Assembly: GCA_003567475.1 (NCBI GenBank)
Contig: PWZL01000071.1
Location: forward strand, 1 to 59,842
From: Gammaproteobacteria bacterium
GTDB lineage: Bacteria > Pseudomonadota > Gammaproteobacteria > Steroidobacterales > PWYM01
Direction of reading: 5' to 3'
DNA length: 59,842 bases
Shown one piece after another: positions 1-59,842 of this stretch. The notes under the pieces were generated by a model. The model saw only the letters and a list, made by a program, of their open reading frames with translations. It did no database searches and was not told the origin of the DNA. Position 1 is the stretch's first letter; every line of letters begins with the position of its first letter. The position numbers and the translations under genes were made by a program.

Positions 1-40
1 CCGGCCCCGGACCGGCCGCCGCGTGCCGCCGACTGCGGCC

Positions 41-1318
41 TCAGGCCTCGAACTGCTCCTCCTCGGTGGAGCCGGACAGCGCGGTGATCGAGGACTGGCC
101 GGCGGTCACCGTCTGCGTCACGTCGTCGAAATACCCGGCACCGACCTCACGCTGGTGCTTGGTGGCCGTATAGCCCTCAGGCTCGGAGGCGAACTCCGCT
201 TCCTGAAGCTCGACGTAGGCGGTCATCTGGGTGTCGCGGTAACCGCGTGCGAGGCGGAACATGGCGTAGTTGAGCGCATGGAAACCCGCGAGGGTGATGA
301 ACTGGAATTTATAGCCCATCGCGCCCAATTCCCGCTGGAACTTGGCGATCGTGGCGTCGTCGAGGTGGCGCTTCCAGTTGAACGACGGTGAACAGTTGTA
401 GGCCAGCAGCTGGTCCGGGAACTGCTTGTGAACCGCTTCGGCAAAGGTCTTGGCCTGTTCGAGATCGGGCACGGACGTCTCGCACCAGAGCAGATCCGCA
501 TAGGGCGCATAGGACAACGCACGATCGATGGCCTGATCGAGTCCGGCATTCACCCGGAAGAAACCCTCTGCCGTGCGCTCGCCGGTGACGAACCGCCGGT
601 CACGCTCATCGACGTCGGCGGTCAGCAGGTTCGCTGCATCCGCATCAGTGCGTGCGATCACCAATGTCGGCACCCCGGAAACATCGGCCGCCAGACGCGC
701 TGCCACCAGCTTGTTCACCGCCTCGGTGGTTGGCACGAGCACCTTGCCGCCCATGTGCCCGCACTTCTTGGCTGAGGAGAGCTGGTCCTCGAAGTGCACG
801 CCGGCTGCGCCCGCATCGATCATGTCCTTCATCAATTCAAAGGCGTTGAGCACCCCGCCGAAGCCTGCTTCGGCGTCCGCGACAATCGGCTGCATGAAGT
901 CGATGTCGCCCTTGCCCTCGGCGTGGTAGATCTGGTCGGCACGCAGCAGCGTCTTGTTGATCCGCCGAACCACGGCGGGCACCGAGTTGGCCGGATACAG
1001 CGACTGATCGGGGTACATTTCACCGGCGAGGTTGGCGTCACCTGCGACCTGCCAGCCGGACAGGTAGATTGCTTTCAGCCCGGCCTTCACCTGCTGCATG
1101 GCCATGTTGCCGGTGAGCGCGCCAAGCGCGTTGATGAATGGCTCTTCGTTGATGTAGCGCCACAACTTCTCCGCCCCCATCCGCGCCAGTGTGTGCTCGA
1201 CCTGCACAGTGCCACGCAGCCGGATGACATCATCGGCCGTGTACGGACGAGTGACCCCTTTCCAGCGCGGATCGCTCCCCCATTCCTCGGTCAGTTGTTT
1301 TGCGGCATCGGCAGTCAT
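41..1318 (-). CDS. aceA: isocitrate lyase
   Basis: Cleaves isocitrate to glyoxylate and succinate, the first step of the cytosolic glyoxylate shunt. The 425-residue product matches the compact bacterial form (E. coli about 434). The signature KKCGHMGGK is at residues 184-192, with the catalytic Cys186, and the metal/substrate loop around [10 protein letters not shown] follows. The ATG at 1318 has a GAGGGG ribosome binding site about ten bases upstream. No malate synthase gene lies in the visible part; the window ends 40 bases after the stop. Aconitase is 21 kb away on the other strand. Methylisocitrate lyase is unlikely because the sequence is longer and carries the ICL signature. Confidence 0.96.
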
Positions 1319-1491
1319 GATTCTGGATCCCCTCGGAAATGTATGAGTCGTATCGCCCGGTGCGGGCCTTTTCCGCCCCTGTTGCGGCGCGGTATGTTAG
1401 CCGCAGCGCCGTGACCATGGCAAAGAAACCTGCCGACCGTGCCCCGCCTGACCCCACCACGACCTTGTGTTACTTCTCACATTTACGCTCT

Positions 1492-2136
1492 ATGCCTTTA
1501 ATTATACTCAATAAACCTTTCGGGATGATTTCCCGCTTCCAGGACGAGCATGGGCATCCGGGTCTGGGTCGCCTGATCGAGCGTGGCGGCGTCTATCCGG
1601 CGGGCCGTCTCGATGTCGACAGTGAAGGTCTGTTGTTGCTCACGAATGACGGTGGACTCCAGGCGAGGATCAGCCATCCGCGGCACAAGCTCCCGAAGAC
1701 CTACGTGGTCCAGGTCGAAGGTCGGGTGTCTCCCGCGGAGCTGGCGTCGCTCTGCGCAGGGGTGACGCTGCGCGACGGTCCCGCACGCGCGCTGGTGGCG
1801 CGGGCCCTGCTGCCACCTCCGTCGCTCTGGCCCCGTCACCCGCCGGTGCGCGAACGTCGACAGATTCCCGACACTTGGCTGGAACTGGTGATCACTGAAG
1901 GCCGCAATCGCCAGGTCCGGCGGATGACTGCAGCCGTTGGCCTGCCGACGCTCCGGCTGGTGCGCACCCAGGTCGGCCCGTGGGCGCTTGAGGACCTGGC
2001 ACCGGGAGAATACCGCGAGCTGTCGCTGGCGCAGGCCTGGCGGATGCTGGGCAACACCGCCCGGTCCTGGGAGGGAAGAAGGTCCAGGCGCCAGCGCGGA
2101 CAGCGCACCGGGCCGTCGAGCCGCCCGCGCGGCTGA
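1492..2136 (+). CDS. rluE: 23S rRNA pseudouridine synthase, RluE type
   Basis: RsuA/RluB/E/F-family pseudouridine synthase, most like RluE, which modifies U2457 of 23S rRNA. The protein begins directly with the catalytic domain (PLIILNKPFGM) and lacks an S4 domain, as RluE does. The motif GRLDVDSEGLLLLTNDG places the catalytic Asp at residue 41. An open frame extends upstream to 1339, but those 51 residues look non-coding, so the ATG at 1492 (214 aa) is preferred; no clear ribosome binding site is seen. It diverges from aceA and converges on the DAHP synthase with four bases between stops. In E. coli rluE also sits near nudJ-mnmA-purB-phoPQ. Confidence 0.9.
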   Translation: MPLIILNKPFGMISRFQDEHGHPGLGRLIERGGVYPAGRLDVDSEGLLLLTNDGGLQARISHPRHKLPKTYVVQVEGRVSPAELASLCAGVTLRDGPARALVARALLPPPSLWPRHPPVRERRQIPDTWLELVITEGRNRQVRRMTAAVGLPTLRLVRTQVGPWALEDLAPGEYRELSLAQAWRMLGNTARSWEGRRSRRQRGQRTGPSSRPRG

Positions 2137-2146
2137 GTGCTCAGCC
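2131..2146. terminator. palindrome over both stop codons of rluE and the DAHP synthase
   Basis: GGCTGA-GTGC-TCAGCC is a perfect 6-bp stem with a tetraloop. The left arm contains the rluE stop (2134-2136) and the right arm the opposing gene's stop (2141-2143). It has no T-tract. It may act as a weak bidirectional transcript end; the role is inferred. Confidence 0.4.
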
Positions 2147-3511
2147 CTTGCCGAACGACTGGCCGTTGCGACGACCGGCGATGCGCATGGCGATCTCCAT
2201 CGCCTGTTCGTAGTTCAGCCGCGGGTCGACCTGCGACTTGTAAGCCCGCAGGAGATCGGCATCCTGGAGACCGCGCGCACCCCCAGTGCACTCGGTGACA
2301 TTGTCGCCGGTCAGTTCGAGATGCACGCCTCCGAGATGGCTGCCGCTGTCCTCGTGAATCCGGAAAGAGGCTTCGAGCTCGCCGAGGATGTTGTCGAATC
2401 GCCGGGTCTTGACGCCTTCCGCCGTGCTCTCGGTGTTCCCGTGCATCGGGTCGCAGACCCAGAGTACGTTGGCGCCAATGGCCCGCACCGCACGGATCAC
2501 CCGCGGCAGATGCTCTTCCACGTGCTTGGCGCCGAACCGGTGGATCAGCGTCAGCCGACCCGGTTCATTTTGCGGGTTCAGCGCATGGACCAGCGCCTGC
2601 AGCCACTCGTCGTCCATGCCGGTGCCGATCTTTACCGAGACCGGGTTGGCAATGCCCCGGAAATATTCCACGTGCGCGCCATCGACTGCTGCGGTCCGCA
2701 TGCCGATCCAGGGCCAGTGAGTCGAGAGGTTGTACCAGCGCTTGCGATGCGCGAGGAAACGGGTCTGCGCCTGCTCATACGGCAGATGCAGCCCCTCGTG
2801 CGAGGAAAAGAAATCCACCCGCCGTGAATGATGCATGGGTCTTCCGGAAATCGACTCGAGGAAGTCCAGGGAGTCGGAAATCGAGCGGACGATCTCATGA
2901 TACTCGCGCGCCAGCGGCGAGTGCTGCACCCAGTCGAGATCCCAGTTCTCGGGATGATGCAGATCCGCAAAGCCACCGTCGATCAGCGCCCTGACGAAAT
3001 TCAGTGTGAGCGCTGCACGCTCGTAACCGCGCAGCAGCAGTTCCGGATCGGGGACGCGATCCTCGGGCGTGAAGGCGCTGCGGTTGACCAGATCACCCCG
3101 GTAGCTCGGCAGCGTGATGCCGTCGCGGGTTTCGGTGTCTGCAGAGCGCGGCTTCGCGTACTGCCCGGCCATACGGCCGACCCGCACGACCGGCTTCTTC
3201 TGCCCGTGCCACATCACCAGCGACATCTGCAGCAGAATCTTGAGCTTCTGGACGACGTTCTCGGAACTGCATTCGTCGAAGCTTTCCGCGCAGTCACCGC
3301 CCTGCAAGACGAACACTTCACCCCGTTGGGCCGCGGCCACCTGGTTTTTCAGGTGCTCGATCTCCCAGGAGGTGACCAGCGGAGGAAGCTGGCTGAGACG
3401 ACCGAGGACGGCTTCGACGGCCGTCTGGTCAGGGTACAGGGGTTGCTGCGCGGCGACGCGCGACTGCCAGGTGGCAGGGTGCCATTCGGTGGCGGATACA
3501 GGTCTGGTCAT
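2141..3511 (-). CDS. class II 3-deoxy-7-phosphoheptulonate synthase
   Basis: Condenses phosphoenolpyruvate and erythrose 4-phosphate to DAHP, the entry to the shikimate pathway. It is the class II (plant/Mycobacterium-like) enzyme rather than the AroF/G/H class I type: 456 residues instead of about 350, with FVLQGGDCAESF, RMAGQYAKPRS, KIGTGMDDEWLQAL and WVCDPMHGNTE. The conserved Cys of GGDCAE and the His of MHGNT are expected metal ligands. The ATG at 3511 starts MTRPVSATEWHPATW; an upstream in-frame ATG at 3550 adds 13 non-typical residues. No strong ribosome binding site is visible for either. It stands alone, so a role in general aromatic synthesis versus secondary metabolism cannot be decided. 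Confidence 0.92.
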   Translation of the reverse strand: MTRPVSATEWHPATWQSRVAAQQPLYPDQTAVEAVLGRLSQLPPLVTSWEIEHLKNQVAAAQRGEVFVLQGGDCAESFDECSSENVVQKLKILLQMSLVMWHGQKKPVVRVGRMAGQYAKPRSADTETRDGITLPSYRGDLVNRSAFTPEDRVPDPELLLRGYERAALTLNFVRALIDGGFADLHHPENWDLDWVQHSPLAREYHEIVRSISDSLDFLESISGRPMHHSRRVDFFSSHEGLHLPYEQAQTRFLAHRKRWYNLSTHWPWIGMRTAAVDGAHVEYFRGIANPVSVKIGTGMDDEWLQALVHALNPQNEPGRLTLIHRFGAKHVEEHLPRVIRAVRAIGANVLWVCDPMHGNTESTAEGVKTRRFDNILGELEASFRIHEDSGSHLGGVHLELTGDNVTECTGGARGLQDADLLRAYKSQVDPRLNYEQAMEIAMRIAGRRNGQSFGKG

Positions 3512-3697
3512 AGTGGCGCGAATATGCCACAGGCCCTTGTCGCAGCGCAAAAAACCGTTCCACCAGAAACTGCTTGCGCTGGCGTCGACGATGCCGAGGG
3601 CGCAGACTTGGTTTCATCGGTAACTGAAGACACTGGCAGCCCCCACCCGACACGCTGTATCGGCCGTCACGATCAAGGGGCATCGGAGGAGCGCCAC

Positions 3698-4579
3698 ATG
3701 CAACGGGTGTTGATTCTTGGAACCGGCAAGGTCGGCGCGTTGATCGCCACCCTGCTGGTAGATGCTGACGACTATCACGTGAGCGTCGCCGACTCCGACG
3801 GCGAGCGCGCCCGGGCCGTGGTGGCCGGCTGGCCGGATGCCGAGGCCTACGCGCTGGATGCCTCCAGCCGCGACGCGCTGGTCGCGCACCTCGACGCGCA
3901 CCCCGTGGATGCGGTGATCTCCAGCCTGCCGTTCCATCTCAGTCCGACAGTCGCAGGCGCGGCCCGGATTGCGGGCAGCCACTACTTCGACCTGACCGAG
4001 GATCTGGCCGTGACCCGCGCAGTACGTGAACTGGCTGCGGATCAGCCCAAGGCGTTCGTCCCGCAATGTGGCCTGGCGCCGGGGTTCATCAGCATCGTGG
4101 CTCACACGCTGATGGGGCACTTCGAGCAACCCGGTATCGTCAAGCTGCGCGTGGGCGCCCTGCCCCAGCATCCCAACAACGTGCTGAAGTACGCACTGAA
4201 CTGGTCGACCGAAGGACTGGTCAATGAGTACGCCAATCCCGGACAGGCCTTGATCGACGGCGAACTTCGCGAGGTTCAACCGCTCGAGGGGCTTGAGGAG
4301 ATCGAGATCGACGGCATGCGCTACGAGGCCTTCAACACCTCGGGCGGACTCGGCTCGCTGGCGGAAAGCTATACCGGTCGGGTCGAGCGCATGGATTACA
4401 AGACCATGCGCTATCCCGGACATTGCGAACAGATGCGCCTGTTGCTCCATGGCTTGAAACTGCGCCATGACCGCGAAACGCTCTGTCGCATCCTGGAAAA
4501 CGCCGTGCCGCGGACGCTGCAGGACGTCGTGGTCATTTACGCCAGCGTCGAGGGCATCCGCCAGGGGCGCCTGGTCTAA
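3698..4579 (+). CDS. saccharopine dehydrogenase family protein, N-terminal part (ends at in-frame TAA)
   Basis: Residues 1-293 of an NAD(P)-dependent saccharopine-dehydrogenase-like oxidoreductase. The Rossmann motif GTGKVG is at residues 7-12, and the family region QCGLAPGF, the WSTEGLVNEYANP segment and TMRYPGH are present. The ATG at 3698 has a good ribosome binding site (GGAGGA, 3685-3690). Translation stops at TAA 4577-4579, but the same frame continues as clear coding sequence for another 92 codons (see the spanning entry). As annotated, the product lacks the C-terminal part of the fold that closes over the substrate. The family reaction is reversible formation of saccharopine or similar opines; no lysine-pathway neighbour supports a specific substrate. 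Confidence 0.75.
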   Translation: MQRVLILGTGKVGALIATLLVDADDYHVSVADSDGERARAVVAGWPDAEAYALDASSRDALVAHLDAHPVDAVISSLPFHLSPTVAGAARIAGSHYFDLTEDLAVTRAVRELAADQPKAFVPQCGLAPGFISIVAHTLMGHFEQPGIVKLRVGALPQHPNNVLKYALNWSTEGLVNEYANPGQALIDGELREVQPLEGLEEIEIDGMRYEAFNTSGGLGSLAESYTGRVERMDYKTMRYPGHCEQMRLLLHGLKLRHDRETLCRILENAVPRTLQDVVVIYASVEGIRQGRLV

Positions 4580-4858
4580 GAGAGTTATGTGAATAAGATC
4601 TACCCGCAGGTGATCGGTGGGCGGTTGTGGTCGGCGATCCAGCTGACCACAGCCGCGGGTGTGTGCAGCGTCCTGGATACCGTCCTGGCGCGGCCGGACG
4701 CCTATCAGGGCCTGGTGCTCATGGAACGATTCGCCCTGGACGAGATCCTGGAGAACCGGTTCGGACGGCGGTTTGCCCACGGTGGCAGCCGCGAGACGTC
4801 GGGTCGACTTGTCGCCGCCGGACAGACCGAGCGCGCCGACGCGACCCCGCCCGGATGA
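3698..4858 (+). pseudogene. saccharopine dehydrogenase, full-length reading frame interrupted by one stop codon
   Basis: Reading through TAA 4577-4579 in the same frame gives a 386-codon gene, close to the usual length of this family. The sequence after the stop reads ESYVNKIYPQVIGG then RLWSAIQLTTAAGVCSVLD, which I recognise as the family's conserved C-terminal end (SAIQ-TTAAG). No frameshift is needed, and the downstream codons keep the GC-rich third positions of the rest. A single C-to-T change (CAA Gln to TAA) would explain it. The downstream piece has only a GTG (4589) without a ribosome binding site, so independent translation is unlikely. It could be a recent nonsense mutation, a sequencing error, or a readthrough site. 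Confidence 0.75.
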
Positions 4859-4891
4859 CCTCTGGAGCCCGGCCGGTGTCCGCGCGAGGGC

Positions 4892-4900
4892 TGTTATGAT
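4892..4900 (+). promoter_or_regulatory. extended -10 promoter element for the nfeD-slipin pair
   Basis: TGTTATGAT matches the extended -10 form (TGn plus TATGAT at 4895-4900), 30 bases before the GTG start of nfeD. No convincing -35 hexamer is present, as is common for extended -10 promoters. This is prediction by eye only. Confidence 0.4.
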
Positions 4901-4930
4901 CATGGATGTGCAGGGCGAGAGGGCAAGGAC

Positions 4931-6442
4931 GTGAAACTCAGACAGGCTATGGCACTGCTGGCCGCCCTCGCGGGCAGCGTGCTGCTGTTGCTCGGCACCG
5001 GCGCCAGTGCTGGCGGTGGCGCGATCGTCATCGAGGTCAAAGGCGCCATCGGCCCGGCCTCGCGGGATTACATCCGGCAGGGACTGGAACGCGCACGCCT
5101 CGATGGCGCCGAAGTGCTGATCCTGCAGCTGGACACGCCGGGCGGGCTGGATTCGTCGATGCGGGACATCATCCAGGACATCCTGCAGAGCCCGGTGCCG
5201 GTCGCCACCTGGGTGGCCCCAGAGGGCGGACGCGCCGCCAGTGCCGGCACTTACATCCTGTACGCCAGTCACGTGGCGGCGATGGCGCCGGCGACCACCC
5301 TGGGCGCGGCGACGCCCGTGGCGATCGGCGGTGCCCCGGGCGGTGAGCCGGAGCGCCCGCGCGAACGCCCGCCGGACGACACCAACGGTGCGTCGTCCAG
5401 CGGGAGCGCAAACGACGGGCGCACGGACGCTGAGCCCTCGGCCGAAGCCGGGAGCGAGACCGGCACCGACGCCTCAACCGGGGCGGCTGACGAGGCGACT
5501 GAACCCCAGCCCAGGACGAGGGATGGTGTGCGGCAACCCCGTGGCAACGGTACGGCGCAGGAGCGCAAGGCCGTCGAGGACGCGGTGGCCTATATTCGAA
5601 GCCTCGCTGAAAAACGCGGGCGTAACGCCGACTGGGCAGAGAGTGCCGTCCGCGATGCCGCCAGCCTGTCCTCCAGCGAGGCGCTGGAACAGAACGTCAT
5701 CGATCTGATCGCCATTTCGGTCGGCGACCTGCTCACCCAGATGGACGGCCGCGTGGTCGAGGTGGCCGGCGAGGCGCGTACGCTGGCGACCAGCGGACTC
5801 AGTGTCACGCGGATCGAGCCCGACTGGCGCACCCGGTTGCTGGCGGTGATTACGGACCCGACCGTGGCCTACCTGCTGATGCTGGTCGGCATTTACGGCC
5901 TGTTACTGGAAGGCTACAACCCCGGCGCCCTGGTCCCGGGCGTGGTCGGCGGCATCAGCCTGCTGCTCGCCCTGTTCGCCTTCCAGATCCTGCCGGTGAA
6001 CTACGCTGGACTGGCCCTGATCCTGCTTGGGGTCGGGTTGATCGTCGCAGAAACCTTTGTGCCGAGTTTCGGCATTCTGGGGATAGGCGGGGTTGCGGCG
6101 TTCACCGCAGGTTCGGTCATCCTGATGGATTCCGATATCCCCGGGTTCGGTATTGCCTTGCCACTGATCATCTCCATTGCCGGCGGCAGCGGGCTGGCCA
6201 TGCTCGGGATCGCCCTGCTCGCGGCGCGCAACCGCTATTCACCGGTGGTCAGCGGCACGGAGGAAATGGTCGGCGCGATGGGCGAGGCGCTGGAAGATTT
6301 CGAGACACGTGGGCCCGTCTGGGTGCATGCAGAGCGCTGGACCGTCGAGATCGATGGTGCGGTACACAAAGGACAAGCCGTGCGTATCACGGCCGTCGAG
6401 GGGCTCCACTTGGTGGGCGAACCCGTAGTCACGCGCCGCTGA
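4931..6442 (+). CDS. NfeD-family membrane serine protease (ClpP class)
   Basis: Membrane-bound ClpP-like serine protease with a C-terminal NfeD/OB domain, 503 aa. In homologues (e.g. PH1510) it cleaves the hydrophobic tail of the partner stomatin, and a slipin gene follows here. Residues 1-27 are a signal peptide. LDTPGG (68-72) and RAASAGTYI give the probable nucleophile Ser104; a Lys near residue 213 is the likely partner. Between them, about residues 135-210 form an acidic Ser/Asp/Glu/Pro-rich, probably disordered insertion. Several membrane segments lie at about 290-430 and the OB domain at about 440-503. The start is GTG at 4931 with purine-rich sequence just upstream. Confidence 0.88.
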   Translation: MKLRQAMALLAALAGSVLLLLGTGASAGGGAIVIEVKGAIGPASRDYIRQGLERARLDGAEVLILQLDTPGGLDSSMRDIIQDILQSPVPVATWVAPEGGRAASAGTYILYASHVAAMAPATTLGAATPVAIGGAPGGEPERPRERPPDDTNGASSSGSANDGRTDAEPSAEAGSETGTDASTGAADEATEPQPRTRDGVRQPRGNGTAQERKAVEDAVAYIRSLAEKRGRNADWAESAVRDAASLSSSEALEQNVIDLIAISVGDLLTQMDGRVVEVAGEARTLATSGLSVTRIEPDWRTRLLAVITDPTVAYLLMLVGIYGLLLEGYNPGALVPGVVGGISLLLALFAFQILPVNYAGLALILLGVGLIVAETFVPSFGILGIGGVAAFTAGSVILMDSDIPGFGIALPLIISIAGGSGLAMLGIALLAARNRYSPVVSGTEEMVGAMGEALEDFETRGPVWVHAERWTVEIDGAVHKGQAVRITAVEGLHLVGEPVVTRR

Positions 6443-6493
6443 CAGGTGTCGGCGGCACTTCGAATCGACAGCGACCGGAACAAGGAGATTCTC

Positions 6494-7276
6494 ATGCTCG
6501 ACCTCCCTGCCTACATGATCATCATTGCGCTTGTCGCGCTGCTGCTGTTCAACATGTTCCGTATTCTCAAGGAGTACGAACGAGGCGTCATTTTCTTTCT
6601 GGGCCGGTTCTACAAGGTCAAGGGCCCAGGTCTGATCATCCTTATTCCCGGCGTTCAGAAAATGGAACGGGTGGACCTGCGCACCATCGTGCTGGACGTG
6701 CCCACACAGGATGTCATCTCCCGGGACAACGTCTCGGTGAAGGTCAGCGCGGTCATCTATTTCCGCGTCATGGATGCGCAGAAAGCGGTGATTCAGGTCG
6801 AGAACCGGGTCGAGGCCACAAGTCAGCTCGCGCAGACCACCCTGCGTTCGGTACTCGGGCGTCACGAACTCGACGATATGCTGGCTGAACGTGACAAGCT
6901 GAACGCGGACATCCAGGAGATCCTGGACAAGTCGACAGAAGCATGGGGTATCAAGGTGGCGAACGTCGAGATCAAGCATGTCGACCTCGAGCAGAGCATG
7001 ATTCGCGCCATTGCCGCCCAGGCCGAGGCCGAGCGCTCACGTCGCGCCAAGATCATCCACGCCGAAGGCGAGCAGCAGGCGTCCGAGCGCCTTGCCGAGG
7101 CCGCCAAGATGCTGTCCTCGCAGCCCTCGGCGCTCACGCTACGCTACCTGCAGACCCTCACTGAAGTGGCGCGTGACCAGAACTCGACGATCATCTTCCC
7201 GCTGCCGATGGATGTGATCCGTCCGTTCATGGAAATCGCCAAGAAAGTCGGCGAAGGTCAGGACCACACCGGCTGA
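6494..7276 (+). CDS. slipin / stomatin-like SPFH (band 7) protein
   Basis: Inner-membrane scaffold of the SPFH family, 260 aa, found paired with NfeD in bacteria and archaea and thought to organise membrane microdomains or regulate quality control. A single hydrophobic N-terminal segment (about residues 7-25) is followed by the band 7 domain ([36 protein letters not shown]), an Ala/Glu-rich coiled-coil stretch ([20 protein letters not shown]) and the C-terminal TIIFPLPMD motif typical of prokaryotic slipins. The ATG at 6494 has an AAGGAGA ribosome binding site at 6482-6488; the upstream in-frame extension to 6446 is rejected. It probably shares a transcript with nfeD, 51 bases upstream. Confidence 0.92.
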
Positions 7277-7289
7277 TCACCGCGACCCG

Positions 7290-10200
7290 TCAGGACGAGG
7301 CTGCGGCTGACCCGGTCAGTCGCAGCCAGTGTTCATCCAGGCGGCGCGCAGAGACCTTCGTGACCGTCCCCAGCTGCTGGGCGTAGAGCGAGACGGCCAG
7401 CTCCTCAATCAGCCACTCGAAGTCCGCGATGTCAGGCGCGTGCTCTGCCGGCGCCCGGGCACGCGCTCGCCACTGGGCCAGGCGTTCGCGCTGGCGCGCG
7501 AGCTCAGCCGCGTAGTCCGCGTCTCGCGAGTGCCCATGCGCGAGCTTGTCGGCCCGAAGCGACGCCGCAGCCAGATAGACGGGCAATCGCGTACGCCAGC
7601 GTGCCGGTGTCTCCCGCAACATCCGCGGATGCACCAGTCGAGCCGCCTGCTCGCGGATCTGCTCGGCGGCGGGGGCCGGCAACGGGCGCTCCGCCAGCTG
7701 CACCTGCAGCCGACCGTGACGTTCCAGAATATCCGCAAGGGTTGCGGTGACGGCCTCGGAGGCGGGTATCAGCGCCGGCGCGGCAGCCGTCGTGCGAGCC
7801 TCGAACTGTTCACGGCTGCGCGGCAGCGGCTGTCGGTCTGGCAGCATGACATCGCTGAAGGTGGCTGCCGTGACCTCGTCCAGCAAATCCGCCAGACTGC
7901 CGATGGCGCGCCAGTGCAACAGGATCCGGCGATCACGGCGAAGCGCGTGTTCGATGCTTCGCCGCTGCGCTGGAAACCGCAGCATCGCCAGACGCAGGAT
8001 ACCGTCGCGGCTGGCCTGCTCGGCCGCGTCCGCCGTTTCCAGCAGCCTGAGCGATACGCTGTTGCCGCGATCCACCAGGGCCGGATACAGCGTCAGCATC
8101 AGGGGTCCCTGGCGCACACGCTGGCGCTCCGGCAGCTCGTCAAAATCCCACTGGCGTACGCCATCGCGCTCGAACGTGGCCAGCGGCTGGCGACGTTCGG
8201 CCCGGGCCGGGGCGAACCGCGCCTGCAGCGCAGTCACGTCCCGTCCCGCCGCGAGCACATCACCCGACGGGTCGAGTACCCGCACGCGCACGCTCAGCTC
8301 CGGTTCCAGGCGCTCCGCCCAGCGATAGGGATCCGGCGCGAAGCCATGGCGTGTCTGGAGTTCCTGCGCCAGCCAGACTTCGAGCGACATCCCGCTGCTG
8401 TTGAAGCCGGGCGCGCCGCGCGCCAATGCCGCCGCGGTATCCGGCACCGGGACCACCGCACGGCGCGAGGTCTTCGGCAGCCGTCGCAGCAGGGCAGCGA
8501 TGCGCCATGCCAGGTATCCCGGCACCAGCCAACTGAGCCGTGCCGGTTCGACTGCCGGGAGCAGCAGCACCGGCACATCCACCGTGATGCCGTCGTCGTC
8601 CGCGCCCGGATCGAAGCGGTAGTCCAGGCGCAGCGCGTTACCGTCGATCTCCAGCACCTCGGGGAACGCGTCCGGGTCGATCGCAGCCGGGTCGCGCAGG
8701 GCGAGGTCCCCGACAGCGAGACGCAGTCGACCCTCGGCATCGGGATCGCGCGCGAGCCAGCGGGCCAGGCTGCGGGCATCGTTGACACTCGCAGGCAGGC
8801 GCTCATCGTAGAGGGCGGCATGCGCGGCCTCACCGATGACCAGGTCGCGCCGCCTGATTCGGGTTTCGATCGCCTCGAGCCGCTGGAGCTGCCCCCAGTT
8901 GGCTTCGATGACCCGAGGCGGCCGACGCAGCTGCCGACCCGCCAGGCCCTCCTGGATGAACAATGCCCGGGCCGCCGCCGGGTCGTGCGGTGCCAGCGGC
9001 ACACGTCGCCCAGCAGAGAGCATCAGCCCCCACACACTGACCTGCTCGTGACACAGCACTCGGCCACTGCGAGGATCGAAGAAGGCCCCCTCGTGGCGTC
9101 GACGGACCAGCCGCCCTGCCGCCGCCTCGATCCACCCGGGTGTGACCCGCGCCGCGGTGGCGGCATACACGCTTGACGTCTGGATGAGTTCCGCGGCCAT
9201 GATCCATCCCGGCGGTCTGCTCCGGAGGGCGGACCCCGGAAACAGCTGCAGGCGGCTGCCTCGCGCGCCCAGGTAGTGTCTGCCCTGATCGCGGCGCGCG
9301 ACCAGGCTGACCAGCCCGGCAAGCAGCGCGCGGTGGATGGCGGCATGGTCCGCGGCCTCGCGCGACACCCGCAACCGCAGTGCGCGGCAATGCTCGGCGA
9401 GTTGCAGGTGCAGTTCCTGCCACTCCCGTACCCGCCGCCAGGAGACGAAATTCTCACGACACCAGCGCCGCGCGCCCTTTTGTCCCCCGGTCTTTTCCTG
9501 CGTACGCAGCAGCTGCCACAGATTCAGATAGAACAGGAAATCCGAACGTGGATCCGCCAGCGCGGCATGACAGGCGTCGGCCTGTTCACGCTGATCCGGT
9601 GGGCGCTCGCGGGGATCCTGCACCGCGAGGGCGGCGACGATGATCAACACCTCGCGCAGTGACCCCAGCCGCCCGGCTTCCAGCAACATCCGCGCCAGCC
9701 GTGGATCGACCGGCAGCCGTGCCATGCTGCGCCCTGTTTCCGTGATCCGACCCGCCTCGTCGAGGGCACCCAGCTCCTCGAGGACGGCGTAACCGTCACG
9801 CACCGTGGCCAGCGGCGGTGGTTCCAGAAACGGAAACGCCTCGGGTGAGCCCAGGCCCAGTGAGCTCATCTGCAGGATCACCGCCGCGAGGTTGGTGCGC
9901 AGGATCTCGCTATCCGGTTGTGACGCCCGGCTGGCGAAGTCCTCGGCGGAGTACAGCCGCACACACAGTCCTGGGGCCAACCGACCGCACCGGCCCTTGC
10001 GCTGGTCGGCCGACGCCTGCGAGACGGGTTCCACAGGCAGCCGCTGGATCTTCGAGCGCGGGCTGTAGCGGCTGATCCGCGCCGTGCCGGTGTCGATCAC
10101 GTAACGGATTCGGGGTACCGTCAGGGAGGTCTCAGCGACATTGGTCGCCAGCACGATGCGCGGCGCCCCGGCGGGATGGAAGACGAGATCCTGGCGGCCA

Positions 10201-11186
10201 CCGGGCAGTCGACCATACAGCGGCAGGATGTCGAATCCGCGGGGGCCGTCTCGACGCAGGGCGCGCTCGGTGTCGCGGATCAGCCGCTCGCCCGGGAGGA
10301 AGACGAGCATGTCCCGGTGTCGGCCACCGCCAAGCGCCTCCAAGGGTCTTTGGGCGAGCCGGCACGCGGTGGCGACGACGTGGTCCACGAGTTCCGACTC
10401 CTCGCCCGGCGGGTCATATTCGACCTCCACCGGATAGCTGCGACCAGCCACCTCAAGAATGGGGGCATCGCCGAAGTGACGCGAGAAACTGTGCGGATCG
10501 ATGGTCGCGGAGGTGATGATCACCCGCAGTTCAGGCCGTCGGGGGAGCAGTGCCTTGAGATAGCCCAGCAGGAAATCGATGTTGAGGCTGCGTTCGTGGG
10601 CCTCGTCGATGATCAACGTGTCATAGGCGAGCAGCAGCGGATCCTGGCGGATCTCGGCGAGCAGGATGCCGTCGGTCATCAGCTTGACGAGCGTGGCATC
10701 CGCAGTCTGATCGGTGAACCGTACCTTGAAGCCCACCTGGGCGCCGAGCGGGGTCGCCGTCTCTTCCGCAAGCCTTGCGGCCACCGCACGCGCGGCGATC
10801 CGCCGGGGCTGGGTGTGGCCGATCATGCCCCGAAGTCCCCGGCCGGCGCCCAGGCAGATCTTTGGCAGCTGCGTGGTCTTGCCCGAGCCGGTGTCGCCGC
10901 AGACGATGATGAGCGGGTGGGCGGCAAGCGCCGCGGCAATGCGCTCACGGGCGCCGCTGACCGGGAGCTCTGGCGGATATTCGAGTGCCGGGAAGCTGTC
11001 CGCGCGAGCCGCCATGACCCGTTCCGCCGTATCGAGCGCTTCGCTCACCCGCGCCAGCAGCCGGTCGGCCGGTTGCCCGTCGGCGAGGCGGCGCGCCGCC
11101 CGAGTCAACCAGCCCTCGACCTGCGCGACGTCTCGCAGCGGCAGCTTGACGAGGCGGCCGCGCAGCCCGTCGATGCTCACATCCAT
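7290..11186 (-). CDS. hrpA: ATP-dependent RNA helicase HrpA
   Basis: DEAH-box RNA helicase of 1298 residues, the size of E. coli HrpA (1300), which acts on mRNA and on stalled or collided ribosomes. Walker A GDTGSGKT is at 97-104, DEAHE at 194-198, SAT at 226-228, and the conserved QRKGRCGRLAPGLC helicase motif VI appears further on. It continues through the helicase-associated domains into the long DUF3418 C-terminal region typical of HrpA. The ATG at 11186 begins MDVSIDGLRG; the open frame to 11423 runs inside the kinase gene and is rejected. It starts seven bases after the PhoQ-like kinase stops, so co-transcription with that two-component system is likely. Confidence 0.94.
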   Translation of the reverse strand: MDVSIDGLRGRLVKLPLRDVAQVEGWLTRAARRLADGQPADRLLARVSEALDTAERVMAARADSFPALEYPPELPVSGARERIAAALAAHPLIIVCGDTGSGKTTQLPKICLGAGRGLRGMIGHTQPRRIAARAVAARLAEETATPLGAQVGFKVRFTDQTADATLVKLMTDGILLAEIRQDPLLLAYDTLIIDEAHERSLNIDFLLGYLKALLPRRPELRVIITSATIDPHSFSRHFGDAPILEVAGRSYPVEVEYDPPGEESELVDHVVATACRLAQRPLEALGGGRHRDMLVFLPGERLIRDTERALRRDGPRGFDILPLYGRLPGGRQDLVFHPAGAPRIVLATNVAETSLTVPRIRYVIDTGTARISRYSPRSKIQRLPVEPVSQASADQRKGRCGRLAPGLCVRLYSAEDFASRASQPDSEILRTNLAAVILQMSSLGLGSPEAFPFLEPPPLATVRDGYAVLEELGALDEAGRITETGRSMARLPVDPRLARMLLEAGRLGSLREVLIIVAALAVQDPRERPPDQREQADACHAALADPRSDFLFYLNLWQLLRTQEKTGGQKGARRWCRENFVSWRRVREWQELHLQLAEHCRALRLRVSREAADHAAIHRALLAGLVSLVARRDQGRHYLGARGSRLQLFPGSALRSRPPGWIMAAELIQTSSVYAATAARVTPGWIEAAAGRLVRRRHEGAFFDPRSGRVLCHEQVSVWGLMLSAGRRVPLAPHDPAAARALFIQEGLAGRQLRRPPRVIEANWGQLQRLEAIETRIRRRDLVIGEAAHAALYDERLPASVNDARSLARWLARDPDAEGRLRLAVGDLALRDPAAIDPDAFPEVLEIDGNALRLDYRFDPGADDDGITVDVPVLLLPAVEPARLSWLVPGYLAWRIAALLRRLPKTSRRAVVPVPDTAAALARGAPGFNSSGMSLEVWLAQELQTRHGFAPDPYRWAERLEPELSVRVRVLDPSGDVLAAGRDVTALQARFAPARAERRQPLATFERDGVRQWDFDELPERQRVRQGPLMLTLYPALVDRGNSVSLRLLETADAAEQASRDGILRLAMLRFPAQRRSIEHALRRDRRILLHWRAIGSLADLLDEVTAATFSDVMLPDRQPLPRSREQFEARTTAAAPALIPASEAVTATLADILERHGRLQVQLAERPLPAPAAEQIREQAARLVHPRMLRETPARWRTRLPVYLAAASLRADKLAHGHSRDADYAAELARQRERLAQWRARARAPAEHAPDIADFEWLIEELAVSLYAQQLGTVTKVSARRLDEHWLRLTGSAAASS
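7299..7327. terminator. 13-bp hairpin at the slipin/hrpA convergent junction
   Basis: GGCTGCGGCTGAC-CCG-GTCAGTCGCAGCC forms a 13-bp stem (one G-T pair) with a 3-base loop, 23 bases after the slipin stop. It lies inside the last codons of hrpA. No T-tract follows on either strand. It probably ends or protects the slipin transcript. Confidence 0.45.
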
Positions 11187-11193
11187 GATGGCC

Positions 11194-12588
11194 TCAGCGT
11201 GAGACGGGCAAGGAGACCCTGATGAGGGCGCCACCGAGCGCACTTCGCTCGATCTCCAGATGCCCCCCGTAACCCGCAACGATATCACTGACGACGGCGA
11301 GACCGATGCCCTGCCCCGGCAGGCTCTCGTCCAGACGCATGCCGCGGGTACGCGCCGCGTCGGCCAGTGCAGCATCCAGACCCGCGCCATCGTCTTCGAC
11401 CCGCAGCTCCAGTGTGGCTTCACCGGCTCCCGCAGACTTCAGCTGTGCCGCCACCCCGACCTGATGCCGACCGTATTTCCAGGCGTTATCCAGCAGGTTA
11501 CCCAGCAGTTCCTGCAGGTCACCCTCCTCGCCCTGGAAGACGGCGTCGGGCGCGATCTCGCGATGCACCGCGACCGGTCGCTCCCGATACACTTTGGCCA
11601 GACTCTCCAGCAGGTCCTCCACAACCGGCCCCACCGGCAGCGCACGGGTACCCGCCGCGCGTCCGGTGAAGGCTTCTGCGCGTTTGAGTTGATGGCCAAT
11701 GATCCGATCCATGCGGGTAATGCCCTCAGCGAGTTCCCGGCCCAGTTCGGGCTCGACGCGCCCGGCCAGCGTGGCCTGCATCGCCGCCAGAGGGGTTTTC
11801 AGACTATGGGCGAGGTTGGCCAGGCTGTCGCGGTAGCGCTGTTGGCGGCCGCGCTCGCGCGCCAGCAGGGCGTTGAGTTTCCGTGCAACACCCGTGAGCT
11901 CCGCCGGCTGACCGGACGACAGTGCCTCGCGGCTGCCCTGTTCGATCTCGCCAATTTCCCGTTCGATCCGACCCAGTGGCCGCAGGACATGGCGAAGCAC
12001 CAGGGACAGCACCACCAGCGTCGCCAGCGTCAGACCCGCGAACCAGCTGATCAGTCCGACCCGGAAACCCCGCTGCTGGGCGCGGTAGGGCTCCAGGCTC
12101 TGACTGACGACAAAGGTGAACGGACGGGTGGTACCGTCGTCGAACTCCCAGTTGACCGTCACGCGCCGTTCGACCCGTCCGGCGGCGTTCTCCGAAAGCC
12201 GTCGCTGCTGGCGCACGCCCGGCGGTCCGGCCGCCACCACCTCGGCCTCAAGCAGATCCACCGCCGAGGGCGAGCGCCACAGGGTCGCGCCGTCGGCTGC
12301 ACGAATCTCCCCGTACAGGCCTGATGCAGGCAGGGCCATCCGTCGATCCGGGGGGGCGGGGACCGTGAGCTGCTGGCCGACGTCGTCGGGCTCGGCCGCC
12401 GCCATCAGTGCGATCAGCTGGGCCTCGAGCACTTCTGCACGCGCGCGGGCGAGGCTCGCGCTCAGGCTCCATTCAAGGGCCGCCACGGTCGCGGCGAAAA
12501 ACGCCAAAAGCAGCACACCGAGCCACAGCAGGACGCGCAGCCGCAGCGAGCCGCGGGGGCCGGCGACCGGCTCAGCCGCTGCTGGCAT
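11194..12588 (-). CDS. sensor histidine kinase, PhoQ-like
   Basis: Inner-membrane sensor kinase, 464 aa. Two membrane segments (about 18-38 and 177-199) enclose a periplasmic sensor of roughly 135 residues. A HAMP region (RHVLRPLGRIEREI) leads to the phospho-acceptor box NLAHSLKTPLAAM with His261, very close to the E. coli PhoQ box. The ATPase N box (ELLGNLLDNAWKYG) and G boxes (VEDDGAGLD, GQGIGLAVV) follow. The start (ATG 12588) overlaps the response-regulator gene by 17 bases, implying translational coupling. The signal sensed (divalent cations, peptides, pH in PhoQ) cannot be read from sequence. Confidence 0.9.
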   Translation of the reverse strand: MPAAAEPVAGPRGSLRLRVLLWLGVLLLAFFAATVAALEWSLSASLARARAEVLEAQLIALMAAAEPDDVGQQLTVPAPPDRRMALPASGLYGEIRAADGATLWRSPSAVDLLEAEVVAAGPPGVRQQRRLSENAAGRVERRVTVNWEFDDGTTRPFTFVVSQSLEPYRAQQRGFRVGLISWFAGLTLATLVVLSLVLRHVLRPLGRIEREIGEIEQGSREALSSGQPAELTGVARKLNALLARERGRQQRYRDSLANLAHSLKTPLAAMQATLAGRVEPELGRELAEGITRMDRIIGHQLKRAEAFTGRAAGTRALPVGPVVEDLLESLAKVYRERPVAVHREIAPDAVFQGEEGDLQELLGNLLDNAWKYGRHQVGVAAQLKSAGAGEATLELRVEDDGAGLDAALADAARTRGMRLDESLPGQGIGLAVVSDIVAGYGGHLEIERSALGGALIRVSLPVSR

Positions 12589-13267
12589 CAGGGTGCGGAG
12601 TGCGGGGCATGCGGTAGCCTCTGCCACGCAGCGTCTCGATCGGCTGCAGCGTGCCCTCGGGATCGAGCTTGCGGCGGACTCTGCCGATGAACACTTCGAT
12701 GGTATTGCTGTCCCGATCGAAGTCCTGGGCATACAGGCGCTCCGTCAACTCGGTCTTGGAGATCACCTCGCCGGCATGCAGCATGAGGATCTCGAGCAGC
12801 CGGTATTCGAACCCCGTCAGCTCCACCTTGCGGCCGGCGACGCTGACCGTCTGGCTCCCGGTGTCGAGGCTGACGGCGCCGGAGGACAGTTGCGGCCGCG
12901 CCCAGCCGCTGGCCCGCCGCACCAGCGCCTCGAGCCGCGCGATCAGCTCCTGCGGATGAAAGGGTTTGACGACGTAGTCATCCGCGCCAGCTTTCAGGCC
13001 TGCGACCTTGTCCTGCCAGCGGTCTCGCGCGGTCAGGATCAGAATGGGCACATCCTGTCCCGCCTCGCGCAGGGCCGACACCAACCCCATGCCGGACATC
13101 CCGGGCAAGCCGAGATCGACGACGGCCACGTCAACCGGGTACTCGCTGGCGCGGTACAGACCTTCGCGGCCATCGGCGGCCTCATCCACGCTCCAACCGG
13201 CGCCGCGCAGGGCGGCCGCCAGCGCCTGGCGAAGCGGTGTGTCGTCTTCCACGATCAGTGCGCGCAT
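12572..13267 (-). CDS. response regulator, OmpR/PhoP family
   Basis: DNA-binding response regulator of 231 aa. The receiver domain has the acidic cluster VEDD (residues 6-9), the phospho-acceptor Asp51 in VVDLGLPG, and a conserved Lys in VKPF. The C-terminal winged helix (EYRLLEILMLHAGEVIS through the RGRGYRM end) is of the OmpR type. Receiver and linker resemble E. coli PhoP most. The upstream in-frame extension to 13459 covers the PepSY gene in another frame and is rejected in favour of ATG 13267. It follows the PepSY gene by ten bases and overlaps the kinase gene. A PhoP-like direct repeat upstream of the gene group is a candidate autoregulatory site. Confidence 0.9.
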   Translation of the reverse strand: MRALIVEDDTPLRQALAAALRGAGWSVDEAADGREGLYRASEYPVDVAVVDLGLPGMSGMGLVSALREAGQDVPILILTARDRWQDKVAGLKAGADDYVVKPFHPQELIARLEALVRRASGWARPQLSSGAVSLDTGSQTVSVAGRKVELTGFEYRLLEILMLHAGEVISKTELTERLYAQDFDRDSNTIEVFIGRVRRKLDPEGTLQPIETLRGRGYRMPRTPHPDASSG

Positions 13268-13277
13268 GCGGGTGTCC

Positions 13278-13643
13278 TCACGAGATCCGTCCGGTGTCCG
13301 CGTCGACGCTCCACGTGCGGACGCGGCCGTCCGGGCTGAGCACCCGGACTCGGTGGACGACGCGACCGTTCTCGCGGCGCGTCTCGGCCCGCAGCACCCG
13401 TCCGCCCGTGCGTTCCCGCACCCGGCGAACGGCCTCCTCCAGGCCAATCGCCTCGTCATAAGCCGTGGCAGCCGGGTGTGCTTCGGTCAGGCGCAAACCC
13501 GCGCCCGCCGCAGCCTCCGCAATGCCTGGTGACAGCGCCGCCAGCCCCGACAGCACCACCAGCCCGGCCAGGGCACTCATCCCTGAACGCACGGACGGCC
13601 GTCGTGCGGCAAACGGCAGACGGAGCAAGGCAGAACGGGGCAT
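13278..13643 (-). CDS. PepSY-domain periplasmic protein
   Basis: Small exported protein of about 121 aa. A basic start and hydrophobic stretch (GMSALAGLVVLSGLAAL, then a likely cleavage after AEA) is followed by one PepSY domain: AIGLEEAVRRVRERTGG and the end VDADTGRIS. PepSY proteins encoded beside PhoPQ-like pairs in gammaproteobacteria are thought to modulate the sensor, but the mechanism is not settled. Start choice is uncertain between ATG 13643, ATG 13652 and ATG 13676; 13643 gives the most usual signal peptide. It lies ten bases upstream of the response regulator. Confidence 0.78.
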   Translation of the reverse strand: MPRSALLRLPFAARRPSVRSGMSALAGLVVLSGLAALSPGIAEAAAGAGLRLTEAHPAATAYDEAIGLEEAVRRVRERTGGRVLRAETRRENGRVVHRVRVLSPDGRVRTWSVDADTGRIS

Positions 13644-13745
13644 GCAAGTCATCCGGTGGCGCAGGCTACGGGGCAAGCCTGAAACCGCCGGGCAGCAAAA
13701 TCAAGCCGCCCTGCCGCTCGCCTCCCCCCGTCTCCTGCGGTTGCC

Positions 13746-14354
13746 TCAGCGCCCGACAGGCCGCACGTCGACATGCACGCGAAGCTGGTCTCCAGGCGGC
13801 GTGGCCGTACGCGTGCGAAACTCTCGGCCGGCATAGAGATACGTCACATCGTAGCCCTCGAGACGCTCCTCTTCGCGGATCTCGGTCGACACGCTGCAGC
13901 GTTCAACGTTGACCGGGCGCGTCTCCGTAAACGTCCGGGTTGGTGTCCCGCCATGGTAGGGCTGTCGGTTGTGGGCGTGCTCGGCTGCGACCGCGGCGCC
14001 GACCAGCGTGCCGAACAGGGTCATCGCATCACGCCCACGACCTCCCCCGAACTGGTTGCCAACCACGCCACCGATGACGCCGCCGGCAATCGTCGGCGCT
14101 GCGGTGCGAACCCGCGGATCACGGCCCGGCTGCACATGCTGCAGCGTCTCGTAGTGGGTTTCGGTCCAGCATTCCCGCCGGGGCTGTTCCACCCGGACCG
14201 TCCGTACGATGGGGCGCACGTCGATCACGGGCGCGTAGTCGTAGACGGCGCCGCCGGGCGCGTGCTGGCGCGACTGCGCCTGCGCCAGCCCGCTGGCGAG
14301 GAGCAACGCTGCCGCCGCCAGCGGCAGGGTGACGCTATGCCTGGCAAAGTTCAT
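13746..14354 (-). CDS. glycine-zipper 2TM outer-membrane-associated protein
   Basis: Exported protein of 202 aa with a signal peptide ending near LAQAQ (about residue 27). A glycine zipper (GGVIGGVVGNQFGGGRGRD, about residues 91-110) is typical of the 17-kDa surface antigen/SlyB/Rick_17kDa_Anti superfamily, whose members insert into or stabilise the outer membrane. The C-terminal part (VERCSVSTEIREEERLEGYDVTY) matches the usual C-terminal extension. It has no lipobox Cys, unlike SlyB. An AGGAG ribosome binding site lies eight bases before ATG 14354. A PhoP-like direct repeat is 70 bases upstream; in enterobacteria the related slyB is a PhoP target. Confidence 0.85.
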   Translation of the reverse strand: MNFARHSVTLPLAAAALLLASGLAQAQSRQHAPGGAVYDYAPVIDVRPIVRTVRVEQPRRECWTETHYETLQHVQPGRDPRVRTAAPTIAGGVIGGVVGNQFGGGRGRDAMTLFGTLVGAAVAAEHAHNRQPYHGGTPTRTFTETRPVNVERCSVSTEIREEERLEGYDVTYLYAGREFRTRTATPPGDQLRVHVDVRPVGR

Positions 14355-14423
14355 CTCGGGTACTCCTGATGCCTTGACCGCGGCCCGCTGCCGCGACCCT
14401 CAGGGACAGCATCTGCTGTGAGC

Positions 14424-14441
14424 ACTGAACCCGGACTGAAC
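14424..14441 (-). promoter_or_regulatory. PhoP-type operator: perfect 7-bp direct repeat with 11-bp period
   Basis: On the minus strand GTTCAGT-CCGG-GTTCAGT. A hexamer tandem repeat spaced by five bases is the geometry bound by PhoP/OmpR-family regulators as head-to-tail dimers (E. coli box GTTTA-N5-GTTTA type). It sits 70 bases before the glycine-zipper gene and upstream of the PepSY-phoPQ group. A weak -10-like GATGCT lies 11 to 12 bases downstream of the repeat. Function is inferred. Confidence 0.55.
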
Positions 14442-14490
14442 GCCGCGACCGAGGCCTCTCCTCCGCCACTCACACCATGGCGCACGTCGA

Positions 14491-14507
14491 GCCGCCGGCT
14501 CGGCGGC
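14491..14507 (-). terminator. hairpin after mazG
   Basis: GCCGCC-GGCTC-GGCGGC is a perfect 6-bp GC stem ten bases after the mazG stop. It has no T-tract. The 163-base gap between mazG and the glycine-zipper gene otherwise holds only the PhoP-like repeat. Confidence 0.35.
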
Positions 14508-14517
14508 GTCGTGGGTT

Positions 14518-15303
14518 TCAGAGGCCCCGGGTCTTGGCCCCCTGCCAGTGACGTTCGAGCGTCTCCAGCGGCGTCTCGGCGAGCTTGCCCCCGCTGGCGC
14601 CGACCATCTGCTCGATATGCTGGAAGCGGCGGATGAACTTCCGATTGCCCCGTCGCAGCGCTGCTTCCGGATCGACGTCGACCTGCCGACACAGGTTGAC
14701 CATCGCGAAGAGCGCGTCGCCGAGCTCTTCTTCCAGGCGCGTGCCGCGCTCGCCGGCGGCCAGCAGCTCGTCGACCTCTGCCAGCTCTTCATCGACCTTT
14801 GCACGCACCTGCTCGATCTCTGGCCATTCGAAACCGACCGTGGCGGCCCGGCGGGAGAGTTTCAGCGCCTGGCTCAGGGCGGGCAGTCCCTGCGGCACGT
14901 CGGCCAGCAGCCCGCCGACGACCCCGCGTCGGGCCCGTTCTTCCTGCTTGGCCGTTTCCCAACGGTCTCTCAGGACCGCTTCATCATCGATCTTCTCATC
15001 CGAAAACACATGAGGATGCCGTCGTATCAGCTTGTCTGATATCGCTTCCACTACATCCGAGAAGTCGAACACGCCGACTTCCCGAGCCATCTGTGCGTGG
15101 AACACCACCTGCAGCAGCAGGTCGCCAAGCTCGTCTCGCAGATCCTCCAGATCGTCCCGCTCAATGGCGTCCACCACTTCGTAGGCCTCTTCCAAGGTGT
15201 ACGGTGCGATGCTGGCGAAGGTCTGACGCAGATCCCAGGGGCAGCCACGATCCGGATCACGGAGCCGGCGCATGATCTCCAATAGTTTCGAGATATCTGA
15301 CAC
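14518..15303 (-). CDS. mazG: nucleoside triphosphate pyrophosphohydrolase MazG
   Basis: House-cleaning enzyme hydrolysing (d)NTPs, including damaged ones, to NMP and pyrophosphate. Its 261 residues match E. coli MazG (263) with two tandem MazG folds. The N-terminal repeat shows CPWDLRQTFASIAPYTLEEA then EEAYEVVDAIE and DELGDLLLQVVFHA (metal-binding Glu/Asp); the second has DEELAEVDELLA and EEELGDALFAMVNLCR. The start is GTG 15303, overlapping the nudL stop by one base (TAGTG), so translation is coupled. It is the last gene of fumC-nudL-mazG. Confidence 0.94.
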   Translation of the reverse strand: MSDISKLLEIMRRLRDPDRGCPWDLRQTFASIAPYTLEEAYEVVDAIERDDLEDLRDELGDLLLQVVFHAQMAREVGVFDFSDVVEAISDKLIRRHPHVFSDEKIDDEAVLRDRWETAKQEERARRGVVGGLLADVPQGLPALSQALKLSRRAATVGFEWPEIEQVRAKVDEELAEVDELLAAGERGTRLEEELGDALFAMVNLCRQVDVDPEAALRRGNRKFIRRFQHIEQMVGASGGKLAETPLETLERHWQGAKTRGL

Positions 15304-15962
15304 TACTTATTGTTCTCTATAAGAAGTTGGGTGAAACGGATCAGGATGGCGGCCGTCGCTCCCCAGATCCTGTGACCGGCCCAGTGATACTCCACAACCT
15401 CGAAACAGCTCCCGTGGACTTCCCTCTGCCCGACCCGACGGTTGGCGGGATCCAGGAAAAAGCCGAGCGGCGCGGTAAACACAGAGGCCACCTCGCCAGG
15501 TGCCGGTCGCGGACGGTAATCGGCCTCCTCGATCACGCCGACCACTGGGGTGACGGCGAACCCCGTGATCGTGAGCTGGGCATCGAGATAGCCGGCCAGC
15601 ATCACGCTCTGCGGGACCAGGCCGATCTCCTCGCGCGCCTCGCGCAGCGCGGCGGCGGCCGGGCCCTGGTCGCCGGGATCGATCCGCCCGCCGGGAAAGC
15701 TGATCTGCCCGGCATGCCGGCGCAAATGCGGTGCCCGCTCGGTGAATACGACCTCGAGTCGGCCGGAGTCGCGCTGCAGCAGGGGCACGAGCACTGCAGC
15801 CGGGATGGCCGGGGTCGCCAGCCGGGCGGCGAGGGCGGCGGAGAGCGGGGTGCTGAGACCACTCAACCCGCCGCGGGTGAGGTCCTTCGGCGGCCGCGTA
15901 CCGCGCAGGCACGCCAGGACAGCGTGGCGATCCAGACCCTCATCTGCGGCCACATCGGTCAA
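15303..15962 (-). CDS. nudL: NUDIX CoA pyrophosphatase, NudL type
   Basis: Hydrolyses CoA and its derivatives to 3',5'-ADP and (acyl)phosphopantetheine. The CoA-pyrophosphatase signature precedes the Nudix box (TERAPHLRRHAGQISFPGG), and the box itself (GRIDPGDQGPAAAALREAR then EEIGL) is intact with all expected Glu residues. At 219 aa it is near the family length (E. coli NudL 192). It starts two bases after fumC ends and shares one base with mazG, so it belongs to that operon. Confidence 0.9.
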   Translation of the reverse strand: MTDVAADEGLDRHAVLACLRGTRPPKDLTRGGLSGLSTPLSAALAARLATPAIPAAVLVPLLQRDSGRLEVVFTERAPHLRRHAGQISFPGGRIDPGDQGPAAAALREAREEIGLVPQSVMLAGYLDAQLTITGFAVTPVVGVIEEADYRPRPAPGEVASVFTAPLGFFLDPANRRVGQREVHGSCFEVVEYHWAGHRIWGATAAILIRFTQLLIENNK

Positions 15963-15964
15963 GA

Positions 15965-18837
<2,873 letters not shown>

Positions 18838-18843
18838 GGCCCC

Positions 18844-20025
18844 GTGGAGATGCGCTGGCCGTCCGGTCTCGACGCGCGCCGGTTCCTGGCCCGCCATTGG
18901 CAACGCCGACCGTTACTGCTCAGAGACGCGGTGGATCCCGCCGAGTTGCCACTGCCCGATGACGACGCGCTGGCGGGGCTGGCGCTGTCACCTGAGGTGG
19001 AATCCCGACTCGTGCGGCAGCGCCGCGGCGAGCACTGGCACCTCGACCACGGCCCGTTCAGCGCCTCGCGCCTGCAGCGATTGCCCCGGCGAGACTGGAC
19101 ATTGCTGTTGCAGGATGTGGACAGCCACCTGCCTGAGACCCGCGGCATATTCGACCTGCTGGCGTTCATCGCACCCTGGCGACGTGAAGACCTGATGATC
19201 AGCCTTGCGGCGCCCGGCGGGACGGTCGGCGCACATGTGGATCAGTACGATGTATTTCTGCTGCAGGTCAGGGGGCGGCGAGAATGGCGCATCGGCAGTC
19301 GCGAGACGCCGGTCGACCTGCGTGAGGATACGCCACTGGCGCTGCTCGCCCGTTTCGAGGAAACCGACCGCTGGATCCTCGATCCTGGCGATGTGCTCTA
19401 CCTGCCGCCAGGGGTGCCCCACTACGGCATCGCGGTCGCTGACAGCAGTCTGTGCGTGACCGCATCGCTGGGCTTTCGTGCGCCGGAGGTCGGAGAACTC
19501 GCGGCCGTCGCGATCGAGGCCCAGTTGGCATCACTGCCGACAGCGCCGAGATACTCGGACACCGGACTGGTGCCGGGCGAAGCCCACGACGGGGAGATCG
19601 GGACGGCGGCGATCGCCCGACTCGAGCGCCTGGTCGAGGCTCTCCCGGAGCGGCGCCTGGCACTGGCGCGTGCCCTGGCGCGACTGGCCACTGAGGTCAA
19701 GCCCTGGCTTGCACCAGAACGGCGCCGACGGGGCCTGGGCGCGGCCGCCCTGTCGCGGCGGCTGGCGCGCGGCGAACTGCTCTGCCTGGCGCCCGGGGCA
19801 CGCGCAGCCTGGCTGAAAACGCAGCATGGGACGACCGAGCTGTACGTGAACGGCCGCTGCTGGCCGCTACCCCCCGGGTGTCGGCGGCTGGCGGCAGCGC
19901 TGGCGGGGCCCGTGGGTGCCGCCAGCCTACCCCAACTCCCGCGTCGGTCGTTTGCACAGGCTGCAGCGCTTGCGGCGCTCTCGGAGCTGTATCGGGAAGG
20001 ACTGCTGGCGCTCAGGCGTCGATGA
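18844..20025 (+). CDS. roxA: ribosomal protein uL16 arginine 3-hydroxylase (RoxA/YcfD, JmjC oxygenase)
   Basis: Fe(II)/2-oxoglutarate-dependent cupin/JmjC oxygenase; E. coli RoxA hydroxylates Arg81 of uL16. It is 393 aa (E. coli 373). The facial triad is readable as His131 and Asp133 in GAHVDQYDVF and His193 in PPGVPHYG, within the double-stranded beta-helix; the dimerisation and winged-helix C-terminal parts follow. The start is GTG 18844, six bases after purB. The stop overlaps the GNAT start as ATGATGA. I judge it an orthologue by sequence pattern and its place next to purB. Confidence 0.88.
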   Translation: MEMRWPSGLDARRFLARHWQRRPLLLRDAVDPAELPLPDDDALAGLALSPEVESRLVRQRRGEHWHLDHGPFSASRLQRLPRRDWTLLLQDVDSHLPETRGIFDLLAFIAPWRREDLMISLAAPGGTVGAHVDQYDVFLLQVRGRREWRIGSRETPVDLREDTPLALLARFEETDRWILDPGDVLYLPPGVPHYGIAVADSSLCVTASLGFRAPEVGELAAVAIEAQLASLPTAPRYSDTGLVPGEAHDGEIGTAAIARLERLVEALPERRLALARALARLATEVKPWLAPERRRRGLGAAALSRRLARGELLCLAPGARAAWLKTQHGTTELYVNGRCWPLPPGCRRLAAALAGPVGAASLPQLPRRSFAQAAALAALSELYREGLLALRRR

Positions 20026-20462
20026 TGACTCAGCCAGTCGGTATCGCTATCCATCCGGCAACATGGGCCGATGATCGTGCGGCACTCATGGCGGTCCGGC
20101 GGGCCGTATTCATCAAGGAACAGGGGGTCAGCGAAGACGAAGAGTGGGACGAGCACGACGCCTGCTGTGAGCACCTGCTGGCCACCACGACGAAACGTGA
20201 CGCAGTTGGCACGGCCCGCCTCCACCCCTCCGGTAGAGTGGGTCGCGTTGCAGTGCTGAAGTCCTTTCGGGGTCTCGGTATCGGGCACGCGCTGATGCTG
20301 GAAATCATCCTTCTGGCGAGCACGCGTGGCCTGCCGCAGCTGGTACTGCATGCGCAGCTGCAGGCACTTGAATTCTACCGCCGGCTCGACTTTGAGGTCT
20401 GCGGCGAGGAGTTCCTCGAGGCCGGCATCGCCCACGTCGAAATGGTGAAACGTCTGAAGTGA
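20022..20462 (+). CDS. GNAT-family N-acetyltransferase (ElaA/YjcF-like)
   Basis: 146-residue GNAT fold protein. The region AVRRAVFIKEQGVSEDEEWD is the typical N-terminal motif of the ElaA/YjcF group, followed by GTARLHPSGRVGRVAVLKSF and the acetyl-CoA loop RGLGIGHALM, and the C-terminal LHAQLQALEFYRRLDFEV. The substrate is unknown. Two ATG codons (20022, 20025) overlap the roxA TGA; its own stop overlaps the next gene's GTG (GTGA). In several gammaproteobacteria I believe the next domain is fused to this one, which suggests a joint function. Confidence 0.85.
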   Translation: MMTQPVGIAIHPATWADDRAALMAVRRAVFIKEQGVSEDEEWDEHDACCEHLLATTTKRDAVGTARLHPSGRVGRVAVLKSFRGLGIGHALMLEIILLASTRGLPQLVLHAQLQALEFYRRLDFEVCGEEFLEAGIAHVEMVKRLK

Positions 20463-20962
20463 ATTCCGAGCACGTCATCCGCCGCAGCCGGCGTCGCCTG
20501 CTCGCCAGCCAGCAGGACGTCCGCGCCGCCGTCGTCGAGGTCACCGGCGTCGCAAGCAGGACGCTGTCGATCTTCACCCATGATCTCGAGCCCCAGATCT
20601 ACGCTCACGATGACTTCCTCGAGGCGGTCAAGCGGTTCGTGCTTTCGCGCAGCTTCACGCGGGTCCGCGTGCTCATCGGCGATCCGCAACGCGCGATCAA
20701 GATCAGCCACCGGTTCGTGGCCATGGGCCGGCGCCTCAACAGCTATATCGAGTTCCGCCATCGCAACCCCGAACTGGGCGCCTGTCCCGAGGCCTATCTC
20801 ATCGCCGACGATACCGGCCTGGTGTTCCGGGCAGACGCCACGCGTTGGGAAGGTCTGTCGGACACCTTCGAACCCGCGGTCGCACGCAAGTACCTCTCCC
20901 GTTTCGATGAACTGTGGGCCGCCTGCGAGCCCTCCCCGGAGATTCGCGAACTGCGAGTGTGA
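20459..20962 (+). CDS. uncharacterised protein, DUF7931-like, partner of the GNAT protein
   Basis: 167 aa with no signal peptide or membrane segment. The pattern (LSIFTHDLEPQIYAHDDFLE, FVLSRSFTRVRVLIGDP, AYLIADDTGLVFRAD) resembles the domain I know as DUF7931, often attached to or beside GNAT acetyltransferases. The alternating strands with His-Asp positions recall a phospholipase-D-like half fold without the HKD motif; this is impression only. The GTG start overlaps the GNAT stop by four bases, so expression is coupled. Function unknown. Confidence 0.75.
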   Translation: MNSEHVIRRSRRRLLASQQDVRAAVVEVTGVASRTLSIFTHDLEPQIYAHDDFLEAVKRFVLSRSFTRVRVLIGDPQRAIKISHRFVAMGRRLNSYIEFRHRNPELGACPEAYLIADDTGLVFRADATRWEGLSDTFEPAVARKYLSRFDELWAACEPSPEIRELRV

Positions 20963-20994
20963 GCCGTTAGACGGCCCGCCACGTGCTCTCGGGG

Positions 20995-21000
20995 TATACT
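20995..21000 (+). promoter_or_regulatory. -10-like TATACT immediately before nudJ
   Basis: TATACT ends six bases before the nudJ ATG. If used, transcription would start at or next to the ATG and the mRNA would be leaderless. The -35 region is weak. The 44-base gap holds no obvious ribosome binding site. Confidence 0.35.
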
Positions 21001-21006
21001 GACGCC

Positions 21007-21489
21007 ATGAATAACGGTATCGATGTCACCGTCGCGGCCGTCACCGAGCGCGCCGGGCGCTTCCTGATGGTCGAGGAACGGGTTTCAGGCAGCACCGTGA
21101 TCAATCAGCCCGCCGGTCACCTCGAACCCGGCGAATCGCTGGTCGAAGCGGTGATCCGCGAGACGCTCGAGGAGACGGCCTGGGCGCTGGAGCCTGAGGC
21201 CGTCACGGGCATTTACCTGTGGCAGACCCCTGATCAGTCCCGCAGCTTCCTGCGGGTGGCCTTCGCCGGGCAGTGCCGTGGCCACGATCCCGACCGCCAT
21301 CTGGACACGGGGATCATCGCAGCACACTGGCTGACACGCGAGGACCTCGCCGGCCAGGCCGAGCGCCTGCGCAGCCCCATGGTCATGCGCTGTATCGACG
21401 ACTACCTGGCGGGCATCCGCTACCCGCTGGACTGTCTCACCCAGGTGGACGCCGCGACACCTCGGCAGGCGCTCAGCGCCGCCGGATGA
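21007..21489 (+). CDS. nudJ: NUDIX phosphatase NudJ
   Basis: 160-residue Nudix hydrolase; E. coli NudJ (153 aa) dephosphorylates HMP-PP and nucleoside di/triphosphates. The Nudix box is intact: GHLEPGESLVEAVIRETLEE then TAW. The N-terminus (MNNGIDVTVAAVTERAGRFL) and the C-terminal region (IDDYLAGIRYPLD) fit NudJ. It precedes mnmA by 13 bases, the same order as in E. coli (nudJ-mnmA). No ribosome binding site is seen, but a TATACT sits six bases upstream of the ATG. Confidence 0.9.
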   Translation: MNNGIDVTVAAVTERAGRFLMVEERVSGSTVINQPAGHLEPGESLVEAVIRETLEETAWALEPEAVTGIYLWQTPDQSRSFLRVAFAGQCRGHDPDRHLDTGIIAAHWLTREDLAGQAERLRSPMVMRCIDDYLAGIRYPLDCLTQVDAATPRQALSAAG

Positions 21490-21502
21490 GACCCCCGACA
21501 TC

Positions 21503-22660
21503 GTGACGGCGCCCATCAAGGCCCGTGACGGTCTGGTCATCGTGGCCCTTTCGGGCGGGGTCGACAGCGCGGTCGCGGCCTGGCGTCTGCTCGAGCAGGG
21601 CTGGCAGGTCCAGGGCCTGCATATGACCAACTGGGAAGACGACGCGGCCTATTGTACGGCGGCAGAGGACCTGCGGGCTGCCCGCCGCGTCGCCAATCAG
21701 TTAGGCATTCCGCTGCACCTGGTGAATTTTTCCGCGGCTTACCGCGCACGGGTGTTTCAGGCGTTTCTCGACGAGTACGCCGCGGGCCGGACGCCCAATC
21801 CCGATGTGCTCTGTAACCGGGAGATCAAGTTCGGCGAGTGCCTGCGACACGCGCGTCGGCTGGGCGCCGACTTCCTCGCCACCGGCCATTACGCCCGAGT
21901 GCTGCGCCAGGACGACGGGATACGCCTGGCGCTGGCCACTGACGAGGCCAAGGACCAGACCTATTTCCTGCACGCGGTGCCGCGTGCGGCCCTGGCCCAT
22001 GCCCTGTTCCCCCTCGGTGATCTGCGCAAGGCTGAGGTCCGCTCGCTGGCGCGCGACATCGGTCTCGCCAACTGGGACCGCCCGGACAGCACGGGAATCT
22101 GTTTCATCGGCGAACGGCCATTCCAGGAATTCCTGGGTGAGCATCTTGCGGCCCGTCCCGGGCCCATCGAGGATGAGCAGGGCACGGTGGTTGGCGAGCA
22201 TCGGGGCCTGATGTTCTACACCATCGGTCAGCGCGGCGGACTGGGTCTTGGCGGGCGGGCCGGCGCTCCCGAGGCGCCGTGGTACGTCGCGGCCAAGCGC
22301 ACCGCGGACAACACCCTGGTGGTCGTTCAGGGCGCCCACCACCCGAGGCTCTTCAGCGCAGCGCTGATCGCCGATTCATTCCACTGGATCGGCGACCCGC
22401 CGGTGACCGCAGCCGGGGCGCTTGGCCGAGCGCTGCAGGTGCGGATCCGGCATCGCCAGACCCTCCAGCCGGCTCGGCTGACCCTCGACGCGGCGACAGC
22501 GCAGGGCCTGGTCGAATTTGCCCAGCCGCAGCGTGGCGTGGCGCCCGGTCAGTATGTCGTGTTCTATGACGGTGAATGCTGCCTTGGCGGCGGGGTCATC
22601 CGCGAGGCGCTGGCGACCTCCCCGACGGCCGAAACGCTGCAGGCATCGCTGCCATATTGA
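21503..22660 (+). CDS. mnmA: tRNA-specific 2-thiouridylase MnmA
   Basis: Makes 2-thiouridine at the wobble U34 of tRNA-Lys, -Glu and -Gln, taking sulfur from the Tus relay or a cysteine desulfurase. 385 aa. The PP-loop SGGVDS is at 17-22; the catalytic Cys104 (NPDVLCNREIKF) and Cys200 (STGICFIG) are both present, as is the TUDOR-like C-terminus with APGQYVVFYDGE. The start is GTG 21503. One substrate tRNA, tRNA-Lys(UUU), is encoded at 49.7 kb. In E. coli hflD follows mnmA; here aconitase does. Confidence 0.95.
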   Translation: MTAPIKARDGLVIVALSGGVDSAVAAWRLLEQGWQVQGLHMTNWEDDAAYCTAAEDLRAARRVANQLGIPLHLVNFSAAYRARVFQAFLDEYAAGRTPNPDVLCNREIKFGECLRHARRLGADFLATGHYARVLRQDDGIRLALATDEAKDQTYFLHAVPRAALAHALFPLGDLRKAEVRSLARDIGLANWDRPDSTGICFIGERPFQEFLGEHLAARPGPIEDEQGTVVGEHRGLMFYTIGQRGGLGLGGRAGAPEAPWYVAAKRTADNTLVVVQGAHHPRLFSAALIADSFHWIGDPPVTAAGALGRALQVRIRHRQTLQPARLTLDAATAQGLVEFAQPQRGVAPGQYVVFYDGECCLGGGVIREALATSPTAETLQASLPY

Positions 22661-22666
22661 TATAAT
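22658..22666 (+). promoter_or_regulatory. extended -10 promoter of acnA
   Basis: TGATATAAT contains a consensus -10 (TATAAT, 22661-22666) with the upstream TG of an extended -10, 79 bases before the acnA ATG. It begins inside the mnmA stop codon (22658-22660). The -35 region is poor. Confidence 0.6.
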
Positions 22667-22744
22667 CACCGGCTAGCCCGAGTTGCACCCTGGCGCGCGG
22701 CTCAGAGCGCCAGCGCAGTCATCCAGCCCGACGAGAGGATCCCC

Positions 22745-25486
22745 ATGAAGGACAGTTTCAACGCCCGTGCCACGCTCACGGTAAACGGTCAGGACTACAC
22801 CATCTGCCGCCTGGATGCGATTACCGAGGGTCATGTCGGGCGCCTGCCCTACTCTCTCAAGGTGCTGCTCGAGAATCTGTTGCGCCTCGAGGACGGCGTC
22901 AACGTGACTCGCGACGACATCCTCGCGCTGGCCCACTGGGATCCCGCCGCGCAGCCGAGCAAGGAAATTTCGTTCACGCCCGCGCGGGTCATCCTGCAGG
23001 ATTTCACCGGGGTCCCGGCCGTGGTGGACCTCGCTGCGATGCGCGAGGCGGTGGTGAAGCTCGGGGGGCAGGCCGACCGGATCAACCCGCTCTCGCCGGC
23101 AGAACTGGTGATCGACCATTCCGTCCAGGTCGACAACTATGGCGCGAGTGACTCGCTGGCCCGCAATAACGCCATCGAGTTCTCCCGCAACCAGGAGCGC
23201 TATGCCTTTCTAAGGTGGGGACAAAAGGCGTTCGACAACTTCCGCGTGGTCCCGCCGAATACCGGCATCGTGCACCAGGTGAACCTGGAATTCCTGGGCC
23301 GCGTGGTGTTCGACGCCGAGGTGGATGGCAGGCGGATGGCTTACCCGGACACCCTGGTCGGCACCGACTCGCATACCACGATGATCAACGGCCTGGGTGT
23401 CCTCGGATGGGGTGTCGGCGGCATCGAGGCCGAAGCAGCCATGCTCGGTCAGCCGGTCACCATGCTGATTCCCGAGGTCATCGGCGTGCGCTTTACCGGG
23501 CGTCTGCGCGAGGGCACGACCGCCACCGATCTTGTGCTCACCGTCACCGAGATGCTGCGCAAACACGGCGTGGTCGGTAAATTCGTGGAGTTCTTCGGTG
23601 ATGGCCTGGCAGGGCTGCCGCTGGCCGATCGGGCAACGCTCGGCAACATGTCCCCGGAATTCGGCAGCACCTGCGCCATCTTTCCGATCGACGGCGAGAC
23701 CACGCACTACCTGCGGCTCTCCGGTCGCAGCGAGCAGCAGGTGGCACTGGTCGAGGCCTATGCCCGCGCCCAGGGGATGTGGCGCGAAGATGGTGAAGCG
23801 CCGGCGCTGTATTCCGATGTGCTGGAACTCGACCTCTCGACAATCGAGCCCAGTCTTGCCGGTCCACGTCGCCCGCAGGACCGCATCCCGCTGAAATCGG
23901 CCAAGCTTGCTTACCTCCAGCACCTGGCGCCGATCCGCGAGGCGCGCGTGGCCAAGCCTGTGGCCGAGGCGGCCTTTGAGGGCGAGGGTGGTGATACCGC
24001 CGTTGGAAACCAGTCGGCTCAGGGCCTGGCGCGGATCGAGATGGACGGCAAGGCGTTCGATCTCAAAGACGGCGCCATCCTGATCGCCGCCATCACCAGC
24101 TGCACCAACACCTCCAACCCGGCCGTGATGCTGGGTGCCGGCCTGCTCGCACGGAATGCCGCAGCGCGGGGCCTGCAGGTGAAACCCTGGGTGAAAACCT
24201 CTCTGGCGCCGGGCTCCAAGGTGGTCACCGATTACCTGCGCGCCGCCGAGGTGCTCGAAGATCTCGAGACCCTGGGGTTCAATGTGGTCGGTTACGGTTG
24301 TACGACCTGCATTGGCAACTCCGGACCGCTGCGCGACGAAATCGCCGCGGCCGTCCAGGGTGCAGACCTGGTCGGCTGCAGCGTGCTCTCCGGCAATCGC
24401 AACTTCGAGGGACGTATTCACCCGCTGGTCCGGATGAACTTCCTGGCGTCGCCGCCGCTGGTGGTGGCCTACGCCCTGGCCGGCACAATGGACATCGATC
24501 TGCAGAACGACCCGCTCGGGACCGACGCGGACGGCACGCCGGTCTACCTCAAGGACATCTGGCCCGCCTCCTCCGAGATCAACGACATCATCCTGCAGAA
24601 GATCGGCTCGGAGATGTTCAAACGCAGTTATGCCGGCGTCTTCGATGGCGACGAGAACTGGAACGGCCTGGAGGTGCCTGAGGGCGAGCTGTACGCCTGG
24701 GACGAACAGTCGACCTACGTGAAAAACCCGCCCTACTTCGAAGGCATGCAGGCCGAGCCCGCCGGAATCGAGGACATTCGCGACGCCCGGGTGCTGGCGG
24801 TGCTGGGCGATTCGGTGACCACGGACCACATCTCGCCGGCCGGCAGCATCGCCATCGACAGTCCCGCCGCGCGCTACCTCGTGGACCAGGGTGTCGATCC
24901 GAAGGACTTCAACTCCTACGGGTCCCGACGGGGTAACCACGAGGTGATGATGCGCGGTACGTTCGCCAATATCCGGCTGCGCAATGCCCTGGTCGACCGC
25001 GAAGGCGGGTATACGCGCCACCTGCCCAGTGGCGAGGAACAGACCATCTACGACGCCGCGATGCGCTACAAGGACGAAGGCGTGGCGCTGGTGATTCTCG
25101 CCGGCCAGGAGTATGGCTCAGGATCCTCGCGCGATTGGGCCGCCAAGGGCACGGTACTGCTGGGCGTCAAGGCCGTCATCGCCGAGAGTTTCGAGCGGAT
25201 CCATCGCTCCAATCTGATCGGCATGGGCGTCCTGCCGCTGCAATTCCGTGAGGGTGAGAGCGCAGCCTCGCTCGGCCTGACCGGTCGGGAGCGCATCAGT
25301 ATCGAGGGTCTCGCGAACGCCGGGACCCGCAGCGTCAAGGTCACGGCCACACCAGATCAGGGCGAGCCCATCCGTTTCCATGCCGTTGTGCGTATCGACA
25401 CCCCGAAGGAACGTGAGTACTACGAAAACGGTGGCATCCTGCACTACGTGCTGCGCCAGCTGGCTGCTGTCGACCAGGCGGCCTGA
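22745..25486 (+). CDS. acnA: aconitate hydratase A
   Basis: [4Fe-4S] aconitase interconverting citrate and isocitrate; 913 aa, IRP/AcnA type (E. coli AcnA 891). The cluster cysteines are visible as Cys453 ([10 protein letters not shown]) and Cys519/Cys522 ([11 protein letters not shown]). Substrate-binding [10 protein letters not shown] is in the C-terminal swivel domain. A GAGAGGA ribosome binding site (22733-22739) precedes ATG 22745, and a strong extended -10 promoter lies at 22658. Together with aceA it supplies the glyoxylate shunt. It could also be a 2-methylaconitate-type enzyme, but no prp genes are near. Confidence 0.96.
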
Positions 25487-25494
25487 ACAGGCTG

Positions 25495-25531
25495 TGCGGG
25501 CGCGCGCGCCTGCTCGGTGCGCCAGCCCGCA
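25495..25531. terminator. hairpin between acnA and the SGNH hydrolase gene
   Basis: TGCGGGC (25495-25501) pairs with GCCCGCA (25525-25531), and an inner GCGC/GCGC pair (502-505 with 519-522) extends the stem past a 2-base bulge. It fills most of the 65-base convergent gap. No T-tract. Confidence 0.4.
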
Positions 25532-25551
25532 GTGCCCAGGCTGTCCTTCCG

Positions 25552-26409
25552 TCAGTCTGTGTGGGACGGCGGCGGTGACGGCGGCGGCGGCGGTGATGAT
25601 GGGCGACCCGCTGACTGCCTTGCGGGCCCGGCTGCCGTCAGTCCACTGGCCAGCAACTGGTCGGCCAGCAGGGAGGCCCAACGGCGGTAGCCTTCGGCGC
25701 CGGGATGATACCCATCCTCGGCCAGCAACTCCGGCAGTGGCGGGAATCTGATCGGCAGATAGTGCACGTCCGGGCCGGCGCCGGCGCACCATTCCAGCAG
25801 CACGCGGTCCAGTTGCCGGGCACGCCAGCCCAGCAGCCAGCGCAGCGGTCGCGGCAACGCGGTAAACCACCCGACCGGAGGCACCGAGGCGAAGGCGATG
25901 TGCTTCGCCCCCTGCTGGCGGAGACTGCCGGCCAACGTCTCCAGCGCCGCATGCCAACTGGCGAGGGCGCTCAGTTTCACCGTGTCGTTCACGCCCATCG
26001 GCACCAGTGCCAGTGCGGGTGCTGGACCCACGGGTCCAGACGCCAGCAGGGCCGCGGCGCGCGCGACACGGGCACCGTTGGCGCCAATCACCCGCCAGTC
26101 CACCGCGAGCCCGGTGCGCTCGACAATCGCTGCAGCCAGCCGCGCTGCCAACGCCTCGTCCAACCGGGGGACGCCCACCCCGACCGCCGTTGACTCCCCC
26201 ACCACGAGCAGACGGAAGCGCGCCTCCTCCCTCGCTGCGGCGGCATCCGAGGCGGGGGCGATCTGCCCTTCGCGTGGGCCCGCGGCTTCCGGCAGCCGCG
26301 GCGTGCGCCAGGCGGTCCACAACGCCTGCAGCAGGAGCACCGGCAGCAGCAGGAGCAGCACTGCCCAGAATCCCAGCGCTGCCAGACGTCCGGCTGTGGG
26401 CGGCGTCAT
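25552..26409 (-). CDS. membrane-anchored SGNH/GDSL-type hydrolase
   Basis: 285 aa with one N-terminal membrane anchor (about residues 10-32) and a periplasmic SGNH esterase-like domain. Block I reads VVGESTAVGVGV, so the nucleophile Ser73 is in a GES rather than GDS context. Block II is GANGA (Asn111), block III MGVND (138-142), and block V DGYHPG gives Asp232 and His235. The C-terminus is a Pro/Ser tail of about 20 residues. The ATG at 26409 overlaps the preceding metalloprotein's stop (ATGA); the longer frame to 26478 is rejected. The substrate is unknown (lysophospholipid, acyl or carbohydrate ester are family options). Confidence 0.85.
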   Translation of the reverse strand: MTPPTAGRLAALGFWAVLLLLLPVLLLQALWTAWRTPRLPEAAGPREGQIAPASDAAAAREEARFRLLVVGESTAVGVGVPRLDEALAARLAAAIVERTGLAVDWRVIGANGARVARAAALLASGPVGPAPALALVPMGVNDTVKLSALASWHAALETLAGSLRQQGAKHIAFASVPPVGWFTALPRPLRWLLGWRARQLDRVLLEWCAGAGPDVHYLPIRFPPLPELLAEDGYHPGAEGYRRWASLLADQLLASGLTAAGPARQSAGRPSSPPPPPSPPPSHTD

Positions 26410-27218
26410 GCCCGTGCGAAGACCCAACCTGGCACCTCGCGCCACGCGGCGTTGAGCGCACGGTCCAGGCCGCGGCACTCCGGCTCATGATGCGTGAGCA
26501 GAGACCAGAATGCCGGCCCGTGATGCATGTGCTCGAGGTGGCAGAGTTCATGCAGGACGAGGTAGCGAAGCAGCCGCGGGGAGAGGAACAGCATGCAGGC
26601 ATTGAGGCTGACGGTCCGCCGGCTGGAACAGCTGCCCCAGCGGCTGCGCTGAAGGCGGAACTGCAGCCGCGCGGGAACGAGTCCGGTTTCCCTGCTGACA
26701 GGTGCGACCAGCGCCGGACCCACCTCATGCGCCCGCGCCCGCAACCATCCCTGGAGCAGCGTGAGCGGGGCTCCTGGTGAGTCGTCGGTCGGCTGCAGCA
26801 CCAGCGTATCACCACTACGCTGCCAACGGCGGGCGCGCTGGCGACGCGCAGGAGCCACCCGCAGCACCAGGGTTTCCGCCGTGGCGGGAAGTCGGATCGT
26901 ATCCGGCAGTTCGGGTGGCGTCGCAGGGGCCATCTCGCCGGCGGTGCGGATGATCCATTCCCGGTGAGCGCCGATAAAGCGCGCAACCACACCTGGCGTC
27001 GCCCGCGGCGGCGTGACCACCACGACCCGCCCACCAGGATGGACCCTGATCGACAGCCGTCGTGCCCGAGGGTGCTGGCGGATTTCCATGGGCGGCAACT
27101 CGGCGACCGCCGGCGTGGCCGATGCGATGGCCGGCGCCAGCGGCAGCGAGAGCTGGGCGGCAAGGCCCGACGCGGAGGGATTCCGCGTCCGGGAGGGCGC
27201 TGCGGACGGACGGTTCAT
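26406..27218 (-). CDS. YgjP/M48-type metal-dependent hydrolase (DUF45)
   Basis: 270 aa. The family core is clear: RSRWGSCSSRRTVSLN then the zinc motif HELCH (His223, Glu224, His227) and a third probable ligand in HMHHGPAFW (His233). This is the YgjP/SprT-like DUF45 group, predicted metalloproteases whose substrates are not established. The first 45 residues are low-complexity and lack a signal peptide, so the protein is probably cytoplasmic. It is transcribed divergently from tatD and overlaps the SGNH hydrolase start by four bases. Confidence 0.87.
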   Translation of the reverse strand: MNRPSAAPSRTRNPSASGLAAQLSLPLAPAIASATPAVAELPPMEIRQHPRARRLSIRVHPGGRVVVVTPPRATPGVVARFIGAHREWIIRTAGEMAPATPPELPDTIRLPATAETLVLRVAPARRQRARRWQRSGDTLVLQPTDDSPGAPLTLLQGWLRARAHEVGPALVAPVSRETGLVPARLQFRLQRSRWGSCSSRRTVSLNACMLFLSPRLLRYLVLHELCHLEHMHHGPAFWSLLTHHEPECRGLDRALNAAWREVPGWVFARA

Positions 27219-27273
27219 GGCTCTGCGATGATACGCGGGAACGCCGCTCTCGGGGACACCTCGGCGAGATGGC

Positions 27274-27301
27274 TTGATCGTTCGGTGCGTGTCACTACAC
27301 T
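27274..27301 (+). promoter_or_regulatory. putative sigma-70 promoter of tatD
   Basis: TTGATC (27274-27279), a 16-base spacer and TACACT (27296-27301). The expected transcription start falls at the tatD ATG (27309), suggesting a leaderless message. No ribosome binding site is seen before the ATG. Confidence 0.45.
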
Positions 27302-27308
27302 AGCGCCC

Positions 27309-28142
27309 ATGCCAGCACTCGTCGACATCGGCGCCAACCTGACCCATGAGAGCTTCGAGCCGGATCTGGAGGCTGTGATCGCGCGCGCCGGCGATGTCGG
27401 CGTCACGCGCATGATCGTCACCGGCAGTGACGTGGCGCACTCGACTGCCGCGGCACGCCTCGCCGCCAGGCATGCTGGGGTGCTGTACGCCACCGCCGGT
27501 ATCCATCCTCACCATGCGGGCGAGTTCACCCAGGCGGACCTGCCTCGCTTGCGGGCGCTGGCGACGACGCCAGGGGCGGTTGCGATCGGCGAATGTGGAC
27601 TGGATCACTACCGCAACTACGCCTCGCCGGCCGCACAGGAACGGGCGTTCGCTGCGCAGCTGGAACTGGCGGTCGAATTGCAGTTACCGCTCTTCCTGCA
27701 CCAGCGCGACGCCCACGATCAGTTCATGGGGATTCTCAAGAACTTTCGCGACCAGTTGGGTCACGCCGTCGCGCACTGTTTCACCGCAGGCCAGCGCGAG
27801 CTCTGGGCCTATCTGGATCTTGACCTGCACATTGGTATCACCGGCTGGATCTGCGACGAACGCCGCGGCAGCCATCTCGAGACGCTGGTGCGGGATATTC
27901 CGGAGGACCGCCTGATGCTCGAGACCGATGCCCCGTACCTGCTGCCACGCGACCTGCGGCCGCGTCCGAAGTCCCGCCGGAATGAACCCGCGTACCTGCC
28001 CCATATTCTTGCCAAGGTCGCCGCCTGTCGGGAGACCACGCCGCAGGCTCTGGCGGCAAGCACCACTGCGACCGCGGAGCGATTTTTCAATCTCCATGCG
28101 GCGCCGGCAGCGACGGCGCATCCGGCGTCAGCCAGAGGCTGA
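27309..28142 (+). CDS. tatD: 3'-5' ssDNA/RNA exonuclease TatD
   Basis: Metal-dependent TIM-barrel nuclease of the TatD family, 277 aa (E. coli 260). It matches TatD proper rather than YcfH/YjjV: it starts MPALVDIGANLTHESF (E. coli DIGVNLT) and has AGIHPHHAGE, VAIGECGLDHYRNY, HCFTAGQRELWAYLD, ITGWICDERRG and ETDAPYLLPRDLRPRPKSRR. The ligand residues (Glu of GECGLD, His of HQRD, His of AHCFT, Asp of ETDAPY) are in place. ATG 27309 is chosen; the longer frame overlaps the divergent gene. It is implicated in DNA repair and RNA quality control. Confidence 0.94.
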   Translation: MPALVDIGANLTHESFEPDLEAVIARAGDVGVTRMIVTGSDVAHSTAAARLAARHAGVLYATAGIHPHHAGEFTQADLPRLRALATTPGAVAIGECGLDHYRNYASPAAQERAFAAQLELAVELQLPLFLHQRDAHDQFMGILKNFRDQLGHAVAHCFTAGQRELWAYLDLDLHIGITGWICDERRGSHLETLVRDIPEDRLMLETDAPYLLPRDLRPRPKSRRNEPAYLPHILAKVAACRETTPQALAASTTATAERFFNLHAAPAATAHPASARG

Positions 28143-28147
28143 CGCCG
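28123..28147. terminator. 11-bp perfect hairpin over the tatD stop
   Basis: CGGCGTCAGCC-AGA-GGCTGACGCCG is a perfect 11-bp stem with a 3-base loop, covering the tatD TGA and ending just before the opposing cytochrome gene's stop at 28149. No T-tract. It is a good bidirectional terminator candidate. Confidence 0.55.
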
Positions 28148-28148
28148 C

Positions 28149-28811
28149 TCAGGGCTCCGGACGGCGCTCGACCTGGGGGGTATAGCTGTCGCGCTCGGCG
28201 CCGGGCGGGGCGACTGCGGCCTCGTTGTAGCCGGTGATCATTGACTTCAGATAGGCATACCAGGGATGCCCGGTGGTCGCCGCCATGTAGATGTGGCCGA
28301 TCAGGAACACCATCAGGCCGAAAGCCGCGGCCACATGCACGTAGGCCACCCAGGCCAGCGGCAGCGCCGCCCCCAGCGCCGTGGGCCGCCAGGCCGCGTA
28401 GAACAGCAGCAGCAGCCCCGACATCCAGAGCGCCGGGGCGAGCACCGCCTTGAAACCGAAGTAGGCCATCCGCTGCAACGGATTGTGCTTGGCCGCGGGC
28501 GTGCTGACGAAGGGCTTTGTCTCACCGGAAAAAATGCCATAGGCATAGTACAGGGCAACGACGGGCAGGCCGCGGCTGGTCGGCACATACTGGCGCCATT
28601 CCCCGGTAGTGACATGCCAGAAAATCGCGAACGCCCAGAGACCGATCACGCTCCAGGCGAGCACGATATGGGCTCGCAACGCTGTATCGTAGGCGATCCA
28701 TGCATGGGTGCCATGCAATGCGAAACCGGTGAACAGCAGGCCGAACACCAGCACCGCCTGCGTCCAGTGCCAGAAGCGCTCGAAGCGGGTGAAGATCAGG
28801 ACCCGGCTCAT
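28149..28811 (-). CDS. membrane cytochrome b subunit (quinone-linked, thiosulfate reductase/hydrogenase type)
   Basis: 220 aa di-heme cytochrome b of the cytochrome b561 N-terminal / FdnI-PhsC group. It has four main membrane helices with His residues placed for heme ligation (His15 in FERFWHWTQ, His33, His47 in RAHIVLAWS, His66, then HVAAAF and GHIYMA near the end). A short hydrophilic C-terminus ends the protein. The ATG overlaps the octaheme cytochrome stop by four bases, so the two should form one complex moving electrons between the quinone pool and a periplasmic multiheme protein. Confidence 0.85.
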   Translation of the reverse strand: MSRVLIFTRFERFWHWTQAVLVFGLLFTGFALHGTHAWIAYDTALRAHIVLAWSVIGLWAFAIFWHVTTGEWRQYVPTSRGLPVVALYYAYGIFSGETKPFVSTPAAKHNPLQRMAYFGFKAVLAPALWMSGLLLLFYAAWRPTALGAALPLAWVAYVHVAAAFGLMVFLIGHIYMAATTGHPWYAYLKSMITGYNEAAVAPPGAERDSYTPQVERRPEP

Positions 28812-30505
28812 GTCTCATCTCCGGCACTGGCGGCGGGCTGCGGACGGCGGCGGTGCATCGCCATCACGGCGCGCATCAGACCGTGCCCGAGGACGCCGAG
28901 CAGCGTGAAGAAGACCGCCAGCCAGCCCAGCCCCTCGATCAGTGGATGCCGGTCTCGCCCCGGGATATACACGCCGGCCAGACCCTCCAGCCGACCCCCG
29001 ACGGTGTGGCAGGCTTCGCAGGACAAGGCCATCTCTGCCGGAGCCACCATGTGCGTCACAGGCCAGTACATGCGGGTTTCGACAAACCCATGGCGACCGC
29101 TGAATTCCGCATCGGTCTGCCCGACCCGCCGAGCCTCGGCCATGCCGGCCTCGATCGCCCGGTTCCAGTCATAGCCGCGCCAGTAGGCGGTCTCGTCACG
29201 ACCGAACAGCCTGGGCACGACGATATGCTGGTGCGCCTCATCGTAGGGCTGATGCCCCTCCAATACCTTGAACGGCCAGATTCTCGCGCCAGTGCTGCGG
29301 GCGCCATTGCGCCGCGGCTCGCCCTCCGGACGGTTGATGTCCACCGGCCGGGAAGGGTCGATGGGTTCGCCGACTTCCGTATAGCGCATCGTGCCATCAA
29401 ACCAGCGATAGATCGGGGGATAGTTCTCGCGCCACTCGAAGTCGCCCTTCATCCCGTCGTAGATGATCTGACCCTCGTCGTCACGCTCGACCACGGGGAC
29501 GCCCGCCTCGTTCCGCCGTCCGGCGGTCGACCAGTCCCACAGGGTCTTGGTCGCCAGTCCGCCGCGCGCGATCTCCGGCACATGGCAGGTCTGGCAGGCC
29601 ATCAGCTCGGCATGCTGGTTCAACTTGTCGTGAATGCCCCGTGCGTGGGGGGTATCACCATGACAGGACTGGCAGGCCGGACGATCGCTCTCGCGTCCGG
29701 GGACGGCGATCCCATGCTGGGGCACGGCGGTCACCAGGTAACGGCTACCGGCCTGATCGTGGCCGGAGAATTCGTGGCAGGTCGAACAGTTGAAATCCAG
29801 GCCCTCCGGCGACATGTGGACGTCGACGACCCGGGAGGGTGCGAGCAGACTGCTGTCGAGATCGCCATGCTTGACTGCATCGCCTCCGCCACTGTGGAAA
29901 TGGCAGCTGCCGCAAGTGGCCCGGCTGGTCTGACCGACGTTCTGGGCGACCTGGGCGAGGTCCACGGCCTCGAACATCCGGCCGCGGAACATCGTGTCCT
30001 CGTAGGCCGGATGACCCGCGCCCGTCGGGAATTTCTCGTAGGTGCCCGTGCGGTCGTGGCACACGAGGCAATCGACCTTGTTCTGGGCACTGAAATCGAA
30101 ATGCTCGTCCTGCCAGCCATAGCCGACGTGACAGCTCGCACAGCGCTCATAACTGCCGACGATGCCGAGACAGAGGTTGTTCAAGGCGTGGCGCTTGCCG
30201 AGTGTCTGACCAGTGGTTGGGTGCTCGTAGCGCCAGTTCCAGTGGACACTGCCATGCACCTGGCTGGCCGCCTCGGTGTGGCAGCCGAGGCAGGCCTCGG
30301 TCACTTCGGGGCCGGAACGGAAGGGTCCCTGTAACTGTTCGAATTTGCTGTGATCGGCCGTGGTGGTGCGTGTTGGCGTCGGTGGTGCAGGCACTGGCGT
30401 GTCATCGGCGACGGGTGCGCCGGCCACAGCGTCGGCTGTCGCGACAACGGGGAAACAGGCAAGCGCTGCGGCCAGGGCGAATGCCAGCCAGGATGGGGCA
30501 GTCAC
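28808..30505 (-). CDS. octaheme c-type cytochrome, tetrathionate reductase family, membrane-anchored
   Basis: 565 aa periplasmic cytochrome with eight CXXCH sites: CLGCH (72), CASCH (122), CLVCH (146), CGSCH (198), CSTCH (240), CQSCH (278), CQTCH (304) and CEACH (about 517). The order and the CASCHVGYGWQD region resemble Shewanella octaheme tetrathionate reductase (OTR), which also reduces nitrite and hydroxylamine in vitro. A signal peptide (MTAPSWLAFALAAALACF) and a C-terminal membrane helix (about 530-555) are present. The start is GTG 30505, because GGAGGAG lies 4 bases before it; the upstream ATG at 30541 has no site. It is coupled to a cytochrome b gene. The physiological substrate is unknown. 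Confidence 0.88.
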   Translation of the reverse strand: MTAPSWLAFALAAALACFPVVATADAVAGAPVADDTPVPAPPTPTRTTTADHSKFEQLQGPFRSGPEVTEACLGCHTEAASQVHGSVHWNWRYEHPTTGQTLGKRHALNNLCLGIVGSYERCASCHVGYGWQDEHFDFSAQNKVDCLVCHDRTGTYEKFPTGAGHPAYEDTMFRGRMFEAVDLAQVAQNVGQTSRATCGSCHFHSGGGDAVKHGDLDSSLLAPSRVVDVHMSPEGLDFNCSTCHEFSGHDQAGSRYLVTAVPQHGIAVPGRESDRPACQSCHGDTPHARGIHDKLNQHAELMACQTCHVPEIARGGLATKTLWDWSTAGRRNEAGVPVVERDDEGQIIYDGMKGDFEWRENYPPIYRWFDGTMRYTEVGEPIDPSRPVDINRPEGEPRRNGARSTGARIWPFKVLEGHQPYDEAHQHIVVPRLFGRDETAYWRGYDWNRAIEAGMAEARRVGQTDAEFSGRHGFVETRMYWPVTHMVAPAEMALSCEACHTVGGRLEGLAGVYIPGRDRHPLIEGLGWLAVFFTLLGVLGHGLMRAVMAMHRRRPQPAASAGDET

Positions 30506-30607
30506 AAGTCTCCTCCGAGAGGGGCCATGCAATGGGCTCATCAGGGAGTATTGCTGTCGCCGCTGCGGCGCACAATCGGGGTAAATACGGAGGTCGCTGC
30601 CGGAGAG

Positions 30608-31201
30608 TCAGAGGCGTTTGAGGCGTTCCAGATTGGCGTCGATCACCGCGTCACACAGCCGCTGCCAGGGTGCCCGAAACGCCTCAATCTGCTTGGCGCC
30701 TGCGGCGGTGGCACCGCCGCCGTACCGTTGGCGGAACTCGGCGGCGGTGGCGACATGGCGGGGGGCGCCGCCCTGGAAGCTCGCACCCTCTGGGAACAGC
30801 ACAGCCCCCTCGACCGGGATGTCGCGCACGATCCGCTTGACCGCGGCCACGCGGTCGTAGAGGGAGCCCTGGGGGTTGGCGAAGGTGCGCCGGCGCTCGC
30901 CGTCGATCACCGTCCAGTCGTCCATCCGGTCACTGCCGAACACCGTACCGGCCACCTGCTTGACGTGGACCACCACGATCCCGCGACCGGTCAGCAGCAC
31001 ATGATCCAGATGAATCTCGCCACCCTCCCCGTCGGGCACCAGCACGTTATCCAGTCGCGCGCTGGCGATCTCGGCAAACAACCGCGCGAACCCCCGGTAT
31101 CGGCGGGCCCTCGCCCGCAGTCCCCAGAGCAGGAGTCCTGCGGCCACCAGGCAGCCCAGCAACGCGAGGCCGTAGAGTAGCGGCGAGGATGGGAGCGACA
31201 T
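30608..31201 (-). CDS. membrane-anchored NERD-domain protein
   Basis: 197 aa with an N-terminal membrane helix (about residues 7-27, followed by RARARRYR) and a NERD (nuclease-related) domain. The pattern GEIHLDHVLLTGRGIVVVHV fits the strand region that usually reads ID-H-VV...G-FVIE-K; here the Glu of the E-x-K motif appears as His (VHVK), so catalysis is doubtful. It starts 17 bases after thrC ends and precedes the octaheme cytochrome gene by 102 bases on the same strand; that 102-base gap shows no clear promoter to me. Function unknown. Confidence 0.75.
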   Translation of the reverse strand: MSLPSSPLLYGLALLGCLVAAGLLLWGLRARARRYRGFARLFAEIASARLDNVLVPDGEGGEIHLDHVLLTGRGIVVVHVKQVAGTVFGSDRMDDWTVIDGERRRTFANPQGSLYDRVAAVKRIVRDIPVEGAVLFPEGASFQGGAPRHVATAAEFRQRYGGGATAAGAKQIEAFRAPWQRLCDAVIDANLERLKRL

Positions 31202-31218
31202 GGGCTGTCCGGCTCTGC

Positions 31219-32523
31219 TCAGGCGCCGGCGAGCTGCCGCGCCAAGGCGTCCAGATCGGCAGGCATGCGGTGCTCTAGCGTGGGTCGCTCGAGAAGCTCG
31301 GCCAGCGCCGGCGGCACGGGAACCGGCGTACCCACCAGCGGTTCCACGATTTCGTGGAACTTGGCCGGATGGGCGGTGGCGACCAGGACCCAGGCGCATT
31401 CGGCCAGTGCCGCGTCGAACTGGTCGTGCACGCGCGCCGCCGTAGCCGTATGCGGGCACCACAGTTCGCCCCGTCGGGTGGCGTCGAGGCGGATCTGCTC
31501 GCGGATTTCCTCGTCACTGACGCTGACGGCGGTGACTTTTCCACGCAGGGTCTCGATGGCGGGAAACAGGTGACGCAACCGTTCCATGTTGGAGGGGTCG
31601 CCGACGTCCATCGCCGAGGCGAGCGTCTGGACACTGGGGCGCGCGGCATACTCACCGCTGGCGAGGTAGTCGACGATGGTGCGGTTGGCATTGGTCGCCA
31701 ACACGATGTGTTCAATCGGCAAGCCACATTCCCGCGCCATCACGCACGCCTGAGCGTTGCCCAGGTTGCCCGTCGGGATGATGAACGAGGCGGGCCTGCC
31801 ATGCTGGCGCTGATGCCAGAGGCTCGCGGCGGCGTAATACACGGCCTGCGGCAGCAGCCTGCCGATATTGATGCTGTTGGCTGAGCACAGGCGGTGCTGT
31901 CGAGCCATTTCCGGGTGTGAGAACGCCTGTTTCACCAGGCGCTGGCAGGCATCGAAAGGGCCGTCTACCGCGAGCGTGAGCACATTGCCGCCCCAGCAGG
32001 CGAGCTGGTGAGCCTGACGCGGGGAGACCTGCCCCTCCGGATACATCACCACGACACGAAAACCAGGTCGGCCGTGAAAGGCGGCCGCCACCGCGCCCCC
32101 GGTATCGCCCGACGTCGCCACCAGGATGGTCAAGGGCCGCGCGTCAGCCTCGCTGTCGCCCAGTCGCGCCATGCACGCGGCGAGGAAGCGCGCACCGACG
32201 TCCTTGAACGCCGCCGTTGGGCCGTGAAAGAGCTCCAGCACACTCAAGTGCGCCTCGGCGGGCGGCAGCGCCCGCAGCACGATGGGAAAGGAGAATGCGT
32301 CGCTGCAGATGTCGTCAAGGGCCTCCTCGAGGCCGCTGCCCACAGTAAACGGCTCAAGAAACCTGACGCCGATGTCGACGATATTGTCGCAATCAGCGAA
32401 GGTGTCGGTGGCGAATTGCGGCAGCGTGGCAGGCATGAACAGTCCGCCGTCGGGCGCCAGGCCCCGCAACAGCGCCTCCTCCAGCCCGACCGGTCCGGCA
32501 CCGCGTGTGCTCACATAGTCCAT
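31219..32523 (-). CDS. thrC: threonine synthase
   Basis: PLP enzyme making L-threonine from O-phosphohomoserine; 434 aa, E. coli-type (428). It starts MDYVSTRGAG, and the PLP lysine is Lys107 in GPTAAFKDVGARF. The SGDTGGAV and SANSINIGRLLPQ motifs are intact. Of two in-frame ATGs, 32523 is preferred because AGGGA lies eight bases before it. It begins 11 bases after thrA. Homoserine kinase (thrB), usually between thrA and thrC, is absent from this window. Confidence 0.96.
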   Translation of the reverse strand: MDYVSTRGAGPVGLEEALLRGLAPDGGLFMPATLPQFATDTFADCDNIVDIGVRFLEPFTVGSGLEEALDDICSDAFSFPIVLRALPPAEAHLSVLELFHGPTAAFKDVGARFLAACMARLGDSEADARPLTILVATSGDTGGAVAAAFHGRPGFRVVVMYPEGQVSPRQAHQLACWGGNVLTLAVDGPFDACQRLVKQAFSHPEMARQHRLCSANSINIGRLLPQAVYYAAASLWHQRQHGRPASFIIPTGNLGNAQACVMARECGLPIEHIVLATNANRTIVDYLASGEYAARPSVQTLASAMDVGDPSNMERLRHLFPAIETLRGKVTAVSVSDEEIREQIRLDATRRGELWCPHTATAARVHDQFDAALAECAWVLVATAHPAKFHEIVEPLVGTPVPVPPALAELLERPTLEHRMPADLDALARQLAGA

Positions 32524-32534
32524 GCTGCGCATCC

Positions 32535-35018
32535 CTACAACGGTCCGGCCAGTACGCTCGTCAGACGCAACAGATCAGCGAATACGCCCCCGGCGGTCAC
32601 CTCGGGCCCGGCCCCGGGGCCCTGAATGATCAGCGGATTCTCGCTGTAGCGCCGGGTCTGGAACTGCACGATGTTATCGGTCAGGTTGATCCGTGCAAAC
32701 GGGTGGTCGCGGTTGAAGCGCGCAAGCTCGACGGATGCCCGGCCATTGGCGATATCCAGAGTGCCGACGTAACGCAGCACCTGCCCTTCGGCGTCGGCCT
32801 CGCGGACCAATGCGCCCATCGCCTCATCGTGTGCCTCGAGGCGATCCAGGAAACTCTCCACCGAGCCTGTCTCGAGGCCTTCCGGGACCAGGCTGCGGAC
32901 GCTCAGCTCGGAGAGCTCCAGCGCCAGCCCGGCCTCGCGCGCCAGGATGATGGTCTTGCGGGCGACGTCCATGCCCGAGAGATCCTCGCGTGGATCCGGT
33001 TCGGTGAAGCCGCGGGCGCGCGCCTCACGCACGATTTCCGAAAACCGCTGGGTCCCATCGTACTGGTTGAACAGGTAGGCCAGCGTTCCTGAGAAGATGC
33101 CCTGGATGCTGCGGATCTCGTCGCCGGTATCGCGCAGGTCACGCAGCGTCTGGATGACCGGCAGGCCTGCGCCGACAGTGGTCTCGTAGAGGTAGTGGCT
33201 GCCGTGCTCACGACACTGGCGACGCAGTTCACCGTAGTCGCTCCACGGGCCACTGTTGGCCCGCTTGTTCGGCGTGATCACGTGGATACCGCGTGCCAGC
33301 CAGCCAGCATAGCGGCTGGCCACGGCGGCGCTGGCCGTGCAATCGATCAACACCGCATGTGGCAGATGGTCGGCCTGGACGTGCTCGACGAAGCGCTCCA
33401 GATCGGTGGGCTCACCGTCGGCCGCCAGCTGCTCACGCCAGCGGTGGAGCTCGGCGTCGCGGTTCGCCAGCAACATCTCTCGGGAGGTGGCGATGCCACG
33501 GACCCGCAGGTCGAGGTTGAAATCCTGCCGCAGCCGCGCGCGCTCGGCCGCCAGCTGCTCGAGAAATGCCGCACCGACCGTGCCCGGACCGATCACCCCG
33601 ATCGACAGGGTCTTGGCGGAGAGATAAAAGCTCGAGTGCACGGCACGCACCGCACGGGCCGCATCCACCCGATCGACCACGGCCGAGATGTTGCGCTCGG
33701 AGGCGCCCTGGGCGATCGCACGTACGTTGATGCCGGCGCGGCCGAGGGTGCCGAAGAAGCGCCCGGCAACCCCCGGAAGTCCGGCCATGCCATCACCGAC
33801 CACGGCCAGAATGCTGCAGTCGTGCGTCACGCCCACCCGATTCACGAGCCCCTGTTCCAGCTCGCTGCGGAAGGCTTTCTCAACCACCTTGCGAACCTGG
33901 TCGGCAGCGGTTTCCGGGACCGCAAAGCAGATCGAGTGCTCGGAACTGCCCTGTGAAATCAGGATGACCGACACACCCGCCGTGCGCAGTGCGCTGAACA
34001 GCCGGTCGGCCGTGCCAGGGACACCGATCATGCCCGAGCCCTCCAGGTTGATCAGGGCGACGCCGTCGATGGCGCTGACGCCCTTGACCTGCGGCCCGGG
34101 CGGCGGATCGGCCGCCACCCGCGTCCCCGCACCCTCCGGATCGAAGGTACTGCGGATTCTCAGGGGAATGCCGTCGCGCACGGCCGGCGCCATGGTCTGG
34201 GGATGCAGGACACGGGCGCCGAAATAGGCCAGCTCCATCGCCTCGCTGTAGGAGAGATCATCGATGACCGCGGCCTCGGGGACCCGGCGTGGATCACCGC
34301 TCATCACCCCATTGACGTCCGTCCAGATGTTGATTTCCTCCGCGCCGAGCAGCGCGCCGAAAATCGACGCGGAGTAGTCGCTGCCGTCGCGGCCCAGCGT
34401 CGTCTGCAGCCCCTCGACATCACTGGCGATGAAGCCCGTGATCACCGCCAGACCTCCGAACCCACGGAGTCCGCGGGCTGCGAGACGCGGTGTCGTCTCC
34501 TCCCAGCACACAGCGGGGCCCATTTCGCCGGGTTCCACCACCAGAACCTGCCGGGCATCCAGCCACTCGACTGGATACGGCTGATCGCTACGCTCTGCCA
34601 GGTACGCCGCCATCAGGCGCGCTGACCACAGCTCCCCGTACCCGGAGACCAGATCCCGACTGCGGGGTGATGCAGCGCGCACCAGCACCAGCGCCTGCAG
34701 CACATGACGGATGTCTGCACAGTCGCGCTCGAAGGCCGCAAGCAGCGGCGCCCGTGCCGATTCAGGAAGCAGCGCCTCGGCCACCTCCCGATAGCGTGTA
34801 CTCAGCGAGTCCAGGCCCTCGTCGGGGTGCTCGCTGCCGCGAGAGGCAGCCGCCACCAACGAGAGCAGTGCATCGGTGAAGCCACCAAGTGCCGACACCA
34901 CAATCGCCAGGCGTGGCCGCCCCTGCGTGACGACAATATCGCCGACGCGTCGGAAACGCTCGGCAGTGGCGAGGCTGCTGCCGCCGAATTTGTGAACGAT
35001 CCAGGGCTGTTCGATCAT
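32535..35018 (-). CDS. thrA: bifunctional aspartokinase / homoserine dehydrogenase
   Basis: 827 aa fusion (E. coli ThrA 820) catalysing the first and third steps of the aspartate-to-threonine pathway. Aspartokinase, about 1-295: KFGGSS at 10-15 and GRDGSDYSASIFGALL. Paired ACT regulatory domains, about 310-460 (VISQGSSEHSICFAV, AIAQGASERNIS), expected to bind threonine. Homoserine dehydrogenase, about 470-820: IGVIGPGTVGAAF and DLSGMDVARK. No leader peptide or attenuator fits in the 34 bases before the start, so thr-type attenuation is not evident. It is followed directly by thrC. Confidence 0.96.
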   Translation of the reverse strand: MIEQPWIVHKFGGSSLATAERFRRVGDIVVTQGRPRLAIVVSALGGFTDALLSLVAAASRGSEHPDEGLDSLSTRYREVAEALLPESARAPLLAAFERDCADIRHVLQALVLVRAASPRSRDLVSGYGELWSARLMAAYLAERSDQPYPVEWLDARQVLVVEPGEMGPAVCWEETTPRLAARGLRGFGGLAVITGFIASDVEGLQTTLGRDGSDYSASIFGALLGAEEINIWTDVNGVMSGDPRRVPEAAVIDDLSYSEAMELAYFGARVLHPQTMAPAVRDGIPLRIRSTFDPEGAGTRVAADPPPGPQVKGVSAIDGVALINLEGSGMIGVPGTADRLFSALRTAGVSVILISQGSSEHSICFAVPETAADQVRKVVEKAFRSELEQGLVNRVGVTHDCSILAVVGDGMAGLPGVAGRFFGTLGRAGINVRAIAQGASERNISAVVDRVDAARAVRAVHSSFYLSAKTLSIGVIGPGTVGAAFLEQLAAERARLRQDFNLDLRVRGIATSREMLLANRDAELHRWREQLAADGEPTDLERFVEHVQADHLPHAVLIDCTASAAVASRYAGWLARGIHVITPNKRANSGPWSDYGELRRQCREHGSHYLYETTVGAGLPVIQTLRDLRDTGDEIRSIQGIFSGTLAYLFNQYDGTQRFSEIVREARARGFTEPDPREDLSGMDVARKTIILAREAGLALELSELSVRSLVPEGLETGSVESFLDRLEAHDEAMGALVREADAEGQVLRYVGTLDIANGRASVELARFNRDHPFARINLTDNIVQFQTRRYSENPLIIQGPGAGPEVTAGGVFADLLRLTSVLAGPL

Positions 35019-35052
35019 GCAAGCGTCCGTCGGGAGTCAAAACTGCGAAAGC

Positions 35053-35724
35053 CTACCGCGCCCATAACACGGCCCGCAATTGCGCCACGTCGGCGGCATG
35101 TGCCGCCGCCAGCGACCGCGCCTCGGGATCGTCGCTGCCATAGCCATAGGCCATCAGCACTGCACGGATGCCTGCGGCCTGGGCGGCGCGCATGTCGGCG
35201 ATCGAGTCGCCCACCAGCCAGCCCTCTCCGGGCCTCAGTTCCAGCCGATCCAGCACCGTGATGACCGGCAGCGGATCGGGTTTACTGCGTGGCAGGTCGT
35301 CCCCGCAGACCATGGCGCGGAACCGGATGTCGAGGTCGAGACTGCGCAACAGCGGCTCGGCGAACTCGCGCGGCTTGTTGGTCACGATCCCCAGCGCGAC
35401 CCCTCCCTGTTCAAGATGCTCGAGCAGCGCCGGTATTCCGGGATACGGGGCGGCACCCTCTCCCAGGCATTCCCGGTAGTGCACTCTGAACGCGTCCACG
35501 AACCCAGCGAGGGCCTCGCGATTGCCGGCGTCGAGGCCGAGGGCCAGAAGACTGCGTCGCAGGAGAGTTTCCATCCCGCCGCCGATCCAGCCCCGCACCA
35601 CAGCCTCCGGCTGAACCGGCAGACTGCGCTCCATCAGCACACGATTCACCGCCCGTGCAATCGCCGGGGCGGTATCGACCAGCGTGCCATCCAGGTCGAA
35701 CAGCACGCCTCGCGGCGCGATCAC
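35053..35724 (-). CDS. gph: phosphoglycolate phosphatase (HAD family)
   Basis: Dephosphorylates 2-phosphoglycolate arising from DNA repair or photorespiration-like reactions. 223 aa. HAD motif I is [10 protein letters not shown] with Asp10 and Asp12; motif II is VTNKPREF and motif III/IV are KPDPLPV and [11 protein letters not shown]. The ATG overlaps the rpe stop by four bases, the common rpe-gph arrangement in proteobacteria. A general HAD phosphatase is the only alternative; the rpe partner favours gph. Confidence 0.92.
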
Positions 35725-36395
35725 CGGCCGCGTGCCGCGGCCAGCTCGGCGCGCATGCGGCCAATGGCCTCGGCGTAGTCGTCGGCCCCGAAGATGGCCG
35801 AACCGGCCACGAACGTATCGGCTCCGGCTTCCGCCACCCGCCTGATATTGTCTGTCTTCACCCCCCCATCCACTTCCAGGCGAATCGGCAGCTCGGCCGC
35901 GTCAATGCGCTGTCGCACTGCCGCCAGCTTGTGCAGGGTGGCGTCGATGAAGCGCTGCCCACCGAAACCCGGATTCACCGACATCAGCAGAATCAAGTCG
36001 AGTCGATCGAGGACATGGTCCAGCCAGCTCAGCGGCGTGGCCGGATTGAACACCAGCCCCGCCTTGCAGCCACAGTCGCGAATGAGCTGCAGGGTGCGAT
36101 CGAGGTGCTCGGTGCTCTCGGGATGTACGCTGATCCACGAGGCTCCCGCGTCGGCAAACTCCGGGATCAACCGGTCGACCGGCTTGACCATCAGATGCAC
36201 GTCGATCGGTGCGGTGATCCCATGTTTGCGCAGCGCCGCGCAGACCAGGGGGCCCACCGTGAGGTTCGGCACGTAGTGGTTGTCCATCACGTCGAAGTGC
36301 ACGATATCGGCACCTGCGGCCAGCACGGCCTGCACATCCTCACCCAGGCGGGCGAAATCGGCTGAAAGTATCGATGGCGCGATCAGGTCTTCCAT
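35721..36395 (-). CDS. rpe: ribulose-phosphate 3-epimerase
   Basis: Interconverts ribulose 5-phosphate and xylulose 5-phosphate in the pentose phosphate pathway (or Calvin cycle). 224 aa TIM barrel: [48 protein letters not shown] and [10 protein letters not shown] are all present, holding the metal His/Asp residues. It is translationally coupled to gph. No RuBisCO or other Calvin genes are near. Confidence 0.96.
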
Positions 36396-36423
36396 GCGGG
36401 CACGACAGCAGCTGAAGGGGGCG

Positions 36424-37632
36424 CTATTGTGCCTGCCCCGCGCCGGCCTGCCCAGCGGTGGCGGGGCGCACCAGGAACAGGTACGCCGCGGCAGCCCCCA
36501 GCGAGGCCCCGGCCATCACCAGCGCCACACCGAGCTCGGTGTGGTCCTGCAACATGCCGGTCAGCTGGGCCGCACCGGCTGCAAACAGGAATTGCAGGAA
36601 GCCCAGCAGACCGGCGGCGGCGCCCGCCTGGTCGGGTCGTTCACCCACGGCGCCGGAGGTGGCACTCGGCGCCATCAAGGCGTTGGCGAAGGTATGGCCC
36701 ATCGCGGGCAAGATGAATGCCAGCGGCACAGGCACGCCAATGCTTGCCTGGACGGCCACCAGCAGCAGTGTCGCGGTGACCGAGATCACGAGTCCCGTCT
36801 GCAGCATGCGGGTGATGCCTGCCCGTTGCGACAGCCGCCCGGCAAGGGCGAAGCCCATCAGCGACGCTCCGGCGGTCAGCATGTACCAGGCGCCGTACTC
36901 GCTGGGGCTCAGACCCACATTACCGATCAGCAGCAGCGGCGCGCCTGCAATGAACGCCTGCAGCGCAGCCATGGAGAACGCGTAGTTCAGGGCGTAGCCC
37001 AGGAACACGCGCCGGCGCAGCAACGAGAACATCACACCGCCGGGGGTGGCAGCCTCTCCCGCCAGCGGATTACGCGTTTCCGGGAGACGGCGCCAGACAA
37101 ACACCGCCACAGTGATCCCGACACCGATGGCCACCAGAAAATTGCTCCGCCAGCCCAGATGCTCGACGACCAGCCCGCCCAACAGGGGCACGAGGAGCGG
37201 CACGAGCAGCACGAATGCCGCCATGTAGCCGAAGATAGAGGCGGCGCTGTCGCGATCGTAGACATCACGGATCACCGCCCGGATCACGGTGATCACCGCG
37301 CCACCGCCGACCGCCTGGACGATCCGCCCGGCCAGCACGCCGACAAAAGGCTCGGCGGACCAGGCGAGCAGGCTGCCAAGGATATACAGGCCCAGGCCGA
37401 CGAGTGCCACCGGCCGTCTGCCGAAGCGATCCGACAACGGACCATTCAGCAACGCGCCGGCCGCCAGGGCGAGCAGCGATAGACTGACCACCAGCTGAAC
37501 CTGGCCGCTGGTCACGCCGAATTCATCGCGGATGGCCGGCAATGCCGGCAGCAGCAGGTGGGTACCAAAGGCCCCGACGCTGGAAATGAGCGCCAGCGCC
37601 GGTACCGGGATACGGACCGGTGCCGGTGTCAC
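36424..37632 (-). CDS. MFS drug-resistance transporter, Bcr/CflA family
   Basis: About 402 aa with twelve predicted membrane helices. The family motif [14 protein letters not shown] follows helix 2, and [20 protein letters not shown] is the typical Bcr/CflA helix 4-5 region. Likely a proton-coupled exporter of drugs or small metabolites. The start is uncertain: GTG 37632 has GGAGA directly adjacent, which is too close; ATG 37725 would overlap the E2 gene by 71 bases. It lies 22 bases downstream of the E2 gene, so it may be co-transcribed with the dehydrogenase genes. Confidence 0.85.
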
Positions 37633-37654
37633 TCTCCGGGCTGTGCCTGGACGC

Positions 37655-39097
37655 TCACCACCAGTCTCCCGGTGTCTCGACACGCTGGCGCAAGGCCTGC
37701 AGCCAGCGTGCGCCCAGGGCGCCATCGATCGCCCGGTGATCGCAGGAGAGCGTGGCGCTCATCACCCGCCCGATGGCGGGTTGCCCGTCGCGCACGATGA
37801 CCCGCTCTCCTGACCGACCGACCGCCAGAATGGCCGCCTGCGGGGGATTGATGACCGCCGCAAAGGCATCGACGCCGTACATACCCAGGTTGGACAAGGT
37901 CAGCGTGCCGCCCTGGAATTCTTCAGCGGCAAGTTTGCCGGTGCGCCCCCGCTCGGCGAGATCGCGCACTTCGCCGGCCAGCTCCAGGAGACTTTTGCGT
38001 TCGGCATCGCGAACGACCGGCGTGATCAGCCCACCTTCGGTGGCGACGGCAAAGGCCACGTCCGAGGTGCGAAAACGATGCAGCACCTCGCCATGGAACT
38101 GGACGTTCGCCTCGGGCACATCCTGCAGGGCCAGGGCGCAGGCCTTGAGCAGACAGTCATTGACCGACACCTCCGCGCCCTGGTCGCGCAGTCCGGCGCG
38201 GGCCTCCAGCAGGGCGTCCATGCCGAGCTCCACGCTCAGGTAGAAATGCGGTACGGTCTGTTTCGACGCCACCAGCCGCCGGGCGATCGTCTTGCGCATG
38301 GTGGTGAGTTTGACCACGTCATACGCGTCGCCGGCCGACCCGCCCGTCGGGGCCACTGCGGTGGCCGGCGCTGCGGGCCTCGAACTGCCCGTGTCGGCGG
38401 CGCGCTCCACGTCTTCGACCGAGATCCGACCGGCTCGGCCCGTGCCACGGACGACGCTGAGATCGACGCCAAGGCGACGGGCCGCACGGCGTGCGGTCGG
38501 GGTTGCCGCCACGGACTCGCCAGCCGACACAGGTCTGCTCTCGCCCTCCTCGCCCTCACCCTCACCCTCGCCCTCACGCTGCTCGGCACTCGCCGCGGCC
38601 GCTTTGACATCTTCAGCGGAAATGCGCCCGCCCCGGCCGCTGCCGCGGATCGTCGACAGGTCCAGCCCAAGCCGACTCGCGAGGCGACGGGCCGTGGGTG
38701 AGGCGTGGCTGTCGCCGACCGAGCCGGTTTGGACAGGCGTCGAGGTGGCGGTCGGCGTCGGGGCGGCCGGGACTGTTTCGGACTCACCGTCGTCGGTGAA
38801 CGTCACCGGCCGGTAGCCGCGCACGAACTCGGCAATGACCTCGTCTGAGGTCTGTTCATCGGCAATGACCCCGAGCAGGGTGCCGATCTCGACCGTGTCG
38901 CCGGCAGCGACCACGATTTTCCGCAACACGCCCGCGACTTCGCTCTCGACCTCGTTGGCGATCTTCTCGCTCTCGATCTCCATGATGACCTGGCCGGAGG
39001 CCACCCGCTCGCCCTCGTCCACGTGCCACGCACTCAGCGTGCCTTCTGTCATCTCAAGGCCCCAGCGAGGCATGATGATCGGCGTCACGGTGCTCAT
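37655..39097 (-). CDS. dihydrolipoamide acyltransferase (E2) with two E3-binding domains
   Basis: E2 core of a 2-oxoacid (pyruvate or acetoin) dehydrogenase complex, 480 aa. One lipoyl domain (1-80) with the probable lipoyl Lys45 in the context IESEKIA rather than the common ETDKA. Two peripheral-subunit-binding domains follow at about 132-167 and 198-233, roughly two-thirds identical, separated by an acidic Gly/Glu linker. The catalytic domain (about 258-480) ends with SCDHRAIDGALGARW, holding the active His and Asp. E1 genes are directly upstream; no E3 gene is in the cluster. Confidence 0.9.
   Translation of the reverse strand: MSTVTPIIMPRWGLEMTEGTLSAWHVDEGERVASGQVIMEIESEKIANEVESEVAGVLRKIVVAAGDTVEIGTLLGVIADEQTSDEVIAEFVRGYRPVTFTDDGESETVPAAPTPTATSTPVQTGSVGDSHASPTARRLASRLGLDLSTIRGSGRGGRISAEDVKAAAASAEQREGEGEGEGEEGESRPVSAGESVAATPTARRAARRLGVDLSVVRGTGRAGRISVEDVERAADTGSSRPAAPATAVAPTGGSAGDAYDVVKLTTMRKTIARRLVASKQTVPHFYLSVELGMDALLEARAGLRDQGAEVSVNDCLLKACALALQDVPEANVQFHGEVLHRFRTSDVAFAVATEGGLITPVVRDAERKSLLELAGEVRDLAERGRTGKLAAEEFQGGTLTLSNLGMYGVDAFAAVINPPQAAILAVGRSGERVIVRDGQPAIGRVMSATLSCDHRAIDGALGARWLQALRQRVETPGDWW
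38541..38577. repeat. hexanucleotide-like simple repeat inside the E2 linker
   Basis: Near-perfect CCCTCA/CCCTCG units on the plus strand encode alternating Gly-Glu on the minus strand, between the two E3-binding domains. Because the unit is six bases, length changes would keep the reading frame and only alter linker length. Confidence 0.7.
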
Positions 39098-39102
39098 GCA
39101 GA

Positions 39103-40107
39103 TCAGCTCTTCAGGGTGCGGCGGACCGCCGCTTCGATGTCCTTCGGACCCGGCAGGTAGGCGCGTTCGAGGTTGGGCGCGAAGGGCGGCGGGGTATGCG
39201 GCGCCGTGACCAGCTGAATCGGTGCCTTGAGAGATGAGAATCCCTTGGAGGCGACCAGCGCGGCAATATCGGTGGCCGCCGAACAGCGTGGATTGGACTC
39301 GTCGACCACCACCAGGCGACCGGTGTGCTCTACGCTCTCGAGAATGGTCTCCTCGTCCAAAGGCGACAGGGTCCGTGGATTGACGATGTCCACGCTGATC
39401 CCGTCCTTCTCCAGTGCATCGGCGGCCTTCTGCGAGAACTTGACCATCCGGGAGATGGCCACGATGGTGCAGTCGTCGCCCTCGCGGACAAGCTCGGCCT
39501 CGCCGAAAGGCAGATAGAACTCGCCTTCGGGAACCTCGCCTTTGTCAGTGAACAGCGACTTGTGGTCGAAGATGATGACCGGATCCGGATCTTCGAGTGC
39601 GGTCATCACCAGGCCCTTGACGTCGGCCGGACTGGCCGGCACCACGACCTTCAGCCCCGGGATGTTGGTCATCATGCCGTACCCGGTCTGAGAGTGCTGG
39701 GAGCCGGCTGACATGCCCGCGCCGGTGTTGACCCGGATGACCACCGGACAGCTGGTCTGTCCGCCGAACATGTAGCGAAACTTGGCGGCCTGGTTCCAGA
39801 TCTGGTCCAGGCACAGACCGAGGAAGTCGGAGAACATGATCTCGGCCACCGGCCGCAGGCCGCACAGGGCGGCACCGACGGCGGTGCCGACGATTGCCGA
39901 CTCGGAGATCGGTGTGTCGATCATCCGCTGCTCACCGAACTCCGGCAGGAAATCCGGCCACGGGCCGAAAATTCCGCCGATGTTCCGCTGACCGGAGGCG
40001 CCGGCACCACCGGCGACGTCTTCACCGAGAATACAGATCCGCGGATCCTTGCGCATCGCCAGCCGGTAAGCGTCCGTGAGCGCTTCGCGATAGCTCATTA
40101 CAGGCAT
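39103..40107 (-). CDS. 2-oxoacid dehydrogenase E1 component, beta subunit
   Basis: 334 aa transketolase-like beta subunit of the heterotetrameric E1 (PdhB/AcoB type). It starts MPVMSYREALTDAYRLAM; GEDVAGGAGASGQRNIGGIF, the DTPISESAIVGTAVGAAL catalytic region and the C-terminal VVDESNPRCSAATDIAALV are characteristic. It lies 12 bases after E1 alpha and five bases before E2. Pyruvate versus acetoin specificity cannot be settled; no acetoin regulator or E3 is present, though the sequence looks closer to the Aco-type to me. Confidence 0.92.
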   Translation of the reverse strand: MPVMSYREALTDAYRLAMRKDPRICILGEDVAGGAGASGQRNIGGIFGPWPDFLPEFGEQRMIDTPISESAIVGTAVGAALCGLRPVAEIMFSDFLGLCLDQIWNQAAKFRYMFGGQTSCPVVIRVNTGAGMSAGSQHSQTGYGMMTNIPGLKVVVPASPADVKGLVMTALEDPDPVIIFDHKSLFTDKGEVPEGEFYLPFGEAELVREGDDCTIVAISRMVKFSQKAADALEKDGISVDIVNPRTLSPLDEETILESVEHTGRLVVVDESNPRCSAATDIAALVASKGFSSLKAPIQLVTAPHTPPPFAPNLERAYLPGPKDIEAAVRRTLKS

Positions 40108-40119
40108 GACCGCGATCTC

Positions 40120-41094
40120 CTAGTAGGTCGTGTAGACGTCGGTGGTGAGGGTGGCCAGATCCGGCAGGGGCGCCGCCATGGCCTCCTCCACCGCCGCATC
40201 GATCAAGGCCAGGACGTCCTCGTGCACCTGCTGCAGCGCCGATTCCTGGAGCCAGCCTTCGGCGGTGACCCGGTCACGGAATTTGCCGAGACAATCCATC
40301 GTCTGACGGAACGTATCGACTTCGTCGGCCGCCCGATATTTCTGGGGATCGCCCTCGAAATGGCCAAAGAAGCGGGTGCAGGTGAACACCAGTGACGACG
40401 GCCCCTCGCCATTTCGCGCCCGCTCCACCGCACGCCGGGTGCGCGCATACACGTCGAAAAAGTCGGTGCCGTCACCGGTCTCGGCCGGCATGCCGAAGGC
40501 CGCGCAGCGTTCTGCGAGGTCACGGGCGCCGATGGCATACTCTGCTGCAGTGTTTTCGGAGTAGCCATTGTTCTCAAAGACAAAAAGCGTTGGAACCTTC
40601 AGCACAACGGCCATGTTCATCGCCTCGAAGACGGTCCCCTGGTTGGCGCTGCCATCGCCGCCGAAACCCACCGAGACCCGCCTGTTACCGAGATTGCGAA
40701 AGGCCAGTGCAGCGCCCGTGGCCAGCGGTGGTCCGCCGCCCACGATGCCGTTGGCGCCGAGCATACCCTTGGAGAAATCCGCGATATGCATCGAGCCGCC
40801 CTTGCCACCGCAAAGCCCCCCAGCGCGCCCGTAAATCTCCTGCATCATCGGTTTGACTTCGCACCCCTTGGCCAGGCAGTGGCCGTGGCCGCGATGCGTG
40901 CTGACAATGACATCCTCGCGGTCCAGGGTGTCACACACGCCGACGGCAATGGCCTCCTGGCCCGAGTACAGGTGGGTGAAGCCCGGAATCATGCCCTTGG
41001 GCATCTCGCGATGCAGGCGTTCTTCGAATTCCCGGATCGTGACCATCCGGCGCCAGGCGCCGAGCAACTGCTCGGCAGACAAGGGCTGACTCAT
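40120..41094 (-). CDS. 2-oxoacid dehydrogenase E1 component, alpha subunit
   Basis: 324 aa thiamine-diphosphate-dependent subunit, PdhA/AcoA type. The ThDP/Mg motif runs from GDGSANQG (146-153) to ENN (174-176); the phosphorylation-loop-like HRGHGHCLAKG and GKGGSMHI segments are present. It is first of the E1alpha-E1beta-E2 series. Upstream (41095-41183) the minus-strand leader is AT-rich compared with its surroundings, and a promoter there is likely although I could not define its hexamers. Confidence 0.93.
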   Translation of the reverse strand: MSQPLSAEQLLGAWRRMVTIREFEERLHREMPKGMIPGFTHLYSGQEAIAVGVCDTLDREDVIVSTHRGHGHCLAKGCEVKPMMQEIYGRAGGLCGGKGGSMHIADFSKGMLGANGIVGGGPPLATGAALAFRNLGNRRVSVGFGGDGSANQGTVFEAMNMAVVLKVPTLFVFENNGYSENTAAEYAIGARDLAERCAAFGMPAETGDGTDFFDVYARTRRAVERARNGEGPSSLVFTCTRFFGHFEGDPQKYRAADEVDTFRQTMDCLGKFRDRVTAEGWLQESALQQVHEDVLALIDAAVEEAMAAPLPDLATLTTDVYTTY

Positions 41095-41183
41095 GCGACT
41101 CCCCCAACGGCGTTCAGGCTTCAGTTCTAGCGTTCAAGCATACCATCGGCGCCGTTTAAATAAACAAGCCTGACGGTTTTTTT

Positions 41184-42029
41184 CTAACCGCGCTCATCGA
41201 GTGCTTCGCCGATCAGCGCGAGAAAGCCGGCCTCATCGGCAACCTCGCCGACCCGTGCCGCATCGATGGTGTACCCCCAGCGATCGGCCATGGCCTGATA
41301 GCGTGGCCGACGATGTTCGAGCAGTGACGGAAAAACCCAGCGGACAAAGGCATCGGGTTCGATCTCTTCCGGCCCCGTCAGCCCGGCCTCCTGCAGATAC
41401 CCGGCGATACTGTCATCCAGAAATCCCTCCTGGTAGTACATCGGCTTGGGCGTACGGATGGCGCGGTTGATCAGTTCACGCTCGAGCCAGGGCTCCGGGC
41501 GGAGATAGACGATCAACGTATGCGCCGCCAGAGCTTCCTCGACCTCAGGCTCATCGAGCTCGCACAGGCTGCCACCGGCATCGTTGATGAAGTGGTCGTA
41601 ACCGTATATCTCGCGTGACTTGGCGATGAAGCCCGGGACATCCTTCATCGCGGCGATTTCGGCGTCCCGGTGCAGGCGTTGCCGGCGCTTGAATTCTTCG
41701 ACCGGCAGTCCGCCCAGATCCTCGCGACCCAACTTACCGAGAAAACTGGAGATCGGCGCGAGGTTATGCACGCTGACGTTGCTGGCGATGTAGATCGAGT
41801 CGCTGCGCAGCAGATCACGGAGGAAATCCACCTGCATCGCCTTGCGCTTGATGTTGTCCAGAATGGGTTCATCGAGATAACGGGTACCGATCCGGTAATC
41901 CCCCGAGAAGTGGAACCAGTCGTCCTTGGGGAGGCTGTTCGCCAGCGTGGTCTTGCCCACGCCGGACATCCCGAGCAGCGTAATGGCCTTGTTCGGCCAC
42001 TCGAGGAACTCCCGTCTGGTCATGCGCAT
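41184..42029 (-). CDS. P-loop ATPase/kinase-like protein of unknown function
   Basis: About 281 aa. A single Walker A motif GMSGVGKTTLANSLP lies near the N-terminus, followed by FHFSGDYRIGTRYL, a long helical middle and a C-terminal segment that begins DAFVRWVFPSLLEHRRPRYQ. The compact P-loop domain suggests a small-molecule kinase or regulatory NTPase rather than an ABC or AAA protein. No signal peptide. The start is uncertain among GTG 42041, ATG 42038, 42029 and 42023; GGGGAG lies just upstream. It is monocistronic and divergent from frdA. I have seen similar ORFs called simply ATPase; the role is unknown. Confidence 0.75.
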   Translation of the reverse strand: MRMTRREFLEWPNKAITLLGMSGVGKTTLANSLPKDDWFHFSGDYRIGTRYLDEPILDNIKRKAMQVDFLRDLLRSDSIYIASNVSVHNLAPISSFLGKLGREDLGGLPVEEFKRRQRLHRDAEIAAMKDVPGFIAKSREIYGYDHFINDAGGSLCELDEPEVEEALAAHTLIVYLRPEPWLERELINRAIRTPKPMYYQEGFLDDSIAGYLQEAGLTGPEEIEPDAFVRWVFPSLLEHRRPRYQAMADRWGYTIDAARVGEVADEAGFLALIGEALDERG

Positions 42030-42143
42030 TACCGCCATCACTCCCCTGTCCGACCGATTGCCGGCGCCTACGTTACCGCATGCATCGCGGCGCTACCATG
42101 CGTCTGGCTGCAGCACCACGCGTCTGACGGTAAGCTGTCGCCT

Positions 42144-43946
42144 ATGGTGACTGCCCAAACGCCCGAGGTTCAGGTCATCGACTGTGACCTTGTCATTGTC
42201 GGGGGCGGCGGCGCTGGTCTGCGCGCCGCGCTTGCCGCCACCCTGGCCGATCCGGGTCTCGACATCAGACTGGTGTCCAAGGTGGTCCCGATGCGCAGCC
42301 ATACGGTCGCCGCCGAGGGTGGCGCCGCGGCCGTCCTGCGCGATGATGACAGCTTCGAGCAGCACTTCGAGGACACGGTCAGCGGCGGCGAGTGGCTTTG
42401 CGATCAGCCCGCCGTCGAGGCCTTCGTCGCGGCCTGTCCGCGAGAGCTGAGCCAGCTCGAGCGCTGGGGCTGCCCCTGGAGCCGTCAGGACGACGGGCGC
42501 GTGCAGACGCGTTTTTTCGGCGGTATGCGGGTCCAGAGGACGTGGTTTGCCGCCGACCGTACCGGCTTCCACATGCTGCACACGCTGTTTCAGACCTCGC
42601 TGCGCTACCCGTCAATCCGCCGGCATGACGAGTTCTTCTGTACGGATCTGCTGGTCGATGAGCGAGGGCTGGCTGGCGTGCTCGGCGTGGACATCGCTGC
42701 GGGCACACCGGTCGTGTACCGCACTCGCGCGGCGGTGCTGGCGACCGGCGGTGCCGGTCGCGTCTATGCCCACAATACCAACGCCGGCATCGTCACCGGC
42801 GAGGGCATGGCGCTGGCTGGCGCCCACGGCGTGGCGTTGCGCGACATGGAGTTCGTCCAGTGGCATCCCACGGCGCTGCCAGGCAGCGGCATTCTGATAA
42901 CCGAGGGCTGTCGGGGCGAGGGCGGGCTGTTGCTGAATGCCGAAGGGCGACGCTATCTGCAGGACTACGGACTGGGCCCTCCGGAGCCCTGGCCGCGACC
43001 GCGGGCGATGGAACTTGGACCGCGCGATCGCCTGTCCCAGGCCTTCTGGCAGGAAGAGCGTGCCGGGCGCACCGTCGCCACGCCGCAGGGTGGCGCGGTC
43101 CTGCTGGATCTGCGTCACCTGGGGGCCGCACGCCTGGCTGAGCGTCTGCCCATGATCTCTGAGGTCGCGCGGCGTTTCCTGGGCATCGACCCGGTGGCCA
43201 CCCCCATCCCGGTTCGCCCGGCGGTCCACTACACCATGGGGGGGATCGCCACGGGCCTGGACGGGGAGACCACCCTGCCCGGCCTGTTTGCCGCAGGAGA
43301 ATGCGCCAGCACAGGCATCCACGGGGCCAACCGTCTGGGGTCCAATTCGCTGGCCGAACTGCTGGTGTTCGGCCGTGCCGCGGGTGAGGCGGCGGCCGCC
43401 TGGGCGCGCTCAGCGCCAGCCCGCGCCGGGGGATCGCTGCAGCGCGACGCACAGGCGCACGCGCAGCACTGGTATGCCCAGCTCACCGGCGACCGGAGCG
43501 CCGGGCAGCCTCGCGTCGCCGAACTGCGTACCGCGATGCAGGCCGCAATGGAGGACGGCGTCGGCATTTTCCGGGATGCTGACGGCATGCAGCGAGCCTG
43601 CCAGACCCTCGGCGAACTGCGGGCACGCTACAGCGCCGGCCTTGCACTGGATGATCACAGCCGGCACTTCAATACCGAGTGGCTGTCCGCCATCGAGTTG
43701 GGACACTCGCTACAGGTCGCCGAGACCATCGCGCATGCGGCCTTGGCCCGGCGCGAATCCCGCGGGGCCCACGTGCGCCGGGATGACTGGTCGGCGCGCA
43801 ATGACGAGAATTTTCTGGTTCACAGCCTGGCCTACTGCGATCCGGAGGGCCCGCCGCGGATTGAGCATGCACCGGTCAGGCTCACCCGTAGTGCCCCTGC
43901 CGAGCGCAGCTATGGCGGTGCCGGTGCGCGGGTCACACTCGACTGA
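42144..43946 (+). CDS. frdA: fumarate reductase flavoprotein subunit
   Basis: 600 aa (E. coli FrdA 602), the catalytic FAD subunit of quinol:fumarate reductase. The FAD-binding GGGGAGLRAA is at residues 20-29; His53 in RSHTVAAEGGAAAV is the expected covalent FAD attachment residue. WHPTALPGSG and GIHGANRLGSNSLAEL line the active site. It is distinguished from SdhA by length and by the frdBCD genes that follow, and from L-aspartate oxidase by the same context. ATG 42144 is used; the frame upstream overlaps the divergent gene. No FNR-type TTGAT-N4-ATCAA box is seen in the 102-base intergenic region. Confidence 0.93.
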   Translation: MVTAQTPEVQVIDCDLVIVGGGGAGLRAALAATLADPGLDIRLVSKVVPMRSHTVAAEGGAAAVLRDDDSFEQHFEDTVSGGEWLCDQPAVEAFVAACPRELSQLERWGCPWSRQDDGRVQTRFFGGMRVQRTWFAADRTGFHMLHTLFQTSLRYPSIRRHDEFFCTDLLVDERGLAGVLGVDIAAGTPVVYRTRAAVLATGGAGRVYAHNTNAGIVTGEGMALAGAHGVALRDMEFVQWHPTALPGSGILITEGCRGEGGLLLNAEGRRYLQDYGLGPPEPWPRPRAMELGPRDRLSQAFWQEERAGRTVATPQGGAVLLDLRHLGAARLAERLPMISEVARRFLGIDPVATPIPVRPAVHYTMGGIATGLDGETTLPGLFAAGECASTGIHGANRLGSNSLAELLVFGRAAGEAAAAWARSAPARAGGSLQRDAQAHAQHWYAQLTGDRSAGQPRVAELRTAMQAAMEDGVGIFRDADGMQRACQTLGELRARYSAGLALDDHSRHFNTEWLSAIELGHSLQVAETIAHAALARRESRGAHVRRDDWSARNDENFLVHSLAYCDPEGPPRIEHAPVRLTRSAPAERSYGGAGARVTLD

Positions 43947-43964
43947 GTCCTCAAGGATAGACCC

Positions 43965-44717
43965 ATGACCGATGGTGACGCGATCCGCCTCGACGTGCTG
44001 CGCTGGCACCCTGACAGACCGGCGGCGCCCTGGTGGCAGAGCTACGAGGTGCCTTACAGGGCCGACAGCACGCTGCTCGAAGCCCTGCAGACCATCAAGG
44101 ATGCGCTCGACGGGACCCTCACTTTTCGTTGGTCGTGCCGGATGGCGATTTGCGGAAGTTGCGGTTGCATGGTCAATGGCCGACCGGAACTCAGCTGCCA
44201 TCTTCTGCTTCGAGACCTTGCACCCGGGCCCGTACGCCTTGAGCCGCTGGCGCACTTCCCGGTGATCCGCGACCTGGTGATCGACCAGCAGGACTTCCTC
44301 GAAAAACTGCCGGCGGTGGGTGCGTACCTGGTGCCTGCGGCGGATGCCGAGGCGGCCCCGGACACGCCGTCGCGTCAAACGCCCGCTCAGATGGCTGAGT
44401 ATTATCAGTACGCGCAGTGCATCAATTGCCTGCTGTGTTATTCGGCCTGTCCCCAATACGGACTCAAACCGGATTTTCTCGGTCCCGCAGCGCTGGCACT
44501 GATGGCCCGTCATGACGCTGACTCACGCGATACCGGTGGGTCAGCGCGGAAAGCGGCACGTGATGCCGAGAGCGGCGTGTGGGACTGCACCCTCGTGGGG
44601 CACTGCACCGAAGTCTGTCCACAGGGTGTCGACCCGGCCCGCGCGATCAATCGCAACAAGACGGCCAGTGCCCGCGACTACGTCTTTGACCTGCTGATGC
44701 CGGGCCGTCGCAGATGA
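43965..44717 (+). CDS. frdB: fumarate reductase iron-sulfur subunit
   Basis: 250 aa electron-transfer subunit (E. coli 244). [2Fe-2S] ligands: Cys58, Cys63, Cys66, Cys78. [4Fe-4S]: Cys152, Cys155, Cys158 in CINCLLCYSAC. [3Fe-4S]: Cys162, Cys208, Cys214 of CTLVGHCTEVCP, with Cys218 returning to the [4Fe-4S] site. All three clusters appear intact. It lies 18 bases after frdA and overlaps frdC by four bases. Confidence 0.95.
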   Translation: MTDGDAIRLDVLRWHPDRPAAPWWQSYEVPYRADSTLLEALQTIKDALDGTLTFRWSCRMAICGSCGCMVNGRPELSCHLLLRDLAPGPVRLEPLAHFPVIRDLVIDQQDFLEKLPAVGAYLVPAADAEAAPDTPSRQTPAQMAEYYQYAQCINCLLCYSACPQYGLKPDFLGPAALALMARHDADSRDTGGSARKAARDAESGVWDCTLVGHCTEVCPQGVDPARAINRNKTASARDYVFDLLMPGRRR

Positions 44718-45109
44718 CCCGTCCGGCCACGTGGCAGCGGGACATGCGTGGCTGGTGGCGGCGCGATCCGGCCTTCCGCCGCTACCTGCTCCGGGAAGCC
44801 ACCAGCGTGGCGATCGGGGGCTATGCGTTGATGCTGCTGGCGGGACTGGGCTGTCTGGCCGCCGGCCCTGCGCCCTGGCAGAGCTGGCAGGGGCTGGTGA
44901 TGTCGCCGATCGGCCTGCTGCTGCAGGCACTGGTGTTCGCCGCGGCGGTGATCCATTCAGTCAGCTGGTTTCGGCTGATGCCGTTGACGGTACCCCCAGT
45001 GGGTCGCCCGGGCCGGCGGCTCGGCGACACCGCGATTAGTAGCGCCGCCTGGGTGGCCAGTGCGGTGTGCTCGCTGGCGCTGCTGGGCTGGCTGGTGTAC
45101 GGCGCATGA
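44714..45109 (+). CDS. frdC: fumarate reductase membrane anchor subunit C
   Basis: 131 aa, identical in length to E. coli FrdC, with three membrane helices. Arg27-Glu28 in LLREATSV aligns with the E. coli Arg28-Glu29 pair near the quinol site. There are no heme-ligating His pairs, consistent with a type D (heme-free, two-anchor) enzyme that uses a low-potential quinol such as menaquinol. The ATGA overlap with both neighbours indicates coupled translation. Confidence 0.88.
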   Translation: MTRPATWQRDMRGWWRRDPAFRRYLLREATSVAIGGYALMLLAGLGCLAAGPAPWQSWQGLVMSPIGLLLQALVFAAAVIHSVSWFRLMPLTVPPVGRPGRRLGDTAISSAAWVASAVCSLALLGWLVYGA

Positions 45110-45480
45110 GCATTCGCTTTCGACGCTCGCACGAACCGCTGTTCTGGCTGCTCTTCGGGGCCGGCGGCCTGGTGGCAGCCTTGGTACTGCCCGCCGTGGT
45201 CGTGTTCACTGGCCTGATCGCTCCGCTGACTCCGCACTCGGCAGATGCAGGGCTGCTTGACTATGCCCGTGTGCTGACCCTGTTCGCGTCACCCGGCGCC
45301 CGGGCCGCCTGCGCGGGCTTCATCGCCTTGCTGGCGTGGCATGCCGCCCACCGTATCCTCCACCTCTGCCACGACCTCGGTGTTCACGGCGGCGCCGGAC
45401 TCAAGTGGAGCTGCTATGGGAGTGCCGCAGCCGTCTCGCTGCTGGCTGGCGGGCTGGTTGTGCTGCTGCCATCGCCCTGA
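45106..45480 (+). CDS. frdD: fumarate reductase membrane anchor subunit D
   Basis: 124 aa (E. coli FrdD 119) with three membrane helices. It starts MSIRFRRSHEPLFWLLFGAGG, matching the FrdD start pattern (RS-EP-FW-LFGAGG), and has the AWHAAHRILHLCHDLGVH segment in the last loop. The ATG at 45106 overlaps the frdC stop. It is the last gene of frdABCD and converges on ilvC across a strong hairpin. Confidence 0.9.
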   Translation: MSIRFRRSHEPLFWLLFGAGGLVAALVLPAVVVFTGLIAPLTPHSADAGLLDYARVLTLFASPGARAACAGFIALLAWHAAHRILHLCHDLGVHGGAGLKWSCYGSAAAVSLLAGGLVVLLPSP

Positions 45481-45504
45481 TGCGAACGTGAACCGCGCCG
45501 AGTG

Positions 45505-45535
45505 TCCGGCGCCGCCCACGAACAGCGGCGCCGGA
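45505..45535. terminator. 11-bp bidirectional hairpin between frdD and ilvC
   Basis: TCCGGCGCCGC-CCACGAACA-GCGGCGCCGGA gives a perfect 11-bp GC-rich stem with a 9-base loop, centred in the 61-base convergent gap. No T-tract on either side. It should stop or protect both transcripts. Confidence 0.6.
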
Positions 45536-45541
45536 ACGGAC

Positions 45542-46678
<1,137 letters not shown>

Positions 46679-46680
46679 TC

Positions 46681-47583
46681 ATGGATACCCGACAGCTGCG
46701 TCAGTTTCTCCACCTCGCCGAGTCACTGCATTTCGGGCGCGCCAGCGAAGCGGCGCATGTCAGCCCATCGGCGCTCAGCCGCGCCATCCAGCAACTCGAG
46801 CGCGACCTCGGTGTCACGCTGTTCGATCGGGACCGACGCCGGGTCGAGCTCACGACCGAGGGCCAGCGTTTTCGTGACTGGGCACGGACAACCCTCGCCA
46901 GCCTGAGCGATCTGCGCGATGCGCTGCATCGCGACTCAGGCCAGCTTCAGGGTGAGGTCAGCCTGTACTGCTCGGTGACGGCGAGCTATAGCTTTCTCTA
47001 TGAACTGCTTGCGCGCCTGCGGCGGGATCACCCCGGGATCGAGATCAAGCTGCACACGGGAGATCCGGAAGACGCCATCGCCCGCGTGATGAGCGGCAGC
47101 GAGGACATCGCCATCGGCGCCCGCCCTCGCCGCCTTCCGGCAGGCCTGGCATTTCGCGCGATTACCCGCTCGCCGCTGGTGTTTATCGAGTGTGCGCTCG
47201 ACGACGACCCGCGTGTGCCCGCGCTCAGCGCGCCGCGGCGTCCGATCCGCTGGGGCGAAGTCCCGATGATTCTTTCCGAGCGGGGGCTCGCGCGTCAGCG
47301 GGTGGATGCCTGGTTCCGGGCCCGTGGCGAGACCCCCCGCGTCTATGCCCAGGTGGCCGGCAACGAGGCGATCGTCAGCATGGTGAGTCTCGGCCTGGGC
47401 ATGGGGGTCGTGCCGCGTATCGTGCTGGACAACAGTCCACTGGTCGATCGGGTCCGGGTGGTGCCGGTCCGCCCCGCGCTGGAGCCTTATGAAGTGGGCC
47501 TGTTCACCCTGCGACGGCGGCTGAACACGCCCCTGCTCGCGGCGTTCTGGGCCCCGCAACTGGGCGAGTCGACGGCAAGGTAA
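46681..47583 (+). CDS. ilvY: LysR-family transcriptional activator IlvY
   Basis: 300 aa (E. coli IlvY 297). The N-terminal helix-turn-helix (FGRASEAAHVSPSALSRAIQ) and the effector domain with SLYCSVTASYSFLYELL are characteristic of IlvY. It is known to activate ilvC in response to acetolactate/acetohydroxybutyrate and to repress itself. The ATG lies four bases after operator 2, with no recognisable ribosome binding site. Divergent placement to ilvC strongly supports the name. Confidence 0.93.
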   Translation: MDTRQLRQFLHLAESLHFGRASEAAHVSPSALSRAIQQLERDLGVTLFDRDRRRVELTTEGQRFRDWARTTLASLSDLRDALHRDSGQLQGEVSLYCSVTASYSFLYELLARLRRDHPGIEIKLHTGDPEDAIARVMSGSEDIAIGARPRRLPAGLAFRAITRSPLVFIECALDDDPRVPALSAPRRPIRWGEVPMILSERGLARQRVDAWFRARGETPRVYAQVAGNEAIVSMVSLGLGMGVVPRIVLDNSPLVDRVRVVPVRPALEPYEVGLFTLRRRLNTPLLAAFWAPQLGESTAR

Positions 47584-47595
47584 ACGGCCGTTTAC
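47580..47595. terminator. 16-bp perfect palindrome spanning the ilvY and GMC stop codons
   Basis: GTAAACGGCCGTTTAC is fully symmetric and contains TAA of ilvY (47581-47583) and TAA of the opposing oxidoreductase (47592-47594). As RNA it folds to a 6-bp stem with a GGCC loop. It may be a compact bidirectional transcript end. Confidence 0.4.
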
Positions 47596-49235
47596 TCGGC
47601 AAGCAGCAGGTCGGCAGCCTTCTCCGCGATCATGATGGTCGGGGCATTGGTGTTGCCCCGGATAAGGCGCGGCATAATGGAGGCGTCGGCAACGCGCAGG
47701 CCGACAATCCCATGCACCTTGAGCTGCGCATCCACCACCGCGTCGCGCCCGCCGCCCATGCGACACGTGCCCACCGGGTGGTAAAGCGTATCTGCCCGTC
47801 GGCGCAGCTCGGCGGCGATGTCTGCGTCGGTCACGAGGCTCTCCAGTGCATGAAGACTTTCGTGGGCCTCCGCCGCCAGCGGGGGGGCCGCGCCGATACG
47901 CCGGGCGATTCGGAACCCTGCAATCAGCATCGTCAGATCCTGCGCGGCGTCGAGAAACCGCGGGTCGATCAACGGCGCATCGCGCGCGTCGGGAGACGCG
48001 AGCCTCACCTCGCCTCGACTCGCCGGCTGGAGCACACACACATGAATCGAAAAGCCCGCCCCGAACACCAGACGACGGTTGTGATCCTCAATGATGGCGG
48101 GCGCGAAATGCAGCTGAAGTTCTGGCGGGCCCTCCCCGGCAGAACAGCGCAGGAACGCGCCCGCCTCGGCAATATTGCTCGTCAGCAGACCGTCACCGTG
48201 CCGGCAATAGCGCCAGACTTCCCGGGGCAGCCGCAGGGCGGTACCGAGGGTCAGCCCGTACAGCCCCGCGGCGCGACGCCGCCAGTTCAGGGTGTAGTCG
48301 ATGTGGTCCTGAAGGTGTTGGCCGACGCCTGGCAGGTCCGCGATGACGTCGATGCCCAGTGCCTGCAGATGGGGTCCGGGACCTAGGCCAGAGAGCATCA
48401 GCAGTTGGGGCGAGCCAAAGGCTCCGGCACACACAACCACCTCGCGTCGGGCCGTCACGCGACGTCGCGTGGTGCCCTGCACGAATTCCACGCCGTATAC
48501 GCGGCGCCCGGTCATGAGCAGTCGTGAGGCCTGCGCCTGAGTGACCACCGCCAACCCGGGGCGCTGGCGCACGGGCGCCAGATACGCCGTCGCCACACTG
48601 CAGCGGCGGCCCGCGGTCTGCGTGACCTGATACAGCCCGGCGCCGAACTGCTCCGGCCCGTTGAAATCCGTAGCCAACGGAATCCCCGAATTGCACGCAG
48701 CGGCGATGAATCGATGACTCCACGGGCTCGGCGAACGCAGGCTGGCCACCGACAGTGGTCCCCCTTGGGCATGCAGTGGTCCCGCAAAATCGAGGTTGTC
48801 TTCAGCCCGCAAGAAATACGGCAGGACATCCGCCCATGCCCAGCCGGCGTTGCCGGCGGCCGCCCAGCCGTCGTAATCGGCCGGATGACCACGGACGTAG
48901 ATCATGGCATTGATGGCGCTGCACCCGCCCAGGGTGCGCCCGCGGGGCTGGAAGCCGAGCCGTCCGGCCAACCCCGCCTGCGGGACGGTCTCGTATCGCC
49001 AGTTGTAACGGGTCCCTCTGACCAGCACGGCCAGCGCGGCAGGTATCCTCAGCAGCGGATTGCGGTCCTTCGGGCCAGCCTCGAGCAGACAGACCCGGTG
49101 CTTGCCGGATGCACTCAGTCGGTTCGCCAGAACACACCCTGCCGACCCGCCACCCACGATGACGTAGTCGAATTCGTCCCCTGACGGGGGCGCAGCGCTC
49201 AAGGCGCGGCCACGATCCCGCGCCGGCTGTACCAC
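47592..49235 (-). CDS. GMC-family FAD oxidoreductase (alcohol/choline dehydrogenase-like)
   Basis: 547 aa (or 536 from an alternative start). FAD-binding DYVIVGGGSAGCVLANRLS, GMC signature 1 (GRTLGGCSAINAMIYVRG), signature 2 (GAFGSPQLLMLSGLGP), and the catalytic His in YHPVGTCRMG with the final GNTNAPTIMIAEKAAD. Likely a membrane-associated, quinone- or cytochrome-linked alcohol dehydrogenase (AlkJ/BetA relatives); the substrate is not assignable and no betaine genes are near. GTG 49235 overlaps the upstream gene by 37 bases; TTG 49202 gives a TTGA overlap and a more usual N-terminus. Confidence 0.9.
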   Translation of the reverse strand: MVQPARDRGRALSAAPPSGDEFDYVIVGGGSAGCVLANRLSASGKHRVCLLEAGPKDRNPLLRIPAALAVLVRGTRYNWRYETVPQAGLAGRLGFQPRGRTLGGCSAINAMIYVRGHPADYDGWAAAGNAGWAWADVLPYFLRAEDNLDFAGPLHAQGGPLSVASLRSPSPWSHRFIAAACNSGIPLATDFNGPEQFGAGLYQVTQTAGRRCSVATAYLAPVRQRPGLAVVTQAQASRLLMTGRRVYGVEFVQGTTRRRVTARREVVVCAGAFGSPQLLMLSGLGPGPHLQALGIDVIADLPGVGQHLQDHIDYTLNWRRRAAGLYGLTLGTALRLPREVWRYCRHGDGLLTSNIAEAGAFLRCSAGEGPPELQLHFAPAIIEDHNRRLVFGAGFSIHVCVLQPASRGEVRLASPDARDAPLIDPRFLDAAQDLTMLIAGFRIARRIGAAPPLAAEAHESLHALESLVTDADIAAELRRRADTLYHPVGTCRMGGGRDAVVDAQLKVHGIVGLRVADASIMPRLIRGNTNAPTIMIAEKAADLLLAE

Positions 49236-49618
49236 TCTTCATCCAGCTGCCAGCGGACGAGGTGTATTGCCGGATCGGCTGCCACCAGGGACGAGGCGTA
49301 CTCCTGGATCGACTTGAGTTCGGCGAACGCGGCCTGCATGCGCGGATCGTCGGTCGGCACATCCGTAAGGTCGGGAAAGGCCATGGCCAGAAAACGCGGC
49401 CCCGGGGCATGCACGTTACGCGGCGTGCTCATCGTGGCCACGCCGTTGTCGACAGCAAGCACCTGGAAGCGATAGGGATAGGCCGCCAGGCGAATATCGC
49501 CGCGCAACACCCGGTTCAGCCGGCTGACCTGCCGATCGCGCGTCGCCACATACCCCCCGACACCCACCATCAGGAACACGCCAAGCGTCATCAGGTAACG
49601 TCGTGTGAAGCGGTCCAT
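49199..49618 (-). CDS. small membrane-anchored protein of unknown function
   Basis: 139 aa with one N-terminal membrane helix (about residues 9-25) and a soluble, probably periplasmic domain. Recognisable strings are AAYPYRFQVLAVDNGVATMS and RFLAMAFPDL. I recall similar xanthomonad proteins, some mislabelled as glutamine synthetase adenylyltransferase, but know no function. ATG 49618 is chosen, since the frame upstream runs into tRNA-Lys. The stop overlaps the GMC oxidoreductase start region, so the two may be expressed together. Confidence 0.65.
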   Translation of the reverse strand: MDRFTRRYLMTLGVFLMVGVGGYVATRDRQVSRLNRVLRGDIRLAAYPYRFQVLAVDNGVATMSTPRNVHAPGPRFLAMAFPDLTDVPTDDPRMQAAFAELKSIQEYASSLVAADPAIHLVRWQLDEEWYSRRGIVAAP

Positions 49619-49656
49619 TTCCGCCCCCGGGGGGTTGGCAGTCGCCGCAGGTAAAA

Positions 49657-49732
49657 TGGTGGGCCGTGTAGGGCTCGAACCTACGACCAATGGATTAAAA
49701 GTCCAGTGCTCTACCAACTGAGCTAACGGCCC
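49657..49732 (-). tRNA. tRNA-Lys (anticodon TTT)
   Basis: 76-nt cloverleaf with encoded CCA (49657-49659). The acceptor stem GGGCCGT/ACGGCCC is perfect, D-loop TTAGCTCAGTTGGTAGAGC and T-loop GGTTCGAACCC are canonical, and the anticodon loop CTTTTAA gives TTT at 49697-49699. It lies just after queC, the usual position in the tol-que neighbourhood of Pseudomonas and relatives. Its U34 is a target of MnmA. Confidence 0.97.
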
Positions 49733-49782
49733 GCGGCTGCCGGCGTGCATGATACCGCAGGCGCCAGCACGCGCAAAACGTC

Positions 49783-50466
49783 TCAGGCGTAGCGGGTCGG
49801 ATCCGGCACCCCGGCCGCGGCAAACCCTTCCCGGCGCAACCGACAGGAGTCACAACGTCCACAGGCCCGCCCTGCCTCATCGGCCTGGTAGCACGAGACA
49901 GTCTGCGAATAGTCGACGCCCAGACGAATTCCCAGGCGGATGATTTCCGCCTTGGTCAAATCGATCAGCGGGCTTTCCAGCTGCAGCGCACCGCCCTCGA
50001 CAGTACGACGGGTGGCGACATCGATCACCCCCTGGAACGCCTGGATGAACGCAGGCCGGCAATCCGGATAGCCTGAATAGTCGACGGCGTTGACGCCGAT
50101 GAAGATGGCCTCGGCCTCGAGCACCTCGGCCCAGCCCAACGCCAGCGCGAGAAACACGCTGTTGCGCGCCGGTACGTAGGTCACCGGAATCCCGGCGGCA
50201 GGCGTCTCCGGAACGTCGATCGTGGTATCAGTCAAGGCAGACCCCGTCATGCCTGAGCTGTCGATGGTGATGACGCGATGGGCCACCGCGCCGAGCGCCG
50301 TGGCCACGCGTGCCGCCGCGCCGAGCTCGGCGCGATGCCGCTGCCCGTAATCAAAACTGATCGTATGACAGGCAAACCCACGGTCTCGGGCCACGGCAAG
50401 CACCGTGGTCGAATCAAGGCCACCTGACAGCAGGACCACAGCCGGCTTGTCCTGCAGACCATTCAT
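49783..50466 (-). CDS. queC: 7-cyano-7-deazaguanine synthase
   Basis: Converts CDG to preQ0 in queuosine synthesis, ATP-dependent. 227 aa. PP-loop [13 protein letters not shown] near the N-terminus; [11 protein letters not shown]; zinc-binding cysteines in [18 protein letters not shown]. It begins three bases after queE ends. Together QueE and QueC supply two consecutive steps. Confidence 0.96.
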
Positions 50467-50469
50467 GTC

Positions 50470-51153
50470 TCAGCGCCCGGGGACATCGCCCCACAGCACC
50501 TTGTGCAGCTGCAGCTGGAAGCGCACGGGGAGCTGATCGGCGAGCAGCCAGTCGGCGAGTCGACCGGGCTCGAGTTCACCCCATGACGGCGAGACCAGCA
50601 CCTCGCACCGCTGCTGGGGCGTGTATTCGACGAGCATGGCTTTCATCCAGTCGAAATCGGACCGATCGCAGATCACGAACTTCAGCTGGTCATGCGGTGT
50701 AAGTAACGCCAGGTTATCCAGGCGATTGCGGTGCATCTCGCCGGATGCTGGAGTCTTGAGATCGACGATGCGTCTGACCCGCGTATCCACAACGCTGATG
50801 TCGTACGCACCACTGGTTTCCAGCGACACCTCATACCCCGCGTCGCACAGAGCGGTCAGCAGCCCGGTGCAGTTGCGCTGCGCCAGCGGCTCCCCGCCAG
50901 TGACACAGACATGGCGCACACCATGGCTCGCCGTTTCCTCGAGGAGGTCGGCAAACTCGCGCCACTGCCCACCGCTGAACGCGTAAGCCGTGTCGCAGTA
51001 CCGGCAACGCAGCGGACACCCGGTGAGCCGGATGAATACCGTCGGCCAGCCCACGGTGGCCGCCTCGCCCTGAATCGAGTGAAACACCTCCGCAATCAGC
51101 AGCCGGCGATCGGCCGGCAGCGACTCGCGCAGCGCCACCTGGCTCACGACCAC
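50470..51153 (-). CDS. queE: 7-carboxy-7-deazaguanine synthase (radical SAM)
   Basis: Radical SAM enzyme turning CPH4 into CDG. 227 aa. The [4Fe-4S] motif CPLRCRYCDT (C-x3-C-x2-C) is preceded by FHSIQGEAATVGWPTVFIRL; VCVTGGEPLAQ binds SAM. It sits between cpoB and queC as in many gammaproteobacteria. Confidence 0.95.
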   Translation of the reverse strand: MVVSQVALRESLPADRRLLIAEVFHSIQGEAATVGWPTVFIRLTGCPLRCRYCDTAYAFSGGQWREFADLLEETASHGVRHVCVTGGEPLAQRNCTGLLTALCDAGYEVSLETSGAYDISVVDTRVRRIVDLKTPASGEMHRNRLDNLALLTPHDQLKFVICDRSDFDWMKAMLVEYTPQQRCEVLVSPSWGELEPGRLADWLLADQLPVRFQLQLHKVLWGDVPGR

Positions 51154-51156
51154 CGG

Positions 51157-51960
51157 CTAACGTCCCTCAGCGCGCATCCGCTCCAGGCGCTGCTGTGCCA
51201 GGCGTGCCGCAGTGGTGTCGCCGAACTCCTCGACCACGCGTTGCAGTGACTGCCGGGCAGCACCCCAGTTCTGGAGTTCATAGTTCGTGTAACCCAGCTT
51301 GAGCAGAGCGTCTGCGTATTTCCGGGAGTCCGGAAACTCGTCGAGTACCCGTTGGAATTGCGGCAACGCCTCGCGGAATCGCCTGTTGACATACTCGGTT
51401 TCCGCCAACCAGTACTGCGCGTTATCGGCCAAGGGGCTGTCCGGGAAGGTCACCAGAAACTGACGGAACGCGTTTCCGGACTCGTCGTAGCGCCCCTCTT
51501 TCAGCAGTTCGAAGGCCGCCTGGTAATTGGTCCGATCGTCAGCGCCTGGCACCGGTAACTCACCTGCCGCCAGGCTTCCGGCAGCGCCGCTACTGGAGTC
51601 ACCAATCGGACTCGGCAAGCCGAGTTGGCCGGTGCGGCTCTCCATCAGCTGCACCCGGTCATCCAGATCCACATACTGCTGCCGTTGCCGGGCCTGCGCC
51701 TGATCAAACTCGAACTGCAGGGTCTCGATCTCGCCGCGAAGCTCTTGGGCCTCGCGCTGCAGCTGATCGACCTCACTGGCGAGCATGGCGAGCGATTGGC
51801 TGTCGAGCATGCGCTCCACTCGGATCAGCCGCGCCTCCATATCGGTCAGGCGCAGTTGTACCGGGTCTTCCTCGGTAGGGAGTGCAACGCATCCCGCCGC
51901 GAGCACGGCCCCCAGCACCACGGGAATACACAGCCTTGCTCTGTTCATCGGGGTGTTCAT
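51157..51960 (-). CDS. cpoB: Tol-Pal system protein CpoB (YbgF)
   Basis: Periplasmic TPR protein linking the Tol machine with peptidoglycan synthesis at division. 267 aa: signal sequence ending near VLAAGC (Cys24, lipobox-like, so possibly a lipoprotein here), an N-terminal coiled coil (about 30-105, forms trimers in E. coli) and C-terminal TPRs (about 145-265) with NYQAAFELLKEGRYDESGNA, PDSPLADNAQYWLAE and PDSRKYADALLKLGY. It is last of the tol group before queE. Confidence 0.93.
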   Translation of the reverse strand: MNTPMNRARLCIPVVLGAVLAAGCVALPTEEDPVQLRLTDMEARLIRVERMLDSQSLAMLASEVDQLQREAQELRGEIETLQFEFDQAQARQRQQYVDLDDRVQLMESRTGQLGLPSPIGDSSSGAAGSLAAGELPVPGADDRTNYQAAFELLKEGRYDESGNAFRQFLVTFPDSPLADNAQYWLAETEYVNRRFREALPQFQRVLDEFPDSRKYADALLKLGYTNYELQNWGAARQSLQRVVEEFGDTTAARLAQQRLERMRAEGR

Positions 51961-51964
51961 GGCA

Positions 51965-52510
51965 TTACTGGCGGTAGACGAGCTCGACGCGGCGGTTCTG
52001 CGCCCACGCCTGCTCAGTGCTGCCCAGTGCAGCCGGGCGTTCCTCGCCGTAGCTGACCGTCGACAGCTGATCCGCGGACACGCCCTGCAGCAGCAGGTAA
52101 CGGCGGACGGAGAGCGCCCGGCGCTCGCCGAGACCGATGTTGTACTCGCGCGAGCCGCGCTCGTCGGTGTGCCCTTCGAGGCGGACCCGTCGGCGCGGGT
52201 TTTCCATCAGAAAAGCCGCATGGGCGTCCAGCGTCGGAATGAACTCCTGGCGGATATTGTCACGATCGAAGTCGAAGAAGATCGTCATGTTCGAGAGCAC
52301 CGGATCGGCGGGATCGGGCTCCAGCGCCTCCATGTCACCCATCCGCGCGCCCCGGCCATCACCGCGGGTTGCGCTCGGCGTCGATCCGCCGATATCCCGG
52401 GTCCCGGTCTGACGGGTGTCTGCATCCTCCGGGGTGGCTGTGCCACGGCCCGCGCAGGCAGCGAGTACGCAGGCGAGCGCGACGATGCTGGCTGTTTTCC
52501 AGATATTCAT
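51965..52510 (-). CDS. pal: peptidoglycan-associated lipoprotein Pal
   Basis: Outer-membrane lipoprotein, 181 aa. Lipobox VLAAC with Cys19; a Gly/Thr/Arg-rich tether to about residue 65; OmpA-like peptidoglycan-binding domain with TIFFDFDRDNIRQEF, LEGHTDERGSREYN and LGERRALSVRRYL. It binds peptidoglycan and TolB. Four bases upstream of cpoB; 52 bases separate it from tolB with nothing notable in between. Confidence 0.96.
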   Translation of the reverse strand: MNIWKTASIVALACVLAACAGRGTATPEDADTRQTGTRDIGGSTPSATRGDGRGARMGDMEALEPDPADPVLSNMTIFFDFDRDNIRQEFIPTLDAHAAFLMENPRRRVRLEGHTDERGSREYNIGLGERRALSVRRYLLLQGVSADQLSTVSYGEERPAALGSTEQAWAQNRRVELVYRQ

Positions 52511-52562
52511 GATGACGCGGTTTCCTCAGTAGTAGGTTCGAGAATTAAAGTCAGGCGGTGGT

Positions 52563-53891
52563 TCACGGGCCCAGCAACGGCGACCACGCCGGCTCCTGGA
52601 CCTGCCCCTCCCGTACCCGCAGCCGCTGGCGGATGCGGCCGTCGACCGAGACAGTCGCCAGCACCCCGCGTTCCGCCTCGCGGGTAGCGTAAATCAGCAT
52701 TGCACCGTTCGGGGCAAAACTGGGTGATTCATCCAGACTGCCTTCGGTCAGCACCAGGGTGGTGTTGCGCTCCAGATCGACCACAGCGATCCGGAAATTC
52801 CCCCCATCATTGTGCACCACCGCCAGGCGCCGCCCGTCGGCGGACAATCGTGGACGGGCATTATAGCGCCCTTCGAAGGTGACCCTCTGCGCCCGGCCCG
52901 GGGCGTCGGACGTGACTCGATAGATCTGCGGGCCACCACCGCGGTCCGATGTGAAGTAAATGAAGCGGCCGTCCGGCGACCATTCGGGCTCGGTATCGAT
53001 GGAAGGGCTGTCTGTCAGTCGGGTGAGCATCTGGCTGCTCAGGTCGAGGGTGTAGATGTCCGGCCGGCCGGCTTCGCGCGACAGCACCAGTGCGAGCCGG
53101 CGGCCGTCGGGTGAGAACACCGGCGCGCCATTGATCCCCGCGCGAGCCGAGACCCGCTGGCGGTCGCCGGTACGCAGGGTTTGCACGTAGATCGCCGATT
53201 GACCCCCTTCGAAGGAGACATAGGCGATCCGACGCGCATCAGGTGACCAGGCCGGCGACATGATCGGTTGGGTCGACTCGGCCACCACTGCCTCGTTTTC
53301 GCCGTCGCTATCGGCAATGATCAGCCGGTGGGTGCGATTGGGCGGTATGCCGTCGACAGTGACATACGCGATACGCGTATTGAACGCCCCCGGCACCCCG
53401 GTCAGCCGTTCGTAGATCATGTCGCTGATTCGGTGAGCGGCGCTGCGCAGGCCACGTCGGTTCGCGGTCGTGCGATAGCCCATGAGCTGCTGTCCCCGAA
53501 TGATGTCAAAGACCTGAAACTGGATTTCGTAGTCCTGGCCGGTGCGCTCCAGCAACCGGCCGATGACGAGGACGTCCGTGCCGAGGAGACGCCAGTCGCG
53601 ATACTCGACCCCCGCCGCTGTACTGGGCCGGGACACCATGTCACGCCGGGCCATTGGGGTGAACAGCCCGGTGCGGCCCAGATTGGCCTCGATGACCTCC
53701 GCCATGTCGAAGGGCAACGTGCCCTCGCCTTCCCAGGCAAACGGCACCACCGCAATAGGCACTGCCTGGACGTCACCCCGCGTGATCTCCACCACCAGCT
53801 GCGCGCGCGCCGGCAAGGCCAGAATGGCCAGCAGCAGGAGACACAGGCTGGCGCGCAGGCTCAGAGGCAGAACGGTATCGGTGCTCATCAT
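52563..53891 (-). CDS. tolB: Tol-Pal system beta-propeller protein TolB
   Basis: Periplasmic, 442 aa (E. coli 430). A signal peptide (LCLLLLAILALPARA), then the TolB N-terminal alpha/beta domain, then a six-bladed propeller with repeated SPDGRRLA / WSPDARRIAYVS / WSPDGRFIYFTSDRGG units. It mediates between TolA and Pal. The start overlaps the tolA stop by four bases. Confidence 0.95.
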   Translation of the reverse strand: MMSTDTVLPLSLRASLCLLLLAILALPARAQLVVEITRGDVQAVPIAVVPFAWEGEGTLPFDMAEVIEANLGRTGLFTPMARRDMVSRPSTAAGVEYRDWRLLGTDVLVIGRLLERTGQDYEIQFQVFDIIRGQQLMGYRTTANRRGLRSAAHRISDMIYERLTGVPGAFNTRIAYVTVDGIPPNRTHRLIIADSDGENEAVVAESTQPIMSPAWSPDARRIAYVSFEGGQSAIYVQTLRTGDRQRVSARAGINGAPVFSPDGRRLALVLSREAGRPDIYTLDLSSQMLTRLTDSPSIDTEPEWSPDGRFIYFTSDRGGGPQIYRVTSDAPGRAQRVTFEGRYNARPRLSADGRRLAVVHNDGGNFRIAVVDLERNTTLVLTEGSLDESPSFAPNGAMLIYATREAERGVLATVSVDGRIRQRLRVREGQVQEPAWSPLLGP

Positions 53892-54832
53892 AATTCCGGT
53901 CTGAAAATGATCGTGAGATTGCGTTCGAACAGCGCAGGATCGGGAGGTTCCGGCAGGGGCGAGGCCCGATAGACCGCCGCCTCGATGGATCTGCGGACCG
54001 CCTCGTCGCCATTGCAGGCGCCGATGCTGACGTCCAGTACCGTGCCGCCCGGCGCCTGCCGGACGTTCACCGTGCAGTTCAACCCCGCCTGCGCCGACGG
54101 AGGCCTTGCCCAGTTACGAACAATACGCTGCTCGATCATCCGGCGATACTGGTCGAGCAGACCGGCCTGCTCCGCACGCCGGCGCCGCTCCTCCCCCTCC
54201 ATCATGCGACGCAACTCGGACTCGCGCTCAGCCTGGCGTCGTGCCTCTTCTTCGCGGGCCCGCCGCTCGGCCTCTTCACGGGCGCGGCGCTCAGCCTCTT
54301 CCCGGGCGCGGCGCTCGGCCTCTTCCCGGGCGCGACGCTCGGCCTCTTCACGGGCGCGGCGCTCGGCTTCTTCACGGGCCTGGCGCTCGGCCTCCTCGCG
54401 TGTCCGTCGCTCCGCCTCTTCCCGGGCGCGACGCTCGGCCTGCTCTCGCGCTCGACGTTCATCTTCGGCCTGCCGGCGGCTTTCCTCGGCACGGGCCTCT
54501 TCCCGGGCCAGCTGCTCAAGGCGCTCGCGCTCAGCCCTCTCGCGGCGCGCAGCCTCCTGCTGGGCGACCTCCGCTCGCCGACGCTCGGCCTCCTGCGCCT
54601 GTCGCCGAAGTTCGGCCTGACGGGCTTCTTCGGCTTCCTGGACCCGGCGAGTCCGGGCATCGAGCACCGCCTGTTCGACCACCACGGCCTCCATCACCTC
54701 CACATCACCGACCACCGGCACCAGTGCCGGACGTGGTATGCCGATCCCCACCAGTAACAGCGCAAACAGCAGCACATGCGCCAGCGTGGCGAGAACCGCA
54801 GAAACTCCATACTCCCGAAGGAACTCGCCCAT
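53888..54832 (-). CDS. tolA: Tol-Pal inner-membrane linker TolA
   Basis: 314 aa. N-terminal membrane helix (about 12-32) for contact with TolQR, a long Glu/Arg/Ala helical domain II (about 60-215) and a C-terminal domain III (about 220-314: NWARPPSAQAGLNCTVNVRQ, a single strand-helix fold) that reaches TolB/Pal. Domain II contains nine consecutive 8-residue units of the form AREEAERR at residues 128-199. It spans the periplasm and uses proton-motive force during outer-membrane constriction. Confidence 0.93.
   Translation of the reverse strand: MGEFLREYGVSAVLATLAHVLLFALLLVGIGIPRPALVPVVGDVEVMEAVVVEQAVLDARTRRVQEAEEARQAELRRQAQEAERRRAEVAQQEAARRERAERERLEQLAREEARAEESRRQAEDERRAREQAERRAREEAERRTREEAERQAREEAERRAREEAERRAREEAERRAREEAERRAREEAERRAREEEARRQAERESELRRMMEGEERRRRAEQAGLLDQYRRMIEQRIVRNWARPPSAQAGLNCTVNVRQAPGGTVLDVSIGACNGDEAVRRSIEAAVYRASPLPEPPDPALFERNLTIIFRPEL
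54236..54451 (-). repeat. nine tandem 24-bp units in tolA
   Basis: Nine in-frame units of 24 bases encode AREEAERR variants (first AREQAERR, third TREEAERQ, last AREEEARR). The central five units are identical in protein. Repeat number is likely to vary between strains by recombination or slippage without frameshift. Confidence 0.9.
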
Positions 54833-54843
54833 GCGGGCTTCCC

Positions 54844-55287
54844 CTAGCGCTCAGTCTCGAGCGGTCCAGTGACAATACCGACCCTCGCGGCGCCCGCTTC
54901 CTGCAACAGTCGCATCCCGGCGACCACCCGTCCGTGCGTTACCGCCTGATCCGCCCGGACCAGCACCGGGGTCTCCGGTTCCCGGCGCATCACGGCGCTG
55001 GCCCGAGCGAGCACGGCGTCATCCGCCAGCGGCGTCTCTTCGTCACCGCCGATGTTCAGATACAGCCGGCCGTCGGCATCGATCGAGAGCACCAGGGGCT
55101 CATGGCGTTCGAGCATCTCGGCGTCCAAAGGTTCAGCGCCGACCGCAGGAAGATCGAGCTGTATACCCTGGGTGAGCAGCGGCGCCGTGATCATGAAGAT
55201 GATGAGCAGCACGAGCATGACGTCGATATAGGGGACGACGTTGATCTCGGCCATCAGGCGACGGCGGCGGCGCGGCATCGCGTCCAT
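54844..55287 (-). CDS. tolR: Tol-Pal system protein TolR
   Basis: 147 aa ExbD/TolR family protein. One membrane helix near residue 15-35 with the functional Asp of VVPYIDVMLVLLIIF, followed by a periplasmic domain (VLVRADQAVTHGRVVAGM). It forms the proton-driven motor with TolQ. Three bases separate it from tolQ and eleven from tolA. Confidence 0.95.
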   Translation of the reverse strand: MDAMPRRRRRLMAEINVVPYIDVMLVLLIIFMITAPLLTQGIQLDLPAVGAEPLDAEMLERHEPLVLSIDADGRLYLNIGGDEETPLADDAVLARASAVMRREPETPVLVRADQAVTHGRVVAGMRLLQEAGAARVGIVTGPLETER

Positions 55288-55290
55288 GGC

Positions 55291-55985
<695 letters not shown>

Positions 55986-55989
<4 letters not shown>

Positions 55990-56390
55990 TCAGGTTCTCC
56001 GAAGAGGCCGCGCGGCAAACGCCGCGGCTTGAAGGTAGTGGCGTCGATACACGCTGCTTGACAGTGACCGGTACATAACAGTTCACCGTCGGGCCCGTCG
56101 CGACGGATATCCTGGATGAAACGGAACCGGGCCCCGCGAACATCGGTGAGTTCCGCGCTGACATCCAGCAGATCGTCGTGGCGTGCGGGGCGCAGAAACT
56201 TGAGCCCTGTTTCGACGACTGAAAACACCAGACCCTGGTCAGCGGCCAGCAAAGCCTGACCGACCCCGCGGGCGCGCAGCCATTCGCTGCGGGCGCGCTC
56301 CATGAAACGAAAATAATTGGCGTAATACACCACGCCCTGAGCGTCCGTGTCTTCCCAGTACACCCGCACCGAAATACTGAACCGACTCAA
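55986..56390 (-). CDS. ybgC: acyl-CoA thioester hydrolase YbgC
   Basis: Hot-dog-fold thioesterase, 134 aa like E. coli YbgC, usual first gene of the tol operon. Active-site motif YWEDTDAQGVVYYANYFRF contains the catalytic Asp. The start is TTG 56390: GAGG lies eight bases upstream and the resulting N-terminus (LSRFSISVRVYWEDTD) matches the family, while the upstream frame to 56489 lies in ruvB. It acts on short-chain or ACP-linked acyl groups near the membrane; the link to Tol function is unclear. Confidence 0.92.
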
Positions 56391-56400
56391 GCGCGCGGCC

Positions 56401-57435
56401 TCAACGCCCGTCAAACAGATCGCCCTCGCGACCTGTGGGCGGGGACAGGCCGAAGTGCGCGAAAGCCGCCGGGGTCGCGACGCGGCCACGCGCCGTTCGC
56501 ATCAGGAAACCTTCCTGAATCAGGTACGGCTCGAGGACGTCTTCGATGGTTCCCCGTTCCTCGCCGATGGCCGCCGCGAGGCTGTCCACGCCCACCGGCC
56601 CTCCCGCGAATTTGTCGATGATGGTCCGAAGCAGCTTGCGGTCAAGCATGTCGAAGCCGGCCGGATCGACTTCCAGCAGATCCATGGCGGCTCGGGCGAC
56701 CTCAGCGGTCACCCGCCCGTCGGCTTCGACCTGGGCAAAGTCGCGCACACGGCGTAACAGCCGGTTGGCGATTCGCGGTGTCCCGCGCGAACGCGACGCG
56801 ATTTCCCGGGCCCCTGCCGCCTCGATTGCAAGGGAGAGAATGCCCGCTGAACGCCCGACAATCGTCGCGAGGTCGTCGACGGTGTAGAACTCCAGTCGCT
56901 GCACGATCCCGAAGCGATCCCGCAACGGGGAAGTCAGCAGACCGGCTCGGGTCGTGGCGCCCACGAGGGTGAACGGCGGCAGATCAAGCTTGATGGAACG
57001 CGCGGCCGGACCCTCACCAATCATGATGTCCAACTGAAAATCCTCCATCGCCGGGTACAGCACCTCCTCGACCACGGGGCTGAGGCGATGGATCTCGTCA
57101 ACGAACAGCACGTCGTTCGGCTGGAGGTTGGTCAGCAGGGCGGCCAGGTCCCCCGCACGCTCCAGCACCGGCCCGGAGGTCTGGCGAAGATTGACCTCCA
57201 GCTCATTGGCGATGATGTGGGCTAGCGTGGTCTTGCCGAGTCCCGGCGGCCCGAAAATCAACGTGTGATCGAGGGCCTCACCGCGCTGACGAGCGGCACT
57301 GACGAAAATGCGCATCTGCCGCAGCACCGCCGGCTGGCCGACATAGTCGTCAAGCCGGCGCGGCCTGATGGCGCGATCGAAGGCTTCGTCATCGCTCGAG
57401 GCGCCGGCGGTGATGAGTCTGGAGTCTGTGCTCAT
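56401..57435 (-). CDS. ruvB: Holliday junction branch-migration ATPase RuvB
   Basis: 344 aa AAA+ motor (E. coli 336). Walker [11 protein letters not shown], Walker [11 protein letters not shown], sensor [18 protein letters not shown], arginine finger region and the C-terminal winged helix ([17 protein letters not shown]) are all present. It starts four bases after ruvA. Confidence 0.97.
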
Positions 57436-57439
57436 GGTC

Positions 57440-58039
57440 CTAGGCCAGGCTCTGTAGAACCTGACGGATCAGCTCTTCGGTGGATCTGCCCTGGGTCTCG
57501 AGCTTGCCCAGCATACGGGACACGTCAGCCGGCTTGTAGCCCAGGGCCACCAGCGCGCTCCAGGCCTCACCCTCGGCCGAGGGTGAGGCCCCCGGCGGAG
57601 CGCCCGGTGCCGACACGCCGGTGACGCCGGCCGGACCGCTGGTCACGCGATCACGCATCTCCACCAGCAGCCGTTCGGCGGTCTTCTTGCCGACCCCCGG
57701 AATCTTGGTCAGCAAGGCGACATCCTGTTCGTGCACGCAGCGGGAGAACGCCTCGACAGTAATGCCTGAGAGAATGCCGAGCGCGGTGCGTGACCCCACA
57801 CCACTGACCTTCAGCAGGCTGCGGAACAGCGTACGCTCGGCCTCGCTGGCAAAACCATAAAGAATGTGCGCATCCTCGCGGATCAGCAGGTGTGTCAGCA
57901 GCGTGACCTCGGCGCCCGTCTCCGGCAGTTCGTAGAGTGTTGACATGGGGGCCTCGACCTCGTAGCCGACGCCCTGCACGTCGAGCACCAGCCTTGGGGG
58001 CTGTTTGGCCACGAGTCGCCCGCGCAGAAATCCGATCAC
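57440..58039 (-). CDS. ruvA: Holliday junction binding protein RuvA
   Basis: 199 aa (E. coli 203). N-terminal OB fold ([20 protein letters not shown]), two helix-hairpin-helix motifs ([32 protein letters not shown]) and a C-terminal RuvB-binding domain ([13 protein letters not shown]-like [15 protein letters not shown]). The start is GTG 58039, overlapping the ruvC stop as GTGA; a longer frame to 58099 is rejected. Confidence 0.96.
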
Positions 58040-58551
58040 GGGCGTCGCCCGCGGCCTGCGGACAGCAGCGCAGGCGCTGCGCGCATGTGGGCATGGCACA
58101 GCGCCACGGCAAGGGCGTCTGCCGCATCCGGACGCGGTGTCTCCGGCAGACCCAGCAGGATCTTCATCATGTGCGCCACCTGGTGTTTATCTGCCGCGCC
58201 GGTGCCGACGACAGTCTGCTTGATCTGTCTCGGGGCATATTCAAACACCGCCGCCCCGCCGCCGAACACCGCGCAGAGCGCCGCGCCGCGCGCCTGGCCC
58301 AGCTTCAGTGCGCTGTCTACGCTCTTGTGCACAAACACCCGTTCCACCGCGATCTCTGCAGGCGTGTGCTCACGGACCACATCGCTCAGTTGTTCGAAGA
58401 TGCTGCGAAGTTTCGCCGGCATTTCCTCACCCACGCTGCGGATTTCACCCCACGCGAGGGCGCGGCTTCCGGCCGGCCCGTGTTCGATGATGCCGTACCC
58501 CGTGACCCGGGAGCCGGGATCGACGCCCAGAATGCGCAGCGGCTTGGACAC
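58036..58551 (-). CDS. ruvC: crossover junction endodeoxyribonuclease RuvC
   Basis: 171 aa Holliday junction resolvase (E. coli 173). The first catalytic Asp is in RILGVDPGSRVTGYG (Asp11); Glu of AIERVF-type AVERVFVHKSVDSALKL and the C-terminal Asp residues of RPDAADALAVALCHAH complete the site. First gene of ruvCAB, 19 bases after yebC. Confidence 0.96.
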   Translation of the reverse strand: MSKPLRILGVDPGSRVTGYGIIEHGPAGSRALAWGEIRSVGEEMPAKLRSIFEQLSDVVREHTPAEIAVERVFVHKSVDSALKLGQARGAALCAVFGGGAAVFEYAPRQIKQTVVGTGAADKHQVAHMMKILLGLPETPRPDAADALAVALCHAHMRAAPALLSAGRGRRP

Positions 58552-58570
58552 GGCGCCCCTGGCGCTGGCC

Positions 58571-59320
58571 TCAGGAGGCCAGACGCTCGAGGATCTCCTC
58601 GGGAATATCGGCGTTCGAGTAGACCTGCTGCACGTCGTCCAGATCCTCCAGAGCCTCGAGCAGACGCATCATCGCGGCGGCATCCTCCTCACCCAAGGAG
58701 ACCTGGGTCGACGCCCGCATGGTGATTTCTGCAGCCTCTGGTGCAAGCCCGGCGTCATTCATGGCTGCGACGACCGCATCGAACTCATCGGGATCCGTCA
58801 GGACTTCGAACGAACCATCCGCGTTCCCCACCACATCCTCGGCCCCCGCCTCCAGCGCCCGCTCCATCAGCACATCCTCGTCGCTGCCGGTTGGGTAGAG
58901 CAATTGGCCGACCCGGTTGAACAGGTAGCTCACCGAGCCGTCGGCACCAAGGTTGCCACCGTGCTTCGAAAACGCGTGGCGGATGTCCGCGACCGTGCGG
59001 TTGCGGTTGTCGGTCAACGCATCCACCATCACGGCCACCCCTCCGCTACCGTAGCCCTCGTAGCGGACTTCCTCGTAATCGTCGCCCTCGATCTCACCAC
59101 TGCCGCGTTTGATGGCGCGCTCGATGCGGTCCTTGGGCAGGCTTTGCGCACGCGCCTTGTCGATCGCGAGCCGCAACCGTGGGTTGGCATCAATATCCCC
59201 ACCGCCCATGCGGGCTGCCACAGTAACCTCACGGATGAGCTTGGTGAAAAGCTTCCCGCGCTTCTTGTCCTGCGCGCCCTTGCGGTGCTGGATATTGGCC
59301 CATTTGCTGTGGCCGGCCAT
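58571..59320 (-). CDS. yebC: YebC/PmpR-family transcription/translation regulator
   Basis: 249 aa (E. coli 246). It starts [20 protein letters not shown], the family signature; [19 protein letters not shown] and [11 protein letters not shown]-type [17 protein letters not shown] follow. Older work treats it as a DNA-binding regulator; newer work on homologues (TACO1, YeeI) indicates a role in relieving ribosome pausing. ATG 59320 is used; the frame to 59344 adds eight untypical residues. The yebC-ruvCAB order is common. Confidence 0.95.
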
Positions 59321-59335
59321 GGTCTGTTCTACTCC

Positions 59336-59356
59336 CCGGCGCACCCGGGGCGCCGG
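59336..59356 (-). terminator. hairpin between yfaZ and yebC
   Basis: CCGGCGC-ACCCGGG-GCGCCGG is a perfect 7-bp stem in the 60-base gap, downstream of the yfaZ stop. No T-tract follows on the minus strand. Confidence 0.4.
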
Positions 59357-59380
59357 CCTCTTGGCGGATAGTGACTCACC

Positions 59381-59842
59381 TCAGAACCGGATGCGCAGCC
59401 CGAGGTGAAGTCCGGAATCGATGTTTGCGTCCGAGGTGCGCTTGAAGTTGGCATTCACCTGTCTCAGGCCGAGATAGACCGAGGCGTCGCGCAAGACCTC
59501 GTAGCCGACATAGGCGCCCAGCTCGCGGTAGCGCGTGGCGCTGCCGAAGGTCAACACTTCCGGTGAGAACCACAGGTAGGCCCCGAACTGTATCCGGTCA
59601 GCCTCAGGCAGGTTCACGCGAACGTCGCCGCCCAGTGCCAGCGCCGAGCCGCTGCGGTTGCGCACGTCGGAATCGAAATACACGATCCGCCCGCCCAGAC
59701 CGGGGCGGATTGCGCCAAGGTTGGGCAATGTGGTGCGCAGATCAAGGCGAGACGCGCCAGTTTCGAAACGCCCTTCGGCGGTGGCCTGCAATGCGGCATT
59801 TGACAGGCTGAGCTGGGTGAGATCAAACGCCGCGCCGTCGCG
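59381..59842 (-). CDS. YfaZ-family outer-membrane protein, C-terminal part
   Basis: The frame is open to the window edge; 153 residues are visible and the N-terminus with its signal peptide is missing. Amphipathic beta-strands (GGRIVYFDSDVRN, ATRYRELGAYVGYEVL, DASVYLGLRQVNANF) and the terminal LHLGLRIRF with a final Phe are typical of an outer-membrane beta-barrel, and the pattern fits the YfaZ group of unknown function. The TTG at 59791 is not a real start. Confidence 0.75.
   Translation of the reverse strand, partial: RDGAAFDLTQLSLSNAALQATAEGRFETGASRLDLRTTLPNLGAIRPGLGGRIVYFDSDVRNRSGSALALGGDVRVNLPEADRIQFGAYLWFSPEVLTFGSATRYRELGAYVGYEVLRDASVYLGLRQVNANFKRTSDANIDSGLHLGLRIRF

Follow-up and report, generated by a model that had tools for sequence, protein, structure and literature searches.

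A PhoP-type promoter box that is real and conserved, and very probably autoregulatory, precedes a ycfJ-pepSY-phoP-phoQ operon in a gammaproteobacterium of the order Steroidobacterales. In the window, that is, the whole stretch of 59,842 nucleotides analysed here (contig PWZL01000071.1), the box lies in the 163-bp gap between mazG (14518-15303, minus strand) and a glycine-zipper gene, 70 bp upstream of the latter, which heads the pepSY - response regulator - sensor kinase (- hrpA) operon (Table 1). Read on the minus strand from 14441 to 14424, it is the perfect heptamer direct repeat GTTCAGT/CCGG/GTTCAGT with an 11-bp register that the initial annotation had described. We propose, with a probability of roughly 0.8, that this is the binding site of the operon's own PhoP-type regulator and that the operon forms a positively autoregulated envelope circuit. 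The earlier assignment to the PhoP/OmpR type of site is supported by conservation in the order, by genome-wide statistics and by co-occurrence with the PhoP orthologue, and the suggestion of an autoregulated operon agrees with the place of the box at the head of the operon that encodes the regulator, both throughout the order and in others, such that an autoregulated envelope regulon appears well supported.

Table 1. Coordinates of the promoter, leader and operon features in the window.
Feature	Position	Strand	Basis
PhoP-type box GTTCAGT-CCGG-GTTCAGT (RTTCAG-N5-RTTCAG), -35 position	14424..14441	-	read directly; conservation; co-occurrence with PhoP orthologue
-10-like hexamer GATGCT, 11 bp past the box	14408..14413	-	position-specific conservation; 35-locus consensus TAnnCT
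Predicted transcription start, 7-8 nt past the -10	14400..14401	-	promoter geometry
5'-leader hairpin, 9-bp stem GGUCGCGGC/GCCGCGGUC, loop AGCGG	14376..14398	-	fold -17.5 kcal/mol
Ribosome-binding site AGGAG of the ycfJ-like gene	14363..14367	-	read directly
ycfJ-like gene, exported glycine-zipper protein, 202 aa, no lipobox	13746..14354	-	Pfam PF05433; similarity to E. coli YcfJ
pepSY gene, small exported PepSY-domain protein (DbfQ-like), 132 aa	13278..13676	-	Pfam PF03413
Response regulator, OmpR/PhoP class, PhoP orthologue	12572..13264	-	NCBIfam, identity, tree
Sensor histidine kinase, PhoQ-like	11194..12588	-	best NCBIfam model PhoQ; start codon predicted, at ~12588
hrpA, DEAH RNA helicase	7290..11186	-	TIGR01967 above cut-off; starts 7 bp past the kinase stop

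By itself the motif is weak evidence, since its looser matches in the window, with up to 3 mismatches, stand at chance level (37 found, 37.6 expected). The exact form, RTTCAG-N5-RTTCAG, has a single copy in the window, which is the box itself, and whole-genome scans, which were pattern searches, found 4 copies in the 3.06-Mb genome versus 0 for the reversed control. Conservation of the repeat in related species, which had been proposed as a check, was found. We collected 40 orthologous loci from the same order, of which 37 (window included) have an upstream region uncut by a contig end; in 36 of them the motif, allowing at most 1 mismatch, is found at the same place in the promoter, and the sole exception, L075, is missing the glycine-zipper gene. 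Under uniform composition, about 0.4 such matches would be expected across the upstream stretches of all 37 loci. In two genomes of the same genus, G001 and G004, the operon contig is cut and the box stands at the contig end (L231, L230), with the start of ycfJ behind it in G001.

The gaps between the genes (69 bp between ycfJ and pepSY, 13 bp between pepSY and the response regulator gene, an overlap of the regulator and kinase genes, and 7 bp before hrpA) suggest one transcript; hrpA, which lies ~30-350 bp after the kinase gene in many loci of the order, is probably co-transcribed. The first gene had been called SlyB-like, an identity that we rejected: its product matches E. coli YcfJ with 34% identity over 152 residues (E 1e-20; best NCBIfam model PRK11280, 77 bits, under the cut-off of 99), whereas the match to SlyB reaches only E 0.0075 over the zipper and MNFARHSVTLPLAAAALLLASGLAQAQ has no lipobox Cys. 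The PepSY gene and the PhoPQ-like pair were correctly placed behind the box (PF03413; best NCBIfam models PhoP and PhoQ), and the PepSY protein of the operon is the only one in the genome. The regulator scores 200 bits with the PhoP model, below its equivalog cut-off of 336, a model that may be tuned to enterobacteria; the kinase scores 199 bits with PhoQ (next model, 80), below the equivalog cut-off of 497. Identity of the regulator is 43% to E. coli PhoP and 52-53% to PhoP of P. aeruginosa PA7. In the tree, whose bootstrap is not fully settled, it falls inside a 22-row clade (99/99) with the E. coli and Pseudomonas PhoP proteins, rather than with QseB/BasR, and E. coli PhoP is nested beside Pseudomonas PhoP. 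Its recognition helix (RDSNTIEVFIGRVRRK) is nearer that of P. aeruginosa (RDANVIEVLVGRLRRK) than that of E. coli (RESHTIDVLMGRLRKK). The AF2 model of the periplasmic sensor of the kinase has a PAS/PDC fold (pLDDT 90), and PhoQ sensor domains (Z 9-10.7) are among its top structural matches, tied with other PAS/Cache sensors. The neighbourhood (window 15965-22660) comprises mnmA, a nudJ-like NUDIX gene, a GNAT gene, a roxA/ycfD-like cupin gene, purB, fumC, a NUDIX gene and mazG; the upstream presence of mnmA, the nudJ-like gene, roxA and purB recalls the E. coli order purB-phoP-phoQ-roxA and supports orthology. A megablast search against plasmids gave no match. In other orders (L260-L264, L270, L271), a small gene for a cytochrome c-like protein (LDLAKKSGCxxC) precedes the operon and has either a box of its own or the only box of the operon.

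Many OmpR-family regulators read 11-bp direct repeats, and the genome encodes about two dozen OmpR-type regulators (24 matches), such that some other member of the family, and not the operon's own regulator, could bind the box. We consider this unlikely, given how the box is distributed. Using a search pattern formed by the box, 11 bp and the -10 element, with the reversed pattern as control, we found 88 sites versus 1 in 59 related genomes. The 42 relatives with a PhoP orthologue account for 60 non-operon sites, a few of them being operon copies on split contigs; the 17 relatives without it have 2 sites, one of which precedes a ycfJ fragment in an incomplete assembly. A second sample of 229 genomes, evenly drawn from the class and sharing 3 with the first set, gave 157 sites versus 2 for the control. 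Here, a site was present in 76 of the 104 genomes with a PhoP orthologue (E <= 1e-68) versus 5 of the 125 without one (Fisher p = 2e-30, a guide only, as the samples carry the usual phylogenetic dependence). No exact match to the box plus -10 pattern occurs in 28 of the 104 orthologue-bearing genomes, and no box was seen upstream in Mizugakiibacter and Arenimonas, close relatives by their regulator. Against a different regulator, then, the box tracks the PhoP orthologue across the class, heads its operon in order after order, and has the motif of P. aeruginosa PhoP. This co-occurrence is the best computational evidence that the operon-encoded regulator would read the box.

The window's own genome has only two or three other boxes, none at the standard -10 spacing. 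Two of the four exact copies lie on one 8.7-kb contig (L079, G000:C34:1-8744; 3103-3119, plus strand, and 7464-7480, minus strand), where they precede a GH43-like lipoprotein gene and a DUF1800-DUF1501 pair with non-standard -10 spacing; these genes adjoin phosphonate-transporter genes and a glycerophosphodiesterase gene. A box on contig C15, which overlaps a ygfB-like gene at its end and is oriented away from the next start, was set aside as probably due to chance. The same applies to two N6-spaced motifs, which have no -10-like hexamer at the expected distance.

The promoter layout bears on whether the box activates or represses. Alignment of 35 sites shows half-sites with almost no variation around a 5-bp spacer of free sequence, and 11 bp past the box a further conserved block, TAnnCT, begins (T 30/35, A 34/35, last T 34/35). 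Two features of a P. aeruginosa-type PhoP box are present: two RTTCAG half-sites as an 11-bp direct repeat, and a promoter location beside a conserved -10 element, at a fixed distance in 35 loci. The -10 of the window is weak, with G in place of the first T, and a sigma-70 scan found no promoter at the locus, the outcome expected when a promoter depends on an activator and has no -35. From the alignment, then, this is apparently a promoter in which the box stands in for the -35 element. Negative feedback, with the box acting as an operator for repression, has a precedent in P. aeruginosa PhoP, which represses retS and rsmZ; those sites, however, lie downstream of the -10, whereas here the box replaces a -35 consensus and keeps a constant distance of 11 bp from the -10, as would be expected of direct activation. 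Repression is in our view unlikely. At two loci (L044, L076), a second box in opposite orientation lies beside the operon box, ~1.07-1.12 kb before the start of the response regulator gene, and apparently serves a divergent gene.

Downstream of the predicted start, the operon mRNA would carry a leader hairpin. Taken alone, the hairpin of the window (-17.5 kcal/mol) has a z of only -1.06. In 36 leaders of the order (L037-L076), the stem begins a few bases past the predicted start site, with a mean stem score of 5.8 versus 2.81 +/- 0.32 for shuffles, in agreement with a dinucleotide-shuffle run; the finder takes the best stem and was applied in the same way to the controls. The sequence of the stem varies freely while the pairing is kept, as in AATCGGG/CCCGATT (L053), GGCGAAAA/TTTTCGCC (L056) and GGCTC/GAGCC (L057). 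It might be argued from this conserved place and varying sequence that the hairpin is the functional leader element, acting by RNA control, and the box merely part of a basal promoter. This seems very improbable to us: the box is present in other orders and before other box-bearing genes, where the hairpin is weak or absent, and the two elements can coexist. The hairpin was rejected as a general feature of the regulon, as 57 leaders of other box-bearing genes scored 2.76 versus 2.58 for shuffles. A terminator was ruled out because the hairpin is missing a T-run, and Rfam recognised no known RNA family in window 13000-14700. Its most likely role would be protection of the 5' end. Finally, although short perfect repeats can arise randomly and degenerate versions of the motif are no commoner in the window than chance predicts, an origin of the box by chance in a short intergenic region is rejected by the 36 of 37 conserved loci and the genome-wide statistics.

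We then considered which genes lie behind the box outside the operon. Almost all those behind the non-operon sites of the order encode exported proteins. Of 49 such targets, chosen by a fixed rule, 94% have a strong hydrophobic, signal-like segment at the N-terminus; applied at randomly placed positions in these loci, the rule gave control ORFs of which 31% have one (p = 1e-17). The families that recur are DUF3300 proteins, RH-rich exported proteins and small outer-membrane barrels, to which SlyB-like lipoproteins, OmpA/YMGG-type glycine-zipper proteins and SmpA-like lipoproteins are added, the SlyB-like and SmpA-like labels being given by reading the sequence. A further recurrent exported family (TIRLFPTTVLEDIR...) has no Pfam model. 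An exported family with the sequence TIRLFPTTVLEDIRxTGxVAEEMESGL is found repeatedly behind the box (L193, L198, L199, L202, L205, L214, L216, L240), and L198, the member tested, had no Pfam match. The initial annotation proposed a test for enrichment before envelope and LPS-modification genes; the envelope part is borne out by the hydrophobic N-termini, whereas no LPS-modification gene was among the recovered targets. In one genome only (L204, G043:C255), csrA has a box with a -10 ~250 bp ahead of it, where the preceding gene ends. The hairpin and the target list seem to be undescribed in the literature searched, where nothing relevant was found on PhoP with ycfJ or on PepSY with a TTCAG site.

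The enterobacterial PhoP box consists of GTTTA repeats with the same 11-bp direct-repeat geometry as that of the window, where the half-site is GTTCAG. The enterobacterial regulator (43%) and the kinase (37% in its cytoplasmic part) are orthologous to those of the window, and both systems lie near purB and roxA. They differ in the recognition helix (DSN in the window, ESH in enterobacteria), in the acidic run EDDDDAE of the enterobacterial PhoQ sensor, no such run being found in the sensor sequence of the window kinase, and in the inclusion of pepSY and ycfJ in the window operon, whereas E. coli ycfJ is elsewhere in the genome. A contig titled Klebsiella pneumoniae (a MAG; L087) carries a ycfJ-pepSY-response regulator locus with a GTTCAG-type box and not the enterobacterial PhoP arrangement; it is probably a mislabelled bin. 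The closer likeness is to the oprH-phoP-phoQ box of P. aeruginosa, with the same half-site, 11-bp register, place before the regulator's operon and orthologous regulator. There, the operon has oprH where that of the window has ycfJ-pepSY, and strain PA7 repeats GTTCAG four times in tandem, again in this register, where the window has one half-site pair. The initial annotation took the GTTCAG consensus for lineage-specific, which does not hold: the consensus published for P. aeruginosa PhoP is GTTCAGNNNNNRTTCAG, supported by gel shift, promoter mutation and ChIP-seq (PMC3156716, PMC7916210), and phoPQ-like operons of Pseudomonas, Colwellia, Beijerinckiaceae and Methylobacterium have the box in front of them too, so that GTTCAG is, on these sequences, the common form outside enterobacteria.

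The pair is PhoPQ by descent, as the tree indicates and as had been proposed; however, the PepSY gene makes the module resemble DbfQRS of V. cholerae (VC1637-1639; PMC12714742, PMC7768729, PMC5636140), in which a small periplasmic PepSY protein likewise accompanies a PhoP-like regulator and a PhoQ-like kinase. In the window too, the gene of a small exported PepSY protein comes directly before the regulator and kinase genes, 13 bp from the former. The likeness is one of gene layout, and the window operon, unlike DbfQRS, begins with ycfJ and often runs into hrpA. DbfQ binds the sensor of its kinase and favours phosphatase activity, as is known for V. cholerae only, and outer-membrane damage activates the regulator (PMC12714742). 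PhoQ ligands elicit no response from the kinase (PMC7768729). As the layout matches, Mg2+ sensing should not be assumed for the window operon; because that layout is shared and the DbfQRS kinase ignores PhoQ ligands, the expected signal, by analogy, would be a disturbance of the outer membrane and not necessarily Mg2+.

From all this we infer the binding, the activation, the signal, the action of PepSY and the function of the hairpin as follows. A dimer of the phosphorylated regulator would bind the pair of GTTCAG half-sites in head-to-tail orientation at the -35 place, and would activate the promoter through the -10 element that follows after 11 bp (start at about 14401); the resulting ycfJ-pepSY-phoP-phoQ (-hrpA) transcript would close a positive feedback loop. 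By analogy with DbfQ/DbfS of V. cholerae, the small periplasmic PepSY protein would keep the kinase in check until a disturbance of the outer membrane occurs. The hairpin in the leader, close to the 5' end predicted for the mRNA, would most likely protect or pace this one transcript, and in related species the same regulator would control a small regulon of exported envelope proteins.

Tentatively, and at somewhat less than even odds, the operon may represent an older form of the PhoPQ circuit, in which GTTCAG is the original half-site, and GTTTA, together with the change from DSN to ESH, is derived, a polarity for GTTTA suggested by the tree and the outgroups. PepSY would then restrain the circuit as other regulators do in enterobacteria, and the order would have gained an RNA layer in the form of a 5' hairpin conserved in place. 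PhoPQ has been studied almost entirely in enterobacteria and Pseudomonas. The class-wide occurrence of the box and of the ycfJ-pepSY-phoPQ layout would give, for many Gammaproteobacteria not yet studied, a list of targets of a PepSY-coupled envelope response, made up of DUF3300 proteins, RH-rich exported proteins, small barrels and an uncharacterised exported family, and the switch of PhoP DNA specificity from GTTCAG to GTTTA becomes testable through one or two residues of the recognition helix.
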